Shown here piece by piece: positions 1 to 64,000 of a DNA stretch of 64,000 nucleotides. Each line of letters opens with the position of its first letter. Position 1 is the stretch's first letter. Made by a program: the position numbers and the translations under genes. The notes below the pieces were generated by a model. The model made no database searches. It had not been told where the DNA came from and was given only the letters and a program-made list of their open reading frames with translations. Where the stretch lies: positions 8,556,001 to 8,620,000 of the forward strand of contig NZ_CP045096.1 of the NCBI RefSeq assembly GCF_009184865.1, in the 5' to 3' direction. This DNA comes from Streptomyces phaeolivaceus (GTDB lineage: Bacteria > Actinomycetota > Actinomycetes > Streptomycetales > Streptomycetaceae).

Positions 1-191
1 ACCTCCACGCGCGCGTACGGGCCACCGCCGCCTGGCTCCCCACCGACTTCCCCACCCGGGAGGAACTCGCCGCCGAGGAGGCTCTCCGGGCGGCGAGGAC
101 ACAGCAGGGCAGGCCGAACTGGCTGAAGCGGGTCCCCGATCTGCACGGCAAGCCGGCCGCGGAACAGGATTGGTCGGTACACCTCGGATGA
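1..191 (+). CDS. C-terminal end of an unidentified protein (5' end outside window)
   Basis: An open frame enters from the left edge (first full codon at 3) and ends with TGA at 189-191. About 62 residues are visible, rich in Ala/Arg, including a segment TREELAAEEALRAARTQQGR followed by a Trp-containing stretch and ending in WSVHLG. The stop overlaps the ATG of the next gene as ATGA, so the two are translationally coupled. Too little of the protein is visible to assign a family. Confidence 0.6.
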   Translation, partial: LHARVRATAAWLPTDFPTREELAAEEALRAARTQQGRPNWLKRVPDLHGKPAAEQDWSVHLG

Positions 192-472
192 GTCCCGTCG
201 TACAGATCGAGTACTGCACCCAGTGCCGCTGGCTGCCGCGCGCGGCCTGGCTGGCACAGGAGCTGCTCACCACGTTCGAGACGGAGCTGGGCGAACTCTC
301 GCTCAAGCCCGGTACCGGCGGTGTCTTCGTCGTCCGGGTCGACGACGAGGTGGTCTGGGACCGCAAGGAGCAGGGCTTCCCCGAGCCCACGGCCGTCAAG
401 CGGGCCGTACGCGACCGAGTGGCCCCGGGGAAGCCCCTGGGCCACTCGGACAGGAGCGCCGCGGCGGAGTAG
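188..472 (+). CDS. SelT/SelW/SelH-family (Rdx) thioredoxin-like protein
   Basis: 94-residue protein starting at the ATG that overlaps the preceding stop codon; an in-frame TTG at 170 is less likely. The N-terminal motif CTQC (C10, C13) at the end of the first beta strand is the redox CxxC seen in cysteine versions of the selenoprotein W-like Rdx family, and the length is typical for that family. The C-terminal half (GVFVVRVDDEVVWDRKEQGFPE) matches the family's usual strand-plus-K-x-x-G-FP ending. Its partner and physiological role are unknown; a cytosolic thiol-redox function is inferred. The gene is convergent with aceB, 9 bp away. Confidence 0.85.
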   Translation: MSPVVQIEYCTQCRWLPRAAWLAQELLTTFETELGELSLKPGTGGVFVVRVDDEVVWDRKEQGFPEPTAVKRAVRDRVAPGKPLGHSDRSAAAE

Positions 473-481
473 GGCGGCGGC

Positions 482-2107
482 TCAGCCCTTGAGCCGCTCG
501 TACGCCGGGAGGGTCAGGAAGTCGGCGTAGTCCTCGTCGAGGGCGACCTGGAGGAGGAGGTCGTGGGCCTGCTGCCAGTGGCCGGCGGCGAAGGCCTCCT
601 CGCCGATCTCGGCGCGGACGGCGGCGAGTTCCTCGGCGGCGACCTCGCGGGCCAGCTCGGGCGTGGCCTTCTCGCCGTTCTCGAACTCGACGCCCGCGTT
701 GATCCACTGCCAGATCTGGGAGCGGGAGATCTCGGCGGTGGCCGCGTCCTCCATCAGATTGAAGATGGCGACGGCGCCGAGGCCGCGCAGCCAGGCCTCG
801 ATGTAACGGATGCCGACCTGGACGGCGTTGACGAGACCCGGGTACGTGGGCTTCGCGTCCAGCGAGTCGACGGCGATCAGGTCGGCGGCCTTGACGTCGA
901 CGTCCTCGCGGAGACGGTCCTTCTGGTTCGGCCTGTCGCCGAGGACCGCGTCGAAGGACGCCATCGCGATCGGCACCAGGTCCGGGTGGGCCACCCACGA
1001 CCCGTCGAAACCGTCGTTCGCCTCACGGTCCTTGTCGGCCTTGACCTTCTCGAAGGCGACCTTGTTGACCTCCTCGTCGCGCCGCGACGGGATGAACGCG
1101 GCCATACCGCCGATCGCGTGCGCGCCCCGCTTGTGGCAGGTGCGGACGAGGAGTTCGGTGTACGCCCGCATGAACGGGGCCGTCATCGTGACCGCGTTGC
1201 GGTCCGGGAGGACGAACTTCTGCCCGCCGTCACGGAAGTTCTTCACGATGGAGAACAGGTAGTCCCAGCGGCCCGCGTTCAACCCCGAGGCGTGGTCGCG
1301 GAGTTCGTAGAGGATCTCCTCCATCTCGTACGCGGCCGTGATCGTCTCGATCAGGACGGTCGCGCGGACGGAGCCCTGCGGGACGCCGACATGGTCCTGC
1401 GCGAAGACGAAGACCTCGTTCCAGAGCCGGGCCTCCAGGTGGGACTCCGTCTTCGGGAGGTAGAAGTACGGGCCCTTGCCGAGGTCGAGCAGCCGCTGGG
1501 CGTTGTGGAAGAAGTACAGGCCGAAGTCGACGAGCGCGCCGGGGACGGCACGGCCGTCGGCGTCGACGAGGTGGCGCTCGTCGAGATGCCAGCCGCGCGG
1601 GCGCATGACGACCGTCGCCAGCTCCTCGTTCGGGCGCAGGGCGTACGACTTGCCGGTGCGCTCGTCGGTGAAGTCGATGTTCCGGGTGTACGCGTCGGCC
1701 ATGTTCACCTGGCCGAGGACCACGTTCTCCCAGGTCGGCGCGGAGGCGTCCTCGAAGTCCGCGAGCCAGATCCGCGCGCCCGAGTTGAGGGCGTTGATCG
1801 TCATCTTGCGGTCGGTGGGACCGGTGATCTCGACGCGGCGGTCGTTCAGCGCGGCGGGGGAGGGCGCCACCTTCCAGGAGTCGTCGGCGCGGATCGCGGC
1901 GGTCTCCGGGAGGAAGTCGAGCGTGGAGGTGCGGGCGATCTCGGCACGGCGCTCCGCGCGGCGCGCCAGCAGCTCGTCACGCCGGGGCGTGAACCGGCGG
2001 TGCAGCTCGTACACGAAGGCGAGGGCGGCGTCGGTCAGGACCTCGTCCTGGCGGGGCAGGGGCTCGGCGTCGACGATGGCCAGCGGGGACGGCGCTGGTG
2101 CGGACAT
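482..2107 (-). CDS. aceB: Malate synthase A
   Basis: 541-residue enzyme condensing glyoxylate and acetyl-CoA to malate. The family signature is intact: RDHASGLNAGRWDYLFS around residue 275. Length matches malate synthase A (about 530-540 aa). The start ATG (2105-2107) follows a GAAGGAAG ribosome-binding site. In S. coelicolor aceB sits beside the allantoin genes and is known to respond to the repressor AllR; the same arrangement is seen here, and a sequence like the allB operator lies about 63 bp upstream (2170-2186). Allantoin breakdown yields glyoxylate, which this enzyme would return to central metabolism. Confidence 0.97.
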   Translation of the reverse strand: MSAPAPSPLAIVDAEPLPRQDEVLTDAALAFVYELHRRFTPRRDELLARRAERRAEIARTSTLDFLPETAAIRADDSWKVAPSPAALNDRRVEITGPTDRKMTINALNSGARIWLADFEDASAPTWENVVLGQVNMADAYTRNIDFTDERTGKSYALRPNEELATVVMRPRGWHLDERHLVDADGRAVPGALVDFGLYFFHNAQRLLDLGKGPYFYLPKTESHLEARLWNEVFVFAQDHVGVPQGSVRATVLIETITAAYEMEEILYELRDHASGLNAGRWDYLFSIVKNFRDGGQKFVLPDRNAVTMTAPFMRAYTELLVRTCHKRGAHAIGGMAAFIPSRRDEEVNKVAFEKVKADKDREANDGFDGSWVAHPDLVPIAMASFDAVLGDRPNQKDRLREDVDVKAADLIAVDSLDAKPTYPGLVNAVQVGIRYIEAWLRGLGAVAIFNLMEDAATAEISRSQIWQWINAGVEFENGEKATPELAREVAAEELAAVRAEIGEEAFAAGHWQQAHDLLLQVALDEDYADFLTLPAYERLKG

Positions 2108-2157
2108 GAGCGGTCACTTCCTTCGGCGGGGCTTCTGTTCAATGGATACTAGTTTCC

Positions 2158-2829
2158 TCATGGTGGAAGTTCAATGTTTTGTTGATGTCGAGATTCTTCG
2201 GGTCGATCAAGGTGGACGAGGTCGGCCTCGGTGTCGATGTCGTACGGCCGCGCCACGTCCCCGCACTCGACGAGCGTGATCGCGTCGCCGTGGGCCTTCA
2301 GATAGGCCCGCGCCCCTCGGTCGCCGGTCGCGGTCGCGGCGATCCCGGCCCAGTGGTCGGCACCGAAGAGGACGGGGTGGCCGCGTACGCCGTCGTAGGC
2401 GGCTGCGGCGAGCGCCGCGGCCGGTGGGGTCGGTTCGTATACGGCGAGGACGCGGGCCACCGCCTCCGGGCCGATGCCGGGCTGGTCGACCAGGGAGACC
2501 AGGGCGGCTTCGGCGCCCGTTCCGGCCAGCGACTCCAGGCCGGCCCGCAGCGACGAGCCCATGCCCTCGGCCCAGTCCGGGTTGTCGACCAGCACGCAGC
2601 CGGACAGCTCGGCGCGGGCGCGTACGGTCGCGGCCCCGGCGCCCAGGACCACGTGGATCCGGGCGCAGCCGCCCGCCCGGAGCACCGCGACCGCGTGTTC
2701 GACCAGGGGGCGGCCGTGATGGGTCAGCAGGGCCTTGGGCCGGCCGCCGAGACGCCGCCCGCCGCCGGCCGCCAGCAGCAGTCCGGCGACCTCGCTCCGG
2801 GTTGGTTTCCGGGCCTCATGGTGCGTCAT
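2158..2829 (-). CDS. MobA-like NTP transferase domain protein
   Basis: About 223 residues with the nucleotidyltransferase signature LLLAAGGGRRLGGRPKAL near the N-terminus and a later VSLVDQPG motif (metal/nucleotide site), as in MocA/MobA-like molybdenum-cofactor cytidylyl- or guanylyltransferases. The chosen start is the ATG at 2827-2829 (MTHHEARK); an alternative ATG four codons upstream (2841) is equally possible because the GGGA ribosome-binding sequence lies between them. It is often annotated as a CoxL-neighbour cofactor maturation factor, and xanthine dehydrogenase upstream of allantoin would fit, but no such dehydrogenase is in the window. The final codons overlap the putative AllR site before aceB. 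Confidence 0.8.
   Translation of the reverse strand: MTHHEARKPTRSEVAGLLLAAGGGRRLGGRPKALLTHHGRPLVEHAVAVLRAGGCARIHVVLGAGAATVRARAELSGCVLVDNPDWAEGMGSSLRAGLESLAGTGAEAALVSLVDQPGIGPEAVARVLAVYEPTPPAAALAAAAYDGVRGHPVLFGADHWAGIAATATGDRGARAYLKAHGDAITLVECGDVARPYDIDTEADLVHLDRPEESRHQQNIELPP
2170..2186 (-). promoter_or_regulatory. Candidate AllR operator upstream of aceB
   Basis: TTCAATGTTTTGTTGAT is an imperfect inverted repeat of the form TTCAAY-N5-GTTGAW. It matches the perfect repeat TTCAAC-N5-GTTGAA before allB at 10 of 12 arm positions and lies 63 bp upstream of the aceB start, inside the 3' end of the preceding gene. Binding by the adjacent IclR protein is inferred. Confidence 0.45.
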
Positions 2830-2913
2830 GTTCCCTTGCATACCCGACGCATACCGCACCCGGCGCGGGTGTCGCGTGAAGCCGGACGGACCGGGGGCCG
2901 GCTTTGTGATGCC

Positions 2914-2982
2914 CGGGGACTGAATTTCGGTCCCCGTAGTGGCGCTCGCCACACTGATTGGCGTTTACTGGCCCGCGCCACT
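2914..2982. other. Intergenic inverted repeats between MobA-like gene and DUF5955 gene
   Basis: The divergent gap of about 250 bp (2830-3076) holds two inverted repeats: CGGGGAC (2914-2920) with GTCCCCG (2930-2936), and AGTGGCGC (2938-2945) with GCGCCACT (2975-2982). No gene is evident. Either could be a regulator site or RNA hairpin; promoter elements were not recognised with confidence. Confidence 0.35.
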
Positions 2983-3076
2983 CCCGGCGCCCGACCGACG
3001 CCACGGGGTGGTCGGCCGTGCTCGGGCGTGCGGTCATGACTCGCGTACGAGGGAGTGGGCGAGGGGGGAGAGGGCT

Positions 3077-3391
3077 GTGTTGCGGAGCTTGGGGCAGAGG
3101 TCAGTGACCGGCAGTGACGAGGATCCGAGGGTGGCGGGGCTGCGGTCGGCCGTGTCCCGGCTGCGGCGTGAACTGGCCGCGCATCCGGCCGAGTTCCCCG
3201 ACCGGGGGATCGCGGAGGACGAGTTGGCGGCGCTTGCCGCGATGGCGGTCACCGGGATGCCGGAGGTGCCGCGGTTACGTCGTTCGCTGCTGTTGATCGC
3301 CGGGTCGATCGGGTCGGTGAGCGCGTTGGCCCGGGGGCTGGCGGAGGTTCGTACGGCGGTGGAGCTGTTCGGGGAGCCGCCTCGCCGCTGA
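3077..3391 (+). CDS. DUF5955-family conserved hypothetical protein
   Basis: 104-residue protein. The GTG start at 3077 is chosen because it follows a strong purine-rich ribosome-binding site (GGGGGGAGAGGG) and gives the N-terminus VLRSLGQRSVTGSDEDPRVAGLR, resembling other streptomycete homologues; the frame stays open upstream but without coding character. The protein is mostly helical, with a hydrophobic C-terminal helix (RRSLLLIAGSIGSVSALARGL) and no signal peptide or membrane segment of convincing length. Function unknown. It is convergent with allR, with a palindromic repeat in between. Confidence 0.75.
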   Translation: MLRSLGQRSVTGSDEDPRVAGLRSAVSRLRRELAAHPAEFPDRGIAEDELAALAAMAVTGMPEVPRLRRSLLLIAGSIGSVSALARGLAEVRTAVELFGEPPRR

Positions 3392-3412
3392 CCGTCCCTG
3401 TCCGCGGGCCCG

Positions 3413-3531
3413 GTGGGGCTTCTCGCGCGGGTTCCCCGCGCCCCTGAAAAGCGGGGCTGCGCCCCTGCTTTTTCGGCCCGAAGGGGCCGTAGGCCTTCAA
3501 GGGGCGCGGGGAACCGCGCGAGAAGCCCCAC
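3413..3531. repeat. Dispersed palindromic repeat, copy 1 (convergent-gene spacer)
   Basis: Long imperfect inverted repeat: the left arm contains TTCCCCGCGCCCCT and the right arm AGGGGCGCGGGGAA, each extended by CTTCTCGCGCGG / CCGCGCGAGAAG and terminal GTGGGG / CCCCAC. It lies exactly between the convergent 3' ends of the DUF5955 gene and allR. The stem would form a large RNA hairpin on either strand, so it may act as a bidirectional terminator. Six further copies or fragments are in the window. Confidence 0.85.
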
Positions 3532-3563
3532 TCACCCGCACCCGACAACGCGACCCCCTGACC

Positions 3564-4367
3564 TCAGCCCCCCGCCCCCGAACTCGCCAGCGCCTCCGAA
3601 AGCTCGACCGCCACCTGCTGAAGCACCGGCACGATCCGCTTCGTCGCGCTCTCGGTGACGCGCCCCGCCGGGCCGGAGATGGAGATCGCCGCGGCGGTGG
3701 GGGAGTCGGGGACGGAGACGGCGAGGCAGCGCACGCCGATCTCCTGTTCGTTGTCGTCGACGGCGTAGCCGAGCCGGCGGACCTCCTCCAGCGCGGTCAG
3801 GAAGCCCTCGGGTGTGGTGATCGTCTTGTCGGTCGCGGCCGGCATGCCCGTACGGGCCAGCAGCGCGCGGACCTCGTCGGCCGGGAAGTCGGCGAGCAGG
3901 GCCTTGCCGACCCCGGTGGAGTGCGGCAGCACCCGGCGGCCCACCTCGGTGAACATCCGCATGGAGTGCTTGGACGGCACCTGGGCGACGTAGACGATCT
4001 CGTCGCCGTCGAGGAGCGCCATGTTCGCCGTCTCGCCGGTCTCCTCGACGAGGCGCGCGAGATACGGCCGCGCCCAGGTGCCGAGCAGCCGGGACGCGGA
4101 CTCGCCGAGACGGATCAGACGCGGGCCGAGGGCGTACCGCCGGTTGGGCTGCTGGCGTACGTAGCCGCAGACGACCAGCGTCCGCATCAGCCGGTGGATG
4201 GTCGGCAGCGGCAGCCCGCTGCTCGCGGACAGCTCGCTGAGGCCCACCTCGCCGCCGGCGTCCGCCATCCGCTCCAGCAGATCGAAGGCGCGCTCTAGGG
4301 ACTGGACACCACCGGAGGGCGACTTCGGGGAGTCGGCCGTGTGGGCGCTGGCGCTGGACGTCGGCAC
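3564..4367 (-). CDS. allR: IclR-family repressor of allantoin genes (AllR type)
   Basis: 267-residue regulator with an N-terminal winged helix-turn-helix (about residues 22-80: ERAFDLLERMAD...LPLPTIHRLMRTL) and a C-terminal IclR effector domain (STGVGKALLADFP...). It is divergent from allB and sits between it and aceB, as AllR (SCO6246) does in S. coelicolor, where it represses allantoin catabolism and aceB until allantoin/allantoate-derived effector appears. The ATG at 4367 has a GGACCGCGCC-type upstream without a strong SD; a start at residue 22 would lose only a Ser/Pro-rich tail. Assignment rests on family plus neighbourhood. Confidence 0.88.
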   Translation of the reverse strand: MPTSSASAHTADSPKSPSGGVQSLERAFDLLERMADAGGEVGLSELSASSGLPLPTIHRLMRTLVVCGYVRQQPNRRYALGPRLIRLGESASRLLGTWARPYLARLVEETGETANMALLDGDEIVYVAQVPSKHSMRMFTEVGRRVLPHSTGVGKALLADFPADEVRALLARTGMPAATDKTITTPEGFLTALEEVRRLGYAVDDNEQEIGVRCLAVSVPDSPTAAAISISGPAGRVTESATKRIVPVLQQVAVELSEALASSGAGG

Positions 4368-4536
4368 GGGGCGCGGTCCTTTCGGGATGGCGGGCGAGAT
4401 CGCAGCCTACCGGGCAGTTCATTGACTACTCGCTTGTACGTCACTACGTTCTGCTCAGTGGAATTCTGATTCCGTCTCGTGAAAACATCCAGTGTGAGGG
4501 TGCCCTTGACGGGGCGGAGGGAGGCGGGAAAACTCC

Positions 4537-4568
4537 TTCAACAGAACGTTGAATTCCGTTACGCGGAA
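4537..4568. promoter_or_regulatory. Candidate AllR operator and second inverted repeat before allB
   Basis: TTCAACAGAACGTTGAA (4537-4553) is a perfect inverted repeat with 6-bp arms. It is followed at once by a second one, TTCCG-TTACG-CGGAA (4554-4568). Both lie in the divergent allR/allB intergenic region about 60-90 bp before the allB start, a typical position for a repressor site. A related sequence precedes aceB (2170-2186). Confidence 0.55.
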
Positions 4569-4614
4569 GTAAACGGCGGAACTGAACGGCGGAAGTGAAC
4601 AGCGGTACGGCGAG
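4563..4614 (+). repeat. Four 13-bp tandem units in the allB leader
   Basis: GCGGAAGTAAACG, GCGGAACTGAACG, GCGGAAGTGAACA and GCGGTACGGCGAG follow each other with exact 13-bp spacing, the fourth degenerate and carrying the ribosome-binding site GAGAGGGG. The array ends 10 bp before the allB start codon. It could be a multi-site operator or a translational leader element. Confidence 0.7.
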
Positions 4615-4624
4615 AGGGGTCCCG

Positions 4625-5965
4625 GTGTCCGAGGCTGAACTGGTGTTGCGCTCGACGCGCGTCCTCACCCCCGACGGGTCGCGCCCCGCCGCGGTCGCCG
4701 TCGCGGACGGCCGGATCACGGCCGTCCTCCCGTACGACGCCGAAGTACCGCCCGGCGCGCGCCTGGAGGACCTCGGCGACCATGTCCTGCTGCCCGGCCT
4801 CGTCGACACCCATGTGCATGTGAACGACCCCGGCCGCACCCACTGGGAGGGCTTCTGGACCGCCACGCGCGCGGCGGCGGCCGGTGGTATCACCACCCTC
4901 GTCGACATGCCCCTCAACTCCCTCCCGCCGACCACGACGGTCGACCACCTCCGGACCAAGCGCGAGGTCGCCGCCGACAAGGCCCATGTCGACGTCGGCT
5001 TCTGGGGCGGCGCGCTGCCCGACAACGTCAAGGATCTACGGCCGCTGCGCGACGCCGGGGTCTTCGGCTTCAAGGCGTTCCTGTCGCCGTCGGGCGTGGA
5101 CGAGTTCCCGCACCTCGACCAGGAGGGCCTGGCCCGTTCCCTGGCCGAGATCGCCGGCTTCGGCGGACTGCTCATCGTGCACGCCGAGGACCCGCACCAC
5201 CTCGACGCGGCCCCGCAGCGGGGCGGCCCCGGATACGCGGACTTCCTCGCCTCCCGCCCCCGCGACGCTGAGGACACCGCCATCGCGACCCTCGTCGCCG
5301 AGGCCCGACGGCTCGACGCCCGCGTCCACGTCCTCCACCTCTCCTCCAGTGACGCGCTCCCGCTGATCGCCGAGGCCAAGCGGGACGGCGTCCGCATCAC
5401 CGTCGAGACCTGCCCGCACTACCTCACCCTCACCGCCGAGGAAGTCCCGGACGGGGCGAGCGAGTTCAAGTGTTGCCCGCCCATCCGGGAGTCCGCCAAC
5501 CAGGACCTCCTGTGGCAGGCCCTCGCGGACGGCACGATCGACTGCGTGGTCACCGACCACTCCCCGTCCACCGCCGACCTGAAGACCGACGACTTCGCCA
5601 CCGCCTGGGGCGGCATCTCCGGCCTGCAGGTGAGCCTCGCGGCGGTCTGGACGGAGGCCCGCCGGCGCGGCCTCGGCCTGGAGGACGTGGTCCGCTGGAT
5701 GTCCACGCGCACGGCGGCCCTGGTCGGCCTCGACGACCGCAAGGGCGCCATCGAGGCGGGCCGCGACGCCGACTTCGCCGTCCTCGCCCCCGACGAGACC
5801 TTCACCGTCGACCCGGCCGCCCTCCACCACCGCAACCATGTCACCGCGTACGCCGGCAAGACCCTGTACGGCGTGGTCAAGTCCACCTGGCTGCGCGGCG
5901 AACGCATCGTCGCGGACGGCGAGTTCACCGAGCCGAAGGGGCAACTCCTCACCCGCACCCCCTGA
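4625..5965 (+). CDS. allB: Allantoinase
   Basis: 446-residue amidohydrolase that opens allantoin to allantoate. Metal ligands of the cyclic-amidohydrolase family are visible: HxH in [10 protein letters not shown] (about residue 60), the carbamylated Lys in GFKAFLSP (about 148), His in VHAED, His in LHLSSSDA, and Asp in VTDHSPS (about 305). The GTG at 4625 ([10 protein letters not shown]) is preferred over an in-frame GTG at 4595 because it follows GAGAGGGG at the right distance and the family normally begins with this strand. First gene of the allB-alc operon, 59 bp before alc. Confidence 0.96.
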
Positions 5966-6024
5966 TTCACGTACCCCCCGCACCCGCAGTGGCGGCCGGC
6001 AACCGAAAGGCAGACCTGATCATC

Positions 6025-7191
6025 GTGACGGCGCAGCACCACACCCCGCCCGCGAGTTTCACCGGCGACGCGAACCCCTACGGCGGCGGCGACCCGTACG
6101 CGGACTACCGCACCACCGACTTCCCCTTCACCCGCTACGCCGACCTCGCCGACCGCAGGCTCGGGGCCGGGGTCGTCGCCGCCAACGACGAGTTCTTCGC
6201 CCACCGGGAGAACCTGCTGGTGCCCGAGCCGGCCGAGTTCGTCCCCGAGCACTTCGGGCACAAGGGCAAGGTCATGGACGGCTGGGAGACCCGCCGCCGC
6301 CGGGGCGCCTCGGCCGACCACCCCTGGCCGACGGCCGAGGACCACGACTGGGCGCTGATCCGGCTCGGCGCGCCCGGTGTGATCCGGGGGATCGTCGTCG
6401 ACACGGCCCACTTCCGCGGCAACTATCCGCAGGCGGTGTCCGTCGAGGCCGCGTCGGTGGCCGGTGCCCCGTCGCCGGAGGAACTCCTCGCCGACGACGT
6501 GAAGTGGACGACCCTCGTCCCGCGCACCCCCGTCGGCGGCCACGCGGCCAACGGCTTCGCGGTCACCGTCGAGCAGCGCTTCACCCACCTCCGCCTCAAC
6601 CAGCACCCCGACGGCGGCGTGGCCCGCCTGCGCGTCTACGGCGAGGCCGTGCCGGACCCGGTCTGGCTGGACGCGCTCGGTACCTTCGACGTGGTCGCCC
6701 TGGAGAACGGCGGCCTGGCCGAGGACGCCTCCAACCTCTTCTACTCGCCCGCCACCAACACCATCCAGCCCGGCCGCGCCCGGGTGATGCACGAGTGCTG
6801 GGAGACCCGCCGCCGCCGCGACCAGGGCAACGACTGGATCCGCTACCGCCTCGTCGCCCAGTCCGAGATCCGCGCCCTGGAGATCGACACGGCCTACCTC
6901 AAGGGCAACGCGGCAGGCTGGGCCACGGTCTCGATCAAGAACGACGAGAACGACGAAGCCGGCGAGAACGGCGAGCACGGCGACGGCGGCGACTGGACCG
7001 AGATCCTCCCCCGCACCCGCCTCCAGCCCGACACCAACCACCGCTTCGTCCTCGACACCCCGGTCACGGCCACCCACGCCCGCGTGGACATCTACCCCGA
7101 CGGCGGCATCTCCCGCCTACGCCTCCACGGCTCCCTGACGGAAACGGGCCGGACCGCCCTGTCCACCCGCCACCAGGGGCTGGGTGGCTAG
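6025..7191 (+). CDS. alc: Allantoicase
   Basis: 388-residue enzyme hydrolysing allantoate to ureidoglycolate and urea. It contains the two tandem allantoicase repeats, each with the motif MDGWETRRRR / HECWETRRRR (about residues 85 and 255) and a matching beta-sandwich end (RLRVYGE; RLRLHGS). GTG 6025 is the likely start, though AAGG is 15 nt upstream, farther than usual; GTG 5989 is an alternative. An acidic, repetitive insert (NDENDEAGENGEHGDGGD) at about residues 308-325 is unusual and lies in a loop of the second repeat. Co-transcribed with allB. Confidence 0.95.
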   Translation: MTAQHHTPPASFTGDANPYGGGDPYADYRTTDFPFTRYADLADRRLGAGVVAANDEFFAHRENLLVPEPAEFVPEHFGHKGKVMDGWETRRRRGASADHPWPTAEDHDWALIRLGAPGVIRGIVVDTAHFRGNYPQAVSVEAASVAGAPSPEELLADDVKWTTLVPRTPVGGHAANGFAVTVEQRFTHLRLNQHPDGGVARLRVYGEAVPDPVWLDALGTFDVVALENGGLAEDASNLFYSPATNTIQPGRARVMHECWETRRRRDQGNDWIRYRLVAQSEIRALEIDTAYLKGNAAGWATVSIKNDENDEAGENGEHGDGGDWTEILPRTRLQPDTNHRFVLDTPVTATHARVDIYPDGGISRLRLHGSLTETGRTALSTRHQGLGG

Positions 7192-7208
7192 TACGCGTCC
7201 GCGGGCCC

Positions 7209-7305
7209 GGTGGGGGCGGGCCGCGCAGTTCCCCGCGCCCCTGAAAGGGCCGCAGGCCCTGCTTCGCTTTTCAGGGGCGCGGGGAACTGCGCGAGAAGCC
7301 CCACC
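7209..7305. repeat. Dispersed palindromic repeat, copy 2
   Basis: Left arm GCAGTTCCCCGCGCCCCTGAAAG and right arm CTTTTCAGGGGCGCGGGGAACTGC pair almost completely. It lies just after the alc stop codon, before the next plus-strand gene, so it could terminate the allB-alc transcript. The rest of the 7192-7447 gap holds no gene. Confidence 0.85.
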
Positions 7306-7447
7306 GGACCCGCACCCGACACCCGACCTCGCTCCCCCCGGCCCCCAGGATCCCCGCCCACCGATGAGTTGCGGCCACCCCGGGGGTCTGCCCTGATGAC
7401 AACAGACCCCCGAGCTCCCACCGGAGCATCGAAAGCAGGCACTCGTC

Positions 7448-8074
7448 ATGGGCAAGCTCACCCTCACCTCCTTCGTCACCCTCGACGGCGTCCACCAGGC
7501 CCCCGGCGGCCCGAACGAGGATCGTCGCGACGGCTTCGCGCACGGCGGCTGGAGCGTCCCGTACGGCGACGAGGACTTCGGCCGGTTCATCGACGGAGTC
7601 TTCGGCCGGGTCGGCGCGTTCCTGCTGGGCCGCAGGACGTACGAGATCTTCGCCGCCCACTGGCCGAAGGTCACCGACCCGGGCGACCCGGTCGCGGCGA
7701 AGCTCAACTCCCTGCCCAAGTACGTCGTCTCGCACACCGTCACCGCCCCGGAGTGGAACGCCACGACCGTGCTCTCCGGCGACCTCGCCAAGGAGGTCAC
7801 CGCCCTCAAGGAGGCGACCGACGGCGAGGTGCAGATCCACGGCAGCGGGCACCTCGCGCAGTCGCTGCTCGCCCTCGACCTGGTCGACACCGTGCACCTG
7901 CTGACGTTCCCGGTCGTCCTCGGCGCCGGCCGCCGCCTCTTCGTCGAGGGCGCCCTCCCGACCGCGTTCCGGCACGCCGGCGGCAGCATCAGCGGCACCG
8001 GTGTCTCGATCCAGACGTACGAACGCGCGGGCCGCCCCGAGTACGGCACCTATGAACTGCCGGAGAACGCGTGA
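7448..8074 (+). CDS. RibD C-terminal/dihydrofolate-reductase-like protein
   Basis: 208-residue protein of the DHFR/RibD-C superfamily: N-terminal strand KLTLTSFVTLDGVHQAPGG, central LLGRRTYEIFAAHWP, and C-terminal IHGSGHLAQSLLALDLVDTVHLLTFPVVLGAGRRLF, which are the usual NADPH-site landmarks. These standalone proteins are common in actinomycetes and are not true folate enzymes; substrate unknown. ATG 7448 opens the family motif directly. Ends with GRPEYGTYELPENA, as in close homologues. Confidence 0.88.
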   Translation: MGKLTLTSFVTLDGVHQAPGGPNEDRRDGFAHGGWSVPYGDEDFGRFIDGVFGRVGAFLLGRRTYEIFAAHWPKVTDPGDPVAAKLNSLPKYVVSHTVTAPEWNATTVLSGDLAKEVTALKEATDGEVQIHGSGHLAQSLLALDLVDTVHLLTFPVVLGAGRRLFVEGALPTAFRHAGGSISGTGVSIQTYERAGRPEYGTYELPENA

Positions 8075-8133
8075 ACTCCGGTTAACTCCCGGAAAACTTA
8101 GCGGACGTGCCCGGAAAATCATGGAACTTGTCA

Positions 8134-8163
8134 TTGACATGCCACTGTCTACGCGCGTCATCA
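8134..8163 (+). promoter_or_regulatory. Promoter-like motif upstream of secreted RNase
   Basis: TTGACA (8134-8139) is followed by TGCCACTGTCTACGCGCG and then TCATCAT just before the start codon. The core contains the 8-bp palindrome ACGCGCGT. A similar block precedes many streptomycete genes for secreted hydrolases in my recollection; the exact -10 is not certain. Confidence 0.4.
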
Positions 8164-8170
8164 TGAAGCC

Positions 8171-8557
8171 ATGAGATTCCCCCCACGGGCAACACGTATC
8201 GGAGCGGCGGCAGCCCTCCTGTCCGCTCTCCTCGTCGGCGGCACCGTCACCGCCACCCCGGCCGCCGCCGCGGTCGGCAGCATCTGCTACAGCGATCTGC
8301 CGTCGCAGGCGTACACCACACTCAACCTGATCGCCCAGGGCGGCCCGTACCCGTACTCGCAGGACGGCGGCGTCTTCCAGAACCGGGAGCGCATCCTGCC
8401 CAGCCGCTCCACGGGGTACTACCACGAGTACACCGTGAAGACCCCCGGCTCCTCCACCCGCGGCGCCCGCCGCATCGTCACCGGTCAGGCCCATGAGGAG
8501 GACTACTACACGGCCGACCACTACGCGTCCTTCGACCTGGTCGACCACGACTGCTGA
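8171..8557 (+). CDS. Secreted guanyl-specific ribonuclease (RNase Sa type)
   Basis: 128 residues: a cleavable signal peptide (RR near the start, hydrophobic core AAALLSALLVGGTVT, AxA site near residue 33) and a mature domain nearly matching RNase Sa/Sa3. Catalytic features are present: Glu in YYHEYTV, Arg residues in STRGARRI, His in DHYASF, and the two cysteines (ICYSD and the C-terminal Cys) forming the family disulfide. It cleaves RNA after G outside the cell. No barstar-like inhibitor gene is adjacent, as expected for an exported enzyme. Confidence 0.96.
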   Translation: MRFPPRATRIGAAAALLSALLVGGTVTATPAAAAVGSICYSDLPSQAYTTLNLIAQGGPYPYSQDGGVFQNRERILPSRSTGYYHEYTVKTPGSSTRGARRIVTGQAHEEDYYTADHYASFDLVDHDC

Positions 8558-8686
8558 ACCCGCCCCACCGGGTTCGGCGCCGCCCGTCCCGGCCGTCCGT
8601 CCTCCCCCCACCGGACAGACGGCCGGGCGGGCCTCCACTCCCCCCGACTCCCACTCCCCCCGACTTCCGCTCGCCCTGCCTTCCGC

Positions 8687-8890
8687 TCACCCCGACTTCC
8701 GGCTCTCCGCCGCCGCGAACAGGGCGAACGCCAGGACGACCAGCGCGATGCTCACATAGATCTCGTAGCCGTCCAGGGCGCTCCACCGCTGTATCACCCC
8801 CCACCGCAGCTTGCCGGTGAGTTCGTACACCAGACCGCCGGAGCCCTGCAGCAGGGCGAGGAACCCGAGAAACTCCAACAACTGCTTCAT
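8687..8890 (-). CDS. Small two-helix membrane protein
   Basis: 67 residues with two hydrophobic segments (about 5-24, LEFLGFLALLQGSGGLVYEL, and 44-62, IYVSIALVVLAFALFAAAE), short basic C-terminus RKSG. Similar small membrane proteins occur in many streptomycetes. Convergent with the RNase gene and divergent from the histidine kinase. Function unknown. Confidence 0.65.
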   Translation of the reverse strand: MKQLLEFLGFLALLQGSGGLVYELTGKLRWGVIQRWSALDGYEIYVSIALVVLAFALFAAAESRKSG

Positions 8891-9055
8891 GTCCTGGATC
8901 CTCGCCCCGCGGTCCCCCCATGTTCATCGGCCGCGGGGCGAGGCCTGTCCGACGGAAGTACCGATCCGTGCGGCGGCGGACCGCCGAAGGTCGACGCAGG
9001 CGCGACTTCGGTCGCGATCCCCGGCCGAGGGGAGGTGGTGGCGGCCGTCTCCGCA

Positions 9056-9070
9056 TAGATTTGTCGACCG
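9056..9070 (+). promoter_or_regulatory. Possible leaderless -10 element for the histidine kinase
   Basis: TAGATT (9056-9061) lies 8 nt before the GTG at 9070, which has no ribosome-binding site. This spacing fits a transcript starting at the start codon. No clear -35 was recognised. Confidence 0.35.
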
Positions 9071-10365
9071 TGAGAGCTGACAAGCCGGTGTCCGAGCCCC
9101 CGACCTTCCCGGGGCGGATGTCCGAGCCCCCGACCTTCCCGGGGCGGAGCTGGCTCCTGCCGTCGGCCCTGCTCGACCCCGACCCCGACCCCGGCCGGGA
9201 CCCCGGCGACGGACGCCCCGGACGGCGGCCAGGCCGGACCGCGCGCGACTGGGTCGTCGACTTCACCTGCTTCCTGCTGGCCGTGTTCATCGGCCTCCTC
9301 GGCGCGGACACGGTCAGGAACGAGACCGATCTGCCGCAGGCCTTCGCCGTCTTCGACCAGGTCCTCGGCGCGCTCGCCTGCGCCGCCGTCTGGCTGCGCA
9401 GACGCTGGCCGGTCGGCCTCGCCGTGGCGATGGTCCCGGTCTGCTTCGTGTCCAACACCGCGGGCGGCGCCGGCCTCGTCGCCCTCTTCACCCTCACCGT
9501 GCACCGGCCCTTCCGGTACGTGGCCTGGATCGGCGGCGCCTCCCTCGTCCTGAACCCGCTGTTCTTCTGGCTGCGCCCCGACCCCGACATCAGCTACCTC
9601 TGGGCGGTCTTCCTCTCGGTGCTGCTCACCGCCGCGATGGTCGGCTGGGGCATGTTCGTACGCGCCAAGCGGCAGCTCCTGCTGAGCTTCCGGGACCGCG
9701 CCCGGCGCGCCGAGACCGAGGCCGCGCTCCGGGCCGAGCAGGCGCAGCGCCTCGCCCGCGAGGCCATCGCACGCGAGATGCACGACGTCCTGGCGCACCG
9801 CCTCACCCTGCTGAGCGTGCACGCGGGCGCACTGGAGTTCCGGCCCGACGCGCCCCGTCCCGAGATCGTCCGCGCGGCGGGCGTCATCCGGGAGAGCGCC
9901 CACGAGGCCCTCCAGGACCTGCGGGAGATCATCGGGGTCCTCCGGGCGGGCGAGCCCGACGACGCGGGCCGCCCCCAGCCGACGCTGGCCGCGCTCGACA
10001 CCCTCGTCTCCGAGTGCCGCGAGGCGGGCATGAAGGTCGTCCTCGACCAGCGTGTCACCGACCGCGCCGCCGTCCCCACCTCCGCCGGCCGCACCGCCTA
10101 CCGCATCGCCCAGGAGTGCCTGACCAACGCCCGCAAGCACGCCCCCGGCGCCGAGGTCACCGTCACCGTCGCGGGCGCCCCCGGCGACGGACTCACCGTC
10201 TCCGTACGCAACCCGGCACCCCCGGGCGAGGTCCCGCCCGTCCCCGGCTCCGGCCAGGGCCTCATCGGCCTCACCGAACGCGCCACGCTGGCCGGAGGCC
10301 ACCTGGACCACGGCCCCGAGGACGGCGGCGGCTTCGGCGTACGGGCCCGGCTGCCCTGGCCCTGA
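9070..10365 (+). CDS. NarL-type sensor histidine kinase
   Basis: About 431 residues. An N-terminal Pro-rich tail is followed by four to five membrane helices (about residues 60-195), a coiled-coil linker (RARRAETEAALRAEQAQRLAREAI) and a HisKA_3 H-box REMHDVLAHRLTLLSVHAGALE; the HATPase domain follows (QECLTNARKHAPG; GSGQGLIGLTERA). Its likely partner, a LuxR-type response regulator, is not next to it but 2.4 kb downstream. The start is uncertain: GTG 9070, GTG 9088 and ATG 9118 are all possible because a 30-bp tandem duplication covers the latter two. Confidence 0.88.
   Translation: MRADKPVSEPPTFPGRMSEPPTFPGRSWLLPSALLDPDPDPGRDPGDGRPGRRPGRTARDWVVDFTCFLLAVFIGLLGADTVRNETDLPQAFAVFDQVLGALACAAVWLRRRWPVGLAVAMVPVCFVSNTAGGAGLVALFTLTVHRPFRYVAWIGGASLVLNPLFFWLRPDPDISYLWAVFLSVLLTAAMVGWGMFVRAKRQLLLSFRDRARRAETEAALRAEQAQRLAREAIAREMHDVLAHRLTLLSVHAGALEFRPDAPRPEIVRAAGVIRESAHEALQDLREIIGVLRAGEPDDAGRPQPTLAALDTLVSECREAGMKVVLDQRVTDRAAVPTSAGRTAYRIAQECLTNARKHAPGAEVTVTVAGAPGDGLTVSVRNPAPPGEVPPVPGSGQGLIGLTERATLAGGHLDHGPEDGGGFGVRARLPWP
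9089..9147 (+). repeat. 30-bp in-frame tandem duplication at kinase N-terminus
   Basis: TGTCCGAGCCCCCGACCTTC and the following CCGGGGCGG occur twice with exact 30-bp spacing (9089-9117 and 9119-9147), each preceded by G or A to give GTG and ATG. The peptide SEPPTFPGR is therefore duplicated and two equivalent start codons are created. Confidence 0.95.
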
Positions 10366-10523
10366 ACCCGGCTTCGGCGTGCGCGACGCCATCTCGTCCT
10401 CCATGATGGCCAGTTGACCCGTACGACACGGACGCCTCGGACGACGCGAGCGAGCCGTACGGCACAGCGCGCACGGCGAGCACGGCACCGCGCGCATGGT
10501 GAGTCTCGGGAGGGGACAGCAGC

Positions 10524-11546
10524 GTGAGTTTCGGGGGACGCAACCCGTATCAGCCGCCCTGGCAGCCGAGCGGAGGGCCGAACCCCCCGCCTCCACCCCG
10601 GGGACCGTACGTACCTCCCCAGCCGGGCCGGCCCCCGTACGGCCCGGACTCCCCGCTCCCGTACGGGCGTTACCCCAACGTCCCGCAGCCGCCCTCGCTC
10701 GTGCGGCGGATGCGGGAGGACGAATGGCCGCCGCTCCGGGAGTTCCTCGGCGGGCTCCGGCTGCACGGCTGTCTCTGGGCGCTGGCCGCGATGTGCGCGT
10801 GGCCGTTGGTGGTCGGCCTGCTGGTGGGCTACCCGCTGGCCCGCTCGGCCCGTCGTCCGGCCCGGCGGATCTTCCCCTCCCGCGCCCGCCACCGCCTCGT
10901 GGACGACGACGTGACACGGATGCATCGCCGGCGGGCCTGGACGGCCACCCTCATGTCCCTGCTGATCCTGGCCGTGTACGGCAAGTCCGAGGACGTCGAC
11001 CAGGCGCAGCAGCAGTTCATGATGCGGCTGACGATCACCCCCTGGCTGCTGTTCCTGAGCGCGCCCGTGGTCGTCGCGGCCCTCTTCCGCTGGTCCTCGC
11101 CGACCGCGCGCCGGGCCATGCGCGCACCCCTGCGCACCGCCGGGAAATCGGCCCTCTGGTACGTCGGCGCCTTCACGACGGTGCCGCTGCTCGGCGGGGC
11201 GATCTACTACACCCGCACCTATCTGGCACCCGACATGAACCTCTGGGTGCCGCTCGCCCTGCTCGTGCCGCTGCTGTGGACGCTGCTCTTCATCGTCTTC
11301 GCCACCGGGCCCGCCGTGCGCAGCGCCTTCAACACCGCCGATGTGCACCCGGCGCTCCCGGCGCTGCTCACCGGCGCCCTGGTGTGGGAGTTCGCCGCCC
11401 TCAGCCTGGCCGTCGGCGGACTGCCGCCGGGCCCGCCGCTGGTCCAGCTCGCCGCCCTCGTCGGCGGCCCGGCCTCGGTGACCGCCGTCGCCTGGTGGGA
11501 GGTACGCCGGCTGCGCACCCGCCACGGGGTACGACTGCGCGCCTGA
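10524..11546 (+). CDS. Proline-rich polytopic membrane protein
   Basis: 340 residues beginning at GTG 10524 after GGAGGGGACAG. The first 60 residues are Pro/Gly/Tyr-rich (NPYQPPWQPS...PPPPPRGPYVPPQ), a cytosolic low-complexity tail; then about six hydrophobic segments (for example LWALAAMCAWPLVVGLLVGYPLA, ATLMSLLILAVYG, ITPWLLFLSAPVVVAALF, LWVPLALLVPLLWTLLFIVFA). No catalytic motif recognised. Lies between the kinase and its presumed response regulator, so a sensing or output role is conceivable but unproven. Confidence 0.75.
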   Translation: MSFGGRNPYQPPWQPSGGPNPPPPPRGPYVPPQPGRPPYGPDSPLPYGRYPNVPQPPSLVRRMREDEWPPLREFLGGLRLHGCLWALAAMCAWPLVVGLLVGYPLARSARRPARRIFPSRARHRLVDDDVTRMHRRRAWTATLMSLLILAVYGKSEDVDQAQQQFMMRLTITPWLLFLSAPVVVAALFRWSSPTARRAMRAPLRTAGKSALWYVGAFTTVPLLGGAIYYTRTYLAPDMNLWVPLALLVPLLWTLLFIVFATGPAVRSAFNTADVHPALPALLTGALVWEFAALSLAVGGLPPGPPLVQLAALVGGPASVTAVAWWEVRRLRTRHGVRLRA

Positions 11547-11582
11547 CCGGGACCGGCCGCCTGACACGAACCGGCCGCGGGG

Positions 11583-12611
11583 TCACGCCGGGCGGGGCAC
11601 CACGCGCTGCCCCGCCGACCCGTACACCCACGCCGACGCCTCGTCGATGAAGTCGCCCGGGAAACCCAGACGGAAATCGGTGGTCTCCTCCAGCCGGGCC
11701 AGCACCTCAGGGGGGAGCACCAGCCGGGCGGCGCCCAGGTTGTCCACCAGCTGCTCCACGCGGCGCGCGCCGACGATGGGGTGCACGGCGGGGGAGTGGG
11801 CCATGGTCCAGGCGATGGCGATCTGGGCCGGGGTCGCGCCCAGTTCGTCGGCGGCGCTCTGCACGGCCTCCGCGACCGCCCGCTCACGCTCCCCGACCGC
11901 CCCGACGGACAGCCGCGTCGCGGTGCCCGGCGCCGGCCCGCCCGGACGGGTGTACTTCCCGGACAGGACACCGTTCTGCAGCGGACTCCAGGCCGCCACC
12001 GACATCCCGAACGCCTCCGCCATCGGCAGCAGCTCCCGCTCGATGTCCCGGTTGAGCAGGCTGTACGGCACCTGGAGCGCCGACAGCGGCGACCAACCCC
12101 GCCACTCGGCAAGGGTGTTGGCCCGCGAGACCACCCACGCCGGGGCGTCCGAGATACCGACGTACAGCACCTTCCCCGACCGTACGGCGTCGTCGAGGGC
12201 GCGCATCGTCTCCTCGACCGGGGTGTTCCGGTCCCAGATGTGCACCCAGTAGATGTCGACGTAGTCCGTGCCCAGGCGGCGCAGGCTCGTCTCCAGGGAC
12301 AGCGCGAGGTTCTTGCGGTGGTTGCCCGCGGCGTTGGGATCGCTGCTGTCACGGGAGACGGTGTACTTGGTGGACAGCACGAACCGGTCGCGGCGCCCCT
12401 TGAGCAGCTCGCCGACGATCCGCTCGCTCTCCCCGCCCCGGTAGTTGACCGCCGTGTCGATCACATTGCCGCCGGCCTCCGCGTACACGTCGAGGATCCG
12501 CGCGCACTCCTCCCGGGGCGCCCCCACCCCGCCCTGCTCCCCGAACGTCATGGCGCCCAGGAACAGCTCGGAGACGCGCAGCCCGGTCCGGCCCAGGAGT
12601 CGGTAACGCAC
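11583..12611 (-). CDS. Aldo/keto reductase
   Basis: 342-residue NADPH-dependent aldo/keto reductase of the potassium-channel beta-subunit-like/YajO type. Visible motifs: GLRVSELFLGAMTFG (first strand), DTAVNYRGGESERIVGELL (catalytic Asp-Tyr), STKYTV (catalytic Lys), YVDIYWVHIWD (His), and the C-terminal cofactor segment VHPIVGARRVEQLVDNLGA. Substrate not predictable. Transcribed opposite to the two-component genes that flank it and divergent from the response regulator. Confidence 0.9.
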   Translation of the reverse strand: MRYRLLGRTGLRVSELFLGAMTFGEQGGVGAPREECARILDVYAEAGGNVIDTAVNYRGGESERIVGELLKGRRDRFVLSTKYTVSRDSSDPNAAGNHRKNLALSLETSLRRLGTDYVDIYWVHIWDRNTPVEETMRALDDAVRSGKVLYVGISDAPAWVVSRANTLAEWRGWSPLSALQVPYSLLNRDIERELLPMAEAFGMSVAAWSPLQNGVLSGKYTRPGGPAPGTATRLSVGAVGERERAVAEAVQSAADELGATPAQIAIAWTMAHSPAVHPIVGARRVEQLVDNLGAARLVLPPEVLARLEETTDFRLGFPGDFIDEASAWVYGSAGQRVVPRPA

Positions 12612-12736
12612 CTGATTCCTCCGTCAGTTGAAAGCCGTACCGGCCGACACTAACGGGTGCGCCCACGACAACGCGGCGGTCCGGCCGAAGCGTCATTACG
12701 GTAGTGCTCCATGACCGACATCCGAACGGCCGACAG

Positions 12737-13408
12737 ATGACCGCGATCCGACTGCTCCTCGTCGACGACGATCCCCTCGTGCGCGCCGGACTCTCCTTCA
12801 TGCTGGGCGGCGCCGACGACATCGAGATCGTGGGCGAGGGCGCCGACGGCGACGAGGTGGACGCCCTCGTCGACCGCACGCGCCCCGACGTCGTCCTGAT
12901 GGACATCCGGATGCCGACCGTCGACGGCCTCGCGGCCACGGAGCGGCTGCGCGCCCGCGCGGACGCGCCGCAGGTCGTCGTCCTCACCACCTTCCACGCC
13001 GACGACCAGGTCCTGCGCGCCCTGCGCGCGGGCGCCGCCGGTTTCGTCCTCAAGGACACCCCGCCCGCCGAGATCGTCGAGGCGGTACGGCGGGTCGCGG
13101 CCGGCGACCCCGTCCTCTCACCCGCCGTCACCCGCCAGTTGATGGCCCACGCCGCCGGCGCCACCGCCGACACCCGCCGCGCCACCGCCCGTTCCCGCGT
13201 CGCCGCCCTCAACGACCGCGAACGCGAGGTCGCCGTCGCCGTCGGCCGCGGCGCCTCCAACGCGGCGATCGCCGCCGAGCTCTTCCTGAGCGTCCCCACG
13301 GTCAAGACCCACGTCTCCCGGGTCCTCGCCAAACTCGGCCTCAACAACCGGGTGCAGATCGCTCTGTTGACTTACGACGCGGGGTTGCTCGACGAGCCCG
13401 ACGGTTAG
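12737..13408 (+). CDS. NarL/FixJ-family response regulator
   Basis: 223 residues: receiver domain with acidic pocket LLVDDDPLVRAG, phospho-acceptor Asp in VVLMDIRMP (about residue 54), Thr in VVVLTTF and Lys in VLKDTPP, then a LuxR HTH (LNDREREVAVAVGRGASNAAIAAELFLSVPTVKTHVSRVLAKL). ATG 12737 gives the standard N-terminus MTAIRLLLVDDD. It probably pairs with the kinase ending at 10365, from which it is separated by a membrane protein and an opposing reductase gene. Confidence 0.92.
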   Translation: MTAIRLLLVDDDPLVRAGLSFMLGGADDIEIVGEGADGDEVDALVDRTRPDVVLMDIRMPTVDGLAATERLRARADAPQVVVLTTFHADDQVLRALRAGAAGFVLKDTPPAEIVEAVRRVAAGDPVLSPAVTRQLMAHAAGATADTRRATARSRVAALNDREREVAVAVGRGASNAAIAAELFLSVPTVKTHVSRVLAKLGLNNRVQIALLTYDAGLLDEPDG

Positions 13409-13413
13409 TCACG

Positions 13414-13533
13414 CGCGGGTGGGTGGTGCTTCCCGCGCAGTTCCCCGCGCCTCTGAAATGCAGGGGCTGCGCCCCTTGCTTTTCGCCCCTTGAGGGGCGC
13501 GGGGAACTGCGCGACCAGCCCCCACCCACCCGC
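13414..13533. repeat. Dispersed palindromic repeat, copy 3 (convergent-gene spacer)
   Basis: Arms GCGGGTGGGTGGTG...CGCAGTTCCCCGCGCC and GGGGCGCGGGGAACTGCG...CCACCCACCCGC enclose a centre with a second small stem. It lies between the convergent ends of the response regulator and the Gfo/Idh/MocA gene, consistent with a bidirectional terminator. Confidence 0.85.
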
Positions 13534-13577
13534 AGCCGCGACACCACCCGACCCCCTCCCCAACCGCTCTCCTACTC

Positions 13578-14588
13578 CTACTCCCGGCCGCCCGCGATCT
13601 CCCCCAGATTCACCGGCCGATGCTCCAGCCGCGACAACTCGCACGCCTCCGCCACCCGCAACGCCTGCAACGCCTCCCGCCCGTCGCACGGATTCGCCCG
13701 CTCCCCCCGCACCACCTCCACGAACGCCCCGATCTCGGCCTCGTACGCGGACGCGAACCGCTCCAGGAACCCGGTCCACGGCTTGTCCGCCGCCGGCGGC
13801 CCACTCGGCTCCGTGGACGCGACCGGCGTACGGTCGTCCAGCCCGACCACCACGGTGTCCAGCTCCCCGGCCAGCTCCAGCCGCACGTCGTACCCGGCCC
13901 CGTTCACCCGCGCCGCCGTGGCCGTGACGAGCGTGCCGTCCTCCAGCGTGAGCACGGCCGCCGCCGTGTCGAGGTCGTGCGCCTCCCGGAACATCGGATG
14001 CCCGGCGTCCGACCCGGTCGCGTACACCGTGGCGACCTCCCGCCCGGTCACCCACCGCACGATGTCGAAGTCATGGATCAGACAGTCCCGGTAGATCCCG
14101 CCGGACACCGGCAGATACTCCGCAGGCGGCGGCGTCTGATCGGCCGTGAGCGCCCGTACGGTGTGCAGCCGCCCGAGCCGGCCCGCGCGCACCGCCTCCC
14201 GCGCGGTGACGTACCCGGAGTCGAAGCGCCGCTGGAAGCCCATCTGCAGCACCGTCCCGGCCGCGTCGACCTCGGTCAGCGCGCTTAAGGTGCCCGGCAG
14301 ATCCACGGCGATGGGTTTCTCGCAGAAGACCGGCAGTCCCGAGCGTGCTGCCCGACCGATCAGTTCGCCGTGGGCCGCCGTCGCGGCCGTTATCACCACG
14401 GCGTCCACACCCCAGGTGAAGATCTCGTCCACGCCCGGCGCGACCGTCTCGCCGAGGCGATCCGCGAGGTCATGGGCCCGAGTCGTATCGACGTCCGTGA
14501 TGATCAGAGAGCCGACATCACGGTGGCGGCTGAGGGTGGTCGCGTGAAACGTCCCGATGCGACCCGCCCCGATGAGTCCGATGCGCAT
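13578..14588 (-). CDS. Gfo/Idh/MocA-family dehydrogenase (inositol 2-dehydrogenase-like)
   Basis: 336 residues. N-terminal Rossmann motif GLIGAGRIGTFHA, the EKP signature in FCEKPIAVDL (about residue 95), and the catalytic D-x-x-x-H pair in YRDCLIHDFDIVRWV (about 165-178). This pattern is that of myo-inositol/scyllo-inosose-type dehydrogenases, though sugar substrates of the family vary widely. The start ATG at 14588 is preferred over the ATG three codons upstream. Divergent from a GntR regulator that shares a palindromic operator, suggesting regulation by that protein. Confidence 0.88.
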   Translation of the reverse strand: MRIGLIGAGRIGTFHATTLSRHRDVGSLIITDVDTTRAHDLADRLGETVAPGVDEIFTWGVDAVVITAATAAHGELIGRAARSGLPVFCEKPIAVDLPGTLSALTEVDAAGTVLQMGFQRRFDSGYVTAREAVRAGRLGRLHTVRALTADQTPPPAEYLPVSGGIYRDCLIHDFDIVRWVTGREVATVYATGSDAGHPMFREAHDLDTAAAVLTLEDGTLVTATAARVNGAGYDVRLELAGELDTVVVGLDDRTPVASTEPSGPPAADKPWTGFLERFASAYEAEIGAFVEVVRGERANPCDGREALQALRVAEACELSRLEHRPVNLGEIAGGRE

Positions 14589-14629
14589 GAGAAACAAAGT
14601 GGGGTCGCACCTGCCGCCGTGTCAATGGT

Positions 14630-14641
14630 TTGTCCGGACAA
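14630..14641. promoter_or_regulatory. Perfect 12-bp palindrome in divergent dehydrogenase/GntR promoter
   Basis: TTGTCCGGACAA, extended by GGT and ACC on its sides, stands between the divergent start codons (14588 and 14691). Its form resembles operators of HutC-type GntR regulators (TGT-CNNG-ACA core). Likely target of the neighbouring GntR protein. Confidence 0.55.
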
Positions 14642-14678
14642 CCGAACCACGCAACTTCCCGTCACCAGATACCGGGGC

Positions 14679-14691
14679 TACGCTCGGCCCG
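14679..14691 (+). promoter_or_regulatory. Possible leaderless -10 for GntR gene
   Basis: TACGCT about 6-7 nt before GTG 14691 with no ribosome-binding site suggests a transcript beginning at or next to the start codon. Confidence 0.35.
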
Positions 14692-15455
14692 TGCCGAAAC
14701 CAGAAGTGGATCCGACCGTGCCGCTCCAGCTCAGCGTCGACCGCAGCAGCCCGGTCCCGCTCTACTTCCAGCTGTCCCAGCAGCTGGAGGCGGCGATCGA
14801 GCACGGCGAGCTGACCCCGGGCAGCCTGCTGGGCAACGAGATCGAGCTGGCCGCACGCCTGGGCCTGTCCCGCCCGACCGTCCGCCAGGCCATCCAGTCC
14901 CTGGTCGACAAGGGCCTGCTCGTCCGCCGCCGCGGAGTGGGCACCCAGGTCGTCCACTCCCAGGTCAAACGCCCTCTGGAGCTCAGCAGCCTCTACGACG
15001 ACCTGGAGGCCGCCGGCCAGCGCCCGGCCACCCGTGTCCTGGTCAACACCACCGTCGCGGCCTCCGCCGAGGTGGCCGCCGCCCTCGCCGTCGCGGAGGG
15101 CGGACAAGTCCACCGGATCGAGCGACTCCGTCTGGCCCACGGCGAGCCCATGGCCTACCTCTGCAACTACCTCCCCACCGACCTCCTCGACCTCGATTCC
15201 CCCCAGCTCGAAGCCACCGGCCTCTACCGCCTGATGCGCGCCGCCGGCATCACCCTCCACAGCGCCCGCCAGACCATCGGCGCGAAGTCGGCGACCCCGG
15301 AGGAGGCCGACCGCCTCGCCGAGCCCCCGAACGCCCCCCTCCTCACCATGCAACGCACCACCTTCGACGACACCGGCAGAGCGGTCGAACACGGCACCCA
15401 CATCTACCGCGCGTCCCGCTATTCGTTCGATTTCCAGCTCCTGGTGAGGTCATAG
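14691..15455 (+). CDS. GntR-family (HutC-type) transcriptional regulator
   Basis: 254 residues: N-terminal GntR winged helix (VPLYFQLSQQLEAAIEHGELTPGSLLGNEIELAARLGLSRPTVRQAIQSLVDKGLLVRRRGVGTQV) and a C-terminal UTRA effector domain beginning about residue 95 (IERLRLAHGEPMAYLCNYLP). GTG 14691 is the chosen start, just after a possible -10 sequence. Faces the Gfo/Idh/MocA dehydrogenase across a perfect palindrome, so local and autoregulatory control is the simplest inference; the ligand is probably a sugar or sugar phosphate. Confidence 0.92.
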   Translation: MPKPEVDPTVPLQLSVDRSSPVPLYFQLSQQLEAAIEHGELTPGSLLGNEIELAARLGLSRPTVRQAIQSLVDKGLLVRRRGVGTQVVHSQVKRPLELSSLYDDLEAAGQRPATRVLVNTTVAASAEVAAALAVAEGGQVHRIERLRLAHGEPMAYLCNYLPTDLLDLDSPQLEATGLYRLMRAAGITLHSARQTIGAKSATPEEADRLAEPPNAPLLTMQRTTFDDTGRAVEHGTHIYRASRYSFDFQLLVRS

Positions 15456-15474
15456 GAGAGGGCACCTCCTGCTC

Positions 15475-15547
15475 TTGAGGGGCGTGGCCCCTGCTTTTCA
15501 GGGGCGCGGGGAACTGCGCGATCAGCCCCCACCGGACCCGCACCCGA
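15475..15547. repeat. Dispersed palindromic repeat, copy 4 (degenerate left arm)
   Basis: The right arm CAGGGGCGCGGGGAACTGCG is complete and continues into the usual ATCAGCCCCCACCGGACCCGCACCCGA tail, but the left arm is reduced to GAGGGGCGTGGCCCCTG, which forms its own short hairpin. Located after the GntR gene. Confidence 0.75.
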
Positions 15548-15614
15548 AAAACAACCCATGGCACCCCCCGCCCCCACGGCGCACCAAGCGGAGCGCTAGG
15601 GCAGAATCGGCCCG

Positions 15615-16760
15615 ATGAGCACTTACCGCGACTTCACCCACCGCGGCTCCGCGCGGGCCACCGTCCTGCGGACCGTGGGAACGCGCGAGCGCCGCTCCCA
15701 TCTGACGGCCCCCCGCGTCCCCACCGTCGGCATCGACATCGGCGGTACGAAGGTGATGGCGGGCGTCGTGGACGCCGACGGCAACATCCTGGAGAAGCTC
15801 CGCACGGAGACCCCGGACAAGTCGAAGAGCCCCCAGGTCGTCGAGGACACCATCACGGAACTGGTCCTGGACCTCTCCGACCGGCACGATGTGCACGCCG
15901 TCGGCATCGGCGCCGCCGGCTGGGTGGACGCGGACCGCAACCGCGTGCTGTTCGCCCCCCACCTGTCCTGGCGCAACGAGCCGCTGCGCGACCGCCTCGC
16001 CGGCCGCCTCGCCGTGCCGGTCCTGGTGGACAACGACGCCAACGCCGCCGCCTGGGCCGAGTGGCGCTTCGGCGCCGGCCGCGACGAGGACCACCTGGTC
16101 ATGATCACGCTCGGCACCGGAATCGGCGGCGCGATCCTGGAGGACGGCCAGGTCAAGCGCGGCAAATTCGGTGTCGCGGGCGAGTTCGGCCATATGCAGG
16201 TCGTGCCCGGCGGCCACCGCTGCCCGTGCGGCAACCGCGGCTGCTGGGAGCAGTACAGCTCGGGGAACGCCCTGGTCAGAGAGGCCCGCGAGCTGGCGGC
16301 GGCCGACTCCCCGGTGGCGTACGGGATCATCGAACACGTCAAGGGGAACATCGGCGACATCACGGGCCCGATGATCACCGAGCTGGCCCGTGAGGGCGAC
16401 GCGATGTGCATCGAGCTGCTCCAGGACATCGGCCAGTGGCTCGGCGTCGGCATCGCCAACCTGGCCGCAGCCCTCGACCCGTCCTGCTTCGTCATCGGCG
16501 GCGGTGTCTCGGCCGCCGACGACCTGCTGATCGGCCCGGCCCGGGACGCCTTCCGCCGCCACCTCACCGGTCGTGGCTACCGTCCCGAGGCCCGTATCGC
16601 GCGTGCCCAGCTCGGACCCGAGGCCGGCATGGTGGGCGCCGCCGACCTCGCCCGGCTCGTCGCCCGCCGCTTCCGCCGCGCCAACCGGCGCAGAGTCGAG
16701 CGGTACGAGCGCTACGCGCGGTACGTGGAGGCCCGCCGCACCACCCAGGACTCCGCATGA
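15615..16760 (+). CDS. ROK-family sugar kinase (glucokinase-like)
   Basis: 381 residues. ATP-binding DIGGTKVMAGVVD (about residue 41), sugar-site EFGHMQV, and the ROK zinc motif CPCGNRGCWEQYSSG (C-x-C-G-x-x-G-C-x-E, about 203-216) are all present, so the enzyme should be active; glucose or an N-acylated sugar is the likely substrate. It carries an N-terminal extension of about 35 residues and a C-terminal Arg/Tyr-rich tail (RRFRRANRRRVERYERYARYVEARR) beyond the usual 310-320 aa fold. Its stop overlaps the next start (ATGA). Resembles SCO6260 of S. coelicolor in position before the helicase. Confidence 0.9.
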   Translation: MSTYRDFTHRGSARATVLRTVGTRERRSHLTAPRVPTVGIDIGGTKVMAGVVDADGNILEKLRTETPDKSKSPQVVEDTITELVLDLSDRHDVHAVGIGAAGWVDADRNRVLFAPHLSWRNEPLRDRLAGRLAVPVLVDNDANAAAWAEWRFGAGRDEDHLVMITLGTGIGGAILEDGQVKRGKFGVAGEFGHMQVVPGGHRCPCGNRGCWEQYSSGNALVREARELAAADSPVAYGIIEHVKGNIGDITGPMITELAREGDAMCIELLQDIGQWLGVGIANLAAALDPSCFVIGGGVSAADDLLIGPARDAFRRHLTGRGYRPEARIARAQLGPEAGMVGAADLARLVARRFRRANRRRVERYERYARYVEARRTTQDSA

Positions 16761-17338
16761 CCACCTCCGTCCCGCACCAGGGATCCTCGCCCGAGGAGCC
16801 GGAGCGGCCCGCCGAGGACCGCCGCCGCCGGATCCGCCGCCGGGCGATCACCCTGTCGATCATCGTGCTGCTCATCGGCGTACCCGCCGGCTATCTGGTG
16901 ATCTCCGCCAACCAGAGCCGCGACAGCGGCAAGGACAAGGAGAAGAAGTACTCGGCGACCGGCCTCACCGCCCACTGGCCCTCCCGGGTCCAGCAGCGCC
17001 TCTACCAGGTGCCGATCCCGCCGTACTCCAAGCACGTCGCGTACTACGAGACGAACAACTGGAAGACCAGCCGTCTCTACGTGCAGTTCTATACGAGCAA
17101 CGAGGGCCTGGAGAGCTTCCTCGACCAGATCGGCGCGGGCACGGCCGACCTGGACCACGACAAGATGGCCATCAACGCCCGCGACCGGGGGATCGTCGGC
17201 TGGGACTTCACCGGCTCCGGCCCCTGGTACGGCCTCGTCAGCGACCAGAAGAACCCCGCACCCACCCACGACGTCGTGGTGAACCGCACCAATCCGGACC
17301 ATCCGATGGTGTACGTGGTGTCGCGAACCGTGCCCTGA
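16757..17338 (+). CDS. Membrane-anchored conserved hypothetical protein
   Basis: 193 residues with a charged N-terminus, one transmembrane helix (AITLSIIVLLIGVPAGYLVISA, about 32-53), then an exported or cytosolic-facing domain of about 140 aa rich in Tyr/Asp (YETNNWKTSRLYVQFYTSNEGLESFLDQIG; GWDFTGSGPWYGL). By the positive-inside rule the C-terminal domain should be outside the cell. Translationally coupled to the ROK kinase by ATGA overlap. No family recognised. Confidence 0.7.
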   Translation: MTTSVPHQGSSPEEPERPAEDRRRRIRRRAITLSIIVLLIGVPAGYLVISANQSRDSGKDKEKKYSATGLTAHWPSRVQQRLYQVPIPPYSKHVAYYETNNWKTSRLYVQFYTSNEGLESFLDQIGAGTADLDHDKMAINARDRGIVGWDFTGSGPWYGLVSDQKNPAPTHDVVVNRTNPDHPMVYVVSRTVP

Positions 17339-17487
17339 CCTGGCCCTGACCTGCTCGGACACCGCTCCGGACGGGCCCCTCGCCCGCTCCTCGGCACCGA
17401 TTGTCAGACCCCGCCCGTAGAGTCGAAGGCAGCTGATCGAATCGACAGGCGTCGACGGGGTGTCGACCGGTGTCCATGAGTGTCGAC

Positions 17488-17505
17488 GGACGCCCGCGGG
17501 CGTCC
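17488..17505 (+). promoter_or_regulatory. 18-bp perfect palindrome in the SNF2 helicase leader
   Basis: GGACGCCCGCGGGCGTCC stands 24 bp before the ATG at 17530 and just before its GGGGAGG ribosome-binding site; several GTCGAC palindromes crowd the preceding 40 bp. It may be an operator or a leader hairpin. Confidence 0.4.
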
Positions 17506-17529
17506 ACGGGCGGGGAGGTGACCGGACAT

Positions 17530-20388
17530 ATGCGGGACATGGCTGTTCCCGGGGCCGACACGGCCGTCCCCGCGCGGGCGTCCGTCCCCGTCCGGCTGGC
17601 CGCCGTCTTCCTCCCGGCCCCGCTGCCCCGCCACGGCCGGTTCGCGTTCTGGGACCCGGCGGGCGGCGACCCGCCACCGGGCGCCACCGAGGACCTCACG
17701 GTCGTACGACCGCACGGCTCCGGAGCCCGCCGGGGCACCGTCCCCGCCGTGTACCTGACCGTCGGCGAGGCCCTGCCCCTGCTCACCCGCGCCCGGCGCG
17801 ACCCGGCCGCCCACCCCGCCACGGCCTGCTGGGGTGCCGCCGCACTGCACGCGCTGCGTCTGACCGCCCGGGGGCGGCTGCTCCCGGGGCTGACCGCCGA
17901 GGGGTACGACGCCTGGCGGGCGGGACCGCTCGACCCGGACGACATCGCACACCTCAGAGCCGTCGCCGCGGCCCTGCCGTACGAGGGCCACGCCGTACCG
18001 CTGCCCGGCAAGGGGCCGCTCAGGCTGCCCGAGCCGGAGTCGCTGATGCGGTCCTTCCTGGACGCGGTCGCCGACACCCTGCCACGCGGCCCGGCCGCAC
18101 CGTACGTCTCCGGGAAACCGTTCGCGGCCCACGCCGGACAGCGGCTCCCGCACGCGCGCGACTGGGCCGCCGAGGTCGCCGCAGGCATGGACGCGGGCGT
18201 CCGGATCTCCCTGCGCCTGGACCTGTCGGCGTTCGACCTCTTCGACGACGGCGAAGGCGCCCCGCGCGCGGGCGCGGCCGTCGTCCAGGTGCACAGCCTC
18301 GCCGACCCCACCCTCGTCGCCGACGCGGCGGCCCTGTGGGCGGGCGACGCGGAGGCGGCGTTCGGGCCCCGCGCCCGCGTGGACGCCGCCCTCGCCGTAC
18401 GCCGCGCGGCCCGCGTCTGGCCGCCCCTGGACCGGCTCTCCGAGCAGGACGTCCCCGATGTCCTCGCCCTCTCCGAGGACGAGCTGTCCGATCTGCTGGG
18501 CGTCGCCGCCACCCGCCTCGGCGCCGCCGGGGTCGCCGTCCACTGGCCCCGGGACCTGGCCCACGACCTCGCCGCCCGCGCCGAGGTGCGCCCGGCGCCC
18601 GGCTCCGCCACGGACGGCACCGGCTTCTTCGAGAGCGAGGAACTGCTGCGCTTCCGCTGGCAGTTGGCACTCGGCGGAGACCCGCTCACCGAGGCCGAGA
18701 TGGACACCCTCGCCGAGGCCCACCGCCCCATCGTCCGCCTGCGGGACCAGTGGGTCCTCGTCGACCCGGCCCTCGTCCGCAAGGCCCGCAAACGCGAACT
18801 GGGCCTGCTGGACCCGGTGGACGCCCTCTCCGTGGCCCTCACGGGCACCGCCGAGGTCGACGGGGAGACGGTGGAGGCGGTACCGATGGGCGCGCTGGCG
18901 ACCCTGCGGGACCGTCTGACGGCCGGGATCGGCACCGTGGACCCACCCCCCGGCCTCCACGCCACCCTCCGCGACTACCAACTCCGGGGCCTGGCCTGGC
19001 TGGACCTCATGACCTCCCTCGGTCTCGGCGGCTGCCTCGCCGACGACATGGGCCTCGGCAAGACGATCACGGTCATCGCCCTGCACCTGCGCCGCGCCCG
19101 CTCCGACCCCACCCTGGTCGTCTGCCCCGCCTCCCTGCTGGGCAACTGGCAGCGCGAGATCACCCGCTTCGCCCCCGGCGTCCCCGTCCGCCGCTTCCAC
19201 GGTCCCGACCGCACCCTGGACGACCCACGAGGCACCGAGGGCCCCGTGACCGGCGGCTTCGTCCTCACCACCTACGGCACCATGCGCTCGACGGCCGCCC
19301 AACTCGCCCAGCAGACGTGGGGCATGGTCGTCGCCGACGAGGCCCAGCACGTCAAGAACCCCTACTCGGCGACGGCGAAAGCCCTGCGCACCATCCCGAC
19401 CCCCGCGCGCGTGGCCCTCACCGGCACCCCCGTCGAGAACAACCTCTCCGAGCTGTGGGCCCTCCTCGACTGGACCACCCCCGGGCTCCTCGGCCCTCTG
19501 AAGTCCTTCCGCGCCCGCCACGCCCGCGCCGTGGAGAACGGCGAGGACCAGGAGGCCGTCACCCGCCTCGCCCGCCTGGTCCGCCCCTTCCTCCTGCGCC
19601 GCAGGAAGTCCGACCCGGGCATCGTCCCCGAACTCCCGCCCAAGACCGAGACCGACCACCCCGTCCCCCTCTCCCGCGAACAGGCCGCCCTGTACGAGGC
19701 CGTGGTCCGCGAGTCGCTGCTCGCCATCGAGACGGCGGAGGGCATGGCCCGCCGGGGCCTCGTCCTGAAACTCCTGGGCGCCCTGAAGCAGATCTGCGAC
19801 CACCCGGCGCTCTATCTGAAGGAGGAGCCGGGCACCGCCACCGGCGACCGGTTCGCCGCCCGCTCCGGCAAACTCGCCCTGCTGGACGAGCTGTTGGACA
19901 CGCTCCTCTCCGAGGACGGCTCGGCCCTGGTCTTCACCCAGTACGTCGGCATGGCCCGGCTGATCACCGCACACCTCGCCGCCCGCGCGGTCCCCGTCGA
20001 ACTGCTGCACGGCGGTACGCCCGTCAAGGACCGCGAACACATGGTGGACCGCTTCCAGAGCGGCGCGACCCCGGTCCTGATCCTGTCCCTGAAGGCGGCC
20101 GGCACCGGCCTCAACCTCACCCGCGCCGGCCATGTCGTCCACTTCGACCGCTGGTGGAACCCGGCCGTCGAGGAACAGGCCACCGACCGCGCCTACCGCA
20201 TCGGCCAGACCCAGCCCGTCCAGGTCCACCGCCTCATCACCGAGGGCACCGTCGAGGACCGCATCGCCGAGATGCTGGAGTCCAAGCGCGCCCTCTCCGA
20301 CGCCATCCTCGGCTCCGGCGAGACGGCCCTCACCGAGCTGACCGACCGCGAGCTGACCGACCTGGTGTCACTGCGGAGGTCGGCGTGA
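17530..20388 (+). CDS. SNF2-family DNA helicase/translocase
   Basis: About 952 residues. The N-terminal half is an actinobacterial helicase-associated region; the ATPase core follows from about residue 490: Q-motif LRDYQLRGLAWL, Walker A DDMGLGKTITV, DEAQ box VADEAQHVKN, motif III LTGTPVENNLSELW, then the second RecA lobe with motif V SLKAAGTGLNL and motif VI DRAYRIGQTQPVQVH. ATG 17530 is chosen for its GGGGAGG ribosome-binding site 11 nt upstream; in-frame GTGs lie further upstream. Its stop overlaps the SWIM gene start (GTGA). Likely a DNA- or protein-DNA-remodelling motor paired with that gene; corresponds to SCO6262-type helicases. Confidence 0.93.
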   Translation: MRDMAVPGADTAVPARASVPVRLAAVFLPAPLPRHGRFAFWDPAGGDPPPGATEDLTVVRPHGSGARRGTVPAVYLTVGEALPLLTRARRDPAAHPATACWGAAALHALRLTARGRLLPGLTAEGYDAWRAGPLDPDDIAHLRAVAAALPYEGHAVPLPGKGPLRLPEPESLMRSFLDAVADTLPRGPAAPYVSGKPFAAHAGQRLPHARDWAAEVAAGMDAGVRISLRLDLSAFDLFDDGEGAPRAGAAVVQVHSLADPTLVADAAALWAGDAEAAFGPRARVDAALAVRRAARVWPPLDRLSEQDVPDVLALSEDELSDLLGVAATRLGAAGVAVHWPRDLAHDLAARAEVRPAPGSATDGTGFFESEELLRFRWQLALGGDPLTEAEMDTLAEAHRPIVRLRDQWVLVDPALVRKARKRELGLLDPVDALSVALTGTAEVDGETVEAVPMGALATLRDRLTAGIGTVDPPPGLHATLRDYQLRGLAWLDLMTSLGLGGCLADDMGLGKTITVIALHLRRARSDPTLVVCPASLLGNWQREITRFAPGVPVRRFHGPDRTLDDPRGTEGPVTGGFVLTTYGTMRSTAAQLAQQTWGMVVADEAQHVKNPYSATAKALRTIPTPARVALTGTPVENNLSELWALLDWTTPGLLGPLKSFRARHARAVENGEDQEAVTRLARLVRPFLLRRRKSDPGIVPELPPKTETDHPVPLSREQAALYEAVVRESLLAIETAEGMARRGLVLKLLGALKQICDHPALYLKEEPGTATGDRFAARSGKLALLDELLDTLLSEDGSALVFTQYVGMARLITAHLAARAVPVELLHGGTPVKDREHMVDRFQSGATPVLILSLKAAGTGLNLTRAGHVVHFDRWWNPAVEEQATDRAYRIGQTQPVQVHRLITEGTVEDRIAEMLESKRALSDAILGSGETALTELTDRELTDLVSLRRSA

Positions 20389-22790
20389 GCGGGGGCGCGG
20401 GGACCCCGGAGAGTGCGCGGCGGCGCGCGGAGGAGGCCGAGGGGGCCGGGGGCGAGGTCTCGGCGGTCGAGCGTCCGGCCGGGACGAGGGGGACGGACGT
20501 GTCCGGGGATGTGCGGAGGCGTGCGGAGGAGGGCGGACAGGCCGGGGACGCCGCCGCGGTCGTGGAGGCTCCGGCCGGGACGAGGGGGACGGACGAGCTG
20601 GGGGGTGCGGACGGGGCCGGGAACGCGGAAACAAGTGGGAGTGCGGACGGGCCGGATTCCGGTGCTGGGCTCCGGCCCGCCGATGTCGCCCGCCGGGCGT
20701 TGCGGGCGGCTCGGGAACGGGACCGGGACGGGACCGAGGCCGTTGACCACCAGGGTTCGGGCCCCGCGCCGGGGGCCGGGGAGTCGCAGCCGACGGAGGC
20801 ATCCGGGACACGGACAGCCCCACAGCCCGCCGCCAGGCCGGGTGACGTGGCACGAGAAGCGCTGCGGAGGACTGGGGACCGCCCCTCCGCCGAGCCCGGT
20901 GACTCCCGGCCCGATGGCCTGCCCGACACCGCCGCTCCCCCCGTCGAGCCGAGCAGGCCCGCCGCCCGCCCCGGCGACATCGCCCGCGAGGCGCTGCGGG
21001 CCGCACGCGAGGCCGCCGGGCGTGCCCGAGCCGAGACGGAGGCCGCTCGTACCGAGGCTGGGGGCACTGGTGCCGAGGCCGCGGGCAAGCGAGACCGGAC
21101 TCCGCGACGGACGACGCGGGGACGGGGCCCGGCATCGCTACGGGACCGTGCTTCGGGACGGGAGCCGACGGCGGGGCGGGAGTCGGCGGCGGGACGGGAC
21201 CGGGCTTCGGGCAGCCGAGCCCACGAGGTACGCGAACTGCTCGCCGACGTCTTCAAGCCGCCCTCCGACGAACCGGAACCCGACGAGACCCCCACCGTGG
21301 CCCCGGCCGCCGCAAGGGACGGTGGCGGTCCGGCAGCGCCGGCTGGACCCCACGAGTCACCGCGACCTGGCGAGGACGCTCCCCGCGACCGCACGCCCCA
21401 CGACCCTGCCGTTCCCGACCCGAAGTCCGCCCCCACCCCGCCCGGCGCCCCTCGACCGGCGCCCGCCCCCGACCCGGTGAACCCCCCGCGACCGGACACC
21501 ACCCCCCGCGTCCCCCGCACCATGGCCGCCCCCTCCCGGGACGGTGAACTGCGGCGTACGTTCCGCCCGTTCCCGCCGCGCTCCTCCACCGGGGAGGCGT
21601 TCGCGGGGAGTTGGTGGGGCAACGCGTGGGTGACGGCGCTGGAGGAGGGCGCGTTGGACGCGGCGCGGCTGGCGCGCGGGCGGACGTACGCGGACAAGGG
21701 GCACGTGGACGCGATCACCGTGACACCGGGACAGGTTCTGGCGTACGTCCACGGAAGCAGGCCTCGGCCGTACCGGGTGCAACTGCGCCTGCGGACCCTG
21801 GACGACGACGAATGGGACCGCTTCCTGGACGCGGCGGCGGAACACCCGGGCCATATCGCAGCCCTGCTGGACAAGGAACTCCCGCACACGCTCGCCGCGA
21901 GCGGTGACCACGGCGTACGCCTGTTGCCCGGCGCCCGCGAGCTGGAACCCCGGTGCGGCTGCCCCGACTTCGGGCACCCCTGCAAGCACGCGGCGGCGCT
22001 CTGTTATCAGACGGCGCGCTTGCTGGACGAGGACCCGTTCGTGCTGTTGCTGCTGCGCGGCCGGGGCGAGCGGGAGCTGATCGACGCGCTGTCCCGGCGG
22101 AACGCGGCGCGGGCGGCGCGTGCCGCGCGGGAACGGGAACCCGCGCCGCTCCCCGGTGTCCCGGCCCGCGACGCCCTCGCCCCGCGCACCCTCCCGCCGC
22201 TGCCCGCCCCGCCGCCCCCGCCGCCGCACCCGGAACAGCCGCCGGTGTACCCGGGCGCGCCCGGCGGCCCGGACCCGTTCGCGCTGGACCAGCTGGCCAC
22301 CGACGCCGCCGCCCGCGCGCACGCGCTGCTCACCACGGGACGCGACCCGGTGGCCGAACTGACGCTGTGGCAGGACGCGGTACGCCTCGCCGCCGCCCGC
22401 CCCGGCTCCGGTCTCACCGCCACCACCCGCGCCCTGTACGCCTCCCTGGCCGCCGCCACCGGCCGCACCCCCGCCGACCTGGCCCGCGCGGTCGCCGCCT
22501 GGCGCCAGGGCGGCCTCGAAGGGCTGGCCGTCCTGGAGGAACCCTGGGACCCGCCGGCCGGCCGCTTCGACCGCGCCCGCCCCCTTCTCCTCGCCGCCGA
22601 CCTCCCGGCCTTCCGCCCCCGCCGCAACCACCTCACCCACCCCCACGGCCACGTCCAACTCCGCCTCGGCCGCGACGGCCTCTGGTACGCCTACGAGTCC
22701 GAACCGGGCCACGACGACTGGTGGCCCCGAGGCACCCCGGACCTCGACCCGGTCGGCGCGCTGACCGGACTGGGCACCACCGACGACTGA
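20385..22790 (+). CDS. SWIM zinc-finger protein with long repetitive N-terminus
   Basis: About 801 residues starting at the GTG that overlaps the helicase stop. Residues 1-375 are Ala/Gly/Arg/Pro-rich and contain three degenerate copies of RP-x-D-(V/I)-AR-x-ALR (LRPADVARRALRAARE, ARPGDVAREALRRTGD, ARPGDIAREALRAARE). The conserved part begins near FRPFPPRSSTGEAFAGSWWGNAWVTALE and includes the SWIM motif CGCPDFGHPCKHAAAL (C-x-C-x6-C-x-H). Such proteins accompany SNF2 helicases in Streptomyces, suggesting a joint DNA-handling complex; the helicase overlap supports this. The N-terminal extension is unusually long. Confidence 0.9.
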   Translation: MSGGAGTPESARRRAEEAEGAGGEVSAVERPAGTRGTDVSGDVRRRAEEGGQAGDAAAVVEAPAGTRGTDELGGADGAGNAETSGSADGPDSGAGLRPADVARRALRAARERDRDGTEAVDHQGSGPAPGAGESQPTEASGTRTAPQPAARPGDVAREALRRTGDRPSAEPGDSRPDGLPDTAAPPVEPSRPAARPGDIAREALRAAREAAGRARAETEAARTEAGGTGAEAAGKRDRTPRRTTRGRGPASLRDRASGREPTAGRESAAGRDRASGSRAHEVRELLADVFKPPSDEPEPDETPTVAPAAARDGGGPAAPAGPHESPRPGEDAPRDRTPHDPAVPDPKSAPTPPGAPRPAPAPDPVNPPRPDTTPRVPRTMAAPSRDGELRRTFRPFPPRSSTGEAFAGSWWGNAWVTALEEGALDAARLARGRTYADKGHVDAITVTPGQVLAYVHGSRPRPYRVQLRLRTLDDDEWDRFLDAAAEHPGHIAALLDKELPHTLAASGDHGVRLLPGARELEPRCGCPDFGHPCKHAAALCYQTARLLDEDPFVLLLLRGRGERELIDALSRRNAARAARAAREREPAPLPGVPARDALAPRTLPPLPAPPPPPPHPEQPPVYPGAPGGPDPFALDQLATDAAARAHALLTTGRDPVAELTLWQDAVRLAAARPGSGLTATTRALYASLAAATGRTPADLARAVAAWRQGGLEGLAVLEEPWDPPAGRFDRARPLLLAADLPAFRPRRNHLTHPHGHVQLRLGRDGLWYAYESEPGHDDWWPRGTPDLDPVGALTGLGTTDD

Positions 22791-22797
22791 ACCGACG

Positions 22798-22828
22798 GGG
22801 AGGGGCCCGGACGGTCCGGGCCCCTCCC
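22798..22828. terminator. Bidirectional hairpin terminator
   Basis: GGGAGGGGCCCGGAC and GTCCGGGCCCCTCCC are perfect 15-base arms almost without a spacer, placed between the convergent SWIM and LamG genes. No U-tract, as is common in high-GC hosts. Confidence 0.8.
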
Positions 22829-22849
22829 TGGTGCGGTTCGGATCTTCCG

Positions 22850-24526
22850 TCAGGGCAGGGGGGCCGCGACGGTGATCCGGTCGGGGTACTCGCTCAGCAG
22901 CGGATCGGTGACGGATGCCGGGGCGTCGGTGTTCACCACGATCCGGTCGGTCATCCCGTCATAGACGGCCGAGACCTTGTAGGTCGTGGAGCCGTCGGGC
23001 GCGATCCGCTGGTAGGCGGCCGTGGTGATCTCCCGGACGTCCTCGGCGGTGAACGTGGGACTCTTCGCCGTGAGGGGGGTGGGCCAGCTCGACGGCGCCT
23101 CCCCGGCCTGGTCCTTCCAGTCGGTCGGCCTCTGCAGGTCGTCGATGTCGCCGGTGTAGTCCTTCGGGAAGATGATGACGGCCCCGACCTCGGGGTCCTC
23201 GAAGTACGCCAGCGCGCAGTTCTGCGCGGCCAGCACCTGCACCTGGGTCAGGGAGTCCGACAGCAGTCCCGAGGTCAGCGGGCCCTCCGGCACGGTGCAC
23301 GCGGGCGCCGGCGTCGCCATGTCCGTGATCCGGGTGATCAGCATTCTCTCGCCGTACGTGGCGGCCAGCGGGTCGGTGACCGAGGCCGGGGCCTGCGTCT
23401 CGACCAGCATCCGGTCCGTCATCCCGTCGAAGTGGACGTTCACGGCGTACGTCGGGTCGCCCTCGGGCTGTATCGCCTTGTAGACCTCCTGCTCCGCGTC
23501 GATGACGTCGTCGTAGGTGAACCTCAGACTCTTCGCGGTGGTGGGGGTGACCCAGCTGGTCGGTGTCTGACCGTTGGAGTCGGTCCAGCCCGGCGGGTGT
23601 TCCAGGTTGTCGATGTCGCCGGTGTGGTCCTTGGGGAAGATGATGACCGGGCCGATGTCGGGGTCCTCGAACGCGGAGATCCCGCCGTTGTGGCTGGCCA
23701 GGGCCTGGGTCTGCTCCCAGTCCCGGGCGCGCTGGGTCGATCTCTCCGCGACCTGGGACGCGGAGAGTGCCCTGTCGTAGATGCGGAAGTCCCGCATCCG
23801 GCCCTTGAAGTACTTGTCGTTGGCGTAGAGCGACCGGCCGATGTAGTTCGCGGTGGTGGTCCCGCCGCCGATCGCGCCCGGCGTGATGGTGACGTTGGTC
23901 TTGCGGGCCTTCTCCACACCGTCCTCGTACAGGATGCCCGTCTGGCCGGTCTGGGTGTACGTCACCTGCTTCCAGGTGCCGCGGGCCAGCTGGTAGGAGG
24001 AGTCCGCGGGCTTGATGTCCTGCTTGGCGGTGTAGTCGGTCAACGACAGCGAGGTACGCAGGCCGTTGCCGGTGGTGAACAGGTAGCCGTTGCCGTTGCT
24101 GCCGCTCGTGTTGCCGAGCCCGTAGAACATGTAGGGCGTGCCCATGTCCTGGTCGATCAGCACCTCGAACGAGACGGTGATCGAGTTGAGCCCGGCCATG
24201 ATGTTGTTGGGCACTTTGACGTAGGTGTTGGAGCCGTTGAACGACAGGCCCGCGCCGTCCCAGTCGACGGTGCCGTTGACCTGGCCGTCGTGGTTGTGGC
24301 CCGAGGAGTCCTGCGCGACCGTGCCGGACCATTCGTCCAGCTTGTAGCGCAGAACCAGACCGTCGGTGTCCTCGGCCTGCGCCTGGGTGGCGGTCGTCAG
24401 CGCTCCGGCGCCGGCGACCAGCGCGAGGGAGAGCGAGGCGAACAGGCCGGCCCGGAGCCGGCGTCGGAGCGGGGCGCCCGTCGCAACCCTCAGCCCTGAG
24501 TCGTCGTGTCTCAGCAAGTGCCGCAT
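22850..24526 (-). CDS. Secreted LamG-domain protein with duplicated C-terminal domain
   Basis: 558 residues. Signal peptide to about residue 51 (RRRLRAGLFASLSLALVAGAGALTTATQAQA). Residues 55-265 form a LamG/concanavalin-like domain (LRYKLDEWSGTVAQDSSGHNHDG ... FKGRMRDFRIYDRALSASQVAE). Two copies of a domain of about 125 residues follow (about 274-400 and 430-555), sharing FEDP-(D/E)-(I/V)-G-x-VIIFPKD-x-TGDID and a final DGMTDR-x-(L/V)-V-x-T-x-APASVTDPL-x-x-x-Y. The duplicated domain is not one I can name; its ending weakly resembles N-terminal regions of secreted streptomycete S1 proteases. Directly downstream of the ADP-ribosyltransferase gene, same strand. Confidence 0.85.
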   Translation of the reverse strand: MRHLLRHDDSGLRVATGAPLRRRLRAGLFASLSLALVAGAGALTTATQAQAEDTDGLVLRYKLDEWSGTVAQDSSGHNHDGQVNGTVDWDGAGLSFNGSNTYVKVPNNIMAGLNSITVSFEVLIDQDMGTPYMFYGLGNTSGSNGNGYLFTTGNGLRTSLSLTDYTAKQDIKPADSSYQLARGTWKQVTYTQTGQTGILYEDGVEKARKTNVTITPGAIGGGTTTANYIGRSLYANDKYFKGRMRDFRIYDRALSASQVAERSTQRARDWEQTQALASHNGGISAFEDPDIGPVIIFPKDHTGDIDNLEHPPGWTDSNGQTPTSWVTPTTAKSLRFTYDDVIDAEQEVYKAIQPEGDPTYAVNVHFDGMTDRMLVETQAPASVTDPLAATYGERMLITRITDMATPAPACTVPEGPLTSGLLSDSLTQVQVLAAQNCALAYFEDPEVGAVIIFPKDYTGDIDDLQRPTDWKDQAGEAPSSWPTPLTAKSPTFTAEDVREITTAAYQRIAPDGSTTYKVSAVYDGMTDRIVVNTDAPASVTDPLLSEYPDRITVAAPLP

Positions 24527-24674
24527 GTGCTGTCCTTCATGTCGGAGTGAGACGTCTCACGGTGTCGATATGTGCCGGTGGGGAGCTCCGAGCGGGCTTC
24601 CCCGGGGTGCGCCCGTCGTCGTGGCGCCGGTTGCCCCGGCCGATGGCGGCCGGAGTCCTCGTGGAGGGGCATGG

Positions 24675-25631
24675 TCACCGCCTGCACCGGTTGGACGGCA
24701 GGCAGGACCGGGTCCACAGGTTCGCCGCGAGCGGGGGGATGTTCAGGCTCGAGGTGGAGGTGAAGTTGGAGCCCGGGTCGTTGTTCGGCCGGTAGGTGCT
24801 CGTCCCGGCCGCCAGCGCTTCCGCGTGCCGGTTGTTCCCCACGAAGCGGTCGTACCTGAACGTGATGGACCGTGTGTCGATCAGCCCGTTGGTGTGCCGC
24901 GCCGTCATGCGGTAGACGTTGGCGCCGATGATCGCCTCGGGCCGGATGCGGTTGACGTAGGCCCACTCGTCCTGGGAGGCGTAGTGGTTGTACAGGGACG
25001 AGTTCCCTCGGATCTGGTCGGGGATGTACACCGCGTTTCTCGCCATGGCGGTGTCGATCAGGTAGATGTACGTGTCCGCGGTCACCGTCCCGCTGTTCTG
25101 GCAGGTTCGCTGGAGCGTCTGGCCGCGGAGGAACGCATAGCGCAGGGTGGTCGTGCAGACCGGGATCCTCGCCGAGGCCTCCAGGTTGCGCAGGCCCTGG
25201 CTCCGTGCGAACGGAACGGCCACGGACAGCGTGCCCGTCGTCGAGATGTAGTTGCTGTTTCCGGCCCGGTCGCCCTGGACGTGCTGCACGACGTTGTCGT
25301 TGGGGCCGCGGGAACGGAAGCCGGTCTGGAAGATCGCGAACGGCGTGCGGGAGTCTCCGCGGTACACGGTCCTCGGGAACGCCCGCTGATTGAGCAGGCC
25401 CGAGTTGATCAGGACCGGGCAGGTCGAGTTCCCGCCCCCCGAGCTGCTGCCTCCCGGGCAGTCGGTGACGTTGGCCGCCTGGGCCGGTCCGGCCGACAGC
25501 AGGGTCTGGAGCAGTGTCATCACGACGGCCACCACGAGGGTCGCCGCGAGCGGGGCTCTGCCCTTTCCGATCTTCCGGGTCCTGCGGGGTCTCGCTCGTT
25601 CACTCGGGTGCGCTGAGGGTCGCTTGAACAT
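24675..25631 (-). CDS. Secreted scabin/pierisin-type ADP-ribosyltransferase
   Basis: 318 residues. A basic N-terminus and hydrophobic core (ATLVVAVVMTLLQTLLSAGPAQA) form a signal peptide cleaved near residue 52. The mature domain has the R-S-E class mono-ADP-ribosyltransferase landmarks: Arg in TVYRGDSR (R91), STT in NYISTTG (130-132), and the turn-turn motif Q-x-E in ASQDEWAYVNRI (Q220, E222), as in Scabin of S. scabies and ScARP, which modify guanine in DNA or nucleosides. Cysteine pairs fit an exported, disulfide-bonded toxin. Start ATG 25631 follows AGGAGAACCC. Substrate by family: guanine; target organism unknown. No obvious immunity gene. Confidence 0.88.
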   Translation of the reverse strand: MFKRPSAHPSERARPRRTRKIGKGRAPLAATLVVAVVMTLLQTLLSAGPAQAANVTDCPGGSSSGGGNSTCPVLINSGLLNQRAFPRTVYRGDSRTPFAIFQTGFRSRGPNDNVVQHVQGDRAGNSNYISTTGTLSVAVPFARSQGLRNLEASARIPVCTTTLRYAFLRGQTLQRTCQNSGTVTADTYIYLIDTAMARNAVYIPDQIRGNSSLYNHYASQDEWAYVNRIRPEAIIGANVYRMTARHTNGLIDTRSITFRYDRFVGNNRHAEALAAGTSTYRPNNDPGSNFTSTSSLNIPPLAANLWTRSCLPSNRCRR

Positions 25632-25836
25632 GGGTTCTCCTGGCTGAACAGGGGCGCTGGTGTGAGTACGCGGTGATACGAGAGGGAGGGTGTGTCCGCA
25701 CCGGTGAGGGGGCCTGCGGCCGACAGCCCGGCGGGCTCGTGGCTGTGGCAGGCCGGTGCCACCCGTTCGTGGGGTGACGCCGTGGTGCGCCGTCACGGGG
25801 TGAAGGGTGACCGAGGGGGTGGCCCCGGCGCATGCG

Positions 25837-28299
25837 TCATTCGGACGGGTCGGGTACCTGATTCGCCGCCCACCAGGTCGCGATCTGGGCGCGCCGCCCG
25901 TGGCCGAGCTTGGCGAGGATGTTCCGCACATGCCCGCCGACCGTGCGGGGGGAGAGCACGAGCGCGGCGGCGATCTGCCGGTTGGTCATGCCCTGGGCCA
26001 CCATCGCGGCCACTTCCCGCTCGCGGCGGGTCAAGGGGCCGGCGGCGGCTCCCGTCACGGGTGACCCGGTGTCGGCGCGCGTGCCGGTGCCGGTGCCCGT
26101 GTCGGCGTCGTCGGCCAGGGCGTAGGCGGCGGCCTGGGCGAGGCTGTCGTGGCGTTCGCCGTCGGCGAGGGCCCTCTCGAACGCGGCCGGGCCCAGGGCT
26201 TCGAGGACGGCCTGTTCGCAGCGCGTGTGGTACGCGACCTTGTGGGGGCCGAAGACGGAGAGGGTGGTGCCGATGTGCCGCCACATGGCCCGTGCGGTGC
26301 CCAGCAGACGTCCCGCCCGCCGATGGTCGCCCCGGGAGGCCGCGACCCAGGCGAGCGCCTCCAGCATCAGGGCCACGCCGAGGTGGTCACCGAAGCTCAG
26401 ATAGATCGTGAGCCCGGCCCGGAACCGTGCCGTGCCCTCCTCCGGATCGCCGCACACCCAGGAGGCGAGGCCCAGGGCACCCAGCGCGTGGGCGAGGCCC
26501 TCGCGTTCACCGCGGGCCTCCGCCAGAGCGACCGCCCGCAGGCCCGTCTCCCGCGCACGGGGGTCTTCGAGGTAGGCCCGCGCGACGGTCAGCTGAAACA
26601 GGCTGAAGACCGCCCCGGCTCCCCCGGCCCCACCGGCCTCACCGGCTCCCCCGGCCCCATCGGGTCCTCCGGGTCCCGCGACTGCTCCGGGTCCTCCGGG
26701 CCCTGTGCCGCCACCGCGTCCCCCGGGGCTCGCGACTCCTCCGGGCGCCCCGGGTCCCGCGACACCCCTGGTTCCCCCGGCTCCCGCGGCCGCCCCGCTG
26801 TCCTGTGCGACCGCGCGCTCGCACAGGGACACCGCCTCTTCCGGCCGGCCCTGGAACAGCGCCGAGGTGCCGCGCAGGCCCATCACCAGGGTGCGTATCG
26901 CGGGGTCGTCCAGTTGCCGGCTCAGCTCGTCGGCCTCGGCCAGCCGTCGGTCGGCCGTCTCGTGGTCGCCCTGGAGCAGGGCCACCCAGGCGGCGACCCA
27001 CAGTGCCCAGGCGCGGGCGGCGGTGGGCTCCGGCGCGGCCGTGAGCGCCTGGTCGAGCCGCCGTCGCCCTTCGCCGAGGAAACCGCCGACGCACCAGTGG
27101 AAACGCAGGGCCGCCGCCAGAGCCAGTTCACCCTGTGGATCACCTCCGTGATCCAGTGCCGCGAGCAGATTGCTGTGCTCGGCGCGCAACCGGACCCTTG
27201 CCTGTTCCTGGCGGGGCCCCCAGGCGGACAGGCCGGCGAGGTGGAGGCAGAAGCCGCGGTGCCGGCGGAGCACCCGCTGTTCCTCGGCGGACTCCGCGAG
27301 CCGCGCTCTGCCGTACTGGCGGATGGTCTCCAGCAGCCGGTAGCGCGGCAGCCCCTCTTCCTCGGTGGGCAGGACCACGGACTGGGCGACCAGCCCGTCC
27401 AGCAGGTCCAGCACCTCGTGCCGGTCGATGCCGTCCCCCGAGCAGACGTCCTCGGCCCCGTCCAGGCAGAAACCGCCCGAGAACACCGACAGCCGGTTCC
27501 ACAGCAGCCGTTCGGCGGGGGAGCACAGCTCGTAACTCCAGTCGATCATCGCCCGCAGGGTGCGCTGCCGGGGGAGCGCGGTCCTGCTGCCCCCGGTGAG
27601 CAGCGCGAAACGGTCCTCCAGCCGGTCGATCGTCTGATCGACGGTCAGCGTCCGCAGCCGGGACGCCGCCAGCTCGATCGCCAGGGGCAGCCCTTCCAGA
27701 TCCGTGCAGAGCCGGAACGCCCCGGCCCGGTTCGCCTCCGTGATCCGCAGCTCCGGCCGTACGGCGGCGGCCCGGTCCCGCAGCAGTTCGATCGCCTCGT
27801 CGGGTACCGACAGGGGCGGTACGACAAGGGTGTGCTCGCCCACGATGCCCAGGGACTGGCGGCTCGTGGCCAGGATGCGCAACCCGGCGGCGGCGGACAG
27901 CAGGGTGTCCGCCAGCTCGGCGCAGGCGTGGATCAGATGTTCGCAGTTGTCCAGCACGATCAGGGTCCGGCGCCCGGACAGATGTCTCGTGAGCTGGTCG
28001 ACGGTGGACCGGGCACTCCGGTCCGGCACGCCCAGGGCGACCGCGGTCGCGTCGGCCACGGTCGAGGGATCCCGCACCGGAGCGAGATCGACCAGCCACA
28101 CCCCGTCCGGGAACGCCTTCCTGGACGCGGCGGCCACCTCCAGCGCCAGCCGCGTCTTGCCCACCCCGCCCATGCCGACGAGCGTCAGCAACCGCGTCGT
28201 GCCCAGCAGACGACGGACGTCGGCGAGGTCACGCCGCCTGCCCACGAAGCTGGTCAGGGCCACCGGCAGGTTGCCCGCCTCCGAGATCAAGCTGGTCAC
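25837..28299 (-). CDS. AAA/TPR transcriptional regulator with LuxR-type C-terminus
   Basis: About 820 residues. N-terminal STAND-type ATPase with Walker A LVGMGGVGKTRLALE and Walker B TLIVLDNCEHL, a central TPR-like region, and a C-terminal LuxR helix-turn-helix (LTRREREVAAMVAQGMTNRQIAAALVLSPRTVGGHVRNILAKLG). GTG 28299 is preferred (GGGAGG 11 nt upstream); upstream codons are less likely. A collagen-like Gly-x-y segment (+ strand 26620-26800) interrupts the TPR region between AVAQDSG and FSLFQLTVARAY. Immediately upstream of the ADP-ribosyltransferase gene on the same strand, so it may control the toxin locus; that is inference. Confidence 0.88.
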   Translation of the reverse strand: MTSLISEAGNLPVALTSFVGRRRDLADVRRLLGTTRLLTLVGMGGVGKTRLALEVAAASRKAFPDGVWLVDLAPVRDPSTVADATAVALGVPDRSARSTVDQLTRHLSGRRTLIVLDNCEHLIHACAELADTLLSAAAGLRILATSRQSLGIVGEHTLVVPPLSVPDEAIELLRDRAAAVRPELRITEANRAGAFRLCTDLEGLPLAIELAASRLRTLTVDQTIDRLEDRFALLTGGSRTALPRQRTLRAMIDWSYELCSPAERLLWNRLSVFSGGFCLDGAEDVCSGDGIDRHEVLDLLDGLVAQSVVLPTEEEGLPRYRLLETIRQYGRARLAESAEEQRVLRRHRGFCLHLAGLSAWGPRQEQARVRLRAEHSNLLAALDHGGDPQGELALAAALRFHWCVGGFLGEGRRRLDQALTAAPEPTAARAWALWVAAWVALLQGDHETADRRLAEADELSRQLDDPAIRTLVMGLRGTSALFQGRPEEAVSLCERAVAQDSGAAAGAGGTRGVAGPGAPGGVASPGGRGGGTGPGGPGAVAGPGGPDGAGGAGEAGGAGGAGAVFSLFQLTVARAYLEDPRARETGLRAVALAEARGEREGLAHALGALGLASWVCGDPEEGTARFRAGLTIYLSFGDHLGVALMLEALAWVAASRGDHRRAGRLLGTARAMWRHIGTTLSVFGPHKVAYHTRCEQAVLEALGPAAFERALADGERHDSLAQAAAYALADDADTGTGTGTRADTGSPVTGAAAGPLTRREREVAAMVAQGMTNRQIAAALVLSPRTVGGHVRNILAKLGHGRRAQIATWWAANQVPDPSE

Positions 28300-28597
28300 T
28301 CCCGCTCTCACCTCCCGTCTCGTACACAGCGCCGAACACGGACCACGCACACGTGCCGTCGACCCGGACAGAAGCTCCGCAGCACGCACAGATTAGCCAC
28401 AGCGCCATAGACATGGTCAAAATGCCGCTGGTCACATGGCCGCACCCGGCACACCGCGAAGACGACGGGGGCGTCGGCCGCCGGTATGTGAAGGCCGCTG
28501 CCAAGGATCTTCGCGAGGCTGCCACAACAGGGGACGGACTGCACGGAGTTCCGCCCCAAGCGCGTGGGAAATCGTGAGATGTGGAAGTGTGAGCCGG
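28300..28597. promoter_or_regulatory. Divergent promoter region LuxR regulator / PcaDC-like gene
   Basis: About 300 bp without a convincing gene. On the minus strand TTGACC (complement of 28415-28420) and TAATCT (complement of 28390-28395), 19 bp apart, could form the regulator promoter. The GGTCA word recurs nearby (ATGGTCAAAATG, CTGGTCACATG). No stronger motif seen. Confidence 0.3.
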
Positions 28598-29899
28598 GTG
28601 AGTGAGAGTACGCCCAGCAGCATCCTGCAATACCGCTTTGACGGGCCGGAAGAGGCGCCAGTCCTGATCCTGGGCCCTTCGCTCGGTACGACATGGCACA
28701 TGTGGGACCGCCAGATCCCAGAACTGACCAAACAGTGGCGGATCTTCCGCTTCGATCTGCCGGGCCACGGTGGCGCGCCCGCGTACCCCGGTGGGTCGGT
28801 CACCGAGTTGGCGGCGCGGCTGCTGGCCACGCTCGACGCCGTCGGTGTGCAGCGGTTCGGGTACGCGGGATGCGCGCTCGGTGGTGCCATCGGTGCCGAG
28901 CTCGCGCTGCGTCATCCCGAACGTCTCGCCTCGCTCGCGCTGATCGCGGCCTCGCCCCGCTTCGGGACGGCCGACGAGTTCCGTCAGCGCGGGGTGATCG
29001 TACGGACCAACGGCCTCGACCCGATCGCCCGTACGTCCCCGGACCGCTGGTTCACCGGCGGGTTCGCGGCGGCGCAGCCCGCGATCACCGAGTGGGCCGT
29101 GCAGATGGTCCGCACCACCGACCCCGGCTGCTACATCGCCGCCTGCGAGGCACTCGCCTCCTTCGACGTGCGCGCCGAGCTGGGCCGTATCGGGGTCCCC
29201 ACGCTCGTCCTCGTCGGCTCGGACGACCAGGTCACCGGCCCCGCGGAGGCCCGTACGCTGGTCGCGGGCATCCCGGACGCCCGGCTCGCCGTCGTCCCGG
29301 GCGCCTCGCATCTCGTGCCGGTCGAGCAGCCCGCCGCCGTCACCGACCTCCTCGTCCGCCACTTCTCCACCGCCTGGCAGCCCGCCTACGACTCCACCAC
29401 CGGCCAGGTCGCCATCCCGGCGGCCCCGGTCAAGCCGGCGCTGGCCGCCGTGCCGCCGCAGACCGGACCGGTGGCCGAGATCGCCCCGGCCGCCGCCCAG
29501 CCCGAGGCGCTGGGCAGACCGGACCCGTACGACGCCGGGCTGAAGGTCCGACGCGAGGTGCTAGGTGACGCGCACGTCGACCGGGCGCTGGCCTCGGCGG
29601 ACGAGTTCTCCGGCGACTTCCAGGAGTTCATCACCCGCTACGCCTGGGGCGAGATCTGGAACCGGCCCGGCCTCGACCGCCGCTCCCGCAGCTGCGTCAC
29701 GCTCACCGCGCTGGTCGCCGGCGGTCACCAGGACGAACTCGCCTTCCACACCCGGGCCGCCCTCCGCAACGGCCTCACCCCGAACGAGATCAAGGAAGTC
29801 CTCCTCCAGGCCGCCGTCTACTGCGGGGTCCCGGCCGCGAACAGCGCGTTCCGGGTGGCCCAGCAGGTCATCCGCGAGGAGACCACCCCCGAGGAGTGA
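28598..29899 (+). CDS. PcaDC-like fusion: alpha/beta hydrolase plus carboxymuconolactone decarboxylase
   Basis: About 433 residues. N-terminal alpha/beta hydrolase (1-260) resembling 3-oxoadipate enol-lactonase and C-terminal CMD domain (about 315-425: LDRRSRSCVTLTALVAGGHQDELAFHTRAALRNGLTPNEIKEVLLQAAVYCGVPAANSAF) resembling 4-carboxymuconolactone decarboxylase, as in actinobacterial PcaL/PcaDC of the beta-ketoadipate pathway. The nucleophile elbow reads GYAGCALGGA: the expected Ser of G-x-S-x-G is Ala, while the acid (GSDDQV) and His (ASHLVPV) remain. The lactonase half may therefore be inactive. GTG 28598 chosen, GTG 28589 possible. No other pca gene is present. Confidence 0.85.
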   Translation: MSESTPSSILQYRFDGPEEAPVLILGPSLGTTWHMWDRQIPELTKQWRIFRFDLPGHGGAPAYPGGSVTELAARLLATLDAVGVQRFGYAGCALGGAIGAELALRHPERLASLALIAASPRFGTADEFRQRGVIVRTNGLDPIARTSPDRWFTGGFAAAQPAITEWAVQMVRTTDPGCYIAACEALASFDVRAELGRIGVPTLVLVGSDDQVTGPAEARTLVAGIPDARLAVVPGASHLVPVEQPAAVTDLLVRHFSTAWQPAYDSTTGQVAIPAAPVKPALAAVPPQTGPVAEIAPAAAQPEALGRPDPYDAGLKVRREVLGDAHVDRALASADEFSGDFQEFITRYAWGEIWNRPGLDRRSRSCVTLTALVAGGHQDELAFHTRAALRNGLTPNEIKEVLLQAAVYCGVPAANSAFRVAQQVIREETTPEE

Positions 29900-29933
29900 G
29901 CCGCAGGCCGGTCACCGGGGGCAGGATGGATCC

Positions 29934-30575
29934 ATGACCATCAAGCTCACGAAGAAGTCGCACGCCTGCGTCCGTCTGGAGAAGGACGGGCGCACGCTCG
30001 TCATCGACCCGGGCGGGTTCAGCGAGGAGGACGCCGCGCTCGGCGCGGACGCCGTGCTGGTCACCCACGAGCACGCCGACCACTTCGACGAGGGACGGCT
30101 GCGCGCGGCCCTGGAGGGCAACCCGGCCGCCGAGATCTGGACTCTGGCGGCCGTCGCCGAGAAGATCTCCGCCGCCTTCCCGGGCCGGGTGCACACCGTC
30201 GGCCACGGCGACACGTTCACCGCCGCCGGGTTCGACGTGCAGGTCCACGGCGAACTGCACGCCGTCATCCACCCGGACATCCCGCGCATCACCAACGTCG
30301 GTTATCTCGTCGACGGCGGCCGGGTCTTCCACCCCGGCGACGCCCTCACCGTCCCCGGCCACCCCGTGGAGACGCTGATGCTCCCCGTCATGGCCCCCTG
30401 GAGCAAGATCTCCGAGGTCATCGACTATGTCCGCGAGGTCGGGCCGCAGCGCGCGTACGACATCCACGACGCCCTCCTCACCGACCTCGCCCGCCCCATC
30501 TACGACCGCCAGATCGGCGCCCTGGGCGGCGCGGAGCATCTGCGGCTGGCCCCCGGCACCTCGGCCGACCTCTGA
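29934..30575 (+). CDS. Metallo-beta-lactamase-fold hydrolase (UlaG/YtnP-like small MBL)
   Basis: 213 residues with a compact MBL fold: THEHADHFDEGRL (HxHxDH metal motif, about residue 44), later His in VHGELHAVIHPD and Asp in FHPGDALTV. Ends with HDALLTDLARPIYDRQ. Short MBL proteins like this act on diverse small esters or phosphodiesters; substrate cannot be told. ATG 29934 follows GGGGGCAGGATGG. Tandem after the PcaDC-like gene (34-bp gap), possibly co-transcribed. Confidence 0.85.
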   Translation: MTIKLTKKSHACVRLEKDGRTLVIDPGGFSEEDAALGADAVLVTHEHADHFDEGRLRAALEGNPAAEIWTLAAVAEKISAAFPGRVHTVGHGDTFTAAGFDVQVHGELHAVIHPDIPRITNVGYLVDGGRVFHPGDALTVPGHPVETLMLPVMAPWSKISEVIDYVREVGPQRAYDIHDALLTDLARPIYDRQIGALGGAEHLRLAPGTSADL

Positions 30576-30627
30576 CCGGCGACCGGGCCGGACGGCGTTG
30601 TCGTACCCGCCCGGTAGGTTGTGAGGC

Positions 30628-31407
30628 ATGCGCATCGCGACCTGGAACGTGAACTCGATCACCGCCCGCCTCCCGAGGCTCCTGGCCTGGCTGGAGAGCA
30701 GCGGCACGGACGTGCTCTGCCTCCAGGAGGCCAAGATCGCCGAGGACGCCTTCCCGCTCGACGCCCTGCGCGAGGCGGGCTACGAGGCGGCCGTGCACGC
30801 GACGGGCCGGTGGAACGGCGTGGCGGTGATCTCCCGCGTCGGTCTGGAGGACGTGGTCAAGGGCCTGCCCGGCGATCCCGGCTACGACGGCGCCGTGGAG
30901 CCCCGCGCGATCTCCGCCACCTGCGGCCCGGTCCGCGTCTGGTCGGTGTACGTGCCCAACGGCCGCGAGGTCGACCACCCGCACTACGCGTACAAGCTCC
31001 AGTGGTTCGAGGCCCTGAAGGCGGCCGTCGCCGGTGACGCGTCCGGCGACCGCCCCTTCGCCGTCCTGGGCGACTACAACGTGGCGCCGACGGACGACGA
31101 CGTGTTCGACGTCGCCGCCTTCGAGGGCCTCACCCATGTCACCCCCGCCGAGCGCGCCGCCCTCGCCGCCCTGCGCGAGGCCGGCCTCTCCGACGTCGTC
31201 CCCCGCCCCCTCAAGTACGACCACCCCTACACCTACTGGGACTACCGCCAGCTCGCCTTCCCGAAGAACCGTGGCATGCGCATCGACCTCGTCTACGGCA
31301 ACGAGGCGTTCGCCAAGGCGGTGACCGACTCGTACGTGGACCGCGAGGAGCGCAAGGGCAAGGGCGCGTCGGACCACGCGCCGGTCGTGGTGGACCTGGA
31401 GGTGTAG
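30628..31407 (+). CDS. xthA: Exodeoxyribonuclease III (AP endonuclease)
   Basis: 259 residues with all ExoIII landmarks: WNVNSI, LQEAKI (metal Glu), SVYVPNGRE, LGDYNVAPTDDDVF (catalytic Asp-Asn), RIDLVYGN and the C-terminal SDHAPVVVDLEV (catalytic Asp-His). Base-excision repair of abasic sites and 3' blocked ends. Length is normal. Convergent with the GDSL hydrolase gene. Confidence 0.96.
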   Translation: MRIATWNVNSITARLPRLLAWLESSGTDVLCLQEAKIAEDAFPLDALREAGYEAAVHATGRWNGVAVISRVGLEDVVKGLPGDPGYDGAVEPRAISATCGPVRVWSVYVPNGREVDHPHYAYKLQWFEALKAAVAGDASGDRPFAVLGDYNVAPTDDDVFDVAAFEGLTHVTPAERAALAALREAGLSDVVPRPLKYDHPYTYWDYRQLAFPKNRGMRIDLVYGNEAFAKAVTDSYVDREERKGKGASDHAPVVVDLEV

Positions 31408-31437
31408 CTCCCCCTGATCCCGCCCGATCCCGGGGTC

Positions 31438-33228
31438 TCAGAGGAGCTTCAGGTCCACCGACTCGGCCAGCGCCGCCAGCCCCGCCTCGTTCGGGTGCAG
31501 ATGGTCCCCGCTGTCGTACGCGGGCAGCAGCCGGGCCGGGCGGTCGGGGTCGCGCAGCACCTCGTCGAAGTCGAGGACGGCCTCGTACTCCTCGTTGCCC
31601 CGGATCCAGTCGTTGACCGCGACCCGGTGGGCGTCGGCGGTGGCCGTGCAGCGGGCCTCGCCCTCGCAGGGGGCGACGGTCGCCACGAGCATGCGCAGGC
31701 CCCGCTCGTGCCCCCGGGCCGCGATCTCCCGCAGCCCCGCGATCACCTCGTCCGCCGTGGCGCCCCAGCGGACGTCGTTGACGCCCTGGAAGACGACGAC
31801 GGTACGGGCGGAGGTCTGGGCGAGGACGTCCCGGTCGAGGCGGTGCAGGGCGCTGACCCCGCCCGTGTCGGTGGAGACGCCGTCGCCGGGATAGCGGTCG
31901 GTGACCACCCGGTTCGCCGAGATCCCCTGGTTGAGGACGCCGTGGCGCGGGACCCGGTCCTGGTCCAGCAGCCGTCGGGCCAGCAGATCCGGCCACCGCC
32001 GGTTCGCGTCGACGGTCGTCCGCTCCCCGTCGGTGATCGAGTCCCCGAGGAGCACGACGGAGCCCGGCCCGCCGCCCACGTCCACACCGGTCAGCAGCGG
32101 CCAGGTGGTGATCGTGGAGGTGTACGCCGCCGCCGAGCCGTCGCTCGCGTGGTCGCCGGGCTCGCTGACGTACGAGGTCTGCTGGGCGAGCCGGTGCACG
32201 GGCGCGGCCGTCACCGTGCCCGGCAGATGGAAGCTCACCAGGAGGTTGGTGTCCGGGGGCACCTCGAAGCCCAGCGGGTCGCTGAACGCCTGGGCGCCCG
32301 CCGGGATCTCGGTGCCCGCCGCGCCCCCGAACGCCAGCGGCACCGGTGTGCTCCGGGCGCTCGCGCCCGCCGCCTGCGCCGCCACCGTCGCGCCGCCCAC
32401 CCGCACCGGCGCCGACGCGAAGGTGTTGTCGAGCCGGATCCGCACCCGGGGACCGCCCGCCGAGGTGTGGACGACGAGCCGCAGCGTCCGGTCGGTCCAG
32501 GGGCCGACGGCCGTGTAGCCGGAGGGGGAGGCGGCCCAACCGCCGGTCCAGCCGCGCGACTCGGGGCGCACCGACAGTGCGAACACATGCAGGGATGGGT
32601 CGCGCGGCAGGGTCACCGAGGCGACCTCGCGGCCCCGCGCGACCGGCACGGTGACGACGTACAGCCGTGACTTCTCGGCGAGTTGACCGCCGGGGGTGTT
32701 GATGTGGGGGAGGGCGACGGCCTTGGTGGCGAGCGGGCCGGTGCGCCAGTCGGGGGCGGTGAGGCGGTACGCGGAACGGGCGCCGTTCGCGTAGCGGACC
32801 GTGCCGCTGCCGGTCGCGTCCGTGCCGCCCGTGGCGGCGACCAGGAAGGCGAGGGCGTCGCCACGGCCCCGTACGCGGACGGACTGGCCGGCGGCGCGGA
32901 CGTTGTCGGGCTCGCCCGCCGTGCGGCGCGGCCAGGTCAGTCGCGCGCCCTGCACGGTCAGCGTGCGCCCCGGTGTCCATCCGGCGGCCGTGAGATCGGC
33001 GGCGGACAGGGAACCGCCGGAGCCGTCGAAGTCCGCCTCGGTGGGCCGGGCGTCGTCGCTGACCGCCCGGTTGTCGAAGAGGCGTTCCAGCGGCGCCGGT
33101 TCGGCCCGCCCGTCCTCGGCGGCACGGGCGGTGGCGACGGGTGCTCCCGCCGCCGACAGTGCCAGTACGACGGCCGTTCCCCAGACGCGTCGGCGCACGC
33201 GCGACCCCTCCCGTTCGCTGCTGACCAT
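31438..33228 (-). CDS. Exported GDSL/SGNH hydrolase with N-terminal beta domain
   Basis: About 596 residues. Start ATG 33228 (MVSSEREGSRVRRRVWG) gives a signal peptide (VWGTAVVLALSAAGAPVATARAA); an ATG 20 codons upstream exists. A carbohydrate/lectin-like beta region of about 330 residues precedes the SGNH core: block I VLLGDSITDGERTT, block III VFQGVNDVRWG, and block V YDSGDHLHPNEAG (Asp-x-x-His). It probably deacylates a polysaccharide or lipid outside the cell; substrate unknown. Confidence 0.9.
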   Translation of the reverse strand: MVSSEREGSRVRRRVWGTAVVLALSAAGAPVATARAAEDGRAEPAPLERLFDNRAVSDDARPTEADFDGSGGSLSAADLTAAGWTPGRTLTVQGARLTWPRRTAGEPDNVRAAGQSVRVRGRGDALAFLVAATGGTDATGSGTVRYANGARSAYRLTAPDWRTGPLATKAVALPHINTPGGQLAEKSRLYVVTVPVARGREVASVTLPRDPSLHVFALSVRPESRGWTGGWAASPSGYTAVGPWTDRTLRLVVHTSAGGPRVRIRLDNTFASAPVRVGGATVAAQAAGASARSTPVPLAFGGAAGTEIPAGAQAFSDPLGFEVPPDTNLLVSFHLPGTVTAAPVHRLAQQTSYVSEPGDHASDGSAAAYTSTITTWPLLTGVDVGGGPGSVVLLGDSITDGERTTVDANRRWPDLLARRLLDQDRVPRHGVLNQGISANRVVTDRYPGDGVSTDTGGVSALHRLDRDVLAQTSARTVVVFQGVNDVRWGATADEVIAGLREIAARGHERGLRMLVATVAPCEGEARCTATADAHRVAVNDWIRGNEEYEAVLDFDEVLRDPDRPARLLPAYDSGDHLHPNEAGLAALAESVDLKLL

Positions 33229-33412
33229 GACCGCGACGATCATGGCGGATGCGACATCGGTACAACGATGAGACGACAGATGCGCCACGAAACTAAAGAG
33301 ACGTCAGGGACCCGTCAATGAGGTGTGCGCGAACCACGGGCGAACTCCCGGCGAACAACCGGTCCCCGCGCGCCTGTGGTGCGAAGGGAGAGGTGGATGA
33401 CACGCTGAGCGC

Positions 33413-33862
33413 ATGAACATCTCTTTCCTGGGCAACTGGCGCAAGAGGCGTGACCCCGTGTTCGGGGTCGGGGCGTTCACCGGCGGCGACGGTGACGACG
33501 ACGGTCACGAGGGACTCGCCGAACTCCTCTCCGAATGTGAACTGCTGCGCGCGCAGGCCGCCCAGGCCGGTGTCCGACTCGACGACTCCGCCGCCTCGTT
33601 GGAGGCACTGGACCAGCTCGTCCCCCGCTGGCGCGACGACGAGGAGACCGTGGCCTGGCTCGGGAACGACGCCGGGCTCTATCTGGGCACGGTCGTCGTA
33701 CGGACCGTCCCGGGCGCCCGCTGGGAGATCTGGCCCAACGGCCAGCCCGTGGTGCGGCTGGCGTCCGGCCGGGAGATCGACGTGGTCGAGGCGGGCCGGG
33801 AGTGGGCCGCCAGTGGCGCCCCGGAACTCTCCCAGCGGTACGCCGAACTCGCGGAGCAGTGA
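33413..33862 (+). CDS. DUF6278-like conserved hypothetical protein
   Basis: 149 residues with no signal peptide or membrane helix. Central acidic-aromatic stretch ALDQLVPRWRDDEETVAWLGNDAGLYLGTVVVRTVPGARWEIWPNGQPVVRLASGREIDVVEAG, as in small actinobacterial proteins recalled as DUF6278. Start ATG 33413. Function unknown; no clear operon partner. Confidence 0.7.
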   Translation: MNISFLGNWRKRRDPVFGVGAFTGGDGDDDGHEGLAELLSECELLRAQAAQAGVRLDDSAASLEALDQLVPRWRDDEETVAWLGNDAGLYLGTVVVRTVPGARWEIWPNGQPVVRLASGREIDVVEAGREWAASGAPELSQRYAELAEQ

Positions 33863-34001
33863 CGGCCTCCTGACAATACGGCTATTCCCGGGAAACGCGT
33901 GTCGCGTATTGAGGCGCCTTTCGTCCGGATAGTTTGCGGCACCTGTGAAACGGCGCGGCAGTAGAACGGCACGGCAGGAAACGGCCTAGGGCGGGCAGGG
34001 C

Positions 34002-34745
34002 ATGGCGGTCGAACCGCTGATCGAGATGCACGAAGTGAACAAGTACTTCGGTGAGCTGCATGTCCTCCAGGACATCGATCTCACCGTCGGCAAGGGGGAG
34101 GTGGTCGTGGTCATCGGCCCGTCGGGGTCGGGGAAGTCCACGCTGTGCCGGGCGATCAACCGGCTGGAACCCATCCGCTCCGGCACGATCCTGCTCGACG
34201 GGCAGCCGCTGCCGGACGAGGGCAAGGCCCTCGCGGCGCTCCGCGCGGACGTCGGCATGGTCTTCCAGTCCTTCAACCTCTTCGCGCACAAGACGGTCCT
34301 GCAGAATGTGTCGCTCGGTCAGATCAAGGTCCGCAAACGGAAGAAGGAGGACGCCGACCGACGCTCCCGCGAACTCCTCCACCGGGTCGGTCTCGCCGAC
34401 CAGGCGCCGAAGTACCCGGCGCAGCTCTCCGGCGGTCAGCAGCAGCGGGTGGCCATCGCCCGCGCCCTCGCCATGGACCCCAAGGTCATGCTGTTCGACG
34501 AGCCGACCTCGGCCCTCGACCCCGAGATGATCAGTGAAGTCCTCGACGTCATGCAGCAGTTGGCGCGCGAGGGCATGACCATGGTCGTCGTCACCCATGA
34601 GATGGGTTTCGCCCGCTCGGCCGCCAACCGGGTCGTCTTCATGGCGGACGGCAGGATCGTCGAGGACCGCGCTCCGGACGCGTTCTTCACGGACCCGGAG
34701 AGCGATCGTGCCAAGGATTTCCTCTCCAAGATCCTCAAGCACTGA
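34002..34745 (+). CDS. Polar amino-acid ABC transporter ATPase (GluA/GlnQ type), orphan
   Basis: 247 residues: Walker [17 protein letters not shown]-loop FQSFNLF, signature [16 protein letters not shown], Walker [14 protein letters not shown] and H-loop VVTHEMGFA are all intact. Closest to GluA, the glutamate/polar amino-acid importer ATPase. Normally a binding protein and two permeases follow at once, but here a terminator-like hairpin and an opposing gene follow, so the permease genes are missing or elsewhere. Confidence 0.92.
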
Positions 34746-34849
34746 CCACCGCCACTGGACCGGGCGCGGGCCTCGACTACGATGAGCGGTTCATCCACTT
34801 GGGGTGAGCGAGGCCGTGGACGCCACCCCGGCCGAGAAAAAGGGACGCT

Positions 34850-34896
34850 GCTGCCGGGCGCGCAGTAGCCAGGGGCCAGGCCCGCCCGGCGGCAGC
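34850..34896. terminator. Hairpin between convergent GluA-like and CocE-like genes
   Basis: GCTGCCGGGCG (34850-34860) can pair with CGCCCGGCGGCAGC (34883-34896), one side having a 3-nt bulge. It sits just before the stop codon of the minus-strand hydrolase and after the plus-strand ATPase, a place for a shared terminator. Confidence 0.65.
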
Positions 34897-34902
34897 CGGA
34901 GA

Positions 34903-36501
34903 TCACTGCTCGCGCAGCGGGATCGACACGTACGACGGGTCGTTCGGCGGCGAGGAGAAGGTCAGCTGCGCGCCGGTCGGGTTGTGCTCGATGTAGAGCG
35001 GGTCGACCGTGTCGACGACCAGGGTGAGACGGTGGCCCGCCGGAACGTCGTAGGCCGTGGAGAGCAACTCCAGGTCCACGCCGAACGGTCGGCCGGGCGT
35101 CTCGCCGTGGAAGGTGTACGGCGCGTGGCTGACCAGCTTGCCGAGGCCGAGCGGGCCCACGTCGTACAGATAGGCGACGAGGGTGCCGCTCTCCTTGGTC
35201 GCGGTGACCGTGGTGTGCAGCCTGGCCGTCCCGCGCACGGCCTGTGTCCGCGGGTACTTCTCCGACTGCCACACGGCCGCCCAGCGGCGCGGCAGCAGCG
35301 GGATCGAGGCCATGGGCGGGAGTTGGGCCACCTGGTCCAGGATGCTGGAGAGGAAGACGACGCCGCCGTTCGCGCCCGAGTCGACGTTCGCGCGGATCGT
35401 GGTGCCGCTCGTCAGGGCGATCTTCCGGTGGGTCGCGGTGACGGACTTCCAGTCCGGATAGCCCTCGAAGGCGCCGCCCGTACGGGACTTGAGCCGGACG
35501 GGCGGTTCGCTGTCGATGCCGTTCTCCGTGCCCTTCAGATAGTGGTCGAACCAGCGCCGGGTGTCCGTCCACACGTCGTTGGGCAGCCCGAACAGTCCGG
35601 TGGCCTCCGTGGTGGCGTGGTCGCCGGGGCGCAGTTCCAGCCGTTTGGGGCCGGTGAGCTTCTCGTAGAAGTCGGCGTACTGGTTGGGCGGGAAGATCGA
35701 GTCGCCCCAGGCGTTGGCGAGCATGACCGCCGGGCCGTTGGTGTTGAGCTGGTCGAGATAGGTCTCGGGGGAACGTTTCTTTCCCCAGGTGATCATGTCT
35801 CCCTCCTTCGCCAGGTTCGAGGCGTAGAAGTCCGCGAAGATCTGCTGGAGTTCGGGGCCCTGGCGGCCGGTGATCCGTCCGGCGCCGTCCAGCAGGGCCG
35901 CCGCCTGGAGGTGCGGGGTGCGTCCGCCGTAGATCGAGTCGATCAGGTCCGCCCAGCCGCTGAGCGCGGCGACCGCCTTGACGCGCTTGTCGTGCGCGGC
36001 GGTGAGCAGGCTGATGCCGGCGCCGTACGACAGCCCCGCCATGCCGATGTGCTCGGCGTCGGCCGGGGTGTTGGCGAGGGCCCAGTCGATCACCTTGGAG
36101 GCGTCGGCGGTGTCGGGTGGCCCCGCTACCTCTATGTATCCGCCGGACTCCCAGAAGCCCCGGACGTTGTAACTGACGACGACATAGCCGGCGTCGGCGA
36201 GTTTTCGCGCCTGGGCCAGATACTCGATCTGGGGGAGGCCCCAGCTCGTGGGCAGCACCAGGAGCGGGTACGCGCGCGAGGCGTCGGCGGGGGCGACGAC
36301 ATTGGCCTTGAGGACCGTGCCGCCGTCGCCCTTGATGTCGACGAAGCGGACGGTCGGGGCGGCGGTGGAACCGGAGGCCGCCTGGGCGGCGGGGGCGAGG
36401 CCCAGGGCCGTGCCGGCGACCAGGGTGGCCGAGACGGCGCCGACGGCGCTCGTCCGCAGCGCCCTGGTCGTACGCGATGTGGTGCCGTGCGGGTGTCCCA
36501 C
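34903..36501 (-). CDS. Exported CocE/NonD-type alpha/beta hydrolase (X-Pro dipeptidyl-peptidase-like)
   Basis: 532 residues. Twin-arginine-like or Sec signal (TTSRTTRALRTSAVGAVSATLVAGTALGLAPAAQA), then an S15/CocE alpha/beta hydrolase: nucleophile elbow GMAGLSYGAGIS (Ser), VSYNVRGFWESGG, acid in ANAWGDSIFPP and His in RPGDHATTE; a C-terminal jelly-roll domain (GTARLHTTVTATKESGTLVAYLYDVGP) as in PepX/CocE. Acts outside the cell on an ester or peptide substrate. Start ATG 36501. Confidence 0.9.
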   Translation of the reverse strand: MGHPHGTTSRTTRALRTSAVGAVSATLVAGTALGLAPAAQAASGSTAAPTVRFVDIKGDGGTVLKANVVAPADASRAYPLLVLPTSWGLPQIEYLAQARKLADAGYVVVSYNVRGFWESGGYIEVAGPPDTADASKVIDWALANTPADAEHIGMAGLSYGAGISLLTAAHDKRVKAVAALSGWADLIDSIYGGRTPHLQAAALLDGAGRITGRQGPELQQIFADFYASNLAKEGDMITWGKKRSPETYLDQLNTNGPAVMLANAWGDSIFPPNQYADFYEKLTGPKRLELRPGDHATTEATGLFGLPNDVWTDTRRWFDHYLKGTENGIDSEPPVRLKSRTGGAFEGYPDWKSVTATHRKIALTSGTTIRANVDSGANGGVVFLSSILDQVAQLPPMASIPLLPRRWAAVWQSEKYPRTQAVRGTARLHTTVTATKESGTLVAYLYDVGPLGLGKLVSHAPYTFHGETPGRPFGVDLELLSTAYDVPAGHRLTLVVDTVDPLYIEHNPTGAQLTFSSPPNDPSYVSIPLREQ

Positions 36502-36564
36502 GGGTCGCTCCTCACTCGTGTAAGTGCAAAGTGACCCGACGGTAACCGGCCGCCCTTACCGGAA

Positions 36565-36584
36565 GTAACTCCTCGGTAAGTTAC
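36565..36584. promoter_or_regulatory. Inverted repeat upstream of CocE-like gene
   Basis: GTAACT (36565-36570) and AGTTAC (36579-36584) are perfect 6-bp arms in a region with repeated GGTAA words (36541-36596), about 65-85 bp before the hydrolase start. Probable operator for an unlinked regulator. Confidence 0.45.
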
Positions 36585-36668
36585 GTGACGGTAACGTTCG
36601 GCGGTCAAGGGGGTGGTGGTGAAGGGGCGGTGGTGAAGGGGTGACGGCGAAGGGGGAGTGGAGGTCGG

Positions 36669-37430
36669 CTAGGAGGCGCGGTGCGAGATCTGGGCCGGGG
36701 TCGACGGTGCCGGAGCCGGTGTCTGGGCCGCGCGGGTGACGTCCGCGACGAGTTCGACCACGTCGGCGCCGTACGCCTGGGAGTTGACGACCTTCAGCAG
36801 GAGCACGAAGGTGCCGGTGCCGTACTTGCGGTGCAGGCGCTCGTGGTTGCGGGCGAGATAGCGGGTGGCGGCCTGGTTGGTGATGGCGCGCTGACCGCAG
36901 AAGAGGAAGACGGGCCGGGCCTGGTCCGGCTGGCCGGTGGTGAGCCGGGCCAGGATGACGTGTTCGGTGATGCCGGGGTCGAGGCGGTGCTGCTCGTCGC
37001 CGATCTGGAAGGCGGCCCGGTGGGGACCCGGCTCGGGGTCCATGTTGAAGCTGATGCCGGGCAGCATCGCCGAGATGTGCGCGGCCATCCGGCGATTGGA
37101 TATGGGTCCGCCCACGCAGAACTCGGTGCGCTCGCCGAAACCCTGCTGAGCCGCGTCCTGGGTGATTATCTGCGCGTGTGATCCGCAGTCCTTGATCAGT
37201 GCCGAGAGCTCCAGCAGCGCGAACACGTCGAAGCGGTGGACCGCCAGGTCCGCGCTGGACGGATCGCGGTTGACCACCAGCAGGGACTCGGAGTTCTCCG
37301 GCAGCCCGAAGAAGGTTTGCTTGCGGCGGAGCTTCCGCTTCCACAGGTACGTCCGGAAGAACCAGCCCACCGAGGCACTGAGCCCGGCCGCGATCACACC
37401 GAGGACGATATTGCGCAGGTCGTCATTCAT
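36669..37430 (-). CDS. Membrane-anchored protein of unknown family
   Basis: 253 residues. One N-terminal membrane helix (IVLGVIAAGLSASVGWFFRTYLW, about 8-30) followed by a basic stretch (KRKLRRKQTFFG), which puts the large domain inside the cell. The domain begins SESLLVVNRDPSSADLAVHRFDVFALLELSALIKDCG and contains a GGPISNRRMAAHI segment and FLFCGQRAITNQAATRYLARN, giving a Rossmann-like alternation of strands and helices. C-terminus is Ala/Pro-rich. Start ATG 37430 is the first with the membrane helix directly following. No neighbour points to a function. Confidence 0.75.
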   Translation of the reverse strand: MNDDLRNIVLGVIAAGLSASVGWFFRTYLWKRKLRRKQTFFGLPENSESLLVVNRDPSSADLAVHRFDVFALLELSALIKDCGSHAQIITQDAAQQGFGERTEFCVGGPISNRRMAAHISAMLPGISFNMDPEPGPHRAAFQIGDEQHRLDPGITEHVILARLTTGQPDQARPVFLFCGQRAITNQAATRYLARNHERLHRKYGTGTFVLLLKVVNSQAYGADVVELVADVTRAAQTPAPAPSTPAQISHRAS

Positions 37431-37613
37431 GGCCGCGCATGGTAGCGGGCGCGGCCGAACACTGTACGAATCCCTGTCCGATTCCATGCGGGGCGTCCCG
37501 GTTCGAGGTGCTGTTGCGGCGGTGTTGCGGGACCGCCGGATGGCCGAGACACCGCTGACGGGGCCGTGGGGCCCGCGTTACTCTGCGCGGACGGTCCTTG
37601 ACTGGAGGTACGG

Positions 37614-39419
37614 ATGCGTCTGCGTCGCCCTGTCGCGCGGAAACTGGCTGTACTGGCGGCGACGTCCGCCGTGGTGGCGGTGGGGGCGGCCCCGCCGACG
37701 TCCGCCGCGACGGATCCCGTGGAGAAGGTCCCGGTGGCCGTCGGCTACGGCGGCGCCGTCTCCAGCGTCGACCCGGACGCCTCGGCCGCCGGGATCGAGG
37801 TGCTCCGCAAGGGCGGCAACGCGGTCGACGCGGCCGTCGCCACGGCCGCCGCGCTGGGCGTCACCGAGCCGTACTCGGCGGGCATCGGCGGAGGCGGGTA
37901 CTTCGTCTACTACGACGCCGGGTCCCGCACGGTGCACACCATCGACGGCCGGGAGACCGCGCCCCTGAGCGCCGGCGAGGACCTCTTCCTGGAGAACGGC
38001 CAGCCGATCCCGTTCGCCGAGGCCGTCACCAGCGGGCTGAGCGTCGGCACCCCCGGCACCCCGGCCACCTGGCAGACGGCGCTGCGGAGTTGGGGCAGCG
38101 AACCGCTCGGCAAGCTGCTGAAGCCCGCCGAGAAGCTCGCCCGCGACGGCTTCACCGTCGACGCGACCTTCCGCTCCCAGACCGCCTCCAACGAGGCCCG
38201 GTTCCGCAACTTCCCGGCCACCGCCGAGCTGTACCTCCCCGGCGGACAGCTGCCGGTGGTCGGCTCGACCCTCAAGAACCCCGATCTGGCCCGCACCTAC
38301 GCGGAGTTGGGCCGCAAGGGCGTCGGCGCCCTCTACCGGGGCGACCTCGCGCAGGACATCGTCGACACGGTCAACAAGCCGCCGGTGGACCCCGCCTCCG
38401 GCTACAACGCCCGCCCCGGCGACCTGACGACCGCCGACCTCGCCGCCTACCGCGCCAAGCGCCAGGCGCCCACGAAGGCCTCGTACCGAGGTCTCGGCGT
38501 CTACGGCATGGCGCCCTCCTCCTCCGGCGGCACGACGGTCGCCGAGGCCCTCAACATCCTTGAGCGGACGGACCTTTCGAAGGCGAGCGACGTCCAGTAC
38601 CTGCACCGCTACATCGAGGCCAGCCGGATCGCGTTCGCCGACCGGGGCCGCTGGGTCGGCGACCCCGCCTTCGAGGACGTCCCGACCAAGGGGCTGCTGT
38701 CGCAGCGGTTCGCCGACTCCCGCGAGTGCCTGATCAAGGACGACGCGGTGCTCACCAGCCCCGTCGCGCCCGGCGACCCGCGCAACCCGACGCCCTGCGC
38801 GGCCGGCGGTACGGCGGCGCCGACGACGTACGAGGGCGACAGCACGACGCATCTCACGGTCGCCGACAAGTGGGGCAACGTCGTCTCCTACACGCTCACC
38901 ATCGAGCAGACCGGCGGCAGCGGCATCACCGTGCCGGGGCGCGGGTTCCTGCTCAACAACGAGCTGACGGACTTCTCCTTCACCCCGGCCAACCCGGCCG
39001 TGCACGACCCCAACCTGCCCGGTCCGGGCAAGCGGCCCCGCTCGTCGATGTCACCGACCATCGTCCTCGACCGGCACGACAAGCCCGTGGTGGCGCTCGG
39101 TTCACCGGGTGGCGCGACCATCATCACGACCGTGCTGCAGACCCTGACCGGCTTCCTCGACCGGGGGCTGCCGCTGGTCGACGCGATCGCCGCGCCGCGC
39201 GCCAGCCAGCGCAACCAGACCACCACCGAACTCGAACCGGGCCTGTGGAACAGCCCGTTGAGGACCGAACTCGAAGCCATCGGCCACGGCTTCCGGCAGA
39301 ACCCGGAGATCGGCGCCGCCACCGCCGTCCAACGTCTGTCGAACGGCAAGTGGCTGGCCGCCGCCGAGACCGTACGACGCGGCGGCGGCGCGGCGATGGT
39401 CGTACGACCGGCCAAGTAG
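37614..39419 (+). CDS. ggt: Secreted gamma-glutamyltransferase
   Basis: 601 residues with a signal peptide (ARKLAVLAATSAVVAVGAAPPTSAA). Ntn-hydrolase family features: large-subunit motif LRKGGNAVDAAVATAAALGVTEPYSAGIGGGGYFVYYD, autocleavage/catalytic Thr in GDSTTHLTVADKWGNVVSYT (about residue 411), and small-subunit GLLLNNELTDFSF and SMSPTIVL-type segments. It transfers or hydrolyses gamma-glutamyl groups from glutathione or polyglutamate outside the cell. Start ATG 37614. Convergent with the truncated Clp gene. Confidence 0.95.
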   Translation: MRLRRPVARKLAVLAATSAVVAVGAAPPTSAATDPVEKVPVAVGYGGAVSSVDPDASAAGIEVLRKGGNAVDAAVATAAALGVTEPYSAGIGGGGYFVYYDAGSRTVHTIDGRETAPLSAGEDLFLENGQPIPFAEAVTSGLSVGTPGTPATWQTALRSWGSEPLGKLLKPAEKLARDGFTVDATFRSQTASNEARFRNFPATAELYLPGGQLPVVGSTLKNPDLARTYAELGRKGVGALYRGDLAQDIVDTVNKPPVDPASGYNARPGDLTTADLAAYRAKRQAPTKASYRGLGVYGMAPSSSGGTTVAEALNILERTDLSKASDVQYLHRYIEASRIAFADRGRWVGDPAFEDVPTKGLLSQRFADSRECLIKDDAVLTSPVAPGDPRNPTPCAAGGTAAPTTYEGDSTTHLTVADKWGNVVSYTLTIEQTGGSGITVPGRGFLLNNELTDFSFTPANPAVHDPNLPGPGKRPRSSMSPTIVLDRHDKPVVALGSPGGATIITTVLQTLTGFLDRGLPLVDAIAAPRASQRNQTTTELEPGLWNSPLRTELEAIGHGFRQNPEIGAATAVQRLSNGKWLAAAETVRRGGGAAMVVRPAK

Positions 39420-39443
39420 GTCTCAGCCAGGGGCGGTCGGCCC

Positions 39444-40241
39444 CTACGGGGCGGGCGGCGGCGTCGTACGGAAGGCGAGCCGCCCGTCCTCCATCTCCGC
39501 CACCACCCGGCTGCCGTACGGCAGTTCACCGTCGAGCAGCAGCCGGGACAGGGGGTTGTCGACCTCCCGCTGGATCGTGCGGCGCAGCGGCCGGGCACCG
39601 TACTCGGGCTGGTGGCCGATCTCGGCGAGACGGTCCACGGCCTGCTCGCCGAACTCGATGGTGACGCCCCGCGCGCGCAGCCGCTCCCGTGTGCGCTCCA
39701 GCAACAGGCCGGTGATCCGCCGCAGTTGGCCGTCGGTGAGCCGGCGGAAGACCACGATCTCGTCGACGCGGTTGAGGAACTCGGGTCGGAAGTGCTCCCG
39801 CAACGGCCTGAGGATCCGCTCGCGCCGGTCCGCCTCCTCGGCCTCGGCAACGCCCGCCGAGAAGCCCGGCCCCGACCCGCCCCGGCCGATGGCCTCCGAG
39901 CCCAGGTTGCTCGTCATCACGACCACGGTGTTGCCGAAGTCGACCGTGCGCCCCTGCGCGTCGGTGAGCCGGCCGTCGTCGAGGACCTGGAGCAGCAGAT
40001 GGAAGACGTCCGGATGCGCCTTCTCCACCTCGTCCAGCAACAGCAGCGCGTACGGCTGTCGGCGCACGGCCTCCGTCAGCCGGCCCGCCTCCTCGTGGCC
40101 GACATAGCCGGGCGGGGCGCCGATCAGCCGGCTGACCGCGTGCCGCTCCTGGTACTCGCTCATGTCGAGCCGCACCATCCGGTCCTCGCCGCCGAAGAGC
40201 GCCTCCGCCAGCGCGCGGGCCAGCTCCGTCTTGCCCACGCC
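39444..40241 (-). pseudogene. Truncated ClpB/ClpC-like AAA+ ATPase (second AAA domain only)
   Basis: The visible frame matches the C-terminal AAA+ module of a Clp ATPase from the middle of Walker A (GVGKTELARALAEALFGGED) through the pore loop GAPPGYVGHE, Walker B LLLLDEVEKAHPDV, sensor-1 VVVMTSNLG, sensor-2 and the C-terminal small domain (IEFGEQAVDRLAEIGHQPEYGARPLRRTIQREV). Everything before GVGKT, including GPT of Walker A, the first AAA domain and N-domain (about 550-600 aa), is missing. At the break the sequence becomes a copy of the dispersed repeat. The remainder could be opened by an accidental upstream start at 40457 but would lack a working nucleotide site. Confidence 0.9.
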
Positions 40242-40290
40242 GGGCGCGGGGAACTGCGCGACCAGCCCCCACGCACCCGTACCCGACAAC
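40242..40290. repeat. Dispersed palindromic repeat, half copy 5 at Clp breakpoint
   Basis: GGGCGCGGGGAACTGCGCGA and the usual tail CCAGCCCCCACGCACCCGTACCCGACAA are present; the other arm of the palindrome is absent, replaced directly by Clp coding sequence. Confidence 0.85.
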
Positions 40291-40317
40291 GCGCCCCACC
40301 CCAACGGCGCCCCCCGG

Positions 40318-41091
40318 CTACCCCCGCCACGCGGTAAGCACCCGCGGCCCCGCCTCCGTGATCGCCACCGTGTGCTCCGCGTGCGCCGCCCGCGACCCGT
40401 CGTCCGTCCGCAGCGTCCACCCGTCGGGCGCCGCGTGGTATCCGTCGCCGCCCCCACCGATCACCATCGGCTCGATCGCCAGCACCATCCCGTGCCGCAG
40501 CCGCATCCCGCGCCCGGGTCGCCCCTCGTTCGGTACGGCCGGGTCCTCGTGCATCCGGCGGCCGATGCCGTGACCGCCGAACCCGTCGGGGATCCCGTAC
40601 CCGGCGCCACGGCACACACCGCCGATCGCGTGCGCGATGTCGCCGATGCGGTTGCCGACGACGGCCGCCTCGATGCCCGCCGCGAGGGCGCGTTCGGCGG
40701 TCTCGACGAGCCGCAGATCGGCCGTGCGGGGCGTGCCCACCACGAAGCTGATCGCCGAGTCCCCGGCCCAGCCGCCGAGTTCGGCGCCGTAGTCGACGGA
40801 CACGAGGTCGCCGTCGCGCAGGCGGTACGACGTGGGGATGCCGTGCACGATCGCGTCGTTCACGGAGGCGCAGATCACCGCGGGGAAGGGGGTGGGCGCG
40901 AAGGAGGGCCGGTAGCCGAGGAAGGGCGACGTGGCGCCCGCCCCGCGCAGCACCTCGTGCGCCACCTCGTCCAGTTCGCGCAGGGAGACGCCCACGTCGG
41001 CGGCGTCCCGCACCGCGGCGAGCCCCTGCCCCACGATCTGCCCGGTCTCGTACATCGCGTCCATCGACGCATCCGTCTTCAGTTCCACCAT
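40318..41091 (-). CDS. map: Methionine aminopeptidase, type I (second paralogue type)
   Basis: 257 residues removing N-terminal Met from new proteins. Metal and substrate residues are visible: His in NDAIVHGIP, Asp in VSVDYGAELGGWAGDSAIS (two Asp ligands), His in GFGGHGIGRRMHEDP, Glu in VLAIEPMV and Glu in AEHTVAIT. Streptomycetes carry more than one map gene; this one is paired with a divergent XRE regulator and has a leaderless-type promoter, TATAGT ending 7 nt before the ATG. Followed by the repeat and truncated Clp. Confidence 0.95.
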   Translation of the reverse strand: MVELKTDASMDAMYETGQIVGQGLAAVRDAADVGVSLRELDEVAHEVLRGAGATSPFLGYRPSFAPTPFPAVICASVNDAIVHGIPTSYRLRDGDLVSVDYGAELGGWAGDSAISFVVGTPRTADLRLVETAERALAAGIEAAVVGNRIGDIAHAIGGVCRGAGYGIPDGFGGHGIGRRMHEDPAVPNEGRPGRGMRLRHGMVLAIEPMVIGGGGDGYHAAPDGWTLRTDDGSRAAHAEHTVAITEAGPRVLTAWRG

Positions 41092-41094
41092 GCC

Positions 41095-41159
41095 AATTAC
41101 TATACCGGTCGATGCCCAATTAATATACCGGTCCCGTGGTGGTGGGTCGGTATTAGAAT
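41095..41159. promoter_or_regulatory. Divergent leaderless promoters embedded in a three-copy repeat (map/XRE)
   Basis: AATTACTATACCGGTC (41095-41110) and AATTAATATACCGGTC (41118-41133) repeat with 23-bp spacing; an inverted partial copy, TCGGTATTAGAAT, occupies 41147-41159. The map -10 (TATAGT on the minus strand) lies in the first copy, 7 nt from its ATG; the XRE -10 (TAGAAT, 41154-41159) lies in the third, 6 nt from its ATG. The repeats are probably sites for the XRE protein. Confidence 0.65.
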
Positions 41160-41165
41160 GGGGTC

Positions 41166-41450
41166 ATGGTGCGCACCCCACTGACCCCCGAAGAGCGCGA
41201 ACGCGGCGAGCGGCTCGGCCGGTTGCTGCGCGAGGCCCGCGGTGGTCGTAGCATGGCGGAGATCGCCGCCGGCGCGGGTCTCTCCGCGGAGACCCTCCGG
41301 AAGATCGAGACCGGCCGTGCCCCCACCCCGGCCTTCTTCACGATCGCCGCCCTCGCCCGCACCCTGGGTCTGTCCATGGACGAACTGATCACGCGGTGCG
41401 CGCCGACCGCCGAGACCGCCCCGGCTGCGGTGGTGGCGGCAGTGGCCTGA
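41166..41450 (+). CDS. XRE-family helix-turn-helix regulator
   Basis: 94 residues: single Cro/C1 HTH (ERGERLGRLLREARGGRSMAEIAAGAGLSAETLRKIETGRAPTPAFFTIAALARTLGLSMDELI) plus a short Ala/Val-rich tail. No effector domain is visible, so it is probably a local DNA-binding switch. Divergent from map with shared operator-like repeats; likely represses both genes. ATG 41166 has no ribosome-binding site, consistent with a leaderless mRNA. Confidence 0.92.
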   Translation: MVRTPLTPEERERGERLGRLLREARGGRSMAEIAAGAGLSAETLRKIETGRAPTPAFFTIAALARTLGLSMDELITRCAPTAETAPAAVVAAVA

Positions 41451-41606
41451 CTCCTGCGCCCGGATGGTATGAACCCCGCACGCACAGCCGCCGCACGGCC
41501 GCGCACAGCACACTGCGTCCGCTCCGAAAACTTCGCGTAGCCGTCCTGTAACACAACTGGTGTTTTCTTACGGACCGGAGCACACCGGTCTGCCGGGGAG
41601 TATGCG

Positions 41607-43181
41607 ATGGCTGTGGATCAACTCCCGGGTCAAGTGCGGGAGTTCGCGGGATACCTGAACAAGCTGATGACGAAGCTCGACCAGGGCGGTGGCTGGTGCG
41701 CCGTCTTCTGGCAGCGCGACCCGGACGGTATGCGGGCCTGCCTCGACGGCCTGGAGGTGCCGCCCTGGGACGTCGTCGAGGCGCTGATGCACGACCTCGT
41801 CACGGCGTACGGTCCCGCCGCCGCGGCCCAGGAGACCGAGCGCGCCCGCGCCCTGCACCACGCCTCCCTGGCCGCCCACGACTCCCGGCCCGGCGGCCGT
41901 GAGGCCCTCGGCGACCGGCTCGACGTCATGCTCCGCGAACAGCGCTACGCCGCCGAACGCACCGCCGAACTGACCCGCCTCCTCCGGACCGCCACCACCC
42001 AGCAGGAGGCCGACTCCGTCCGTCTCGACCTGGCCTGGGCCCACGACGACCACGAACGCGCCACGGCCCGCTGCGCGGAACTGCGCACCCGCATCGAGGA
42101 CGCCGACCGCCGCGCCCCGCACCACCCCGCGCGGGGCGCGACGCGCTTTCCGGGCAACCCCGCCGGGGACGTCTTCCGGGTCCCGGAAGCGGAGGAGCGC
42201 GCGACCGACGCGGAGGAGCGCCCCGGCGGACGTATACACGCGGACGGGGCGGACCGGGCGGACCGGTACGGCGACGGCGGCGGCGCCCAAGGGAGCCCCA
42301 GCCGCGCGTCCACCCCCGCGTCCACCCCCGCTTCCGACCCCACCTCCGACCCCACCTCCGACCTCACCTCCACCTCCGACCCCACCTCCACCCCTGCGCC
42401 CGACCCCGAGGCCCCCGACCCGGGAGCCACCCCCGCGTCGCCCGCCAAGCAGCGGGCCAAGCGCCGCCCCCGAGGGGGTGCCCGTTTCGCCGGGGCGGCG
42501 GAGGTCGAGGAGGCTCCGCCGGCCGTCGTGCCCAGGACGGCACCGGCCGCCGGCCGCAAGGGGCGCGCGCCCCGGGGAGCCCGGTACGCGGGTGTCGCGG
42601 AGCGGGCCGAGACGGCGCAGCCGAAGCAGCCGCAGGCCCGGCAGGCGCTGGACGACGACGCCCGGCGGGAGGTCGCCGACACCGTGCAGCGGCTGGTGCG
42701 GCTGCGCCGGGAGGGCCGCAGCGGGGAGGCGCACGCCCTGCTCGTGGAGGTCGCGCAGGGTCCCGCCGCCCGGTTCCCGCTGCTCGCGGCCGACCTGCAA
42801 CGCGCGGGCCTCGGCGCCGACTGGGCCACCCTGTTGTGGGAGGCCGGTTCGCTGCCCGCCGACCGGCTGGTCGCGGTCGCGGACGCCCTGAACGCGGTGG
42901 GCCGCGCCTCGGACGGCGAGCAGATGCTGCGGCAGGGCGTCTCGCGACCCGCCGAGGAGATCGGCGAGGCCGTGCTCGCCTTCACCACCGAGGGGCGCGA
43001 ACGGGAGGCGCGTGCGCTGCTCGCCGTGTACGTCCGCGTACGCACCCCGGAGGAGGCGGCGCGCACCGCCGAGGCCCATCCGCGCCGGCTCAAGCCCCTC
43101 GTCCTGGCGGCGGCGCGCGCGGTCTCGGAGGAGCGCTACCGCGAGGTGGTGCACGCCCTCCGTGTACAGGGAATCACCTGA
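41607..43181 (+). CDS. Large conserved hypothetical protein with low-complexity centre
   Basis: 524 residues. N-terminal 165 aa are helical (PGQVREFAGYLNKLMTKLDQGGGWCAVFWQRDPDGMRACLDGLEVPPWDVVEALMHDL ... coiled-coil RTAELTRLLRTATTQQEADSVRLDLAWAHDD), then about 180 residues of Ser/Thr/Pro/Asp repeats (STPASTPASDPTSDPTSD) with two GAR(F/Y)AG-(A/V)-AE motifs, then a C-terminal helical repeat domain (RQALDDDARREVADTVQRLVRLRREGRSGEAHALLVEVA...). No signal peptide. An inverted repeat AACAC-N5-GTGTT (41550-41564) precedes the start. Family seen in Streptomyces, function unknown. Confidence 0.75.
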   Translation: MAVDQLPGQVREFAGYLNKLMTKLDQGGGWCAVFWQRDPDGMRACLDGLEVPPWDVVEALMHDLVTAYGPAAAAQETERARALHHASLAAHDSRPGGREALGDRLDVMLREQRYAAERTAELTRLLRTATTQQEADSVRLDLAWAHDDHERATARCAELRTRIEDADRRAPHHPARGATRFPGNPAGDVFRVPEAEERATDAEERPGGRIHADGADRADRYGDGGGAQGSPSRASTPASTPASDPTSDPTSDLTSTSDPTSTPAPDPEAPDPGATPASPAKQRAKRRPRGGARFAGAAEVEEAPPAVVPRTAPAAGRKGRAPRGARYAGVAERAETAQPKQPQARQALDDDARREVADTVQRLVRLRREGRSGEAHALLVEVAQGPAARFPLLAADLQRAGLGADWATLLWEAGSLPADRLVAVADALNAVGRASDGEQMLRQGVSRPAEEIGEAVLAFTTEGREREARALLAVYVRVRTPEEAARTAEAHPRRLKPLVLAAARAVSEERYREVVHALRVQGIT

Positions 43182-43237
43182 CCCCATCCGCGCGGGCGAC
43201 CGCGGGTCCGGCGGAGGCCGGCCGCGCAGGGCCTGGC

Positions 43238-43287
43238 TCTTTCAGGGGCGCGGGGAACTGCGCGAGAAGCCCCACCGGGCGCGCAGC
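43238..43287. repeat. Dispersed palindromic repeat, copy 6 (right arm)
   Basis: CTTTCAGGGGCGCGGGGAAC and TGCGCGAGAAGCCCCACCGG form the right arm and tail; the left arm is nearly lost (AGGGCCTGGCTC). Situated after the hypothetical protein gene. Confidence 0.75.
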
Positions 43288-43290
43288 CGC

Positions 43291-43350
43291 CCACGAACCC
43301 CCGCCCCCGCCCACGAACCCCCGCCCCCGCCCACGGACCCCCGCCCCCGC
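43291..43350. repeat. Three tandem 20-bp C-rich units
   Basis: CCACGAACCCCCGCCCCCGC occurs at 43291-43310 and 43311-43330, and CCACGGACCCCCGCCCCCGC at 43331-43350. The two first copies are identical, pointing to recent slippage. Confidence 0.95.
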
Positions 43351-43469
43351 CCGACCGGGCCGACGGGCGAAACGCAGGCGTAATCCTCCACTGGAGTGCG
43401 AAACGTGATCGACTCGGCCGGTTGACGACGATGGTCTTGCCCAGCCCGTCGACGGGGCTTAGTTTCAAG

Positions 43470-43500
43470 CCTCTACGGCCTGCGTCTACGGGCGTAGAGG
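43470..43500. promoter_or_regulatory. Inverted repeat before the pyrimidine-catabolism genes
   Basis: CCTCTACG (43470-43477) and CGTAGAGG (43493-43500) are perfect 8-bp arms; a further CTACGG lies between them. It is about 35 bp upstream of the nitrilase start codon and so could be an operator or 5' UTR hairpin. The PucR activator encoded downstream is a candidate ligand. Confidence 0.5.
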
Positions 43501-43533
43501 CTCGCTGAGGTCCCTGTCGAAGGAGCACCTGAC

Positions 43534-44376
43534 ATGGCCAACGTCGTACGCGCCGCCCTCGTCCAGGCGACCTGGACCGGCGACACCGCATCCATGGTCG
43601 CCAAGCACATCGAGCACGCCCGTGAGGCGGCCCGGCAGGGCGCCAAGGTGATCGGCTTCCAGGAAGTCTTCAACGCGCCCTACTTCTGCCAGGTCCAGGA
43701 GCCGGAGCACTACGCCTGGGCGGAACCCGTCCCGGACGGCCCGACCGTGACGCGGATGCGGGAGCTGGCCCGCGAGACCGGCATGGTGATCGTCGTCCCG
43801 GTCTTCGAGGTCGAGCAGTCCGGGTTCTACTACAACACCGCGGCGGTGATCGACGCCGACGGCACCTACCTCGGCAAGTACCGCAAGCACCACATCCCGC
43901 AGGTCAAGGGCTTCTGGGAGAAGTACTACTTCAAGCCCGGCAACCTCGGCTGGCCCGTCTTCGACACGGCCGTCGGCAAGGTCGGCGTCTACATCTGCTA
44001 CGACCGGCACTTCCCGGAGGGCTGGCGCCAACTCGGCCTGAACGGCGCCCAGCTCGTGTACAACCCGTCCGCCACCCACCGGGGCCTGTCCTCCCACCTC
44101 TGGCAGCTGGAGCAGCCCGCGGCGGCCGTCGCCAACGAGTACTTCGTCGCCGCGATCAACCGGGTCGGCGTCGAGGAGTACGGGGACAACGACTTCTACG
44201 GCACCTCCTACTTCGTCGACCCGCGCGGCAAGTTCGTCGGCGAGGTCGCGAGCGACAAGGGCGAGGAACTGGTCGTACGGGACCTCGACTTCGACCTGAT
44301 CGAGGAGGTACGGCAGCAGTGGGCGTTCTACCGCGACCGCCGGCCCGACGCCTACGAAGGACTCGTACAGCCCTGA
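43534..44376 (+). CDS. Nitrilase-fold amidohydrolase, beta-ureidopropionase-like (copy 1)
   Basis: 280 residues with the nitrilase triad Glu44 (GFQEVFNAPYF), Lys118 (KYRKHHIPQ) and Cys155 (VYICYDRHFPEGWR). The sequence pattern is that of beta-ureidopropionase/N-carbamoylputrescine amidase, which removes CO2 and ammonia from N-carbamoyl-beta-alanine. The cluster context (dihydropyrimidinase, transaminase) favours beta-ureidopropionase. ATG 43534 follows GAAGGAG. A second gene of equal length and architecture lies at 47511. Confidence 0.9.
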   Translation: MANVVRAALVQATWTGDTASMVAKHIEHAREAARQGAKVIGFQEVFNAPYFCQVQEPEHYAWAEPVPDGPTVTRMRELARETGMVIVVPVFEVEQSGFYYNTAAVIDADGTYLGKYRKHHIPQVKGFWEKYYFKPGNLGWPVFDTAVGKVGVYICYDRHFPEGWRQLGLNGAQLVYNPSATHRGLSSHLWQLEQPAAAVANEYFVAAINRVGVEEYGDNDFYGTSYFVDPRGKFVGEVASDKGEELVVRDLDFDLIEEVRQQWAFYRDRRPDAYEGLVQP

Positions 44377-44465
44377 CATGGGCAGGACTCGTCCGACCCC
44401 GACATGGGCACGTACAGCCGTGACCCACGCAGAACCCGTACCGCAGTGAAAGGAGTGGTGCAGCC

Positions 44466-45752
44466 GTGACCGACGAACTGCTCGGACGCCACAAGGCCGT
44501 ACTGCCCGACTGGCTCGCGCTCTACTACGCGGACCCGCTGGAGATCACCCACGGCGAGGGCCGCCATGTCTGGGACGCCCAGGGCACCAAGTACCTGGAC
44601 TTCTTCGGCGGCATCCTCACCACCATGACGGCGCACGCGCTGCCCGAGGTCACCAAGGCGGTGAGCGAGCAGGCCGGGCGGATCATCCACTCCTCCACGC
44701 TCTACCTCAACCGGCCGATGGTCGAACTCGCCGAGCGGATCGCGCAGATGTCCGGCATCCCGGACGCCCGTGTCTTCTTCACCACCTCCGGCACCGAGGC
44801 CAACGACACCGCGCTGATGCTGGCGACGACGTACCGCCGCAGCAACCAGATCCTGGCGATGCGCAACAGCTACCACGGCCGCTCGTTCAGCGCGGTCGGC
44901 ATCACCGGCAACAAGGGCTGGTCCCCGACCTCGCTGTCCCCGCTCCAGACGCTGTACGTGCACGGCGGCGTCCGGACGCGCGGCCCGTACGCCGATCTGA
45001 GCGACGCCGACTTCATCACGGCCTGCGTCGCCGACCTGGAGGACCTGCTCGGCCACGGCCGCCCGCCGGCCGCGCTGATCGCCGAGCCGATCCAGGGCGT
45101 CGGCGGCTTCACCTCACCGCCGGACGGCCTGTACGCCGCCTTCCGCGAGGTGCTGCAACGGCACGGTGTGCTGTGGATCGCGGACGAGGTGCAGACCGGC
45201 TGGGGCCGTACCGGCGACAACTTCTGGGGCTGGCAGGCGCACGGGCAGAACGGGCCGCCGGACATCGTCACCTTCGCCAAGGGCATCGGCAACGGCATGT
45301 CCATCGGCGGTGTCGTAGCCCGCCCCGAGGTCATGAACTGCCTCGACAGCAACTCGATCTCGACCTTCGGCGGCACCCAGATCACCATGGCCGCCGGCCT
45401 CGCCAACCTCAACTACCTGATCGAGCACGACCTCCAGGGCAACGCCCGGCGCGTCGGCGGACTGCTCATCGAGCGGCTGCGGGCGATCACCGCGCAGATC
45501 CCGGCGGTGAAGGAGGTACGCGGCCGGGGCCTCATGATCGGTATCGAGCTGGTGAAGCCCGGCACCGAGGAGGCGAATCCGGAGGCCGCGTCCGCCGTCC
45601 TCGAAGCCGCCCGCCGGGAGGGCCTGCTGATCGGCAAGGGCGGTGGCCACAACACCAGCGCGCTGCGCGTCGCGCCCCCGCTGTCGCTGACCGTCGCCGA
45701 GGCCGAGGAGGGCGCCGACGCCCTCGAACGGGCTCTGAGGAGCATTCACTAG
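44466..45752 (+). CDS. Class-III PLP omega-aminotransferase (beta-alanine/3-aminoisobutyrate type)
   Basis: 428 residues: substrate-side FFGGILTTMTAHALPEV, phosphate-cup TTSGTEANDTALMLA, Asp in WIADEVQTGWGRTG and the PLP lysine in VTFAKGIGNGMSIGGV. Closest pattern is AGXT2-like/(R)-3-amino-2-methylpropionate transaminase, the step after beta-ureidopropionase in reductive pyrimidine degradation. GTG 44466 follows AAAGGAGTGG. Third product would be malonate semialdehyde or methylmalonate semialdehyde. Operon with the first nitrilase gene and pucR. Confidence 0.92.
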   Translation: MTDELLGRHKAVLPDWLALYYADPLEITHGEGRHVWDAQGTKYLDFFGGILTTMTAHALPEVTKAVSEQAGRIIHSSTLYLNRPMVELAERIAQMSGIPDARVFFTTSGTEANDTALMLATTYRRSNQILAMRNSYHGRSFSAVGITGNKGWSPTSLSPLQTLYVHGGVRTRGPYADLSDADFITACVADLEDLLGHGRPPAALIAEPIQGVGGFTSPPDGLYAAFREVLQRHGVLWIADEVQTGWGRTGDNFWGWQAHGQNGPPDIVTFAKGIGNGMSIGGVVARPEVMNCLDSNSISTFGGTQITMAAGLANLNYLIEHDLQGNARRVGGLLIERLRAITAQIPAVKEVRGRGLMIGIELVKPGTEEANPEAASAVLEAARREGLLIGKGGGHNTSALRVAPPLSLTVAEAEEGADALERALRSIH

Positions 45753-45783
45753 CACCAGAAGAACAGATCTGAGGAACACCGCC

Positions 45784-47355
45784 ATGACCACGACCACCAC
45801 CTTGGAACCCGCCCTGTCGGTACGCCAGGTCCTCGGCCTGGACCGGGTCCTCGCCGGAGAGCCCGAGGTGGTGGCCGGGGCCGGTCAGCTCGACCGGCCC
45901 GTGCGCTGGGTGCATGTGGCCGAGGCGCCCGACGTGGGCGTGATGCTCAGCGGCGGCGAGATGGTCCTCACCACCGGGGTCCTGCTCGCCGGGGACGAGG
46001 ACGCCCAGGCCGAGTACATCCGCTCGCTGTACCGGGCCGAGGCCGCCGCGGTCGTCCTCGGACTGGGCCGGGCCTTCCCGACGCCGCCCGAGGTGATGCG
46101 CCGGGCGGCCGAGCGGTGCGGTCTGCCCATGGTGGTGCTGCACCGGCCGTTCCCCTTCGCCGAACTCACCGAGGAGGTCCAGTCCCGGCTGGTACGGCGG
46201 AAGTTCGCGGCCGTGAGCCTGTCGGAGGCCGTCCGCACGGCCCTGACCGGGCTCATCACCGCCGGCGCCCCGCTGCAACGGCTGCTCGACGAGATCGCCC
46301 ACCACGCGGGCTGTCCGCTCGTCGTCACCAACCTCGCCCACCGTGTCCTCGCCACGGCCGGGGAGCGGTCGGCGGTCGACGACGTGCTGCGGGACTGGGA
46401 GCGGATCTCCCGCCAGGCGGGCGGCAACCAGGGCGACGGCTGGGTCCGCGCCGAACTGGGCGGACGCGGCGAACGCTGGGGCCAGATCGTGCTGTGCGGC
46501 CACCGGGGCGACATCGCCACCGGGCGGCTGCTCGCCGACCGGGCCGCCGAGGCGCTCGTCCTGCACCGGATGCTCGGCGGCTCCGCGCACTCCTGGGAGG
46601 AACAGTCCGCGCAGGGCCTGCTGACGGACCTCGTCTCCGGGGTCGTCCCGGCCCGGCAGCTGCTGCCGAGGGCACGGGCGGCCGGGCTGCCGGTCAACCG
46701 CCGTACGTTCGTACCCCTCGTCGTGCGCGACGGCGACCCGGCCCAACTCGACCGGGTGCTGCGGATGTTGGGGCTCCCCGGACTGGTCGCCGAGCTGGCG
46801 GAGGGCGCCACCGCGGTCCTCCTCAGCCTCGCCCGGGACCAGGACGCGACCGCGCTCACCGCGCACTTCGCGGCCCGGCTGCGGTCGGAGTCGGGGGTCC
46901 GCGGGACGGTCGTGGCCGCCGCCGAGGCGCGCACCACCTGGGAGGACGTACCCGGCGGGCTGCGCGAGGCCCGGCATGTGGCCGACGCCGTCGCCCAGTC
47001 CGCCACGACCGGGCTGGACCTCCCCGTCGTCGTACGCCTCCGCGACGTGCATCTGCGCGGCCTGGTCCGGCTGTTGCGGGACGATCCGCATGTCCAGGCC
47101 TTCGCCGAGCGGGAGTTGGACGGTCTGCTCCGCGGCGACGGGCACGCCGAGCAGGATCTGCTGCCCGTGCTGCGGACCTATCTCGCGACCGGCCGCAACA
47201 AGTCGCACACCGCCCAGCTGCACCACGTCAGCCGGCCCGCGCTGTACCGCAGGCTCGAAGCCATAGAGGCCCGCCTCGGCGTGGACCTCGACGACTTCGA
47301 ACAGGCCGCGTCCGTGCACATCGCCCTCCTCGCGCACGACGCGCAACAGGCTTGA
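45784..47355 (+). CDS. PucR-family transcriptional activator
   Basis: 523 residues: N-terminal purine-catabolism-regulator domain (SVRQVLGLDRVLAGEPEVVAGAGQLDRPVRWVHVAEAPDVGVMLSGGEMVLTTG), a GGDEF-like middle part, and a C-terminal PucR helix-turn-helix (LLPVLRTYLATGRNKSHTAQLHHVSRPALYRRLEAIEARLGVDLDD). Encoded 31 bp after the transaminase gene and in the same direction, so it is probably produced with the pathway it controls. Effector likely a pathway intermediate. Confidence 0.92.
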   Translation: MTTTTTLEPALSVRQVLGLDRVLAGEPEVVAGAGQLDRPVRWVHVAEAPDVGVMLSGGEMVLTTGVLLAGDEDAQAEYIRSLYRAEAAAVVLGLGRAFPTPPEVMRRAAERCGLPMVVLHRPFPFAELTEEVQSRLVRRKFAAVSLSEAVRTALTGLITAGAPLQRLLDEIAHHAGCPLVVTNLAHRVLATAGERSAVDDVLRDWERISRQAGGNQGDGWVRAELGGRGERWGQIVLCGHRGDIATGRLLADRAAEALVLHRMLGGSAHSWEEQSAQGLLTDLVSGVVPARQLLPRARAAGLPVNRRTFVPLVVRDGDPAQLDRVLRMLGLPGLVAELAEGATAVLLSLARDQDATALTAHFAARLRSESGVRGTVVAAAEARTTWEDVPGGLREARHVADAVAQSATTGLDLPVVVRLRDVHLRGLVRLLRDDPHVQAFAERELDGLLRGDGHAEQDLLPVLRTYLATGRNKSHTAQLHHVSRPALYRRLEAIEARLGVDLDDFEQAASVHIALLAHDAQQA

Positions 47356-47406
47356 AACATGCCGCGACCTGCGAAAACGGCGGTGAAACATGCGCCCAGG
47401 AAAGGG

Positions 47407-47452
47407 TGACACGGTGGAACGGAGAAGGCCCGCAGACGTGACACCGTGCAAC
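47407..47452 (+). promoter_or_regulatory. Paired TGACAC(G/C)GTG(G/C)AAC sites before the second nitrilase
   Basis: TGACACGGTGGAAC (47407-47420) and TGACACCGTGCAAC (47439-47452) differ at two positions and are 32 bp apart, three helical turns. Their cores CACGGTG and CACCGTG are also each other's complement, so the pair reads as direct and inverted repeat. Lies about 60-105 bp before the start codon; a PucR binding site is a natural guess. Confidence 0.45.
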
Positions 47453-47510
47453 TCAAACCGGATTGCCGGACTTCCTACGCTCGCTGCACACCGAGTGACC
47501 GGAGGTCCCG

Positions 47511-48353
47511 ATGAGCAGAGTCATCCGCGCAGCCATCTTCCAGACGGCCTGGACCGGCGACAAGGAGTCGATGATCCAGGTCCACGAGCAGGCGGCCCGC
47601 GACGCTGCGGCCCAGGGCGCGCAGGTCATGTGCTTCCAGGAGCTGTTCTACGGGCCCTACTTCTGCCAGGTCCAGGACAAGGCGTTCTACGAGTACGCGG
47701 AGGCGATCCCCGACGGCCCGATCGTCAAGCGCTTCCAGGCGCTGGCCAAGGAACTGGGCATGGTCCTCGTGCTGCCGATGTACGAGGAGGAGCAGCCGGG
47801 CGTCCTCTACAACACCGCCGCCGTGATCGACGCCGACGGCAAGTACCTCGGCAAGTACCGCAAGCACCACATCCCCCAAGTCCCCGGTTTCTGGGAGAAG
47901 TTCTACTTCCGTCCCGGCAACGCGGGCTGGCCCGTCTTCGACACGGCCGTCGGGAGGATCGGCGTCTACATCTGCTACGACCGGCACTTCCCGGAGGGCT
48001 GGCGCGCACTGGGCCTCGGCGGCGCCGAGATCGTGTTCAACCCCTCGGCCACCTCGCGCGGTCTGTCCCGCTACCTCTGGCAGCTGGAGCAGCCGGCGTC
48101 GGCCGTCGCCAACGAGTACTTCATCGGCGCCATCAACCGGGTCGGCGTCGAGGAATTGGGCGACAACGACTTCTACGGCACCTCCTACTTCGTGGACCCG
48201 GAGGCCCAGTTCGTCGGCGAGGTCGCCAGCGACAAGGAGACCGAACTCGTCGTCCGCGACCTCGACCTCGCCAAGCTCCGCGAGGTCCGCGACCGCTGGC
48301 AGTTCTTCCGCGACCGCCGCCCGGACGCGTACGGCCCGCTGACGGCGCCGTAG
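47511..48353 (+). CDS. Nitrilase-fold amidohydrolase, beta-ureidopropionase-like (copy 2)
   Basis: 280 residues, collinear with the enzyme at 43534: Glu44 (CFQELFYGPYF), Lys118 (KYRKHHIPQ), Cys155 (VYICYDRHFPEGW), and the shared C-terminus RDRRPDAYG. The first residues and specificity loops differ (for example QLVYNPSATHRGLSS versus EIVFNPSATSRGLSR), so it may act on a different N-carbamoyl amino acid. ATG 47511 follows ACCGGAGG. Starts the second transcription unit with dihydropyrimidinase. Confidence 0.9.
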   Translation: MSRVIRAAIFQTAWTGDKESMIQVHEQAARDAAAQGAQVMCFQELFYGPYFCQVQDKAFYEYAEAIPDGPIVKRFQALAKELGMVLVLPMYEEEQPGVLYNTAAVIDADGKYLGKYRKHHIPQVPGFWEKFYFRPGNAGWPVFDTAVGRIGVYICYDRHFPEGWRALGLGGAEIVFNPSATSRGLSRYLWQLEQPASAVANEYFIGAINRVGVEELGDNDFYGTSYFVDPEAQFVGEVASDKETELVVRDLDLAKLREVRDRWQFFRDRRPDAYGPLTAP

Positions 48354-48366
48354 CAATGCGTGATCC

Positions 48367-48427
48367 GCGCCCCTGATGGGCCCCGCAGGGGCCCTCCAGG
48401 GGCGCGGGGAACCGCGCGACCAGCCAC
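48367..48427. repeat. Dispersed palindromic repeat, copy 7 (shortened)
   Basis: CGCGCCCCTGATGGGCCCC and CAGGGGCCCTCCAGGGGCGC followed by GGGGAACCGCGCGACCAGCC. The stem is short but the right arm and tail are typical. It sits between the second nitrilase and the dihydropyrimidinase genes. Confidence 0.75.
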
Positions 48428-48470
48428 GAACGACCGGCACTGTCCCGACAACCGAACGGAGCGTGACCCA

Positions 48471-49874
48471 ATGAGCGGCCGTACCGTAATCCGCGGCGGT
48501 CTCGTCATCACAGCCTCAGACGAGTTGCACGCAGACGTCCTGATCGAAGACGGCCGTGTGGTCGCGCTCGCGGCAAGCGGCACGGCCACCACAGAGGCCT
48601 GGACCGCCGACCGCACCCTCGACGCCACCGGCAAATACGTCATCCCGGGCGGCGTGGACGCCCACACCCACATGGAACTCCCCTTCGGCGGCACCTTCGC
48701 CTCCGACACCTTCGAGACCGGCACCCGCGCCGCCGCCTGGGGCGGCACCACCACGATCGTCGACTTCGCCGTGCAGAGCGTCGGCCACACCCTCCGCGAG
48801 GGCCTCGACGCCTGGCACGCCAAGGCGGAGGGCAACTGCGCGATCGACTACGGCTTCCACATGATCGTGTCGGACGTGAACCAGGACACGCTCAAGGAGA
48901 TGGACCTGCTGGTGCAGGAGGGCGTCACCTCCTTCAAGCAGTTCATGGCCTACCCGGGCGTCTTCTACAGCGACGACGGCCAGATCCTGCGCGCCATGCA
49001 GCGCTCCGCCGAGAACGGCGGCCTGATCATGATGCACGCGGAGAACGGCATCGCGATCGACGTCCTCGTCGAACAGGCCCTCGCACGCGGCGAGACCGAC
49101 CCCCGTTACCACGGCGAGGTCCGCAAGGCCCTCCTCGAAGCCGAGGCCACCCACCGGGCCATCAAGCTCGCCCAGGTCGCCGGCGCCCCCCTGTACGTCG
49201 TGCACGTCTCGGCCATGGAGGCAGTGGCCGAGCTGGCGCGCGCACGCGACGAGGGGCTCAACGTCTTCGGCGAGACCTGCCCGCAGTATCTGTTCCTGTC
49301 CACGGACAACCTCGCGGAGCCGGACTTCGAGGGCTCCAAGTACGTGTGCAGCACACCGCTCAGGCCTCGCGAACACCAGGCCAAGCTGTGGCAGGGCCTG
49401 CGCACCAACGACCTCCAGGTGGTCTCCACCGACCACTGCCCGTTCTGCTTCGTCGGCCAGAAGGAGCTGGGCCGGGGCGACTTCTCCAAGATCCCCAACG
49501 GCCTCCCGGGCGTCGAGAACCGCATGGACCTGCTCCACCAGGCGGTCGTCGACGGGCACATCTCGCGCCGCCGCTGGATCGAGATCGCCTGCGCGACCCC
49601 GGCCCGCATGTTCGGCATGTACCCGAAGAAGGGCACGATCGCGCCGGGCGCGGACGCCGACATCGTCATCTACGACCCGCACGCCGAGCAGGTCATGTCC
49701 GCCGAGACGCACCACATGAACGTCGACTACTCGGCGTACGAGGGCAAGCGCACCACCGGCCGGGTCGAGACGGTCCTCTCGCGCGGCGAACCCGTCATCA
49801 CCGAGCGGGAGTACACCGGGCACGCCGGGCACGGCACGTACACCCCCCGCTCCACCTGTCAGTACCTCACCTAG
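48471..49874 (+). CDS. Dihydropyrimidinase / D-hydantoinase
   Basis: 467 residues with all binuclear-zinc ligands: HxH in GGVDAHTHMELPF, carboxylated Lys in TSFKQFMAYPG, His in MMHAENG, His in VVHVSAMEA, Asp in STDHCPF; substrate-gate segment GRGDFSKIPNG is present. It opens dihydropyrimidines or 5-substituted hydantoins to N-carbamoyl products. ATG 48471. Followed after 11 bp by the F420-type oxidoreductase gene, so they are very likely co-transcribed. Matches SCO6415 in family and neighbourhood. Confidence 0.95.
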   Translation: MSGRTVIRGGLVITASDELHADVLIEDGRVVALAASGTATTEAWTADRTLDATGKYVIPGGVDAHTHMELPFGGTFASDTFETGTRAAAWGGTTTIVDFAVQSVGHTLREGLDAWHAKAEGNCAIDYGFHMIVSDVNQDTLKEMDLLVQEGVTSFKQFMAYPGVFYSDDGQILRAMQRSAENGGLIMMHAENGIAIDVLVEQALARGETDPRYHGEVRKALLEAEATHRAIKLAQVAGAPLYVVHVSAMEAVAELARARDEGLNVFGETCPQYLFLSTDNLAEPDFEGSKYVCSTPLRPREHQAKLWQGLRTNDLQVVSTDHCPFCFVGQKELGRGDFSKIPNGLPGVENRMDLLHQAVVDGHISRRRWIEIACATPARMFGMYPKKGTIAPGADADIVIYDPHAEQVMSAETHHMNVDYSAYEGKRTTGRVETVLSRGEPVITEREYTGHAGHGTYTPRSTCQYLT

Positions 49875-49885
49875 GAGCGGAGCAG

Positions 49886-50905
49886 ATGGACTTCGGACTC
49901 GTCCTCCAGACCGACCCACCGGCCTCGCGCGTCATCGAGCTGATGAAGCGCGCCGAGGACAACGGCTTCACCTACGGCTGGACCTTCGACTCCGCCGTGC
50001 TGTGGCAGGAGCCGTTCGTCATCTACAGCCAGATCCTGTCCAGCACGACGAAACTGACGGTCGGCCCGATGGTCACCAACCCGGGCACCCGCACCTGGGA
50101 GGTCACCGCCTCGACCTTCGCCACCCTCAACGACATGTTCGGCAACCGCACGGTCTGCGGCATCGGCCGCGGTGACTCGGCGATGCGGGTCGCGGGCCGC
50201 AAGCCCAACACCCTGGCCCGGATCAGCGAGGCGATGAAGGTCATCCGCGCGCTGGGCAGCGGGGGAGAGGCCGACCTCGGCGGTACGGTCATCCGCTTCC
50301 CCTGGATCAAGGAGGGCGCCGAACTCCCGGTCTGGATGGCCGCGTACGGCCCCAAGGCGTTGAAGATGACCGGTGAGGAGGCCGACGGCTTCATCCTCCA
50401 GCTCTCCGACCTCTACCTCACCGAGTACATGGTCAAGGCCGTCAAGGACGCGGCCGTGGCCGCCGGGCGCGACCCCGCCGAGGTGAAGATCTGCGTGGCC
50501 GCCCCCGCGTACGTCACCGAGGACGACTCGCCCGAGGCGCTGGCCCACGCGCGCGAGCAGTGCCGCTGGTTCGGCGGGATGGTCGGCAACCATGTCGCCG
50601 ACCTGGTCTCCAAGTACGGCGAGCACTCCGCGGCCGTACCGGAGGAGCTGACGGACTACATCAAGGCCCGGGAGGGGTACGACTACTCCCACCACGGGCG
50701 GGCCGACAACCCCGACACCCAGTTCGTGCCGGACGAGATCGTCGACCGGTTCTGCGTCATCGGCACTCCCGAGATGCACATCGAGAAGCTGAACGCGCTG
50801 CGCGCGCTCGGCGTCGACCAGTTCGCCGTGTACGACATGCACGACGCGCAGGAGCGGGTGATCGACGTGTACGGCTCGACGGTCATCCCGGCGCTCAACG
50901 GCTGA
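49886..50905 (+). CDS. LLM-class F420-dependent oxidoreductase (TIGR03842-like)
   Basis: 339 residues of the bacterial-luciferase-like superfamily: MDFGLVLQTDPPASRVIELMKRAEDNGFTYGWTFD, CGIGRGDSAMRV and VWMAAYGPKALKMTGEEADGF are its characteristic strands around the flavin/F420 site. The subfamily is recalled as one that co-occurs with dihydropyrimidinase. Because no flavin/FeS dihydropyrimidine dehydrogenase is in the cluster, this enzyme could reduce the pyrimidine ring or oxidise a hydantoin product; not proven. Confidence 0.9.
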   Translation: MDFGLVLQTDPPASRVIELMKRAEDNGFTYGWTFDSAVLWQEPFVIYSQILSSTTKLTVGPMVTNPGTRTWEVTASTFATLNDMFGNRTVCGIGRGDSAMRVAGRKPNTLARISEAMKVIRALGSGGEADLGGTVIRFPWIKEGAELPVWMAAYGPKALKMTGEEADGFILQLSDLYLTEYMVKAVKDAAVAAGRDPAEVKICVAAPAYVTEDDSPEALAHAREQCRWFGGMVGNHVADLVSKYGEHSAAVPEELTDYIKAREGYDYSHHGRADNPDTQFVPDEIVDRFCVIGTPEMHIEKLNALRALGVDQFAVYDMHDAQERVIDVYGSTVIPALNG

Positions 50906-51025
50906 CCCGCACTCCGCTCACCCTCCCCCCACACCTTGACTCCCTCCCCGGCCGTCCCCGGGGAGGGGCCCAAGGCCTCCGCACGGCCTTTCTCTCCCGT
51001 CCCGCCTCCCCTGATTGGCCTGCCC

Positions 51026-52603
<1,578 letters not shown>

Positions 52604-52611
52604 CGAATGCC

Positions 52612-52665
52612 GGCGGTGTCGGCGGTGTCGGCGGTGTCGGCCGTGTCGGATGTGTCGGTCGTGCC
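52612..52665. repeat. Six 9-bp tandem units after the transporter gene
   Basis: GGCGGTGTC at 52612, 52621 and 52630, then GGCCGTGTC, GGATGTGTC and GGTCGTGCC, each 9 bp. The array lies between the transporter stop codon and the opposing envelope-protein gene. Confidence 0.95.
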
Positions 52666-52679
52666 GGAGAGTCGCAGCC

Positions 52680-53351
52680 CTACCGGGCGTCCTCCAGCAC
52701 GGCCGCCGCCTCTTTCGCGGCCTTGATGGCACCCTTGTTGATCTCGTCCGTGCTCGGCGCCTTCCGCGACTCGAAGTCGCTGCCGTTGTAGGTGACGACC
52801 ACCAGCGCGTTGGACATCCGGACGTACACCACGCCCTCGCGGGTCTGCTGCTTGTCCTCGGTGGTGAGATTCACCACCGAGTAGGCAGAGTCGCCCAGAC
52901 CGGGGACGGCGCCACCGCCGCTCTTCTCCGTGGTGCGCGCCTTATAGGCGCTTTCGGCCTTGTCGTCCGATTGCTGGATCTCGTACGAGATGTCCAGCCA
53001 GCGGTAGTCGAAGCCCTTGAGCGCGTTCCAGGAACAGGTGCGGCGCACGGACTCGTCCGTCGAGGCGATCTCCTTGCCGGCCGTCTTCGCGCCCGGAACA
53101 AGGGACTTGACCGTTTTCTCCTTGACGCCGGAACAGGGCGAGGGCGCCTTCGTGTAGGTCTTGGTCTCGGTCGCCGTCGACGGCGCGGACTCGTCGGTGG
53201 AGACGGGCCCCGACGCGGTGTCCTGCGCGGAGTCCTCCTTGGCCGGGCTCGCCGACAGCGGACCGGACGACAACGCCCAGCCCGCGGTGGCGAGTACGAC
53301 GACCGGCATCAGTCGCACGGTGAGGGCGAGCGGCAGAGGGAGATCACGCAC
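52680..53351 (-). CDS. Membrane-anchored secreted-type protein, DUF3558-like
   Basis: About 223 residues. GTG 53351 gives VRDLPLPLALTVRLMPVVVLATAGWALSSG, an N-terminal membrane anchor, followed by a Ser/Thr-rich linker and a globular domain with paired cysteines (PSPCSGV and RRTCSW). The C-terminal part (GLGDSAYSVVNLTTEDKQQTREGVVYVRMSNALVVVTYNG) is the beta-rich fold of DUF3558-type cell-surface proteins of actinomycetes. Function unknown. Divergent from the lipoprotein gene at 53504. Confidence 0.75.
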   Translation of the reverse strand: MRDLPLPLALTVRLMPVVVLATAGWALSSGPLSASPAKEDSAQDTASGPVSTDESAPSTATETKTYTKAPSPCSGVKEKTVKSLVPGAKTAGKEIASTDESVRRTCSWNALKGFDYRWLDISYEIQQSDDKAESAYKARTTEKSGGGAVPGLGDSAYSVVNLTTEDKQQTREGVVYVRMSNALVVVTYNGSDFESRKAPSTDEINKGAIKAAKEAAAVLEDAR

Positions 53352-53503
53352 AGCGCACTTCTCGGGGTCGAGGCGGCGGTACCGCCGGGCGGTGGGGTAC
53401 GTCAGTGTCACACGACTGTCTGTGGGACGAAAGTGCGAACTCGCTCTGTGTATACGTGGTGACAGGGGCCTCCGGTTCAGCACGCGCGTGTCAGGATCGG
53501 TCC

Positions 53504-54187
53504 ATGATCCCGATATCCGGCCGTACGGCTTCCCGCGCGCTGCTCGTGACGGCACTTGTCCTGGCCGTCGGCGGCTGCGGACTCTCGGAGGAACTCGACC
53601 GCGAACTCGACCCCGCCCGCACGGGATCCTCGGCGGAGGCCTCGCCGACCGTCACGTACGCGCCCCGGGACCCGGGGACCCCGGAGTCACCCGCTGTCAC
53701 GCGGTCCCCGTCGGGCGCGCGGCCGACCGGGGACACCTCGGCCGCCTGCCCGTCCTCCGGGGTGCGGATGCTGCCCGGCCCGGTCGACGCGGCGATGGGG
53801 CTGCGGGCGATGAGCGTGACCCTCACCAACTGCGGCGACAAGCCCTACACCGTCGACGGCTACCCGTCGGTCCAACTGCTCGACGACGACGGCGAACGCC
53901 ACGACGACGTACGTGTGCTGCGAGGCGCCCAGGACATCACCACCGGTGTGCCCGACCCCGGGCCGCACCGCGTCACCCTCGCTCCGGGCGAGTCCGCCCG
54001 GACCGGACTGGTCTGGCGCAACACGGTCACCGAGGCGGACGTCCCCGCCGTCGACGCGCCGTACCTGCGCATCGCCCCGCTCGACGGCCGGCCCGCCGAG
54101 GTCCTCACCCCCGACGGCGGCCTCGACCTCGGCAACACGGGCCGCCTCGGCACGACCGCGTGGGCACGGGTCGACGAAGGGTCTTGA
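53504..54187 (+). CDS. DUF4232-domain lipoprotein
   Basis: 227 residues. Signal and lipobox LLVTALVLAVGGC (lipidated Cys about residue 25), an unstructured Pro/Thr/Ser linker, then a DUF4232 domain (RAMSVTLTNCGDKPYTVDGYPSVQLLDDDG ... LAPGESARTGLVW). Exported to the outer face of the membrane. Such proteins are abundant in Streptomyces with unknown function. Start ATG 53504. Confidence 0.85.
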   Translation: MIPISGRTASRALLVTALVLAVGGCGLSEELDRELDPARTGSSAEASPTVTYAPRDPGTPESPAVTRSPSGARPTGDTSAACPSSGVRMLPGPVDAAMGLRAMSVTLTNCGDKPYTVDGYPSVQLLDDDGERHDDVRVLRGAQDITTGVPDPGPHRVTLAPGESARTGLVWRNTVTEADVPAVDAPYLRIAPLDGRPAEVLTPDGGLDLGNTGRLGTTAWARVDEGS

Positions 54188-54227
54188 CCGCTTGCGGGGC
54201 CCGAGGGGCGATGAGCACCCTGGGCGC

Positions 54228-55245
54228 ATGAACCCGTCACCGTACGCCCCGGACTCCCCACTCCCGTCCCTGCCCGAGGAGATCCTCGCCCACTACGAGC
54301 GCGGCGGGGAGAACACCCGCCTCAGGGAGGGCGCCGGGCGGCTGGAGTTCTGGCGCACCCAGGACATCCCGCGGCGGCTGCTGCCGGACGCCCCCGCGCG
54401 TGTGCTCGACGTCGGCGGCGGCACCGGGATCCACGCCGAGTGGCTGGCCGGGGAGGACGGGCACGAGGTCGAGGTCGTCGACCCGGTGCCGTCGCACGTG
54501 GAGCGGTCCGGGCGACTGCCCGGGGTCACCGCCCGCCTCGGGGACGCCTGCGCGCCGCCCGCCGAGGACGCCACGTACGACGTCGTCCTGCTCCTCGGGC
54601 CGCTCTACCATCTCCCCGAACGCCCGGACCGCGTACGGGCGTTGGCGGAGGCCGGCCGGGTCGTGCGGCCGGGCGGTCTCGTGGTCGCGGCCACGATCAA
54701 CCGGTTCGCGGCGCTCAACGACACGCTCCGGCGCGGCAACTACTTCATCCCCGAACGCCGGGTGCGCACCGACGCCGCCTCGGCCGACGGCAGGCACCGG
54801 CATTCGCCGGAGAACCCGGACTTCACCACCGCCTACTTCGCCGATCCGGCCGAGGTGCCCGGCGAGTTCACCGAGGCGGGGCTCGCGCTCGACGGGCAGT
54901 ACGGCGTCGAGGGTGTCGCCTGGCTGATGGGCGGCGTGGCGGAGTGGCTGGACGACCCGGAGCGCCGGGAGGCGGTGTCGGCGGCGACCCGGCGGATCGA
55001 GTCGGAGCCGTCGCTGCTGGGTGCCAGGTCGTGTCCGCAAAGTCCCGTCTTCGCCCGGAGGGCGGCCTCGCGGCGTCTGGTGCGTGCTCTCGGCGTGCCG
55101 GGCGAAGGCCCTCGTACTGGATGTACTTGGGTCTTCGCCCGGTGCGGTGAGAGTGCGTGCCAGGCGTCGCGAGGCAGGCGGGACTTTGCGGACACGACCT
55201 GGCGGGCATGTGCTGACGGTGGGGCGGCGTTCCGGCGAGGGCTGA
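54228..55245 (+). pseudogene. SAM-dependent methyltransferase gene interrupted near its 3' end
   Basis: From ATG 54228 the frame encodes a class-I methyltransferase: motif I VLDVGGGTGIHAEWLA, VVDPVPSHVE, DVVLLLGPLYHLPERPDRVRALAEAGRVVRPGGLVV, reaching ESEPSLLGA at 55025. There a 175-bp element is inserted; beyond it, in the shifted frame, the natural ending GGHVLTVGRRSGEG and stop (55243-55245) are recognisable. Joined, the protein would be about 280 aa. As it stands translation continues through the element and 500 bp into the next gene in another frame. The catalytic fold is intact, so partial activity is possible; substrate unknown. Confidence 0.85.
55026..55200. mobile_element. 175-bp MITE-like palindromic element
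   Basis: Perfect 22-bp terminal inverted repeats begin AGGTCGTGTCCGCAAAGTC (55026-55047 and complement at 55179-55200). The inside is a long imperfect palindrome: CCTCGCGGCGTCTGGTGCG... (from 55066) pairs with ...GTGCGTGCCAGGCGTCGCGAGG (to 55174), with a centre near GTACTGGATGTAC. It has no coding function. Flanks are GCC and GGC; no clear target duplication. A transposase-less element moved by an enzyme elsewhere is the likely explanation. Confidence 0.9.
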
Positions 55246-55312
55246 CCCAGAGGGCCCGCCGGGGCGCTGCGTACGATCGGCGAACACCCGTCGCGCAGCG
55301 AGGAGTCCACCC

Positions 55313-57097
55313 GTGTTCACCACCCGCCCGACGCTCCAGGGGACCTTCGGCATGGTGTCCTCCACGCACTGGCTCGCCTCGCAGTCGGCGATGGCGGTGC
55401 TGGAGGACGGCGGCAACGCGTTCGACGCGGCCGTGGCGGCGGGCTTCGTCCTGCATGTCGTGGAACCGCATCTCAACGGGCCCGCCGGTGAGGTGCCGAT
55501 CATCCTCGCCCCGGCGGGCGGCGAGGTCCGGGTGCTGTGCGGGCAGGGCGTCGCGCCCGCCGGGGCGTCGGCCGCGCACTACCGGGGGCTCGGACTGGAA
55601 CTCGTCCCCGGCACCGGACCCCTGGCCGCCGCCGTGCCGGGCGCCTTCGACGCGTGGCTGCTCCTCCTGCGCGACCACGGCACCAAGGACCTGGCCGACG
55701 TCCTGAAGTACGCCGTCGGCTACGCGGAGGACGGACACGCGCCCGTGGAGAACGTGGGGGCGACCGTCGAGTCCGTACGGGAGCTCTTCGAGGGGGAGTG
55801 GCCGTCCTCGGCGCGGGTGTACCTCCCGGACGGACGGGCGCCCCGACCGGGCGAGCTGTTCCGCAACCCGGCGCTGGCCGCCACCTGGCGGCGGCTGCTC
55901 GCCGAGACCGAGGGGGCGGGCGACCGGGAGGCCCGGATCGAGGCGGCGCGCGAGGTGTGGCGCTCCGGCTTCATCGCCGAGGCCCTCGTCCGGCAGTCCG
56001 GCCGCCCCACCCTCGACACCAGCGGCGAACGACACACCGGGACACTCACCATGGCCGACCTCGCCGCCTGGTCCGCGTCCTACGAGGCCCCGGCGACGTA
56101 CGACTGGAACGGCTGGACCCTGTGCAAGGCCGGCCCCTGGAGCCAGGGCCCCGTCCTCCTCCAGCAACTCGCCCTGCTGCCGCCCGAACTGCCCGCGTAC
56201 GGGTCCGCCGACTATGTGCACCTCCTCGTCGAGGGCTGCAAGCTCGCCATGGCCGACCGGGAGGCCTGGTACGGGGACGCGGCGCCGGTACCGCTGGACG
56301 AACTGCTGTCCGAGGAGTACAACGCGGCACGGCGGGGCCTGGTCGGCGACAAGGCGTCGTACGAGCTGCTGCCGGGCGGTCCGGGGGGCCGCACCCCGCG
56401 GCTGAGCGCCCACGCGCGCGTGGTGGCCACCGACGAGCCGGGCGCCGGCCCGATGGGGGCCGGGGAGCCCACGGTCGCGACCGACGGGAGCACCCGGGGC
56501 GACACCTGCCACCTCGACATCGTCGACCGCTGGGGCAACATGGTCGCGGCCACGCCCAGCGGCGGCTGGCTGCAGTCCAACCCGGTCGTGCCCGAGCTGG
56601 GTTTTCCGCTCGGCACCCGGCTGCAGATGGCCTGGCTGGACGAGGGACTGCCCAACTCCCTCACCCCCGGGCGCCGCCCGCGCACCACGCTCACCCCGTC
56701 GCTGGCACTGCGCGACGGCGTGCCGGTGATGGCGTTCGGCACCCCCGGCGGCGACCAGCAGGACCAGTGGCAGCTGCACTTCTTCCTCGCCGTCGCCCTC
56801 CGCCCGCCGGTCCGCGGCGGCCTCGACCTCCAGGGCGCCATCGACGCCCCGAACTGGCACAACGACAGCTTCCCCGGCTCCTTCTACCCGCGCGGCATGC
56901 GGCCCGGCAGCGTCACCGTCGAGTCCCGGACGCCCCCGGAGACCGTCGCGGAACTGCGGCGGCGGGGCCATGACGTCGTCGTCGGCGAGAGCTGGAGCGA
57001 GGGCAGACTGTGCGCGGTCGCCCGCGACCCGGAGACCGGGGTGCTCTCGGCGGCGGCGAACCCGCGCGGGATGCAGGGGTACGCGGTCGGGCGTTGA
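55313..57097 (+). CDS. Cytosolic gamma-glutamyltransferase-family protein (HpxW-like candidate)
   Basis: 594 residues, no signal peptide. Ntn-hydrolase landmarks: LEDGGNAFDAAVAAGFVLHVVEPHLNGPAGE and the catalytic Thr in RGDTCHLDIVDRWGNMVAATPSGG, followed by small-subunit TPSLALRDGVPVMAFGTPGGDQQ. It differs from the secreted enzyme at 37614 in lacking a signal and in the oxyanion region. GGT relatives such as oxamate amidohydrolase (HpxW) act in ureide breakdown, an attractive idea here, but evidence is family-level only. GTG 55313 follows GAGGAG. Confidence 0.88.
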   Translation: MFTTRPTLQGTFGMVSSTHWLASQSAMAVLEDGGNAFDAAVAAGFVLHVVEPHLNGPAGEVPIILAPAGGEVRVLCGQGVAPAGASAAHYRGLGLELVPGTGPLAAAVPGAFDAWLLLLRDHGTKDLADVLKYAVGYAEDGHAPVENVGATVESVRELFEGEWPSSARVYLPDGRAPRPGELFRNPALAATWRRLLAETEGAGDREARIEAAREVWRSGFIAEALVRQSGRPTLDTSGERHTGTLTMADLAAWSASYEAPATYDWNGWTLCKAGPWSQGPVLLQQLALLPPELPAYGSADYVHLLVEGCKLAMADREAWYGDAAPVPLDELLSEEYNAARRGLVGDKASYELLPGGPGGRTPRLSAHARVVATDEPGAGPMGAGEPTVATDGSTRGDTCHLDIVDRWGNMVAATPSGGWLQSNPVVPELGFPLGTRLQMAWLDEGLPNSLTPGRRPRTTLTPSLALRDGVPVMAFGTPGGDQQDQWQLHFFLAVALRPPVRGGLDLQGAIDAPNWHNDSFPGSFYPRGMRPGSVTVESRTPPETVAELRRRGHDVVVGESWSEGRLCAVARDPETGVLSAAANPRGMQGYAVGR

Positions 57098-57190
57098 CGG
57101 GGATCGGCCGACCCCGGGTATTCACGGCGATTCCCTCCCGAATACACCGGACGGGTGGGGATTGTCAGTGCCGCGTGCTGTCATGGAGAC

Positions 57191-58069
57191 ATGATCGAAG
57201 ACAACGAAACCATCGACGAGTTTCTCGCTCGGCACGCCTCGGACGTCGAGGAAGCGATCCGCAAGGCCGCCGCCGCGGAGATCATGCCGCGCTTCCGGCA
57301 GCTCGCCGCGCACGAGATCGACGAGAAGAGCGGCCCGCACGACCTGGTGACCGACGCCGACCGCAAGGCCGAGCTGTATCTGACGGAGGCGCTCGCCGCG
57401 CTGCTGCCCGGCTCGGTCGTGGTCGGCGAGGAGGCGGTGCACGCCGATCCGGCGTCGTACGAGGCGATCCAGGGCGAAGCGCCGGTCTGGATCGTCGACC
57501 CGGTGGACGGCACCCGGCAGTTCGTGCGCGGCGAGCCCGGCTTCTGCACGCTCGTCGCCCTCGCCCAGGGCGGGGTCCTGCGCGCCTCCTGGACGTACGC
57601 ACCCGCCCTCGACCGGCTCGCCGCGGCGATACGCGGCCAGGGGGCCACGCTCGACGGCGAGCCCCTGCGCGCCGGATCACCCGACCCCGGCCGTGACCTC
57701 GTCATCGCCACCTCCCATCCGGACTACACCACGGAGGAGCAGAAGCGGGCGCTGCTCGGCCTCTGGACGGACGGGGTGGCCCCGCGTGCCTGCGGCTCGG
57801 CCGGGCTGGAGTATCTCGCCGTCGCCGAGGGCCGGTTGGACGCGACCGCCTTCAGCTGGGAGGCGGCCTGGGACCACGCCGCCGGACTGCTGCTGGTCGA
57901 GGAGGCGGGCGGCGCCCACCTCACCCTGGCCGGCGAGCCCTTCCGGATAACCGGCGGCAACACCCTGCCGTTCACCACCGCCCGGGACGCGGCGACGGCC
58001 CGCCGGGTGGTGGGCCTGCTGTCCGGCGGAGCCTCAAGTGGAACTGGTGCGTCCGTGGGCGGGGTCTGA
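57191..58069 (+). CDS. Inositol-monophosphatase-family phosphatase
   Basis: 292 residues with the metal-binding motifs of the IMPase/FBPase/CysQ superfamily: DLVTDADRKAE, VVGEEAVH, WIVDPVDGTRQFVRG and WEAAWDHAAGLLLVEEAGG. Mg-dependent phosphatase; substrate could be inositol phosphate, histidinol phosphate or PAP. ATG 57191 (MIEDNETIDEF) with a GGAG ribosome-binding site; an upstream GTG is less likely. Confidence 0.9.
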   Translation: MIEDNETIDEFLARHASDVEEAIRKAAAAEIMPRFRQLAAHEIDEKSGPHDLVTDADRKAELYLTEALAALLPGSVVVGEEAVHADPASYEAIQGEAPVWIVDPVDGTRQFVRGEPGFCTLVALAQGGVLRASWTYAPALDRLAAAIRGQGATLDGEPLRAGSPDPGRDLVIATSHPDYTTEEQKRALLGLWTDGVAPRACGSAGLEYLAVAEGRLDATAFSWEAAWDHAAGLLLVEEAGGAHLTLAGEPFRITGGNTLPFTTARDAATARRVVGLLSGGASSGTGASVGGV

Positions 58070-58209
58070 AGCGGAACCGGCGCGTCCGTGGGTGGGGCCC
58101 ACCCTTCCCCAGGCCTGTCGGTGGCCGGGCATATCCTGAGCGCAGGTCTGTCGGCGGGCGGGGATTCCGCCGGCGACGCTTGGCCATCGGCTGACGAAGG
58201 GGTCCGGAC

Positions 58210-59631
58210 GTGCCGTCGATGCTCGACGCGGTGGTGGTGGGGGCGGGGCCGAACGGCCTGACAGCTGCCGTGGAGCTGGCCCGCCGCGGCTTCTCCGTGG
58301 CCGTGTTCGAGGCGAAGGACACCGTGGGAGGGGGCGCCCGCACCGCGGAGCTGACCCTGCCCGGCTTCCACCACGACCCCTGCTCGGCCGCGCACCCGCT
58401 GGGCGTCAACTCGCCCGCGTTCAGGGCGATGCCGCTCCACCGGTACGGCCTGGAGTGGCTGCACGCCGAGCTGCCGATGGCGCACCCCTTCCTGGACGGC
58501 TCGGCGGCCGTGCTGGCGCGCTCGGTGGCGGAGACGGCCGCCTCCTTCGGACCGCGTGACGCGGGCGCGTACCGCAGGCTGGTCCAGCCGTTCCTGCCCA
58601 AGTGGGAGACGCTCGTCCGGGACTTCATGTCCCTGCCGCTGTCCGCACTGCCCCGCGACCCGGTCACCCTCGCCCGGTTCGGCCTGGTGGGGCTGCCGCC
58701 GTCCACATGGCTGATGCGCCGCTTCAAGGACGAGCGGGCCCAGGCGCTGTTCGCCGGGCTCGTCGCCCATGTCATCGCCCCGCTCGGCGGCCTCGCCACC
58801 GGCGCCGTCGGCCTGGTCTTCGCGCTGGCCGCGCACGCCGCCGGCTGGCCGGTCGCCCGGGGCGGCTCCCAGGCCATCTCCGACGCGCTCACCGCGTATC
58901 TGAAGGACCTCGGCGGCACCGTCCACACCGACTACGAGGTCAAGCGCCTCGACGACCTGCCGCCCGCCCGCGCGTACGTCTTCGACACCTCGCCCACCGC
59001 GCTGGCCAGGATCGCGGGCTTCGGCAACCACTACGCCTCGTACCGCTACGGCGCGAGCGTCTTCAAGCTGGACTACGCGCTGGACGGCCCCGTGCCCTGG
59101 ACCGCCGAGGAGGCGCGCCGCGCCGGGACCGTCCAGGCCGGCGCGAGCAGGGCCGAGATCGGCGCGGCGCTCGACGCGGCCTCCCGGCAGGGCCGGGCGC
59201 CCGACGCGCCCTTCCTGATCACCGTGCAGCCCAGCCTGGTCGACCCCGGCCGGGCCCCCGAGGGCAAGCATGTCTTCTGGGCGTACGGCCATGTCCCGAA
59301 CGGCTGGACGGGCGACCTGACGGACGCCGTCGAGCGTCAACTGGAGCGATTCGCCCCGGGGTTCCGCGACCGGGTGCTCGCCCGCGCCACCGCCGGCCCG
59401 CCCGAGCTGGCCGCGCACAACGCCAACTACGTGGGCGGCGACATCGCCTGCGGCGCCGCCTCCGGACTCCAACTGCTGCTCCGCCCCAAGCTCTCCCTCT
59501 TCCCGTACGGCACCCCGCACCCGGCCGTCTTCATCTGCTCCTCGGCGACCCCGCCGGGCCCCGGGGTGCACGGCATGTCCGGGCACAACGCGGCCAAGGC
59601 GGTGTGGCGCAGGCTGCGCCAGGAAGCCTGA
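58210..59631 (+). CDS. Phytoene-desaturase-like FAD/NAD(P) oxidoreductase
   Basis: 473 residues. N-terminal dinucleotide fold [57 protein letters not shown] and C-terminal [15 protein letters not shown] are those of the crtI/amine-oxidase-like group commonly annotated as NAD(P)/FAD-dependent oxidoreductase. No carotenoid genes nearby. GTG 58210 with GAAGGGG upstream. The ebo cluster starts 100 bp downstream; co-function is not evident. Confidence 0.88.
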
Positions 59632-59688
59632 GGTTCGAACCCTGAGGTTCATCGACGCGCAAGGCAACGTCACGGATCGACAAAGGTC

Positions 59689-59732
59689 TTCACACTTTCT
59701 CCATGTGAATGTTCAAGTGACGTGGGTAAGTT
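59689..59732 (+). promoter_or_regulatory. Leaderless promoter with inverted repeat before the ebo genes
   Basis: TTCACA (59689-59694) and TGTGAA (59704-59709) are perfect arms; the right arm overlaps the expected -35 position. TAAGTT (59727-59732) lies 6 nt before the EboC ATG (59739), so the mRNA probably starts at the codon. This suggests repressor control of the whole cluster. Confidence 0.5.
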
Positions 59733-59738
59733 GCCGCC

Positions 59739-60710
59739 ATGGAAGATCGGACAGCGGTACCGGGTTCCGGCTCGCGACCTGCCGTGGGCCTCGCCGACCT
59801 GGCACAACTCGTGCGGGCACCGGCCGCCTTGAGCGTCCCCGGCGATGTGCTCGCGGGTGCCGCCGCGGCCGGACACCCACTGGGCGCGCGGACGTTCGGC
59901 GTGATGGGTTCGTCCGTCTGCCTCTACTGGGCCGGCATGGCCCTCAACGACTACGCCGACGCCACGATCGACGCGGTCGAGCGCCCCGGGCGCCCCGTCC
60001 CGTCGGGCCGAGTGCCACGCCGAACCGCCCTCGCCGTCGCGGCTGCCCTGACCGCCGGGGGCCTCGCGCTCGCCGCCGTCTCCGGGGGCCGCCGCAGCCT
60101 TGTGGGAGCGCTTCCGCTGGCCGGTGCCGTCTGGGCGTACGACCTCAAGCTCAAGTCCACCCCGGCCGGTCCGGCCGCCATGGCCGCCGCCCGCGCCCTG
60201 GACGTCCTCGCCGGCGCGCTCGCCGCCGGGCCCGGGACGGGCGGCACGACCGGGACCGGGGCCGCCCTGCGGCGCGGCGCCGTCCCCGCCGCGCTGGTCG
60301 GCGCCCACACCTACACCCTGACCGCGCTCAGCCGCCACGAGATCTCCGGCGCCCCCGCCCGGCTGCCGGCCGCGACCCTCGCCGCCTCCACGACCACCGT
60401 CCTCGCCGCCGCGCTCCCGGCCGTCCGCACGGCCGCGACCGCCGGTGTCTCGCGTGCCACCGCCGCCCGCGCCGTCGTCGTCACCGCCGGGGCCCTCGTC
60501 TACCTCGGCAGCTACGGGACGGCCCAGGCCCGTGCCGTACGGGAGCCGTCCGGCGAGAACGTACGGCGGGCCGTCGGGGCCGGGATCCTCGGGCTGATGC
60601 CCCTGCAGGCGGCGCTGACCGCACGCGGCGGAGCCACGGCCGCCGCGGCGGCCCTCGGTGTCGTCCACCCTCTCGCGCGACGGCTGGCCCGGCGCATATC
60701 CCCCACCTGA
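59739..60710 (+). CDS. eboC: EboC, UbiA-like prenyltransferase-family membrane protein
   Basis: 323 residues, eight to nine membrane helices. The first aspartate motif of UbiA proteins, NDYADATID (N70-D71-D74-D78), is present; AYDLKLKSTP follows. The second motif D-x-x-x-D is not evident, as expected for the EboC subgroup, whose substrate is unknown. Order with EboA, EboB and EboE identifies an ebo cluster. ATG 59739 lies just after a leaderless-type promoter. Confidence 0.88.
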   Translation: MEDRTAVPGSGSRPAVGLADLAQLVRAPAALSVPGDVLAGAAAAGHPLGARTFGVMGSSVCLYWAGMALNDYADATIDAVERPGRPVPSGRVPRRTALAVAAALTAGGLALAAVSGGRRSLVGALPLAGAVWAYDLKLKSTPAGPAAMAAARALDVLAGALAAGPGTGGTTGTGAALRRGAVPAALVGAHTYTLTALSRHEISGAPARLPAATLAASTTTVLAAALPAVRTAATAGVSRATAARAVVVTAGALVYLGSYGTAQARAVREPSGENVRRAVGAGILGLMPLQAALTARGGATAAAAALGVVHPLARRLARRISPT

Positions 60711-61665
60711 ACAGCACGGACCTCCGCGGGAGGAGAGCCGGAATGACCCCACACCTTCCCCATCTCCCACATCCCTCACGTCTGCCACATCTCCCACATC
60801 CCTGGCATCTCCTACGCCCCTGACATCTCCTGCATCCCTCAGGTTCGGCTACGGCACCAACGGCTTCACCAACCACCGGCTCGGCGACGTCCTCGCGGTC
60901 CTCGCCGACCTCGGCTACGACGGTGTCGCGCTCACCCTCGACCACGGCCACCTCGACCCGACCGCCGACGATCTGCCCCGGCGGGTGACCGCCGTCGCCC
61001 GGGACCTGGCCCGGCACGGGCTCGACGTGACGGTGGAGACCGGCGCGCCCTACCTCCTCGACCCCTGGGGCAAGCACCACCCGACCCTCATGACGGAAGG
61101 CGCCGAGCGCCGGATCGACCTGCTGCGGCGGGCCGTACGCATCGCCGCCGACCTGGGTTCGCCCACCGTCCACCTGTGCAGCGGCCCCGCGCCCGACGAA
61201 GGGCTGCCCGAACGCGACGCGTGGAAGCGGCTCGCGGCGGGCGTCGAGACCGTCCTGGAGACGGCGGGGAAGTACGGCGTCTCGCTGGCCTTCGAACCCG
61301 AGCCGTACATGTTCGTCGACACCGTGGAACGGTGCCTGGAACTCGCCGAGATGGTCGGCGGACACGAACTGTTCGGGATCACCCTCGACATCGGGCACGC
61401 GCACTGCGTGGAGGAGCGGACCGTGCTGGAATGCGTCCGCCTCGCCGCCCCGCGCCTGCTGAACGTGCAGATCGAGGACATGCGGAGGGGCGTCCACCAG
61501 CACCTCGAACTCGGCACCGGCGAGATCGACTTCCCGCCCGTACTCGCCGCCCTCCGGGACCTCGACCACCGCGGACTGGTCTCCGTGGAGATCCAGGGCG
61601 GCTCCCTCGACGCCCCCGAAGTGGCCCGTCGCTCACTGGACTTCCTCCGCGCGGCGACGGCCTGA
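60658..61665 (+). CDS. TIM-barrel sugar-phosphate isomerase/epimerase-like protein in ebo cluster
   Basis: The continuous frame 60658-61665 encodes 335 aa; conserved sequence begins at LRFGYGTNGF (about 60838) and runs as a xylose-isomerase-like TIM barrel: VALTLDHGHL, VETGAPYLLDPWGKHHPT, VHLCSGPAP, AFEPEPYMF, GITLDIGHAH, VNVQIEDMRRGVHQHLELGTGEIDF, SVEIQGGS. GTG 60658 has no ribosome-binding site and overlaps EboC. A well-placed ATG with GGGAGGAGAG (60743) is in a different frame and stops at 60821-60823 within repeats. Either the start is atypical or the frame is shifted in the repeat. Confidence 0.8.
   Translation: MSSTLSRDGWPGAYPPPEQHGPPREESRNDPTPSPSPTSLTSATSPTSLASPTPLTSPASLRFGYGTNGFTNHRLGDVLAVLADLGYDGVALTLDHGHLDPTADDLPRRVTAVARDLARHGLDVTVETGAPYLLDPWGKHHPTLMTEGAERRIDLLRRAVRIAADLGSPTVHLCSGPAPDEGLPERDAWKRLAAGVETVLETAGKYGVSLAFEPEPYMFVDTVERCLELAEMVGGHELFGITLDIGHAHCVEERTVLECVRLAAPRLLNVQIEDMRRGVHQHLELGTGEIDFPPVLAALRDLDHRGLVSVEIQGGSLDAPEVARRSLDFLRAATA
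60761..60839 (+). repeat. CATCTCCCACATCCCT-type repeats at isomerase N-terminus
   Basis: CATCTCCCACATCCCT occurs at 60761 and 60788, and CATCTCC(T/C)(A/G)C... variants at 60806 and 60824: spacings 27, 18 and 18 bp, all multiples of 9. The array lies between the good ribosome-binding site and the conserved part of the isomerase. Confidence 0.85.
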
Positions 61666-61728
61666 CCCCACCACGGCCCAGCACCTCCCCACCCCACCCC
61701 CCTCCACCCCACATGAGGTTGTTCCGTC

Positions 61729-62580
61729 ATGGTCCCGATCGCGACACCGCTCCCCGATGCGGCCGAACCCACCGACTCCTCTGACTCCGCCGACTCCGCC
61801 GACTCCTCCGAAGCCGTCGACCCCCGAGGTCTGCTCGCCCGCCATCCGCTCGACCCGGCGGGCCGCGCCTGGCTCGACGAGGCCGTGGCCCGGATCGCCG
61901 AACGGCCCGCCGCCGTACGCGCCCTGTTCCCCGCCGCCCGAAGGCGCTGCGGCCGGGCGCGGCTGGACGGGCGGTGGACCGTGGACGAGGCGGCCCGCGC
62001 CGTCCTGCTCGGCGCGCTGCCGCTGGACGGGCAGCCGCTCGCCGACGAACTGGCGGGCCTCTTCCGCCACGGCGACCCGGCCGAACAGCGGGCCGTCCTG
62101 CGGGCGCTGCCGCTGCTCGCCGACGCGGAGGGGGGCGACACCTCCGAAGAACCCCTCGGCGACCTCGCCCTGCCCCTCGTCCGCGAGGCCCTGCGCGGCA
62201 ACGACGGCAGCATCGTCGAGGCCGCCCTCGGACCGTACGGCGCCGCCAGGCTGCCGGACGCCGAGTACCGGCAGGCCGTGCTCAAGTGCGTCTTCCAGGA
62301 GATCCCGCTGGACCGGATCGCCGGGCTCGCCGCCCGCGCCGACGCCGAACTCGCCCGTATGCTCGCCGACTTCGCGCACGAGCGGGTCGCCGCCGGACGG
62401 GACGTACCGGCGGACATCTGGCCCGTCGTCCGCGCCTTCCCCGCCGCCGAACACCTCATCGGCGGACTCGGTGCCGAGACGGCCGCCGCCTCCCCCGACC
62501 GCCGTGAGGCCGCCGAGCGCGCCCTGACGGCCCTCCGGAGCGCGACCACCACCCCGGCCCCCTCTGCCTCCTCCGCCTAG
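61729..62580 (+). CDS. eboA: EboA-domain protein
   Basis: 283 residues: short acidic, Ser/Asp-rich N-terminus (DSSDSADSADSSEAVD), then the EboA helical repeat domain (LLARHPLDPAGRAWLDEAVARIAERPAAVRALFPAARRRCG ... LFRHGDPAEQRAVLRALPLLADAE ... DYALVREALRGNDGSIVEAALGPYGAARLPDAEYRQAVLKCVFQEIPLDRIAGL). No membrane or signal segment. In ebo clusters it always accompanies EboC/EboB/EboE; biochemical role unknown. ATG 61729. Confidence 0.88.
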   Translation: MVPIATPLPDAAEPTDSSDSADSADSSEAVDPRGLLARHPLDPAGRAWLDEAVARIAERPAAVRALFPAARRRCGRARLDGRWTVDEAARAVLLGALPLDGQPLADELAGLFRHGDPAEQRAVLRALPLLADAEGGDTSEEPLGDLALPLVREALRGNDGSIVEAALGPYGAARLPDAEYRQAVLKCVFQEIPLDRIAGLAARADAELARMLADFAHERVAAGRDVPADIWPVVRAFPAAEHLIGGLGAETAAASPDRREAAERALTALRSATTTPAPSASSA

Positions 62581-62702
62581 CGTCCCCTTCCGCCCAGCCA
62601 CCACCTCCCACAGCCACCCCCTCCCCACAGCCCCCACGGCCGCCGCCTCGCCCCTGCGGTCGGCGGCGTTCACCGGACCACCCGAGGAAAAAAGGCCCAC
62701 TC

Positions 62703-63467
62703 GTGCGCATCTTCGATCCCCACATCCATATGACCTCCCGCACCACCGACGACTACGAGGCGATGCACGCGGCCGGGGTGCGCGCCGTCGTCGAGCCGGC
62801 GTTCTGGCTGGGCCAGCCCCGCTCCTCGCCCGAGAGCTTCTACGACTACTTCGACGCGCTGCTGGGCTGGGAGCCCTACCGGGCCGCCCAGTTCGGCATC
62901 CAGCACTTCTGCACGATCGCGCTCAACCCCAAGGAGGCCAACGACCCGCGCTGCCGGCCGGTGCTGGACGAGCTGCCGCGCTACCTCGCCAAGGACCGGG
63001 TGGTCGCCGTCGGCGAGATCGGCTACGACTCCATGACACCGGAGGAGGACGAGGCGCTCGCGCTCCAGCTCCAGTTGGCGATCGAGCACGAACTGCCCGC
63101 CCTGGTGCACACCCCGCACCGCGACAAGGCCACCGGCACCCGCCGCACCCTGGACGTCGTACGGGAGTCGGGCATCGCCCCCGAACTGGTCGTCCTCGAC
63201 CACCTCAACGAACTGACCGTCGGCATGGTCCTCGACAGCGGCTGCTGGGCCGGGTTCTCCATCTACCCGAGGACCAAGATGAGCGAGGATCGCATGGTCA
63301 CCATCCTCCGCTCGCACGGCACGGAACGCGTCCTCGTCAACTCGGCTGCCGACTGGGGCCGTTCGGACCCGCTCAAGACCCGGAGGACCGCCGACGCGAT
63401 GCTCGCCGCCGGGTTCGACGACGACGCCGTGGACCGGGTGCTGTGGCGCAACCCCGTCGCCTTCTAA
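62703..63467 (+). CDS. eboB: EboB, TatD-like amidohydrolase (shortened by a stop)
   Basis: 254 residues from GTG 62703 (after GAGGAAAAAAGG). Metal ligands of the TatD fold: FDPHIHMTS, Glu in AVGEIGYDS, His in ALVHTPHRDKAT, His in VLDHLNE and Asp near SAADWGRSD. The frame ends TTC-TAA, but the same frame continues for 29 codons reading GQSGRLDLDEPKPDEESSFQ... to TGA 63555-63557, the usual conserved end of this family after NPVAFYGQSG. So a TAC-to-TAA change appears to have removed the C-terminal tail. Confidence 0.9.
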   Translation: MRIFDPHIHMTSRTTDDYEAMHAAGVRAVVEPAFWLGQPRSSPESFYDYFDALLGWEPYRAAQFGIQHFCTIALNPKEANDPRCRPVLDELPRYLAKDRVVAVGEIGYDSMTPEEDEALALQLQLAIEHELPALVHTPHRDKATGTRRTLDVVRESGIAPELVVLDHLNELTVGMVLDSGCWAGFSIYPRTKMSEDRMVTILRSHGTERVLVNSAADWGRSDPLKTRRTADAMLAAGFDDDAVDRVLWRNPVAF

Positions 63468-63570
63468 GGGCAGAGCGGACGGCTGGACCTCGACGAGCCC
63501 AAACCGGACGAGGAGTCGAGCTTCCAGGGCAACTCCATCCGGCGCGGCGGGGAATGAGGGAGGGCGGGCC

Positions 63571-64000
63571 ATGCGCTTCCGGCACCCGGACGGCACCGCC
63601 GTCCACCTCGGCTACTGCAGCAACGTCCACCAGGCCGAGGACCTCGACGGCGTCCTCGCCCAACTCGCCACCCACGCCGAACCGGTCCGCGAGCGCCTAG
63701 GCGTCGACCGGCTGGGCATCGGCCTCTGGCTAGCCCGCGATGTCGTCCGTCAACTGGTGGCGGAACCGGGCGAGTTGCGGCGCCTGCGCGACGAACTCGC
63801 CGCGCGCGGCCTGGAGACCGTCACCCTCAACGCCTTCCCGTACGCCGGGTTCCACCGTGAGGTGGTCAAGAAGGACGTCTACCTCCCCGACTGGGCCGAC
63901 GAGGCCCGGCTGAGCCACACCCTCGACTGCGCCCGGGTCCTCACCGCGCTCCTCCCGGACGACGCCGAACGCGGCAGCGTCTCCACCCTGCCGCTGGCCT
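63571..64000 (+). CDS. eboE: EboE, metabolite-traffic protein (TIM barrel, 3' end outside window)
   Basis: First 143 residues of a xylose-isomerase-like protein: HLGYCSNVHQAEDLDGVLAQLATHAEPVRERLGVDRLGIGLWLARDVVRQLV and LETVTLNAFPYAGFHREVVKKDVYLPDWADEARLSHTLDCARVLTALLP match EboE. ATG 63571 follows GGGAGGGCGG. The cluster probably continues with EboD (dehydroquinate-synthase-like) and EboF beyond the edge. Confidence 0.88.
   Translation, partial: MRFRHPDGTAVHLGYCSNVHQAEDLDGVLAQLATHAEPVRERLGVDRLGIGLWLARDVVRQLVAEPGELRRLRDELAARGLETVTLNAFPYAGFHREVVKKDVYLPDWADEARLSHTLDCARVLTALLPDDAERGSVSTLPLA

Follow-up and report, generated by a model that had tools for sequence, protein, structure and literature searches.

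A gene cluster resembling the ebo operon lies at the end of the 64,000 nt stretch of Streptomyces phaeolivaceus DNA analyzed here (the window), and it raises the question of what such a cluster makes in Streptomyces and with which cyclase. Extracts from PMC5133447 and PMC6282210 describe the ebo product as still unknown.

An ebo-type cluster running off the window

The region from 59739 to 64000 encodes, all on the + strand and in this order, an EboC-like UbiA-family prenyltransferase (59739..60710; 323 aa), an extra xylose-isomerase-like TIM barrel (60814..61665, start uncertain; PF01261, 141 bits), EboA (61729..62580; 283 aa, predicted to be all-helical and repeat-like), the TatD-like EboB (62703..63467; 254 aa) and EboE (63571..64000). 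These are the five genes named in an earlier note on this DNA, and Pfam and NCBIfam models recovered all of them in the order given there. Most of the cluster is inside the window and the remainder lies beyond it, as had also been anticipated: EboE is cut by the window end, with 143 of its 406 aa inside, and EboF follows at 64788-66194 in extended window coordinates (locus L009; PF01663, 204 bits). A gene for a macro-domain protein comes after EboF.

The complete EboE protein scored 418 bits with NF035939 (curated NCBIfam cut-off, 250 bits), and EboA scored 168 bits with the EboA_domain model NF035938 (cut-off, 50 bits). With the stricter EboA_family model NF035937, EboA reached 84 bits against a cut-off of 320 bits, and EboB (PF01026, 51 bits) and EboF were recognized by general Pfam models only, both above cut-off. 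EboA by its domain model only, EboB and EboF by Pfam models plus synteny, and EboE are therefore clustered in one direction as in a canonical ebo operon. The assignment to the ebo type is upheld.

The first enzyme belongs to the UbiA family (PF01040, 57 bits), but it scored 107 bits with the curated EboC model NF035940 (cut-off, 250 bits) and 362 bits with NF045897, "SCO3242 family prenyltransferase" (cut-off, 260 bits), which places it in a sister family of EboC. A search of its own genome returned one match, so that the window EboC is the single family member there. Among proteins of solved structure, the closest to it in sequence is digeranylgeranylglyceryl phosphate synthase, which forms the prenyl ether of archaeal lipids.

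The TIM barrel is an addition beyond the six canonical Ebo proteins. Its conserved part spans approximately 60838 to 61665, the listed ORF starts at a GTG at 60658 within eboC, and the ATG equipped with a Shine-Dalgarno-like site (60743) lies in another reading frame. EboB carries a premature nonsense codon and is ~30 residues shorter than its relatives. EboB and the TIM barrel of the window thus look damaged, while EboA, EboE and EboF are full length. In another locus (L070), the TIM barrel and EboA are fused into one. The AlphaFold2 model of EboA had a pLDDT of 86; Foldseek returned no match to it in the PDB at E ≤ 0.001 (best, 0.035), and the weak matches were to helical repeats only.

An apparent cyclase swap in actinobacterial ebo clusters

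EboD, which the earlier note expected downstream and whose absence it named as a reason to give up the ebo assignment, is neither adjacent to the window cluster nor found elsewhere in the genome. The two DHQ-synthase-family genes of this genome reached 174 and 135 bits with an EboD model, compared with 507-651 bits for the EboDs of fetched clusters, 60 of which had been used to train the model. As both genes fall far under true EboDs, a divergent EboD was rejected. The cluster does not contain MIPS2, the synthase discussed below, either. We also inspected by eye the filtered ORF lists just upstream of EboC in four loci, namely the window-type clusters devoid of adjoining inositol-monophosphatase-like and CrtO-like genes, and saw no hidden cyclase. 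Those two genes adjoin the window-type cluster in 12 of 16 genomes but not in the remaining four, and were rejected as integral parts.

The missing EboD is likely explained by a non-homologous cyclase, MIPS2, that is used instead in the actinobacterial lineage and in this genome resides in a second ebo cluster. Among 30 actinobacterial clusters, the usual order is MIPS-EboC-TIM-EboA-EboB-EboE-EboF; 26 carry MIPS, one carries EboD and three carry neither. The 80 loci without an actinobacterial title contain no MIPS, and EboD is present in 70 of the 71 with at least four core genes and in two of the remaining nine. Among 396 genomes, MIPS2 was detected at 574.9 bits or more in 25 (next best match, 338.7 bits); all 25 are EboE-positive, out of 27 EboE-positive genomes in total. 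MIPS-linked and window-type clusters form a single clade with a support of 1.0, within which the window cluster falls in a cyclase-less clade with 14 complete members and two kinds of surroundings. We therefore place it by the tree in an actinobacterial MIPS-type variant, defined here; the extra TIM barrel lies between EboC and EboA and is accompanied by EboB, EboE and EboF in the same clade, although MIPS2 is outside the window cluster itself. These comparisons show the architecture of the variant and its cyclase swap at the sequence level: EboD appears to have given way, seemingly in a single event, to the unrelated MIPS2 of archaeal type, and a further TIM barrel to have been gained. We found no description of this swap in a literature search, in which gene-name queries were flooded by Ebola and unrelated papers.

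MIPS2 aligned over nearly its full length with the myo-inositol-1-phosphate synthase of Archaeoglobus fulgidus (1u1i; E = 3e-95). Seven residues, which we take to be catalytic, are retained in 15 of 15 aligned sequences (N255, D261, K274, K278, K306, D332 and K367 in A. fulgidus numbering). Fold family and residues together identify MIPS2 as a putative archaeal-type inositol-phosphate synthase. In our estimate, MIPS2 is unlikely to yield a ring different from inositol phosphate, such as one built from another sugar phosphate or one with five members. Such a ring would accord with the distant relation to the other MIPS gene of the genome (49 bits) and with the presence in the wider MIPS family of a five-membered-cyclitol-phosphate synthase (6k96), which we count against the inositol reading; however, all seven checked positions are retained, and the profile is far closer to archaeal Ino1 (323 bits) than to 6k96 (75 bits). 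Relatives of EboD produce C7 rings and MIPS enzymes C6 rings, and EboD-type and MIPS-type clusters therefore need not share a product.

Two clusters and a candidate product

The second ebo cluster is located ~118 kb downstream. It carries the sole MIPS2 of the genome, with full-length EboB and TIM barrel, and lacks EboC, whereas the window cluster carries the sole EboC; the two add up to one set. In genomes that have both a window-type cluster and MIPS2, the EboC beside MIPS2 is lost or broken in 6 of 14, whereas of 122 MIPS2 genomes that lack a window-type cluster 4 gave no EboC match, and we count this difference in favor of cooperation between the clusters. A second cluster without EboC was ruled out in G123, in which the ORF list and the profile detected EboC. 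Three genomes count against cooperation: the one-contig genome G457 and the draft G406 have a window-type cluster and no MIPS2, and in G491 MIPS2 is in two pieces.

We favor, at a probability of roughly 55%, the explanation that the window holds one half of an actinobacterial ebo variant, which is served in trans by MIPS2 to give a prenyl-cyclitol. MIPS2 would cyclize glucose 6-phosphate to an inositol phosphate, whose ring may then be modified by EboB and by both TIM barrels, EboE and the additional one, and EboC would prenylate one of the ring hydroxyls. EboF might remove or exchange a phosphate and EboA could act as a helical scaffold. A prenyl-cyclitol bound to the membrane would result. 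In this strain, the EboC-less second cluster would supply the cyclase in trans. The earlier suggestion of a prenylated or sugar-derived metabolite fits this scheme and can be narrowed, on the basis of MIPS2, to a prenylated inositol-type cyclitol as the most likely product. We consider it an even bet that ebo clusters in general make prenylated cyclitol lipids, that the actinobacterial swap leads to inositol-headed lipids, and that two half-broken clusters cooperate in trans here.

The damage to EboB, the out-of-frame TIM start and the missing cyclase would suit a decaying spare copy with no function of its own. We find this quite improbable, as the window has the only EboC of the genome, EboA, EboE and EboF are full length, and the clade is old enough to comprise its 14 complete tree members in two kinds of surroundings. 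An aromatic EboC acceptor, for example a quinoline, with the cyclase ring aromatized later or serving another branch, is likewise very doubtful. According to PMC9235831, marine-bacterial EboC homologues (Ubi-297 enzymes) favor quinoline derivatives for farnesylation in vitro, which counts against the prenyl-cyclitol explanation, but as described there the acceptor was picked from a test panel and not found in cells. The window enzyme belongs by curated models to the SCO3242 sister family rather than to EboC. Moreover, MIPS products are polyols, and no aromatizing enzyme is among the conserved genes.

It is also somewhat unlikely that Ebo is mainly a metabolite-export system, in which the products of the cyclase and the prenyltransferase would form a lipid carrier and not the end product. 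As reported in PMC6282210, every tested ebo mutant of Nostoc punctiforme retains scytonemin monomer in the cytoplasm, and the authors proposed a cyclitol-lipid carrier; that carrier could itself be a prenyl-cyclitol, so export is compatible with the product favored here. The non-homologous swap at the cyclase position counts as independent evidence for the cyclitol as central: if the prenyl-cyclitol reading is true, two unrelated cyclases at the same position each point, independently of the other, to the ring as the core of the product. The swap points to glucose 6-phosphate as the likely substrate and inositol as the head group, and it moves the question of the ebo product into genetically tractable Streptomyces.

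Comparison with known systems

The canonical ebo operon is given as eboABCDEF by Yurchenko et al., 2016 (PMC5133447). Like it, the window cluster encodes EboA, EboB, EboE, EboF and an enzyme of the UbiA family, all in the same orientation, but it differs by the lack of EboD, in place of which MIPS2 is found in the second cluster, by the extra TIM barrel and by a UbiA enzyme of the SCO3242 family. The EDB locus of Pseudomonas fluorescens NZI7 is of the EboD type according to PMC6282210, unlike the window cluster. MIPS2 resembles the A. fulgidus synthase in its probable catalytic residues and overall alignment, and differs in being located in ebo clusters. In extracts from PMC3610822, SCO3242 and SCO3243 of Streptomyces coelicolor are listed with the CDA cluster, and the neighbor of SCO3242 is annotated as myo-inositol phosphate synthase. 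Judged by family name, SCO3242 and the window enzyme share the same NCBIfam prenyltransferase family; in contrast to the S. coelicolor pair, the window cluster lacks a cyclase gene. The cyclase swap also suggests that SCO3242 and SCO3243 may belong to a conserved pathway separate from the CDA antibiotic cluster.

The ebo cluster at the window edge and its apparent damage

In the window, genes for a UbiA-family prenyltransferase, a xylose-isomerase-like TIM barrel (TIM), EboA, TatD-like EboB and the start of EboE all lie on the + strand at 59739-64000, in agreement with the earlier note. When the sequence of this 10.2 Mb, 99.95% complete genome is read past the window end, EboE is whole (406 aa; 418 bits with NF035939) and is followed by EboF (468 aa; PF01663) and then by a macro-domain protein. 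The earlier note had proposed looking for both EboF and EboD downstream; the latter was not found in this genome, whose two DHQ-synthase-family genes scored 174 and 135 bits with an EboD model, far below the 507-651 bits of the EboDs from the fetched clusters, most of which are also among the 60 EboD proteins of this analysis that make up the model. One of the two genes is AroB-like (L011); the other (L012, contig C2, 3820006-3823341) is neither AroB-like nor EboD and possibly derives from another cyclitol or aminoshikimate-type pathway. By the curated models, the prenyltransferase belongs to the SCO3242 family (NF045897; 362 bits, curated cut-off 260) and not to the curated EboC family (NF035940; 107 bits, cut-off 250). 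We refer to it as EboC below.

Three genes at 55313-59631 border the window-type cluster in 12 of the 16 genomes that have it and are regarded as neighbours rather than integral parts: a putative gamma-glutamyltransferase assigned by eye (55313-57097), an inositol-monophosphatase-family gene (57155-58069) and a CrtO-like FAD oxidoreductase (58210-59631). Similar genes of ~400 aa, cytochrome P450-like by eye, follow EboF in L191 (G457) and L192 (G506).

The window EboB ends at 63467 by a nonsense codon (region 63455-63570), ~30 residues short of where relatives end; the one in locus L188 continues for 30 residues. In the TIM gene, the ATG at 60743, which has a Shine-Dalgarno-like site, does not share the reading frame of the conserved part and is separated from it by ~74 bases more than in L188, with 9-bp-type tandem repeats (60743-60840); the listed ORF starts within eboC. 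An in-frame ATG or GTG lies at most 27 bases from the conserved TIM start in nine other window-type loci (13 were tried, of which the search motif missed four) and is missing from the window. The repeat stretch is possibly a lesion, a slippage site or a sequencing error, and sequencing error may underlie both the EboB stop and the TIM frame.

Cyclases of actinobacterial ebo clusters

Of 396 genomes sampled from the phylum, 27 carry EboE (26 above the cut-off), and the surroundings fetched for all 27 contained 30 actinobacterial clusters, most commonly in the order MIPS - EboC - TIM - EboA - EboB - EboE - EboF. MIPS is present in 26 of the 30 (L051 being counted with a remnant only, its full copy lying on another contig) and EboD in one (L053). 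Neither cyclase is found in three, namely the cluster of the window, the G123 cluster that resembles it and a G244 cluster with EboC and EboE in pieces. The extra TIM barrel occurs in 27 clusters and is absent from L053, L056 and L072. As a contrast set, named genome contigs were scanned with the EboF alignment, and we took the best 80 of at least 577 confirmed loci. The ranking was by similarity to L053, an EboD-type locus, so that they are not a random sample; none of these 80 has an actinobacterial title. EboD is present in 70 of the 71 of these best 80 that have at least four core genes and in two of the remaining nine, and MIPS in none of either group; the TIM model gave one weak match (50 bits, L117) among the 80.

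The archaeal-type inositol-phosphate synthase of these clusters (MIPS2) goes together with ebo. With a score of at least 574.9 bits, 26 copies were detected in 25 of the 396 genomes, spread over six families (f1, f3, f6, f8, f18 and f33); all 25 are among the 27 EboE-positive genomes (Fisher's exact p = 1e-37, relatedness ignored), and the next match scored 338.7 bits. The other MIPS gene of the window's genome reaches 49 bits with the MIPS2 model. Archaeal Ino1 (1u1i) aligns with almost the full length of the MIPS2 profile (E 3e-95), and N255, D261, K274, K278, K306, D332 and K367 (A. fulgidus numbering), which we take to be catalytic, are retained in 15/15 aligned MIPS2 sequences; chains 3qvw, 3qvx and 3qw2 are unlike 1u1i at K278, K367 and N255.

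In an EboB+EboE+EboF tree of 111 clusters (L072 was left out by the coverage filter), the MIPS-linked and window-type clusters form one clade with support 1.0, which includes L051; these sequences indicate that they have one origin. The 14 complete window-type clusters are themselves a clade (support 1.0). L053 (G301), the sole EboD-bearing cluster of the phylum, groups with clusters from Thermomicrobiales (L083), Chthonomonas (L107) and Acidobacteria (L111, L139) with support 0.998, which suggests that it was acquired by transfer. Its companions from other phyla are without EboA.

A second cluster and its counterparts in the genus

A second cluster (L010) starts ~118 kb past the window's EboF in the order MIPS2 - TIM - EboA - EboB - EboE - EboF, with overlapping MIPS2 and TIM genes and no EboC. 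The genome's sole SCO3242/EboC gene lies in the window and its sole MIPS2 gene in the second cluster. Since EboC and MIPS2 are split in this way, and EboB and TIM look damaged in the window but are both full length in the second cluster, the two seem to complement each other, each covering what the other lacks.

Of 200 genomes from the genus, 16 carry a window-like EboC (at least 66% identity), and MIPS adjoins it in none of the 16. All six genes are present in 14 of these loci; G519 ends at a contig end, and G453 has only EboC and TIM. MIPS2 lies elsewhere in 14 of the 16 genomes, in two pieces in G491; the draft genome G406 and the one-contig genome G457 yielded none. In six of the 14 (the window's own genome G000, G441, G476, G506, G519 and G491), the MIPS2 locus has lost its EboC or has a broken one, EboF also being lost or broken there in G476 and G506; EboC is intact in seven (G123, G520, G556, G488, G401, G583 and, on a separate contig, G481), and G453 falls into neither class. 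G520 has a further MIPS2 copy with a cut EboC. Among 122 MIPS2-positive genomes without a window-type cluster in the same draw, EboC is matched at E <= 1e-30 in 112 and at E <= 1e-8 in a further six, where some of the matches are to short pieces; the four without a match are three drafts with at least 690 contigs and G559, in which MIPS2 is cut short. The comparison of 6/14 with EboC gone or broken against 4/122 with no EboC match gives Fisher's p = 6e-5, with relatedness uncontrolled and by unlike criteria, as any genomic EboC piece counted as present in the 122 and the locus was inspected in the 14.

Protein relatives and earlier proposals

In sequence, EboC is closest among solved structures to digeranylgeranylglyceryl phosphate synthase (6m31; E 1.6e-8, about the first third matched), an enzyme that joins a prenyl chain to a polyol phosphate through an ether bond; inositol phosphate is a polyol phosphate of that kind. 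By this likeness, EboC would put a prenyl ether on inositol phosphate. Counting against this acceptor, marine-bacterial EboC homologues preferred quinolines in vitro, according to the accessible part of that study (PMC9235831). The TIM profile is closest to MJ1311, the ribulose-phosphate epimerase UlaE and other sugar isomerases, and EboF to phosphonoacetate hydrolase and nucleotide pyrophosphatases. EboA is predicted to be all-helical (pLDDT 86, 42 sequences), and its model has no close match in the PDB. TIM and EboA are fused in one reading frame in L070 (G143, 7028-8632), and such fusions in Actinobacteria were noted in the available text of Yurchenko et al., 2016 (PMC5133447). Our guess is that EboA might be a scaffold.

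We found no description of the replacement of EboD by MIPS in the accessible portions of the literature searched, which mostly excluded subscription journals and covered ebo with inositol, UbiA with inositol-phosphate synthase in Streptomyces, SCO3241-3243, EboD, ebo names since 2017 and the EDB locus. As far as their accessible text goes, SCO3242 and SCO3243 are listed with the CDA cluster (PMC3610822), and Klicki et al., 2018 (PMC6282210) proposed a role in export. The terms 'inositol' and 'MIPS' are absent from the available main text of Yurchenko et al., 2016, who proposed that EboD and EboC together yield an isoprenoid-cyclitol.
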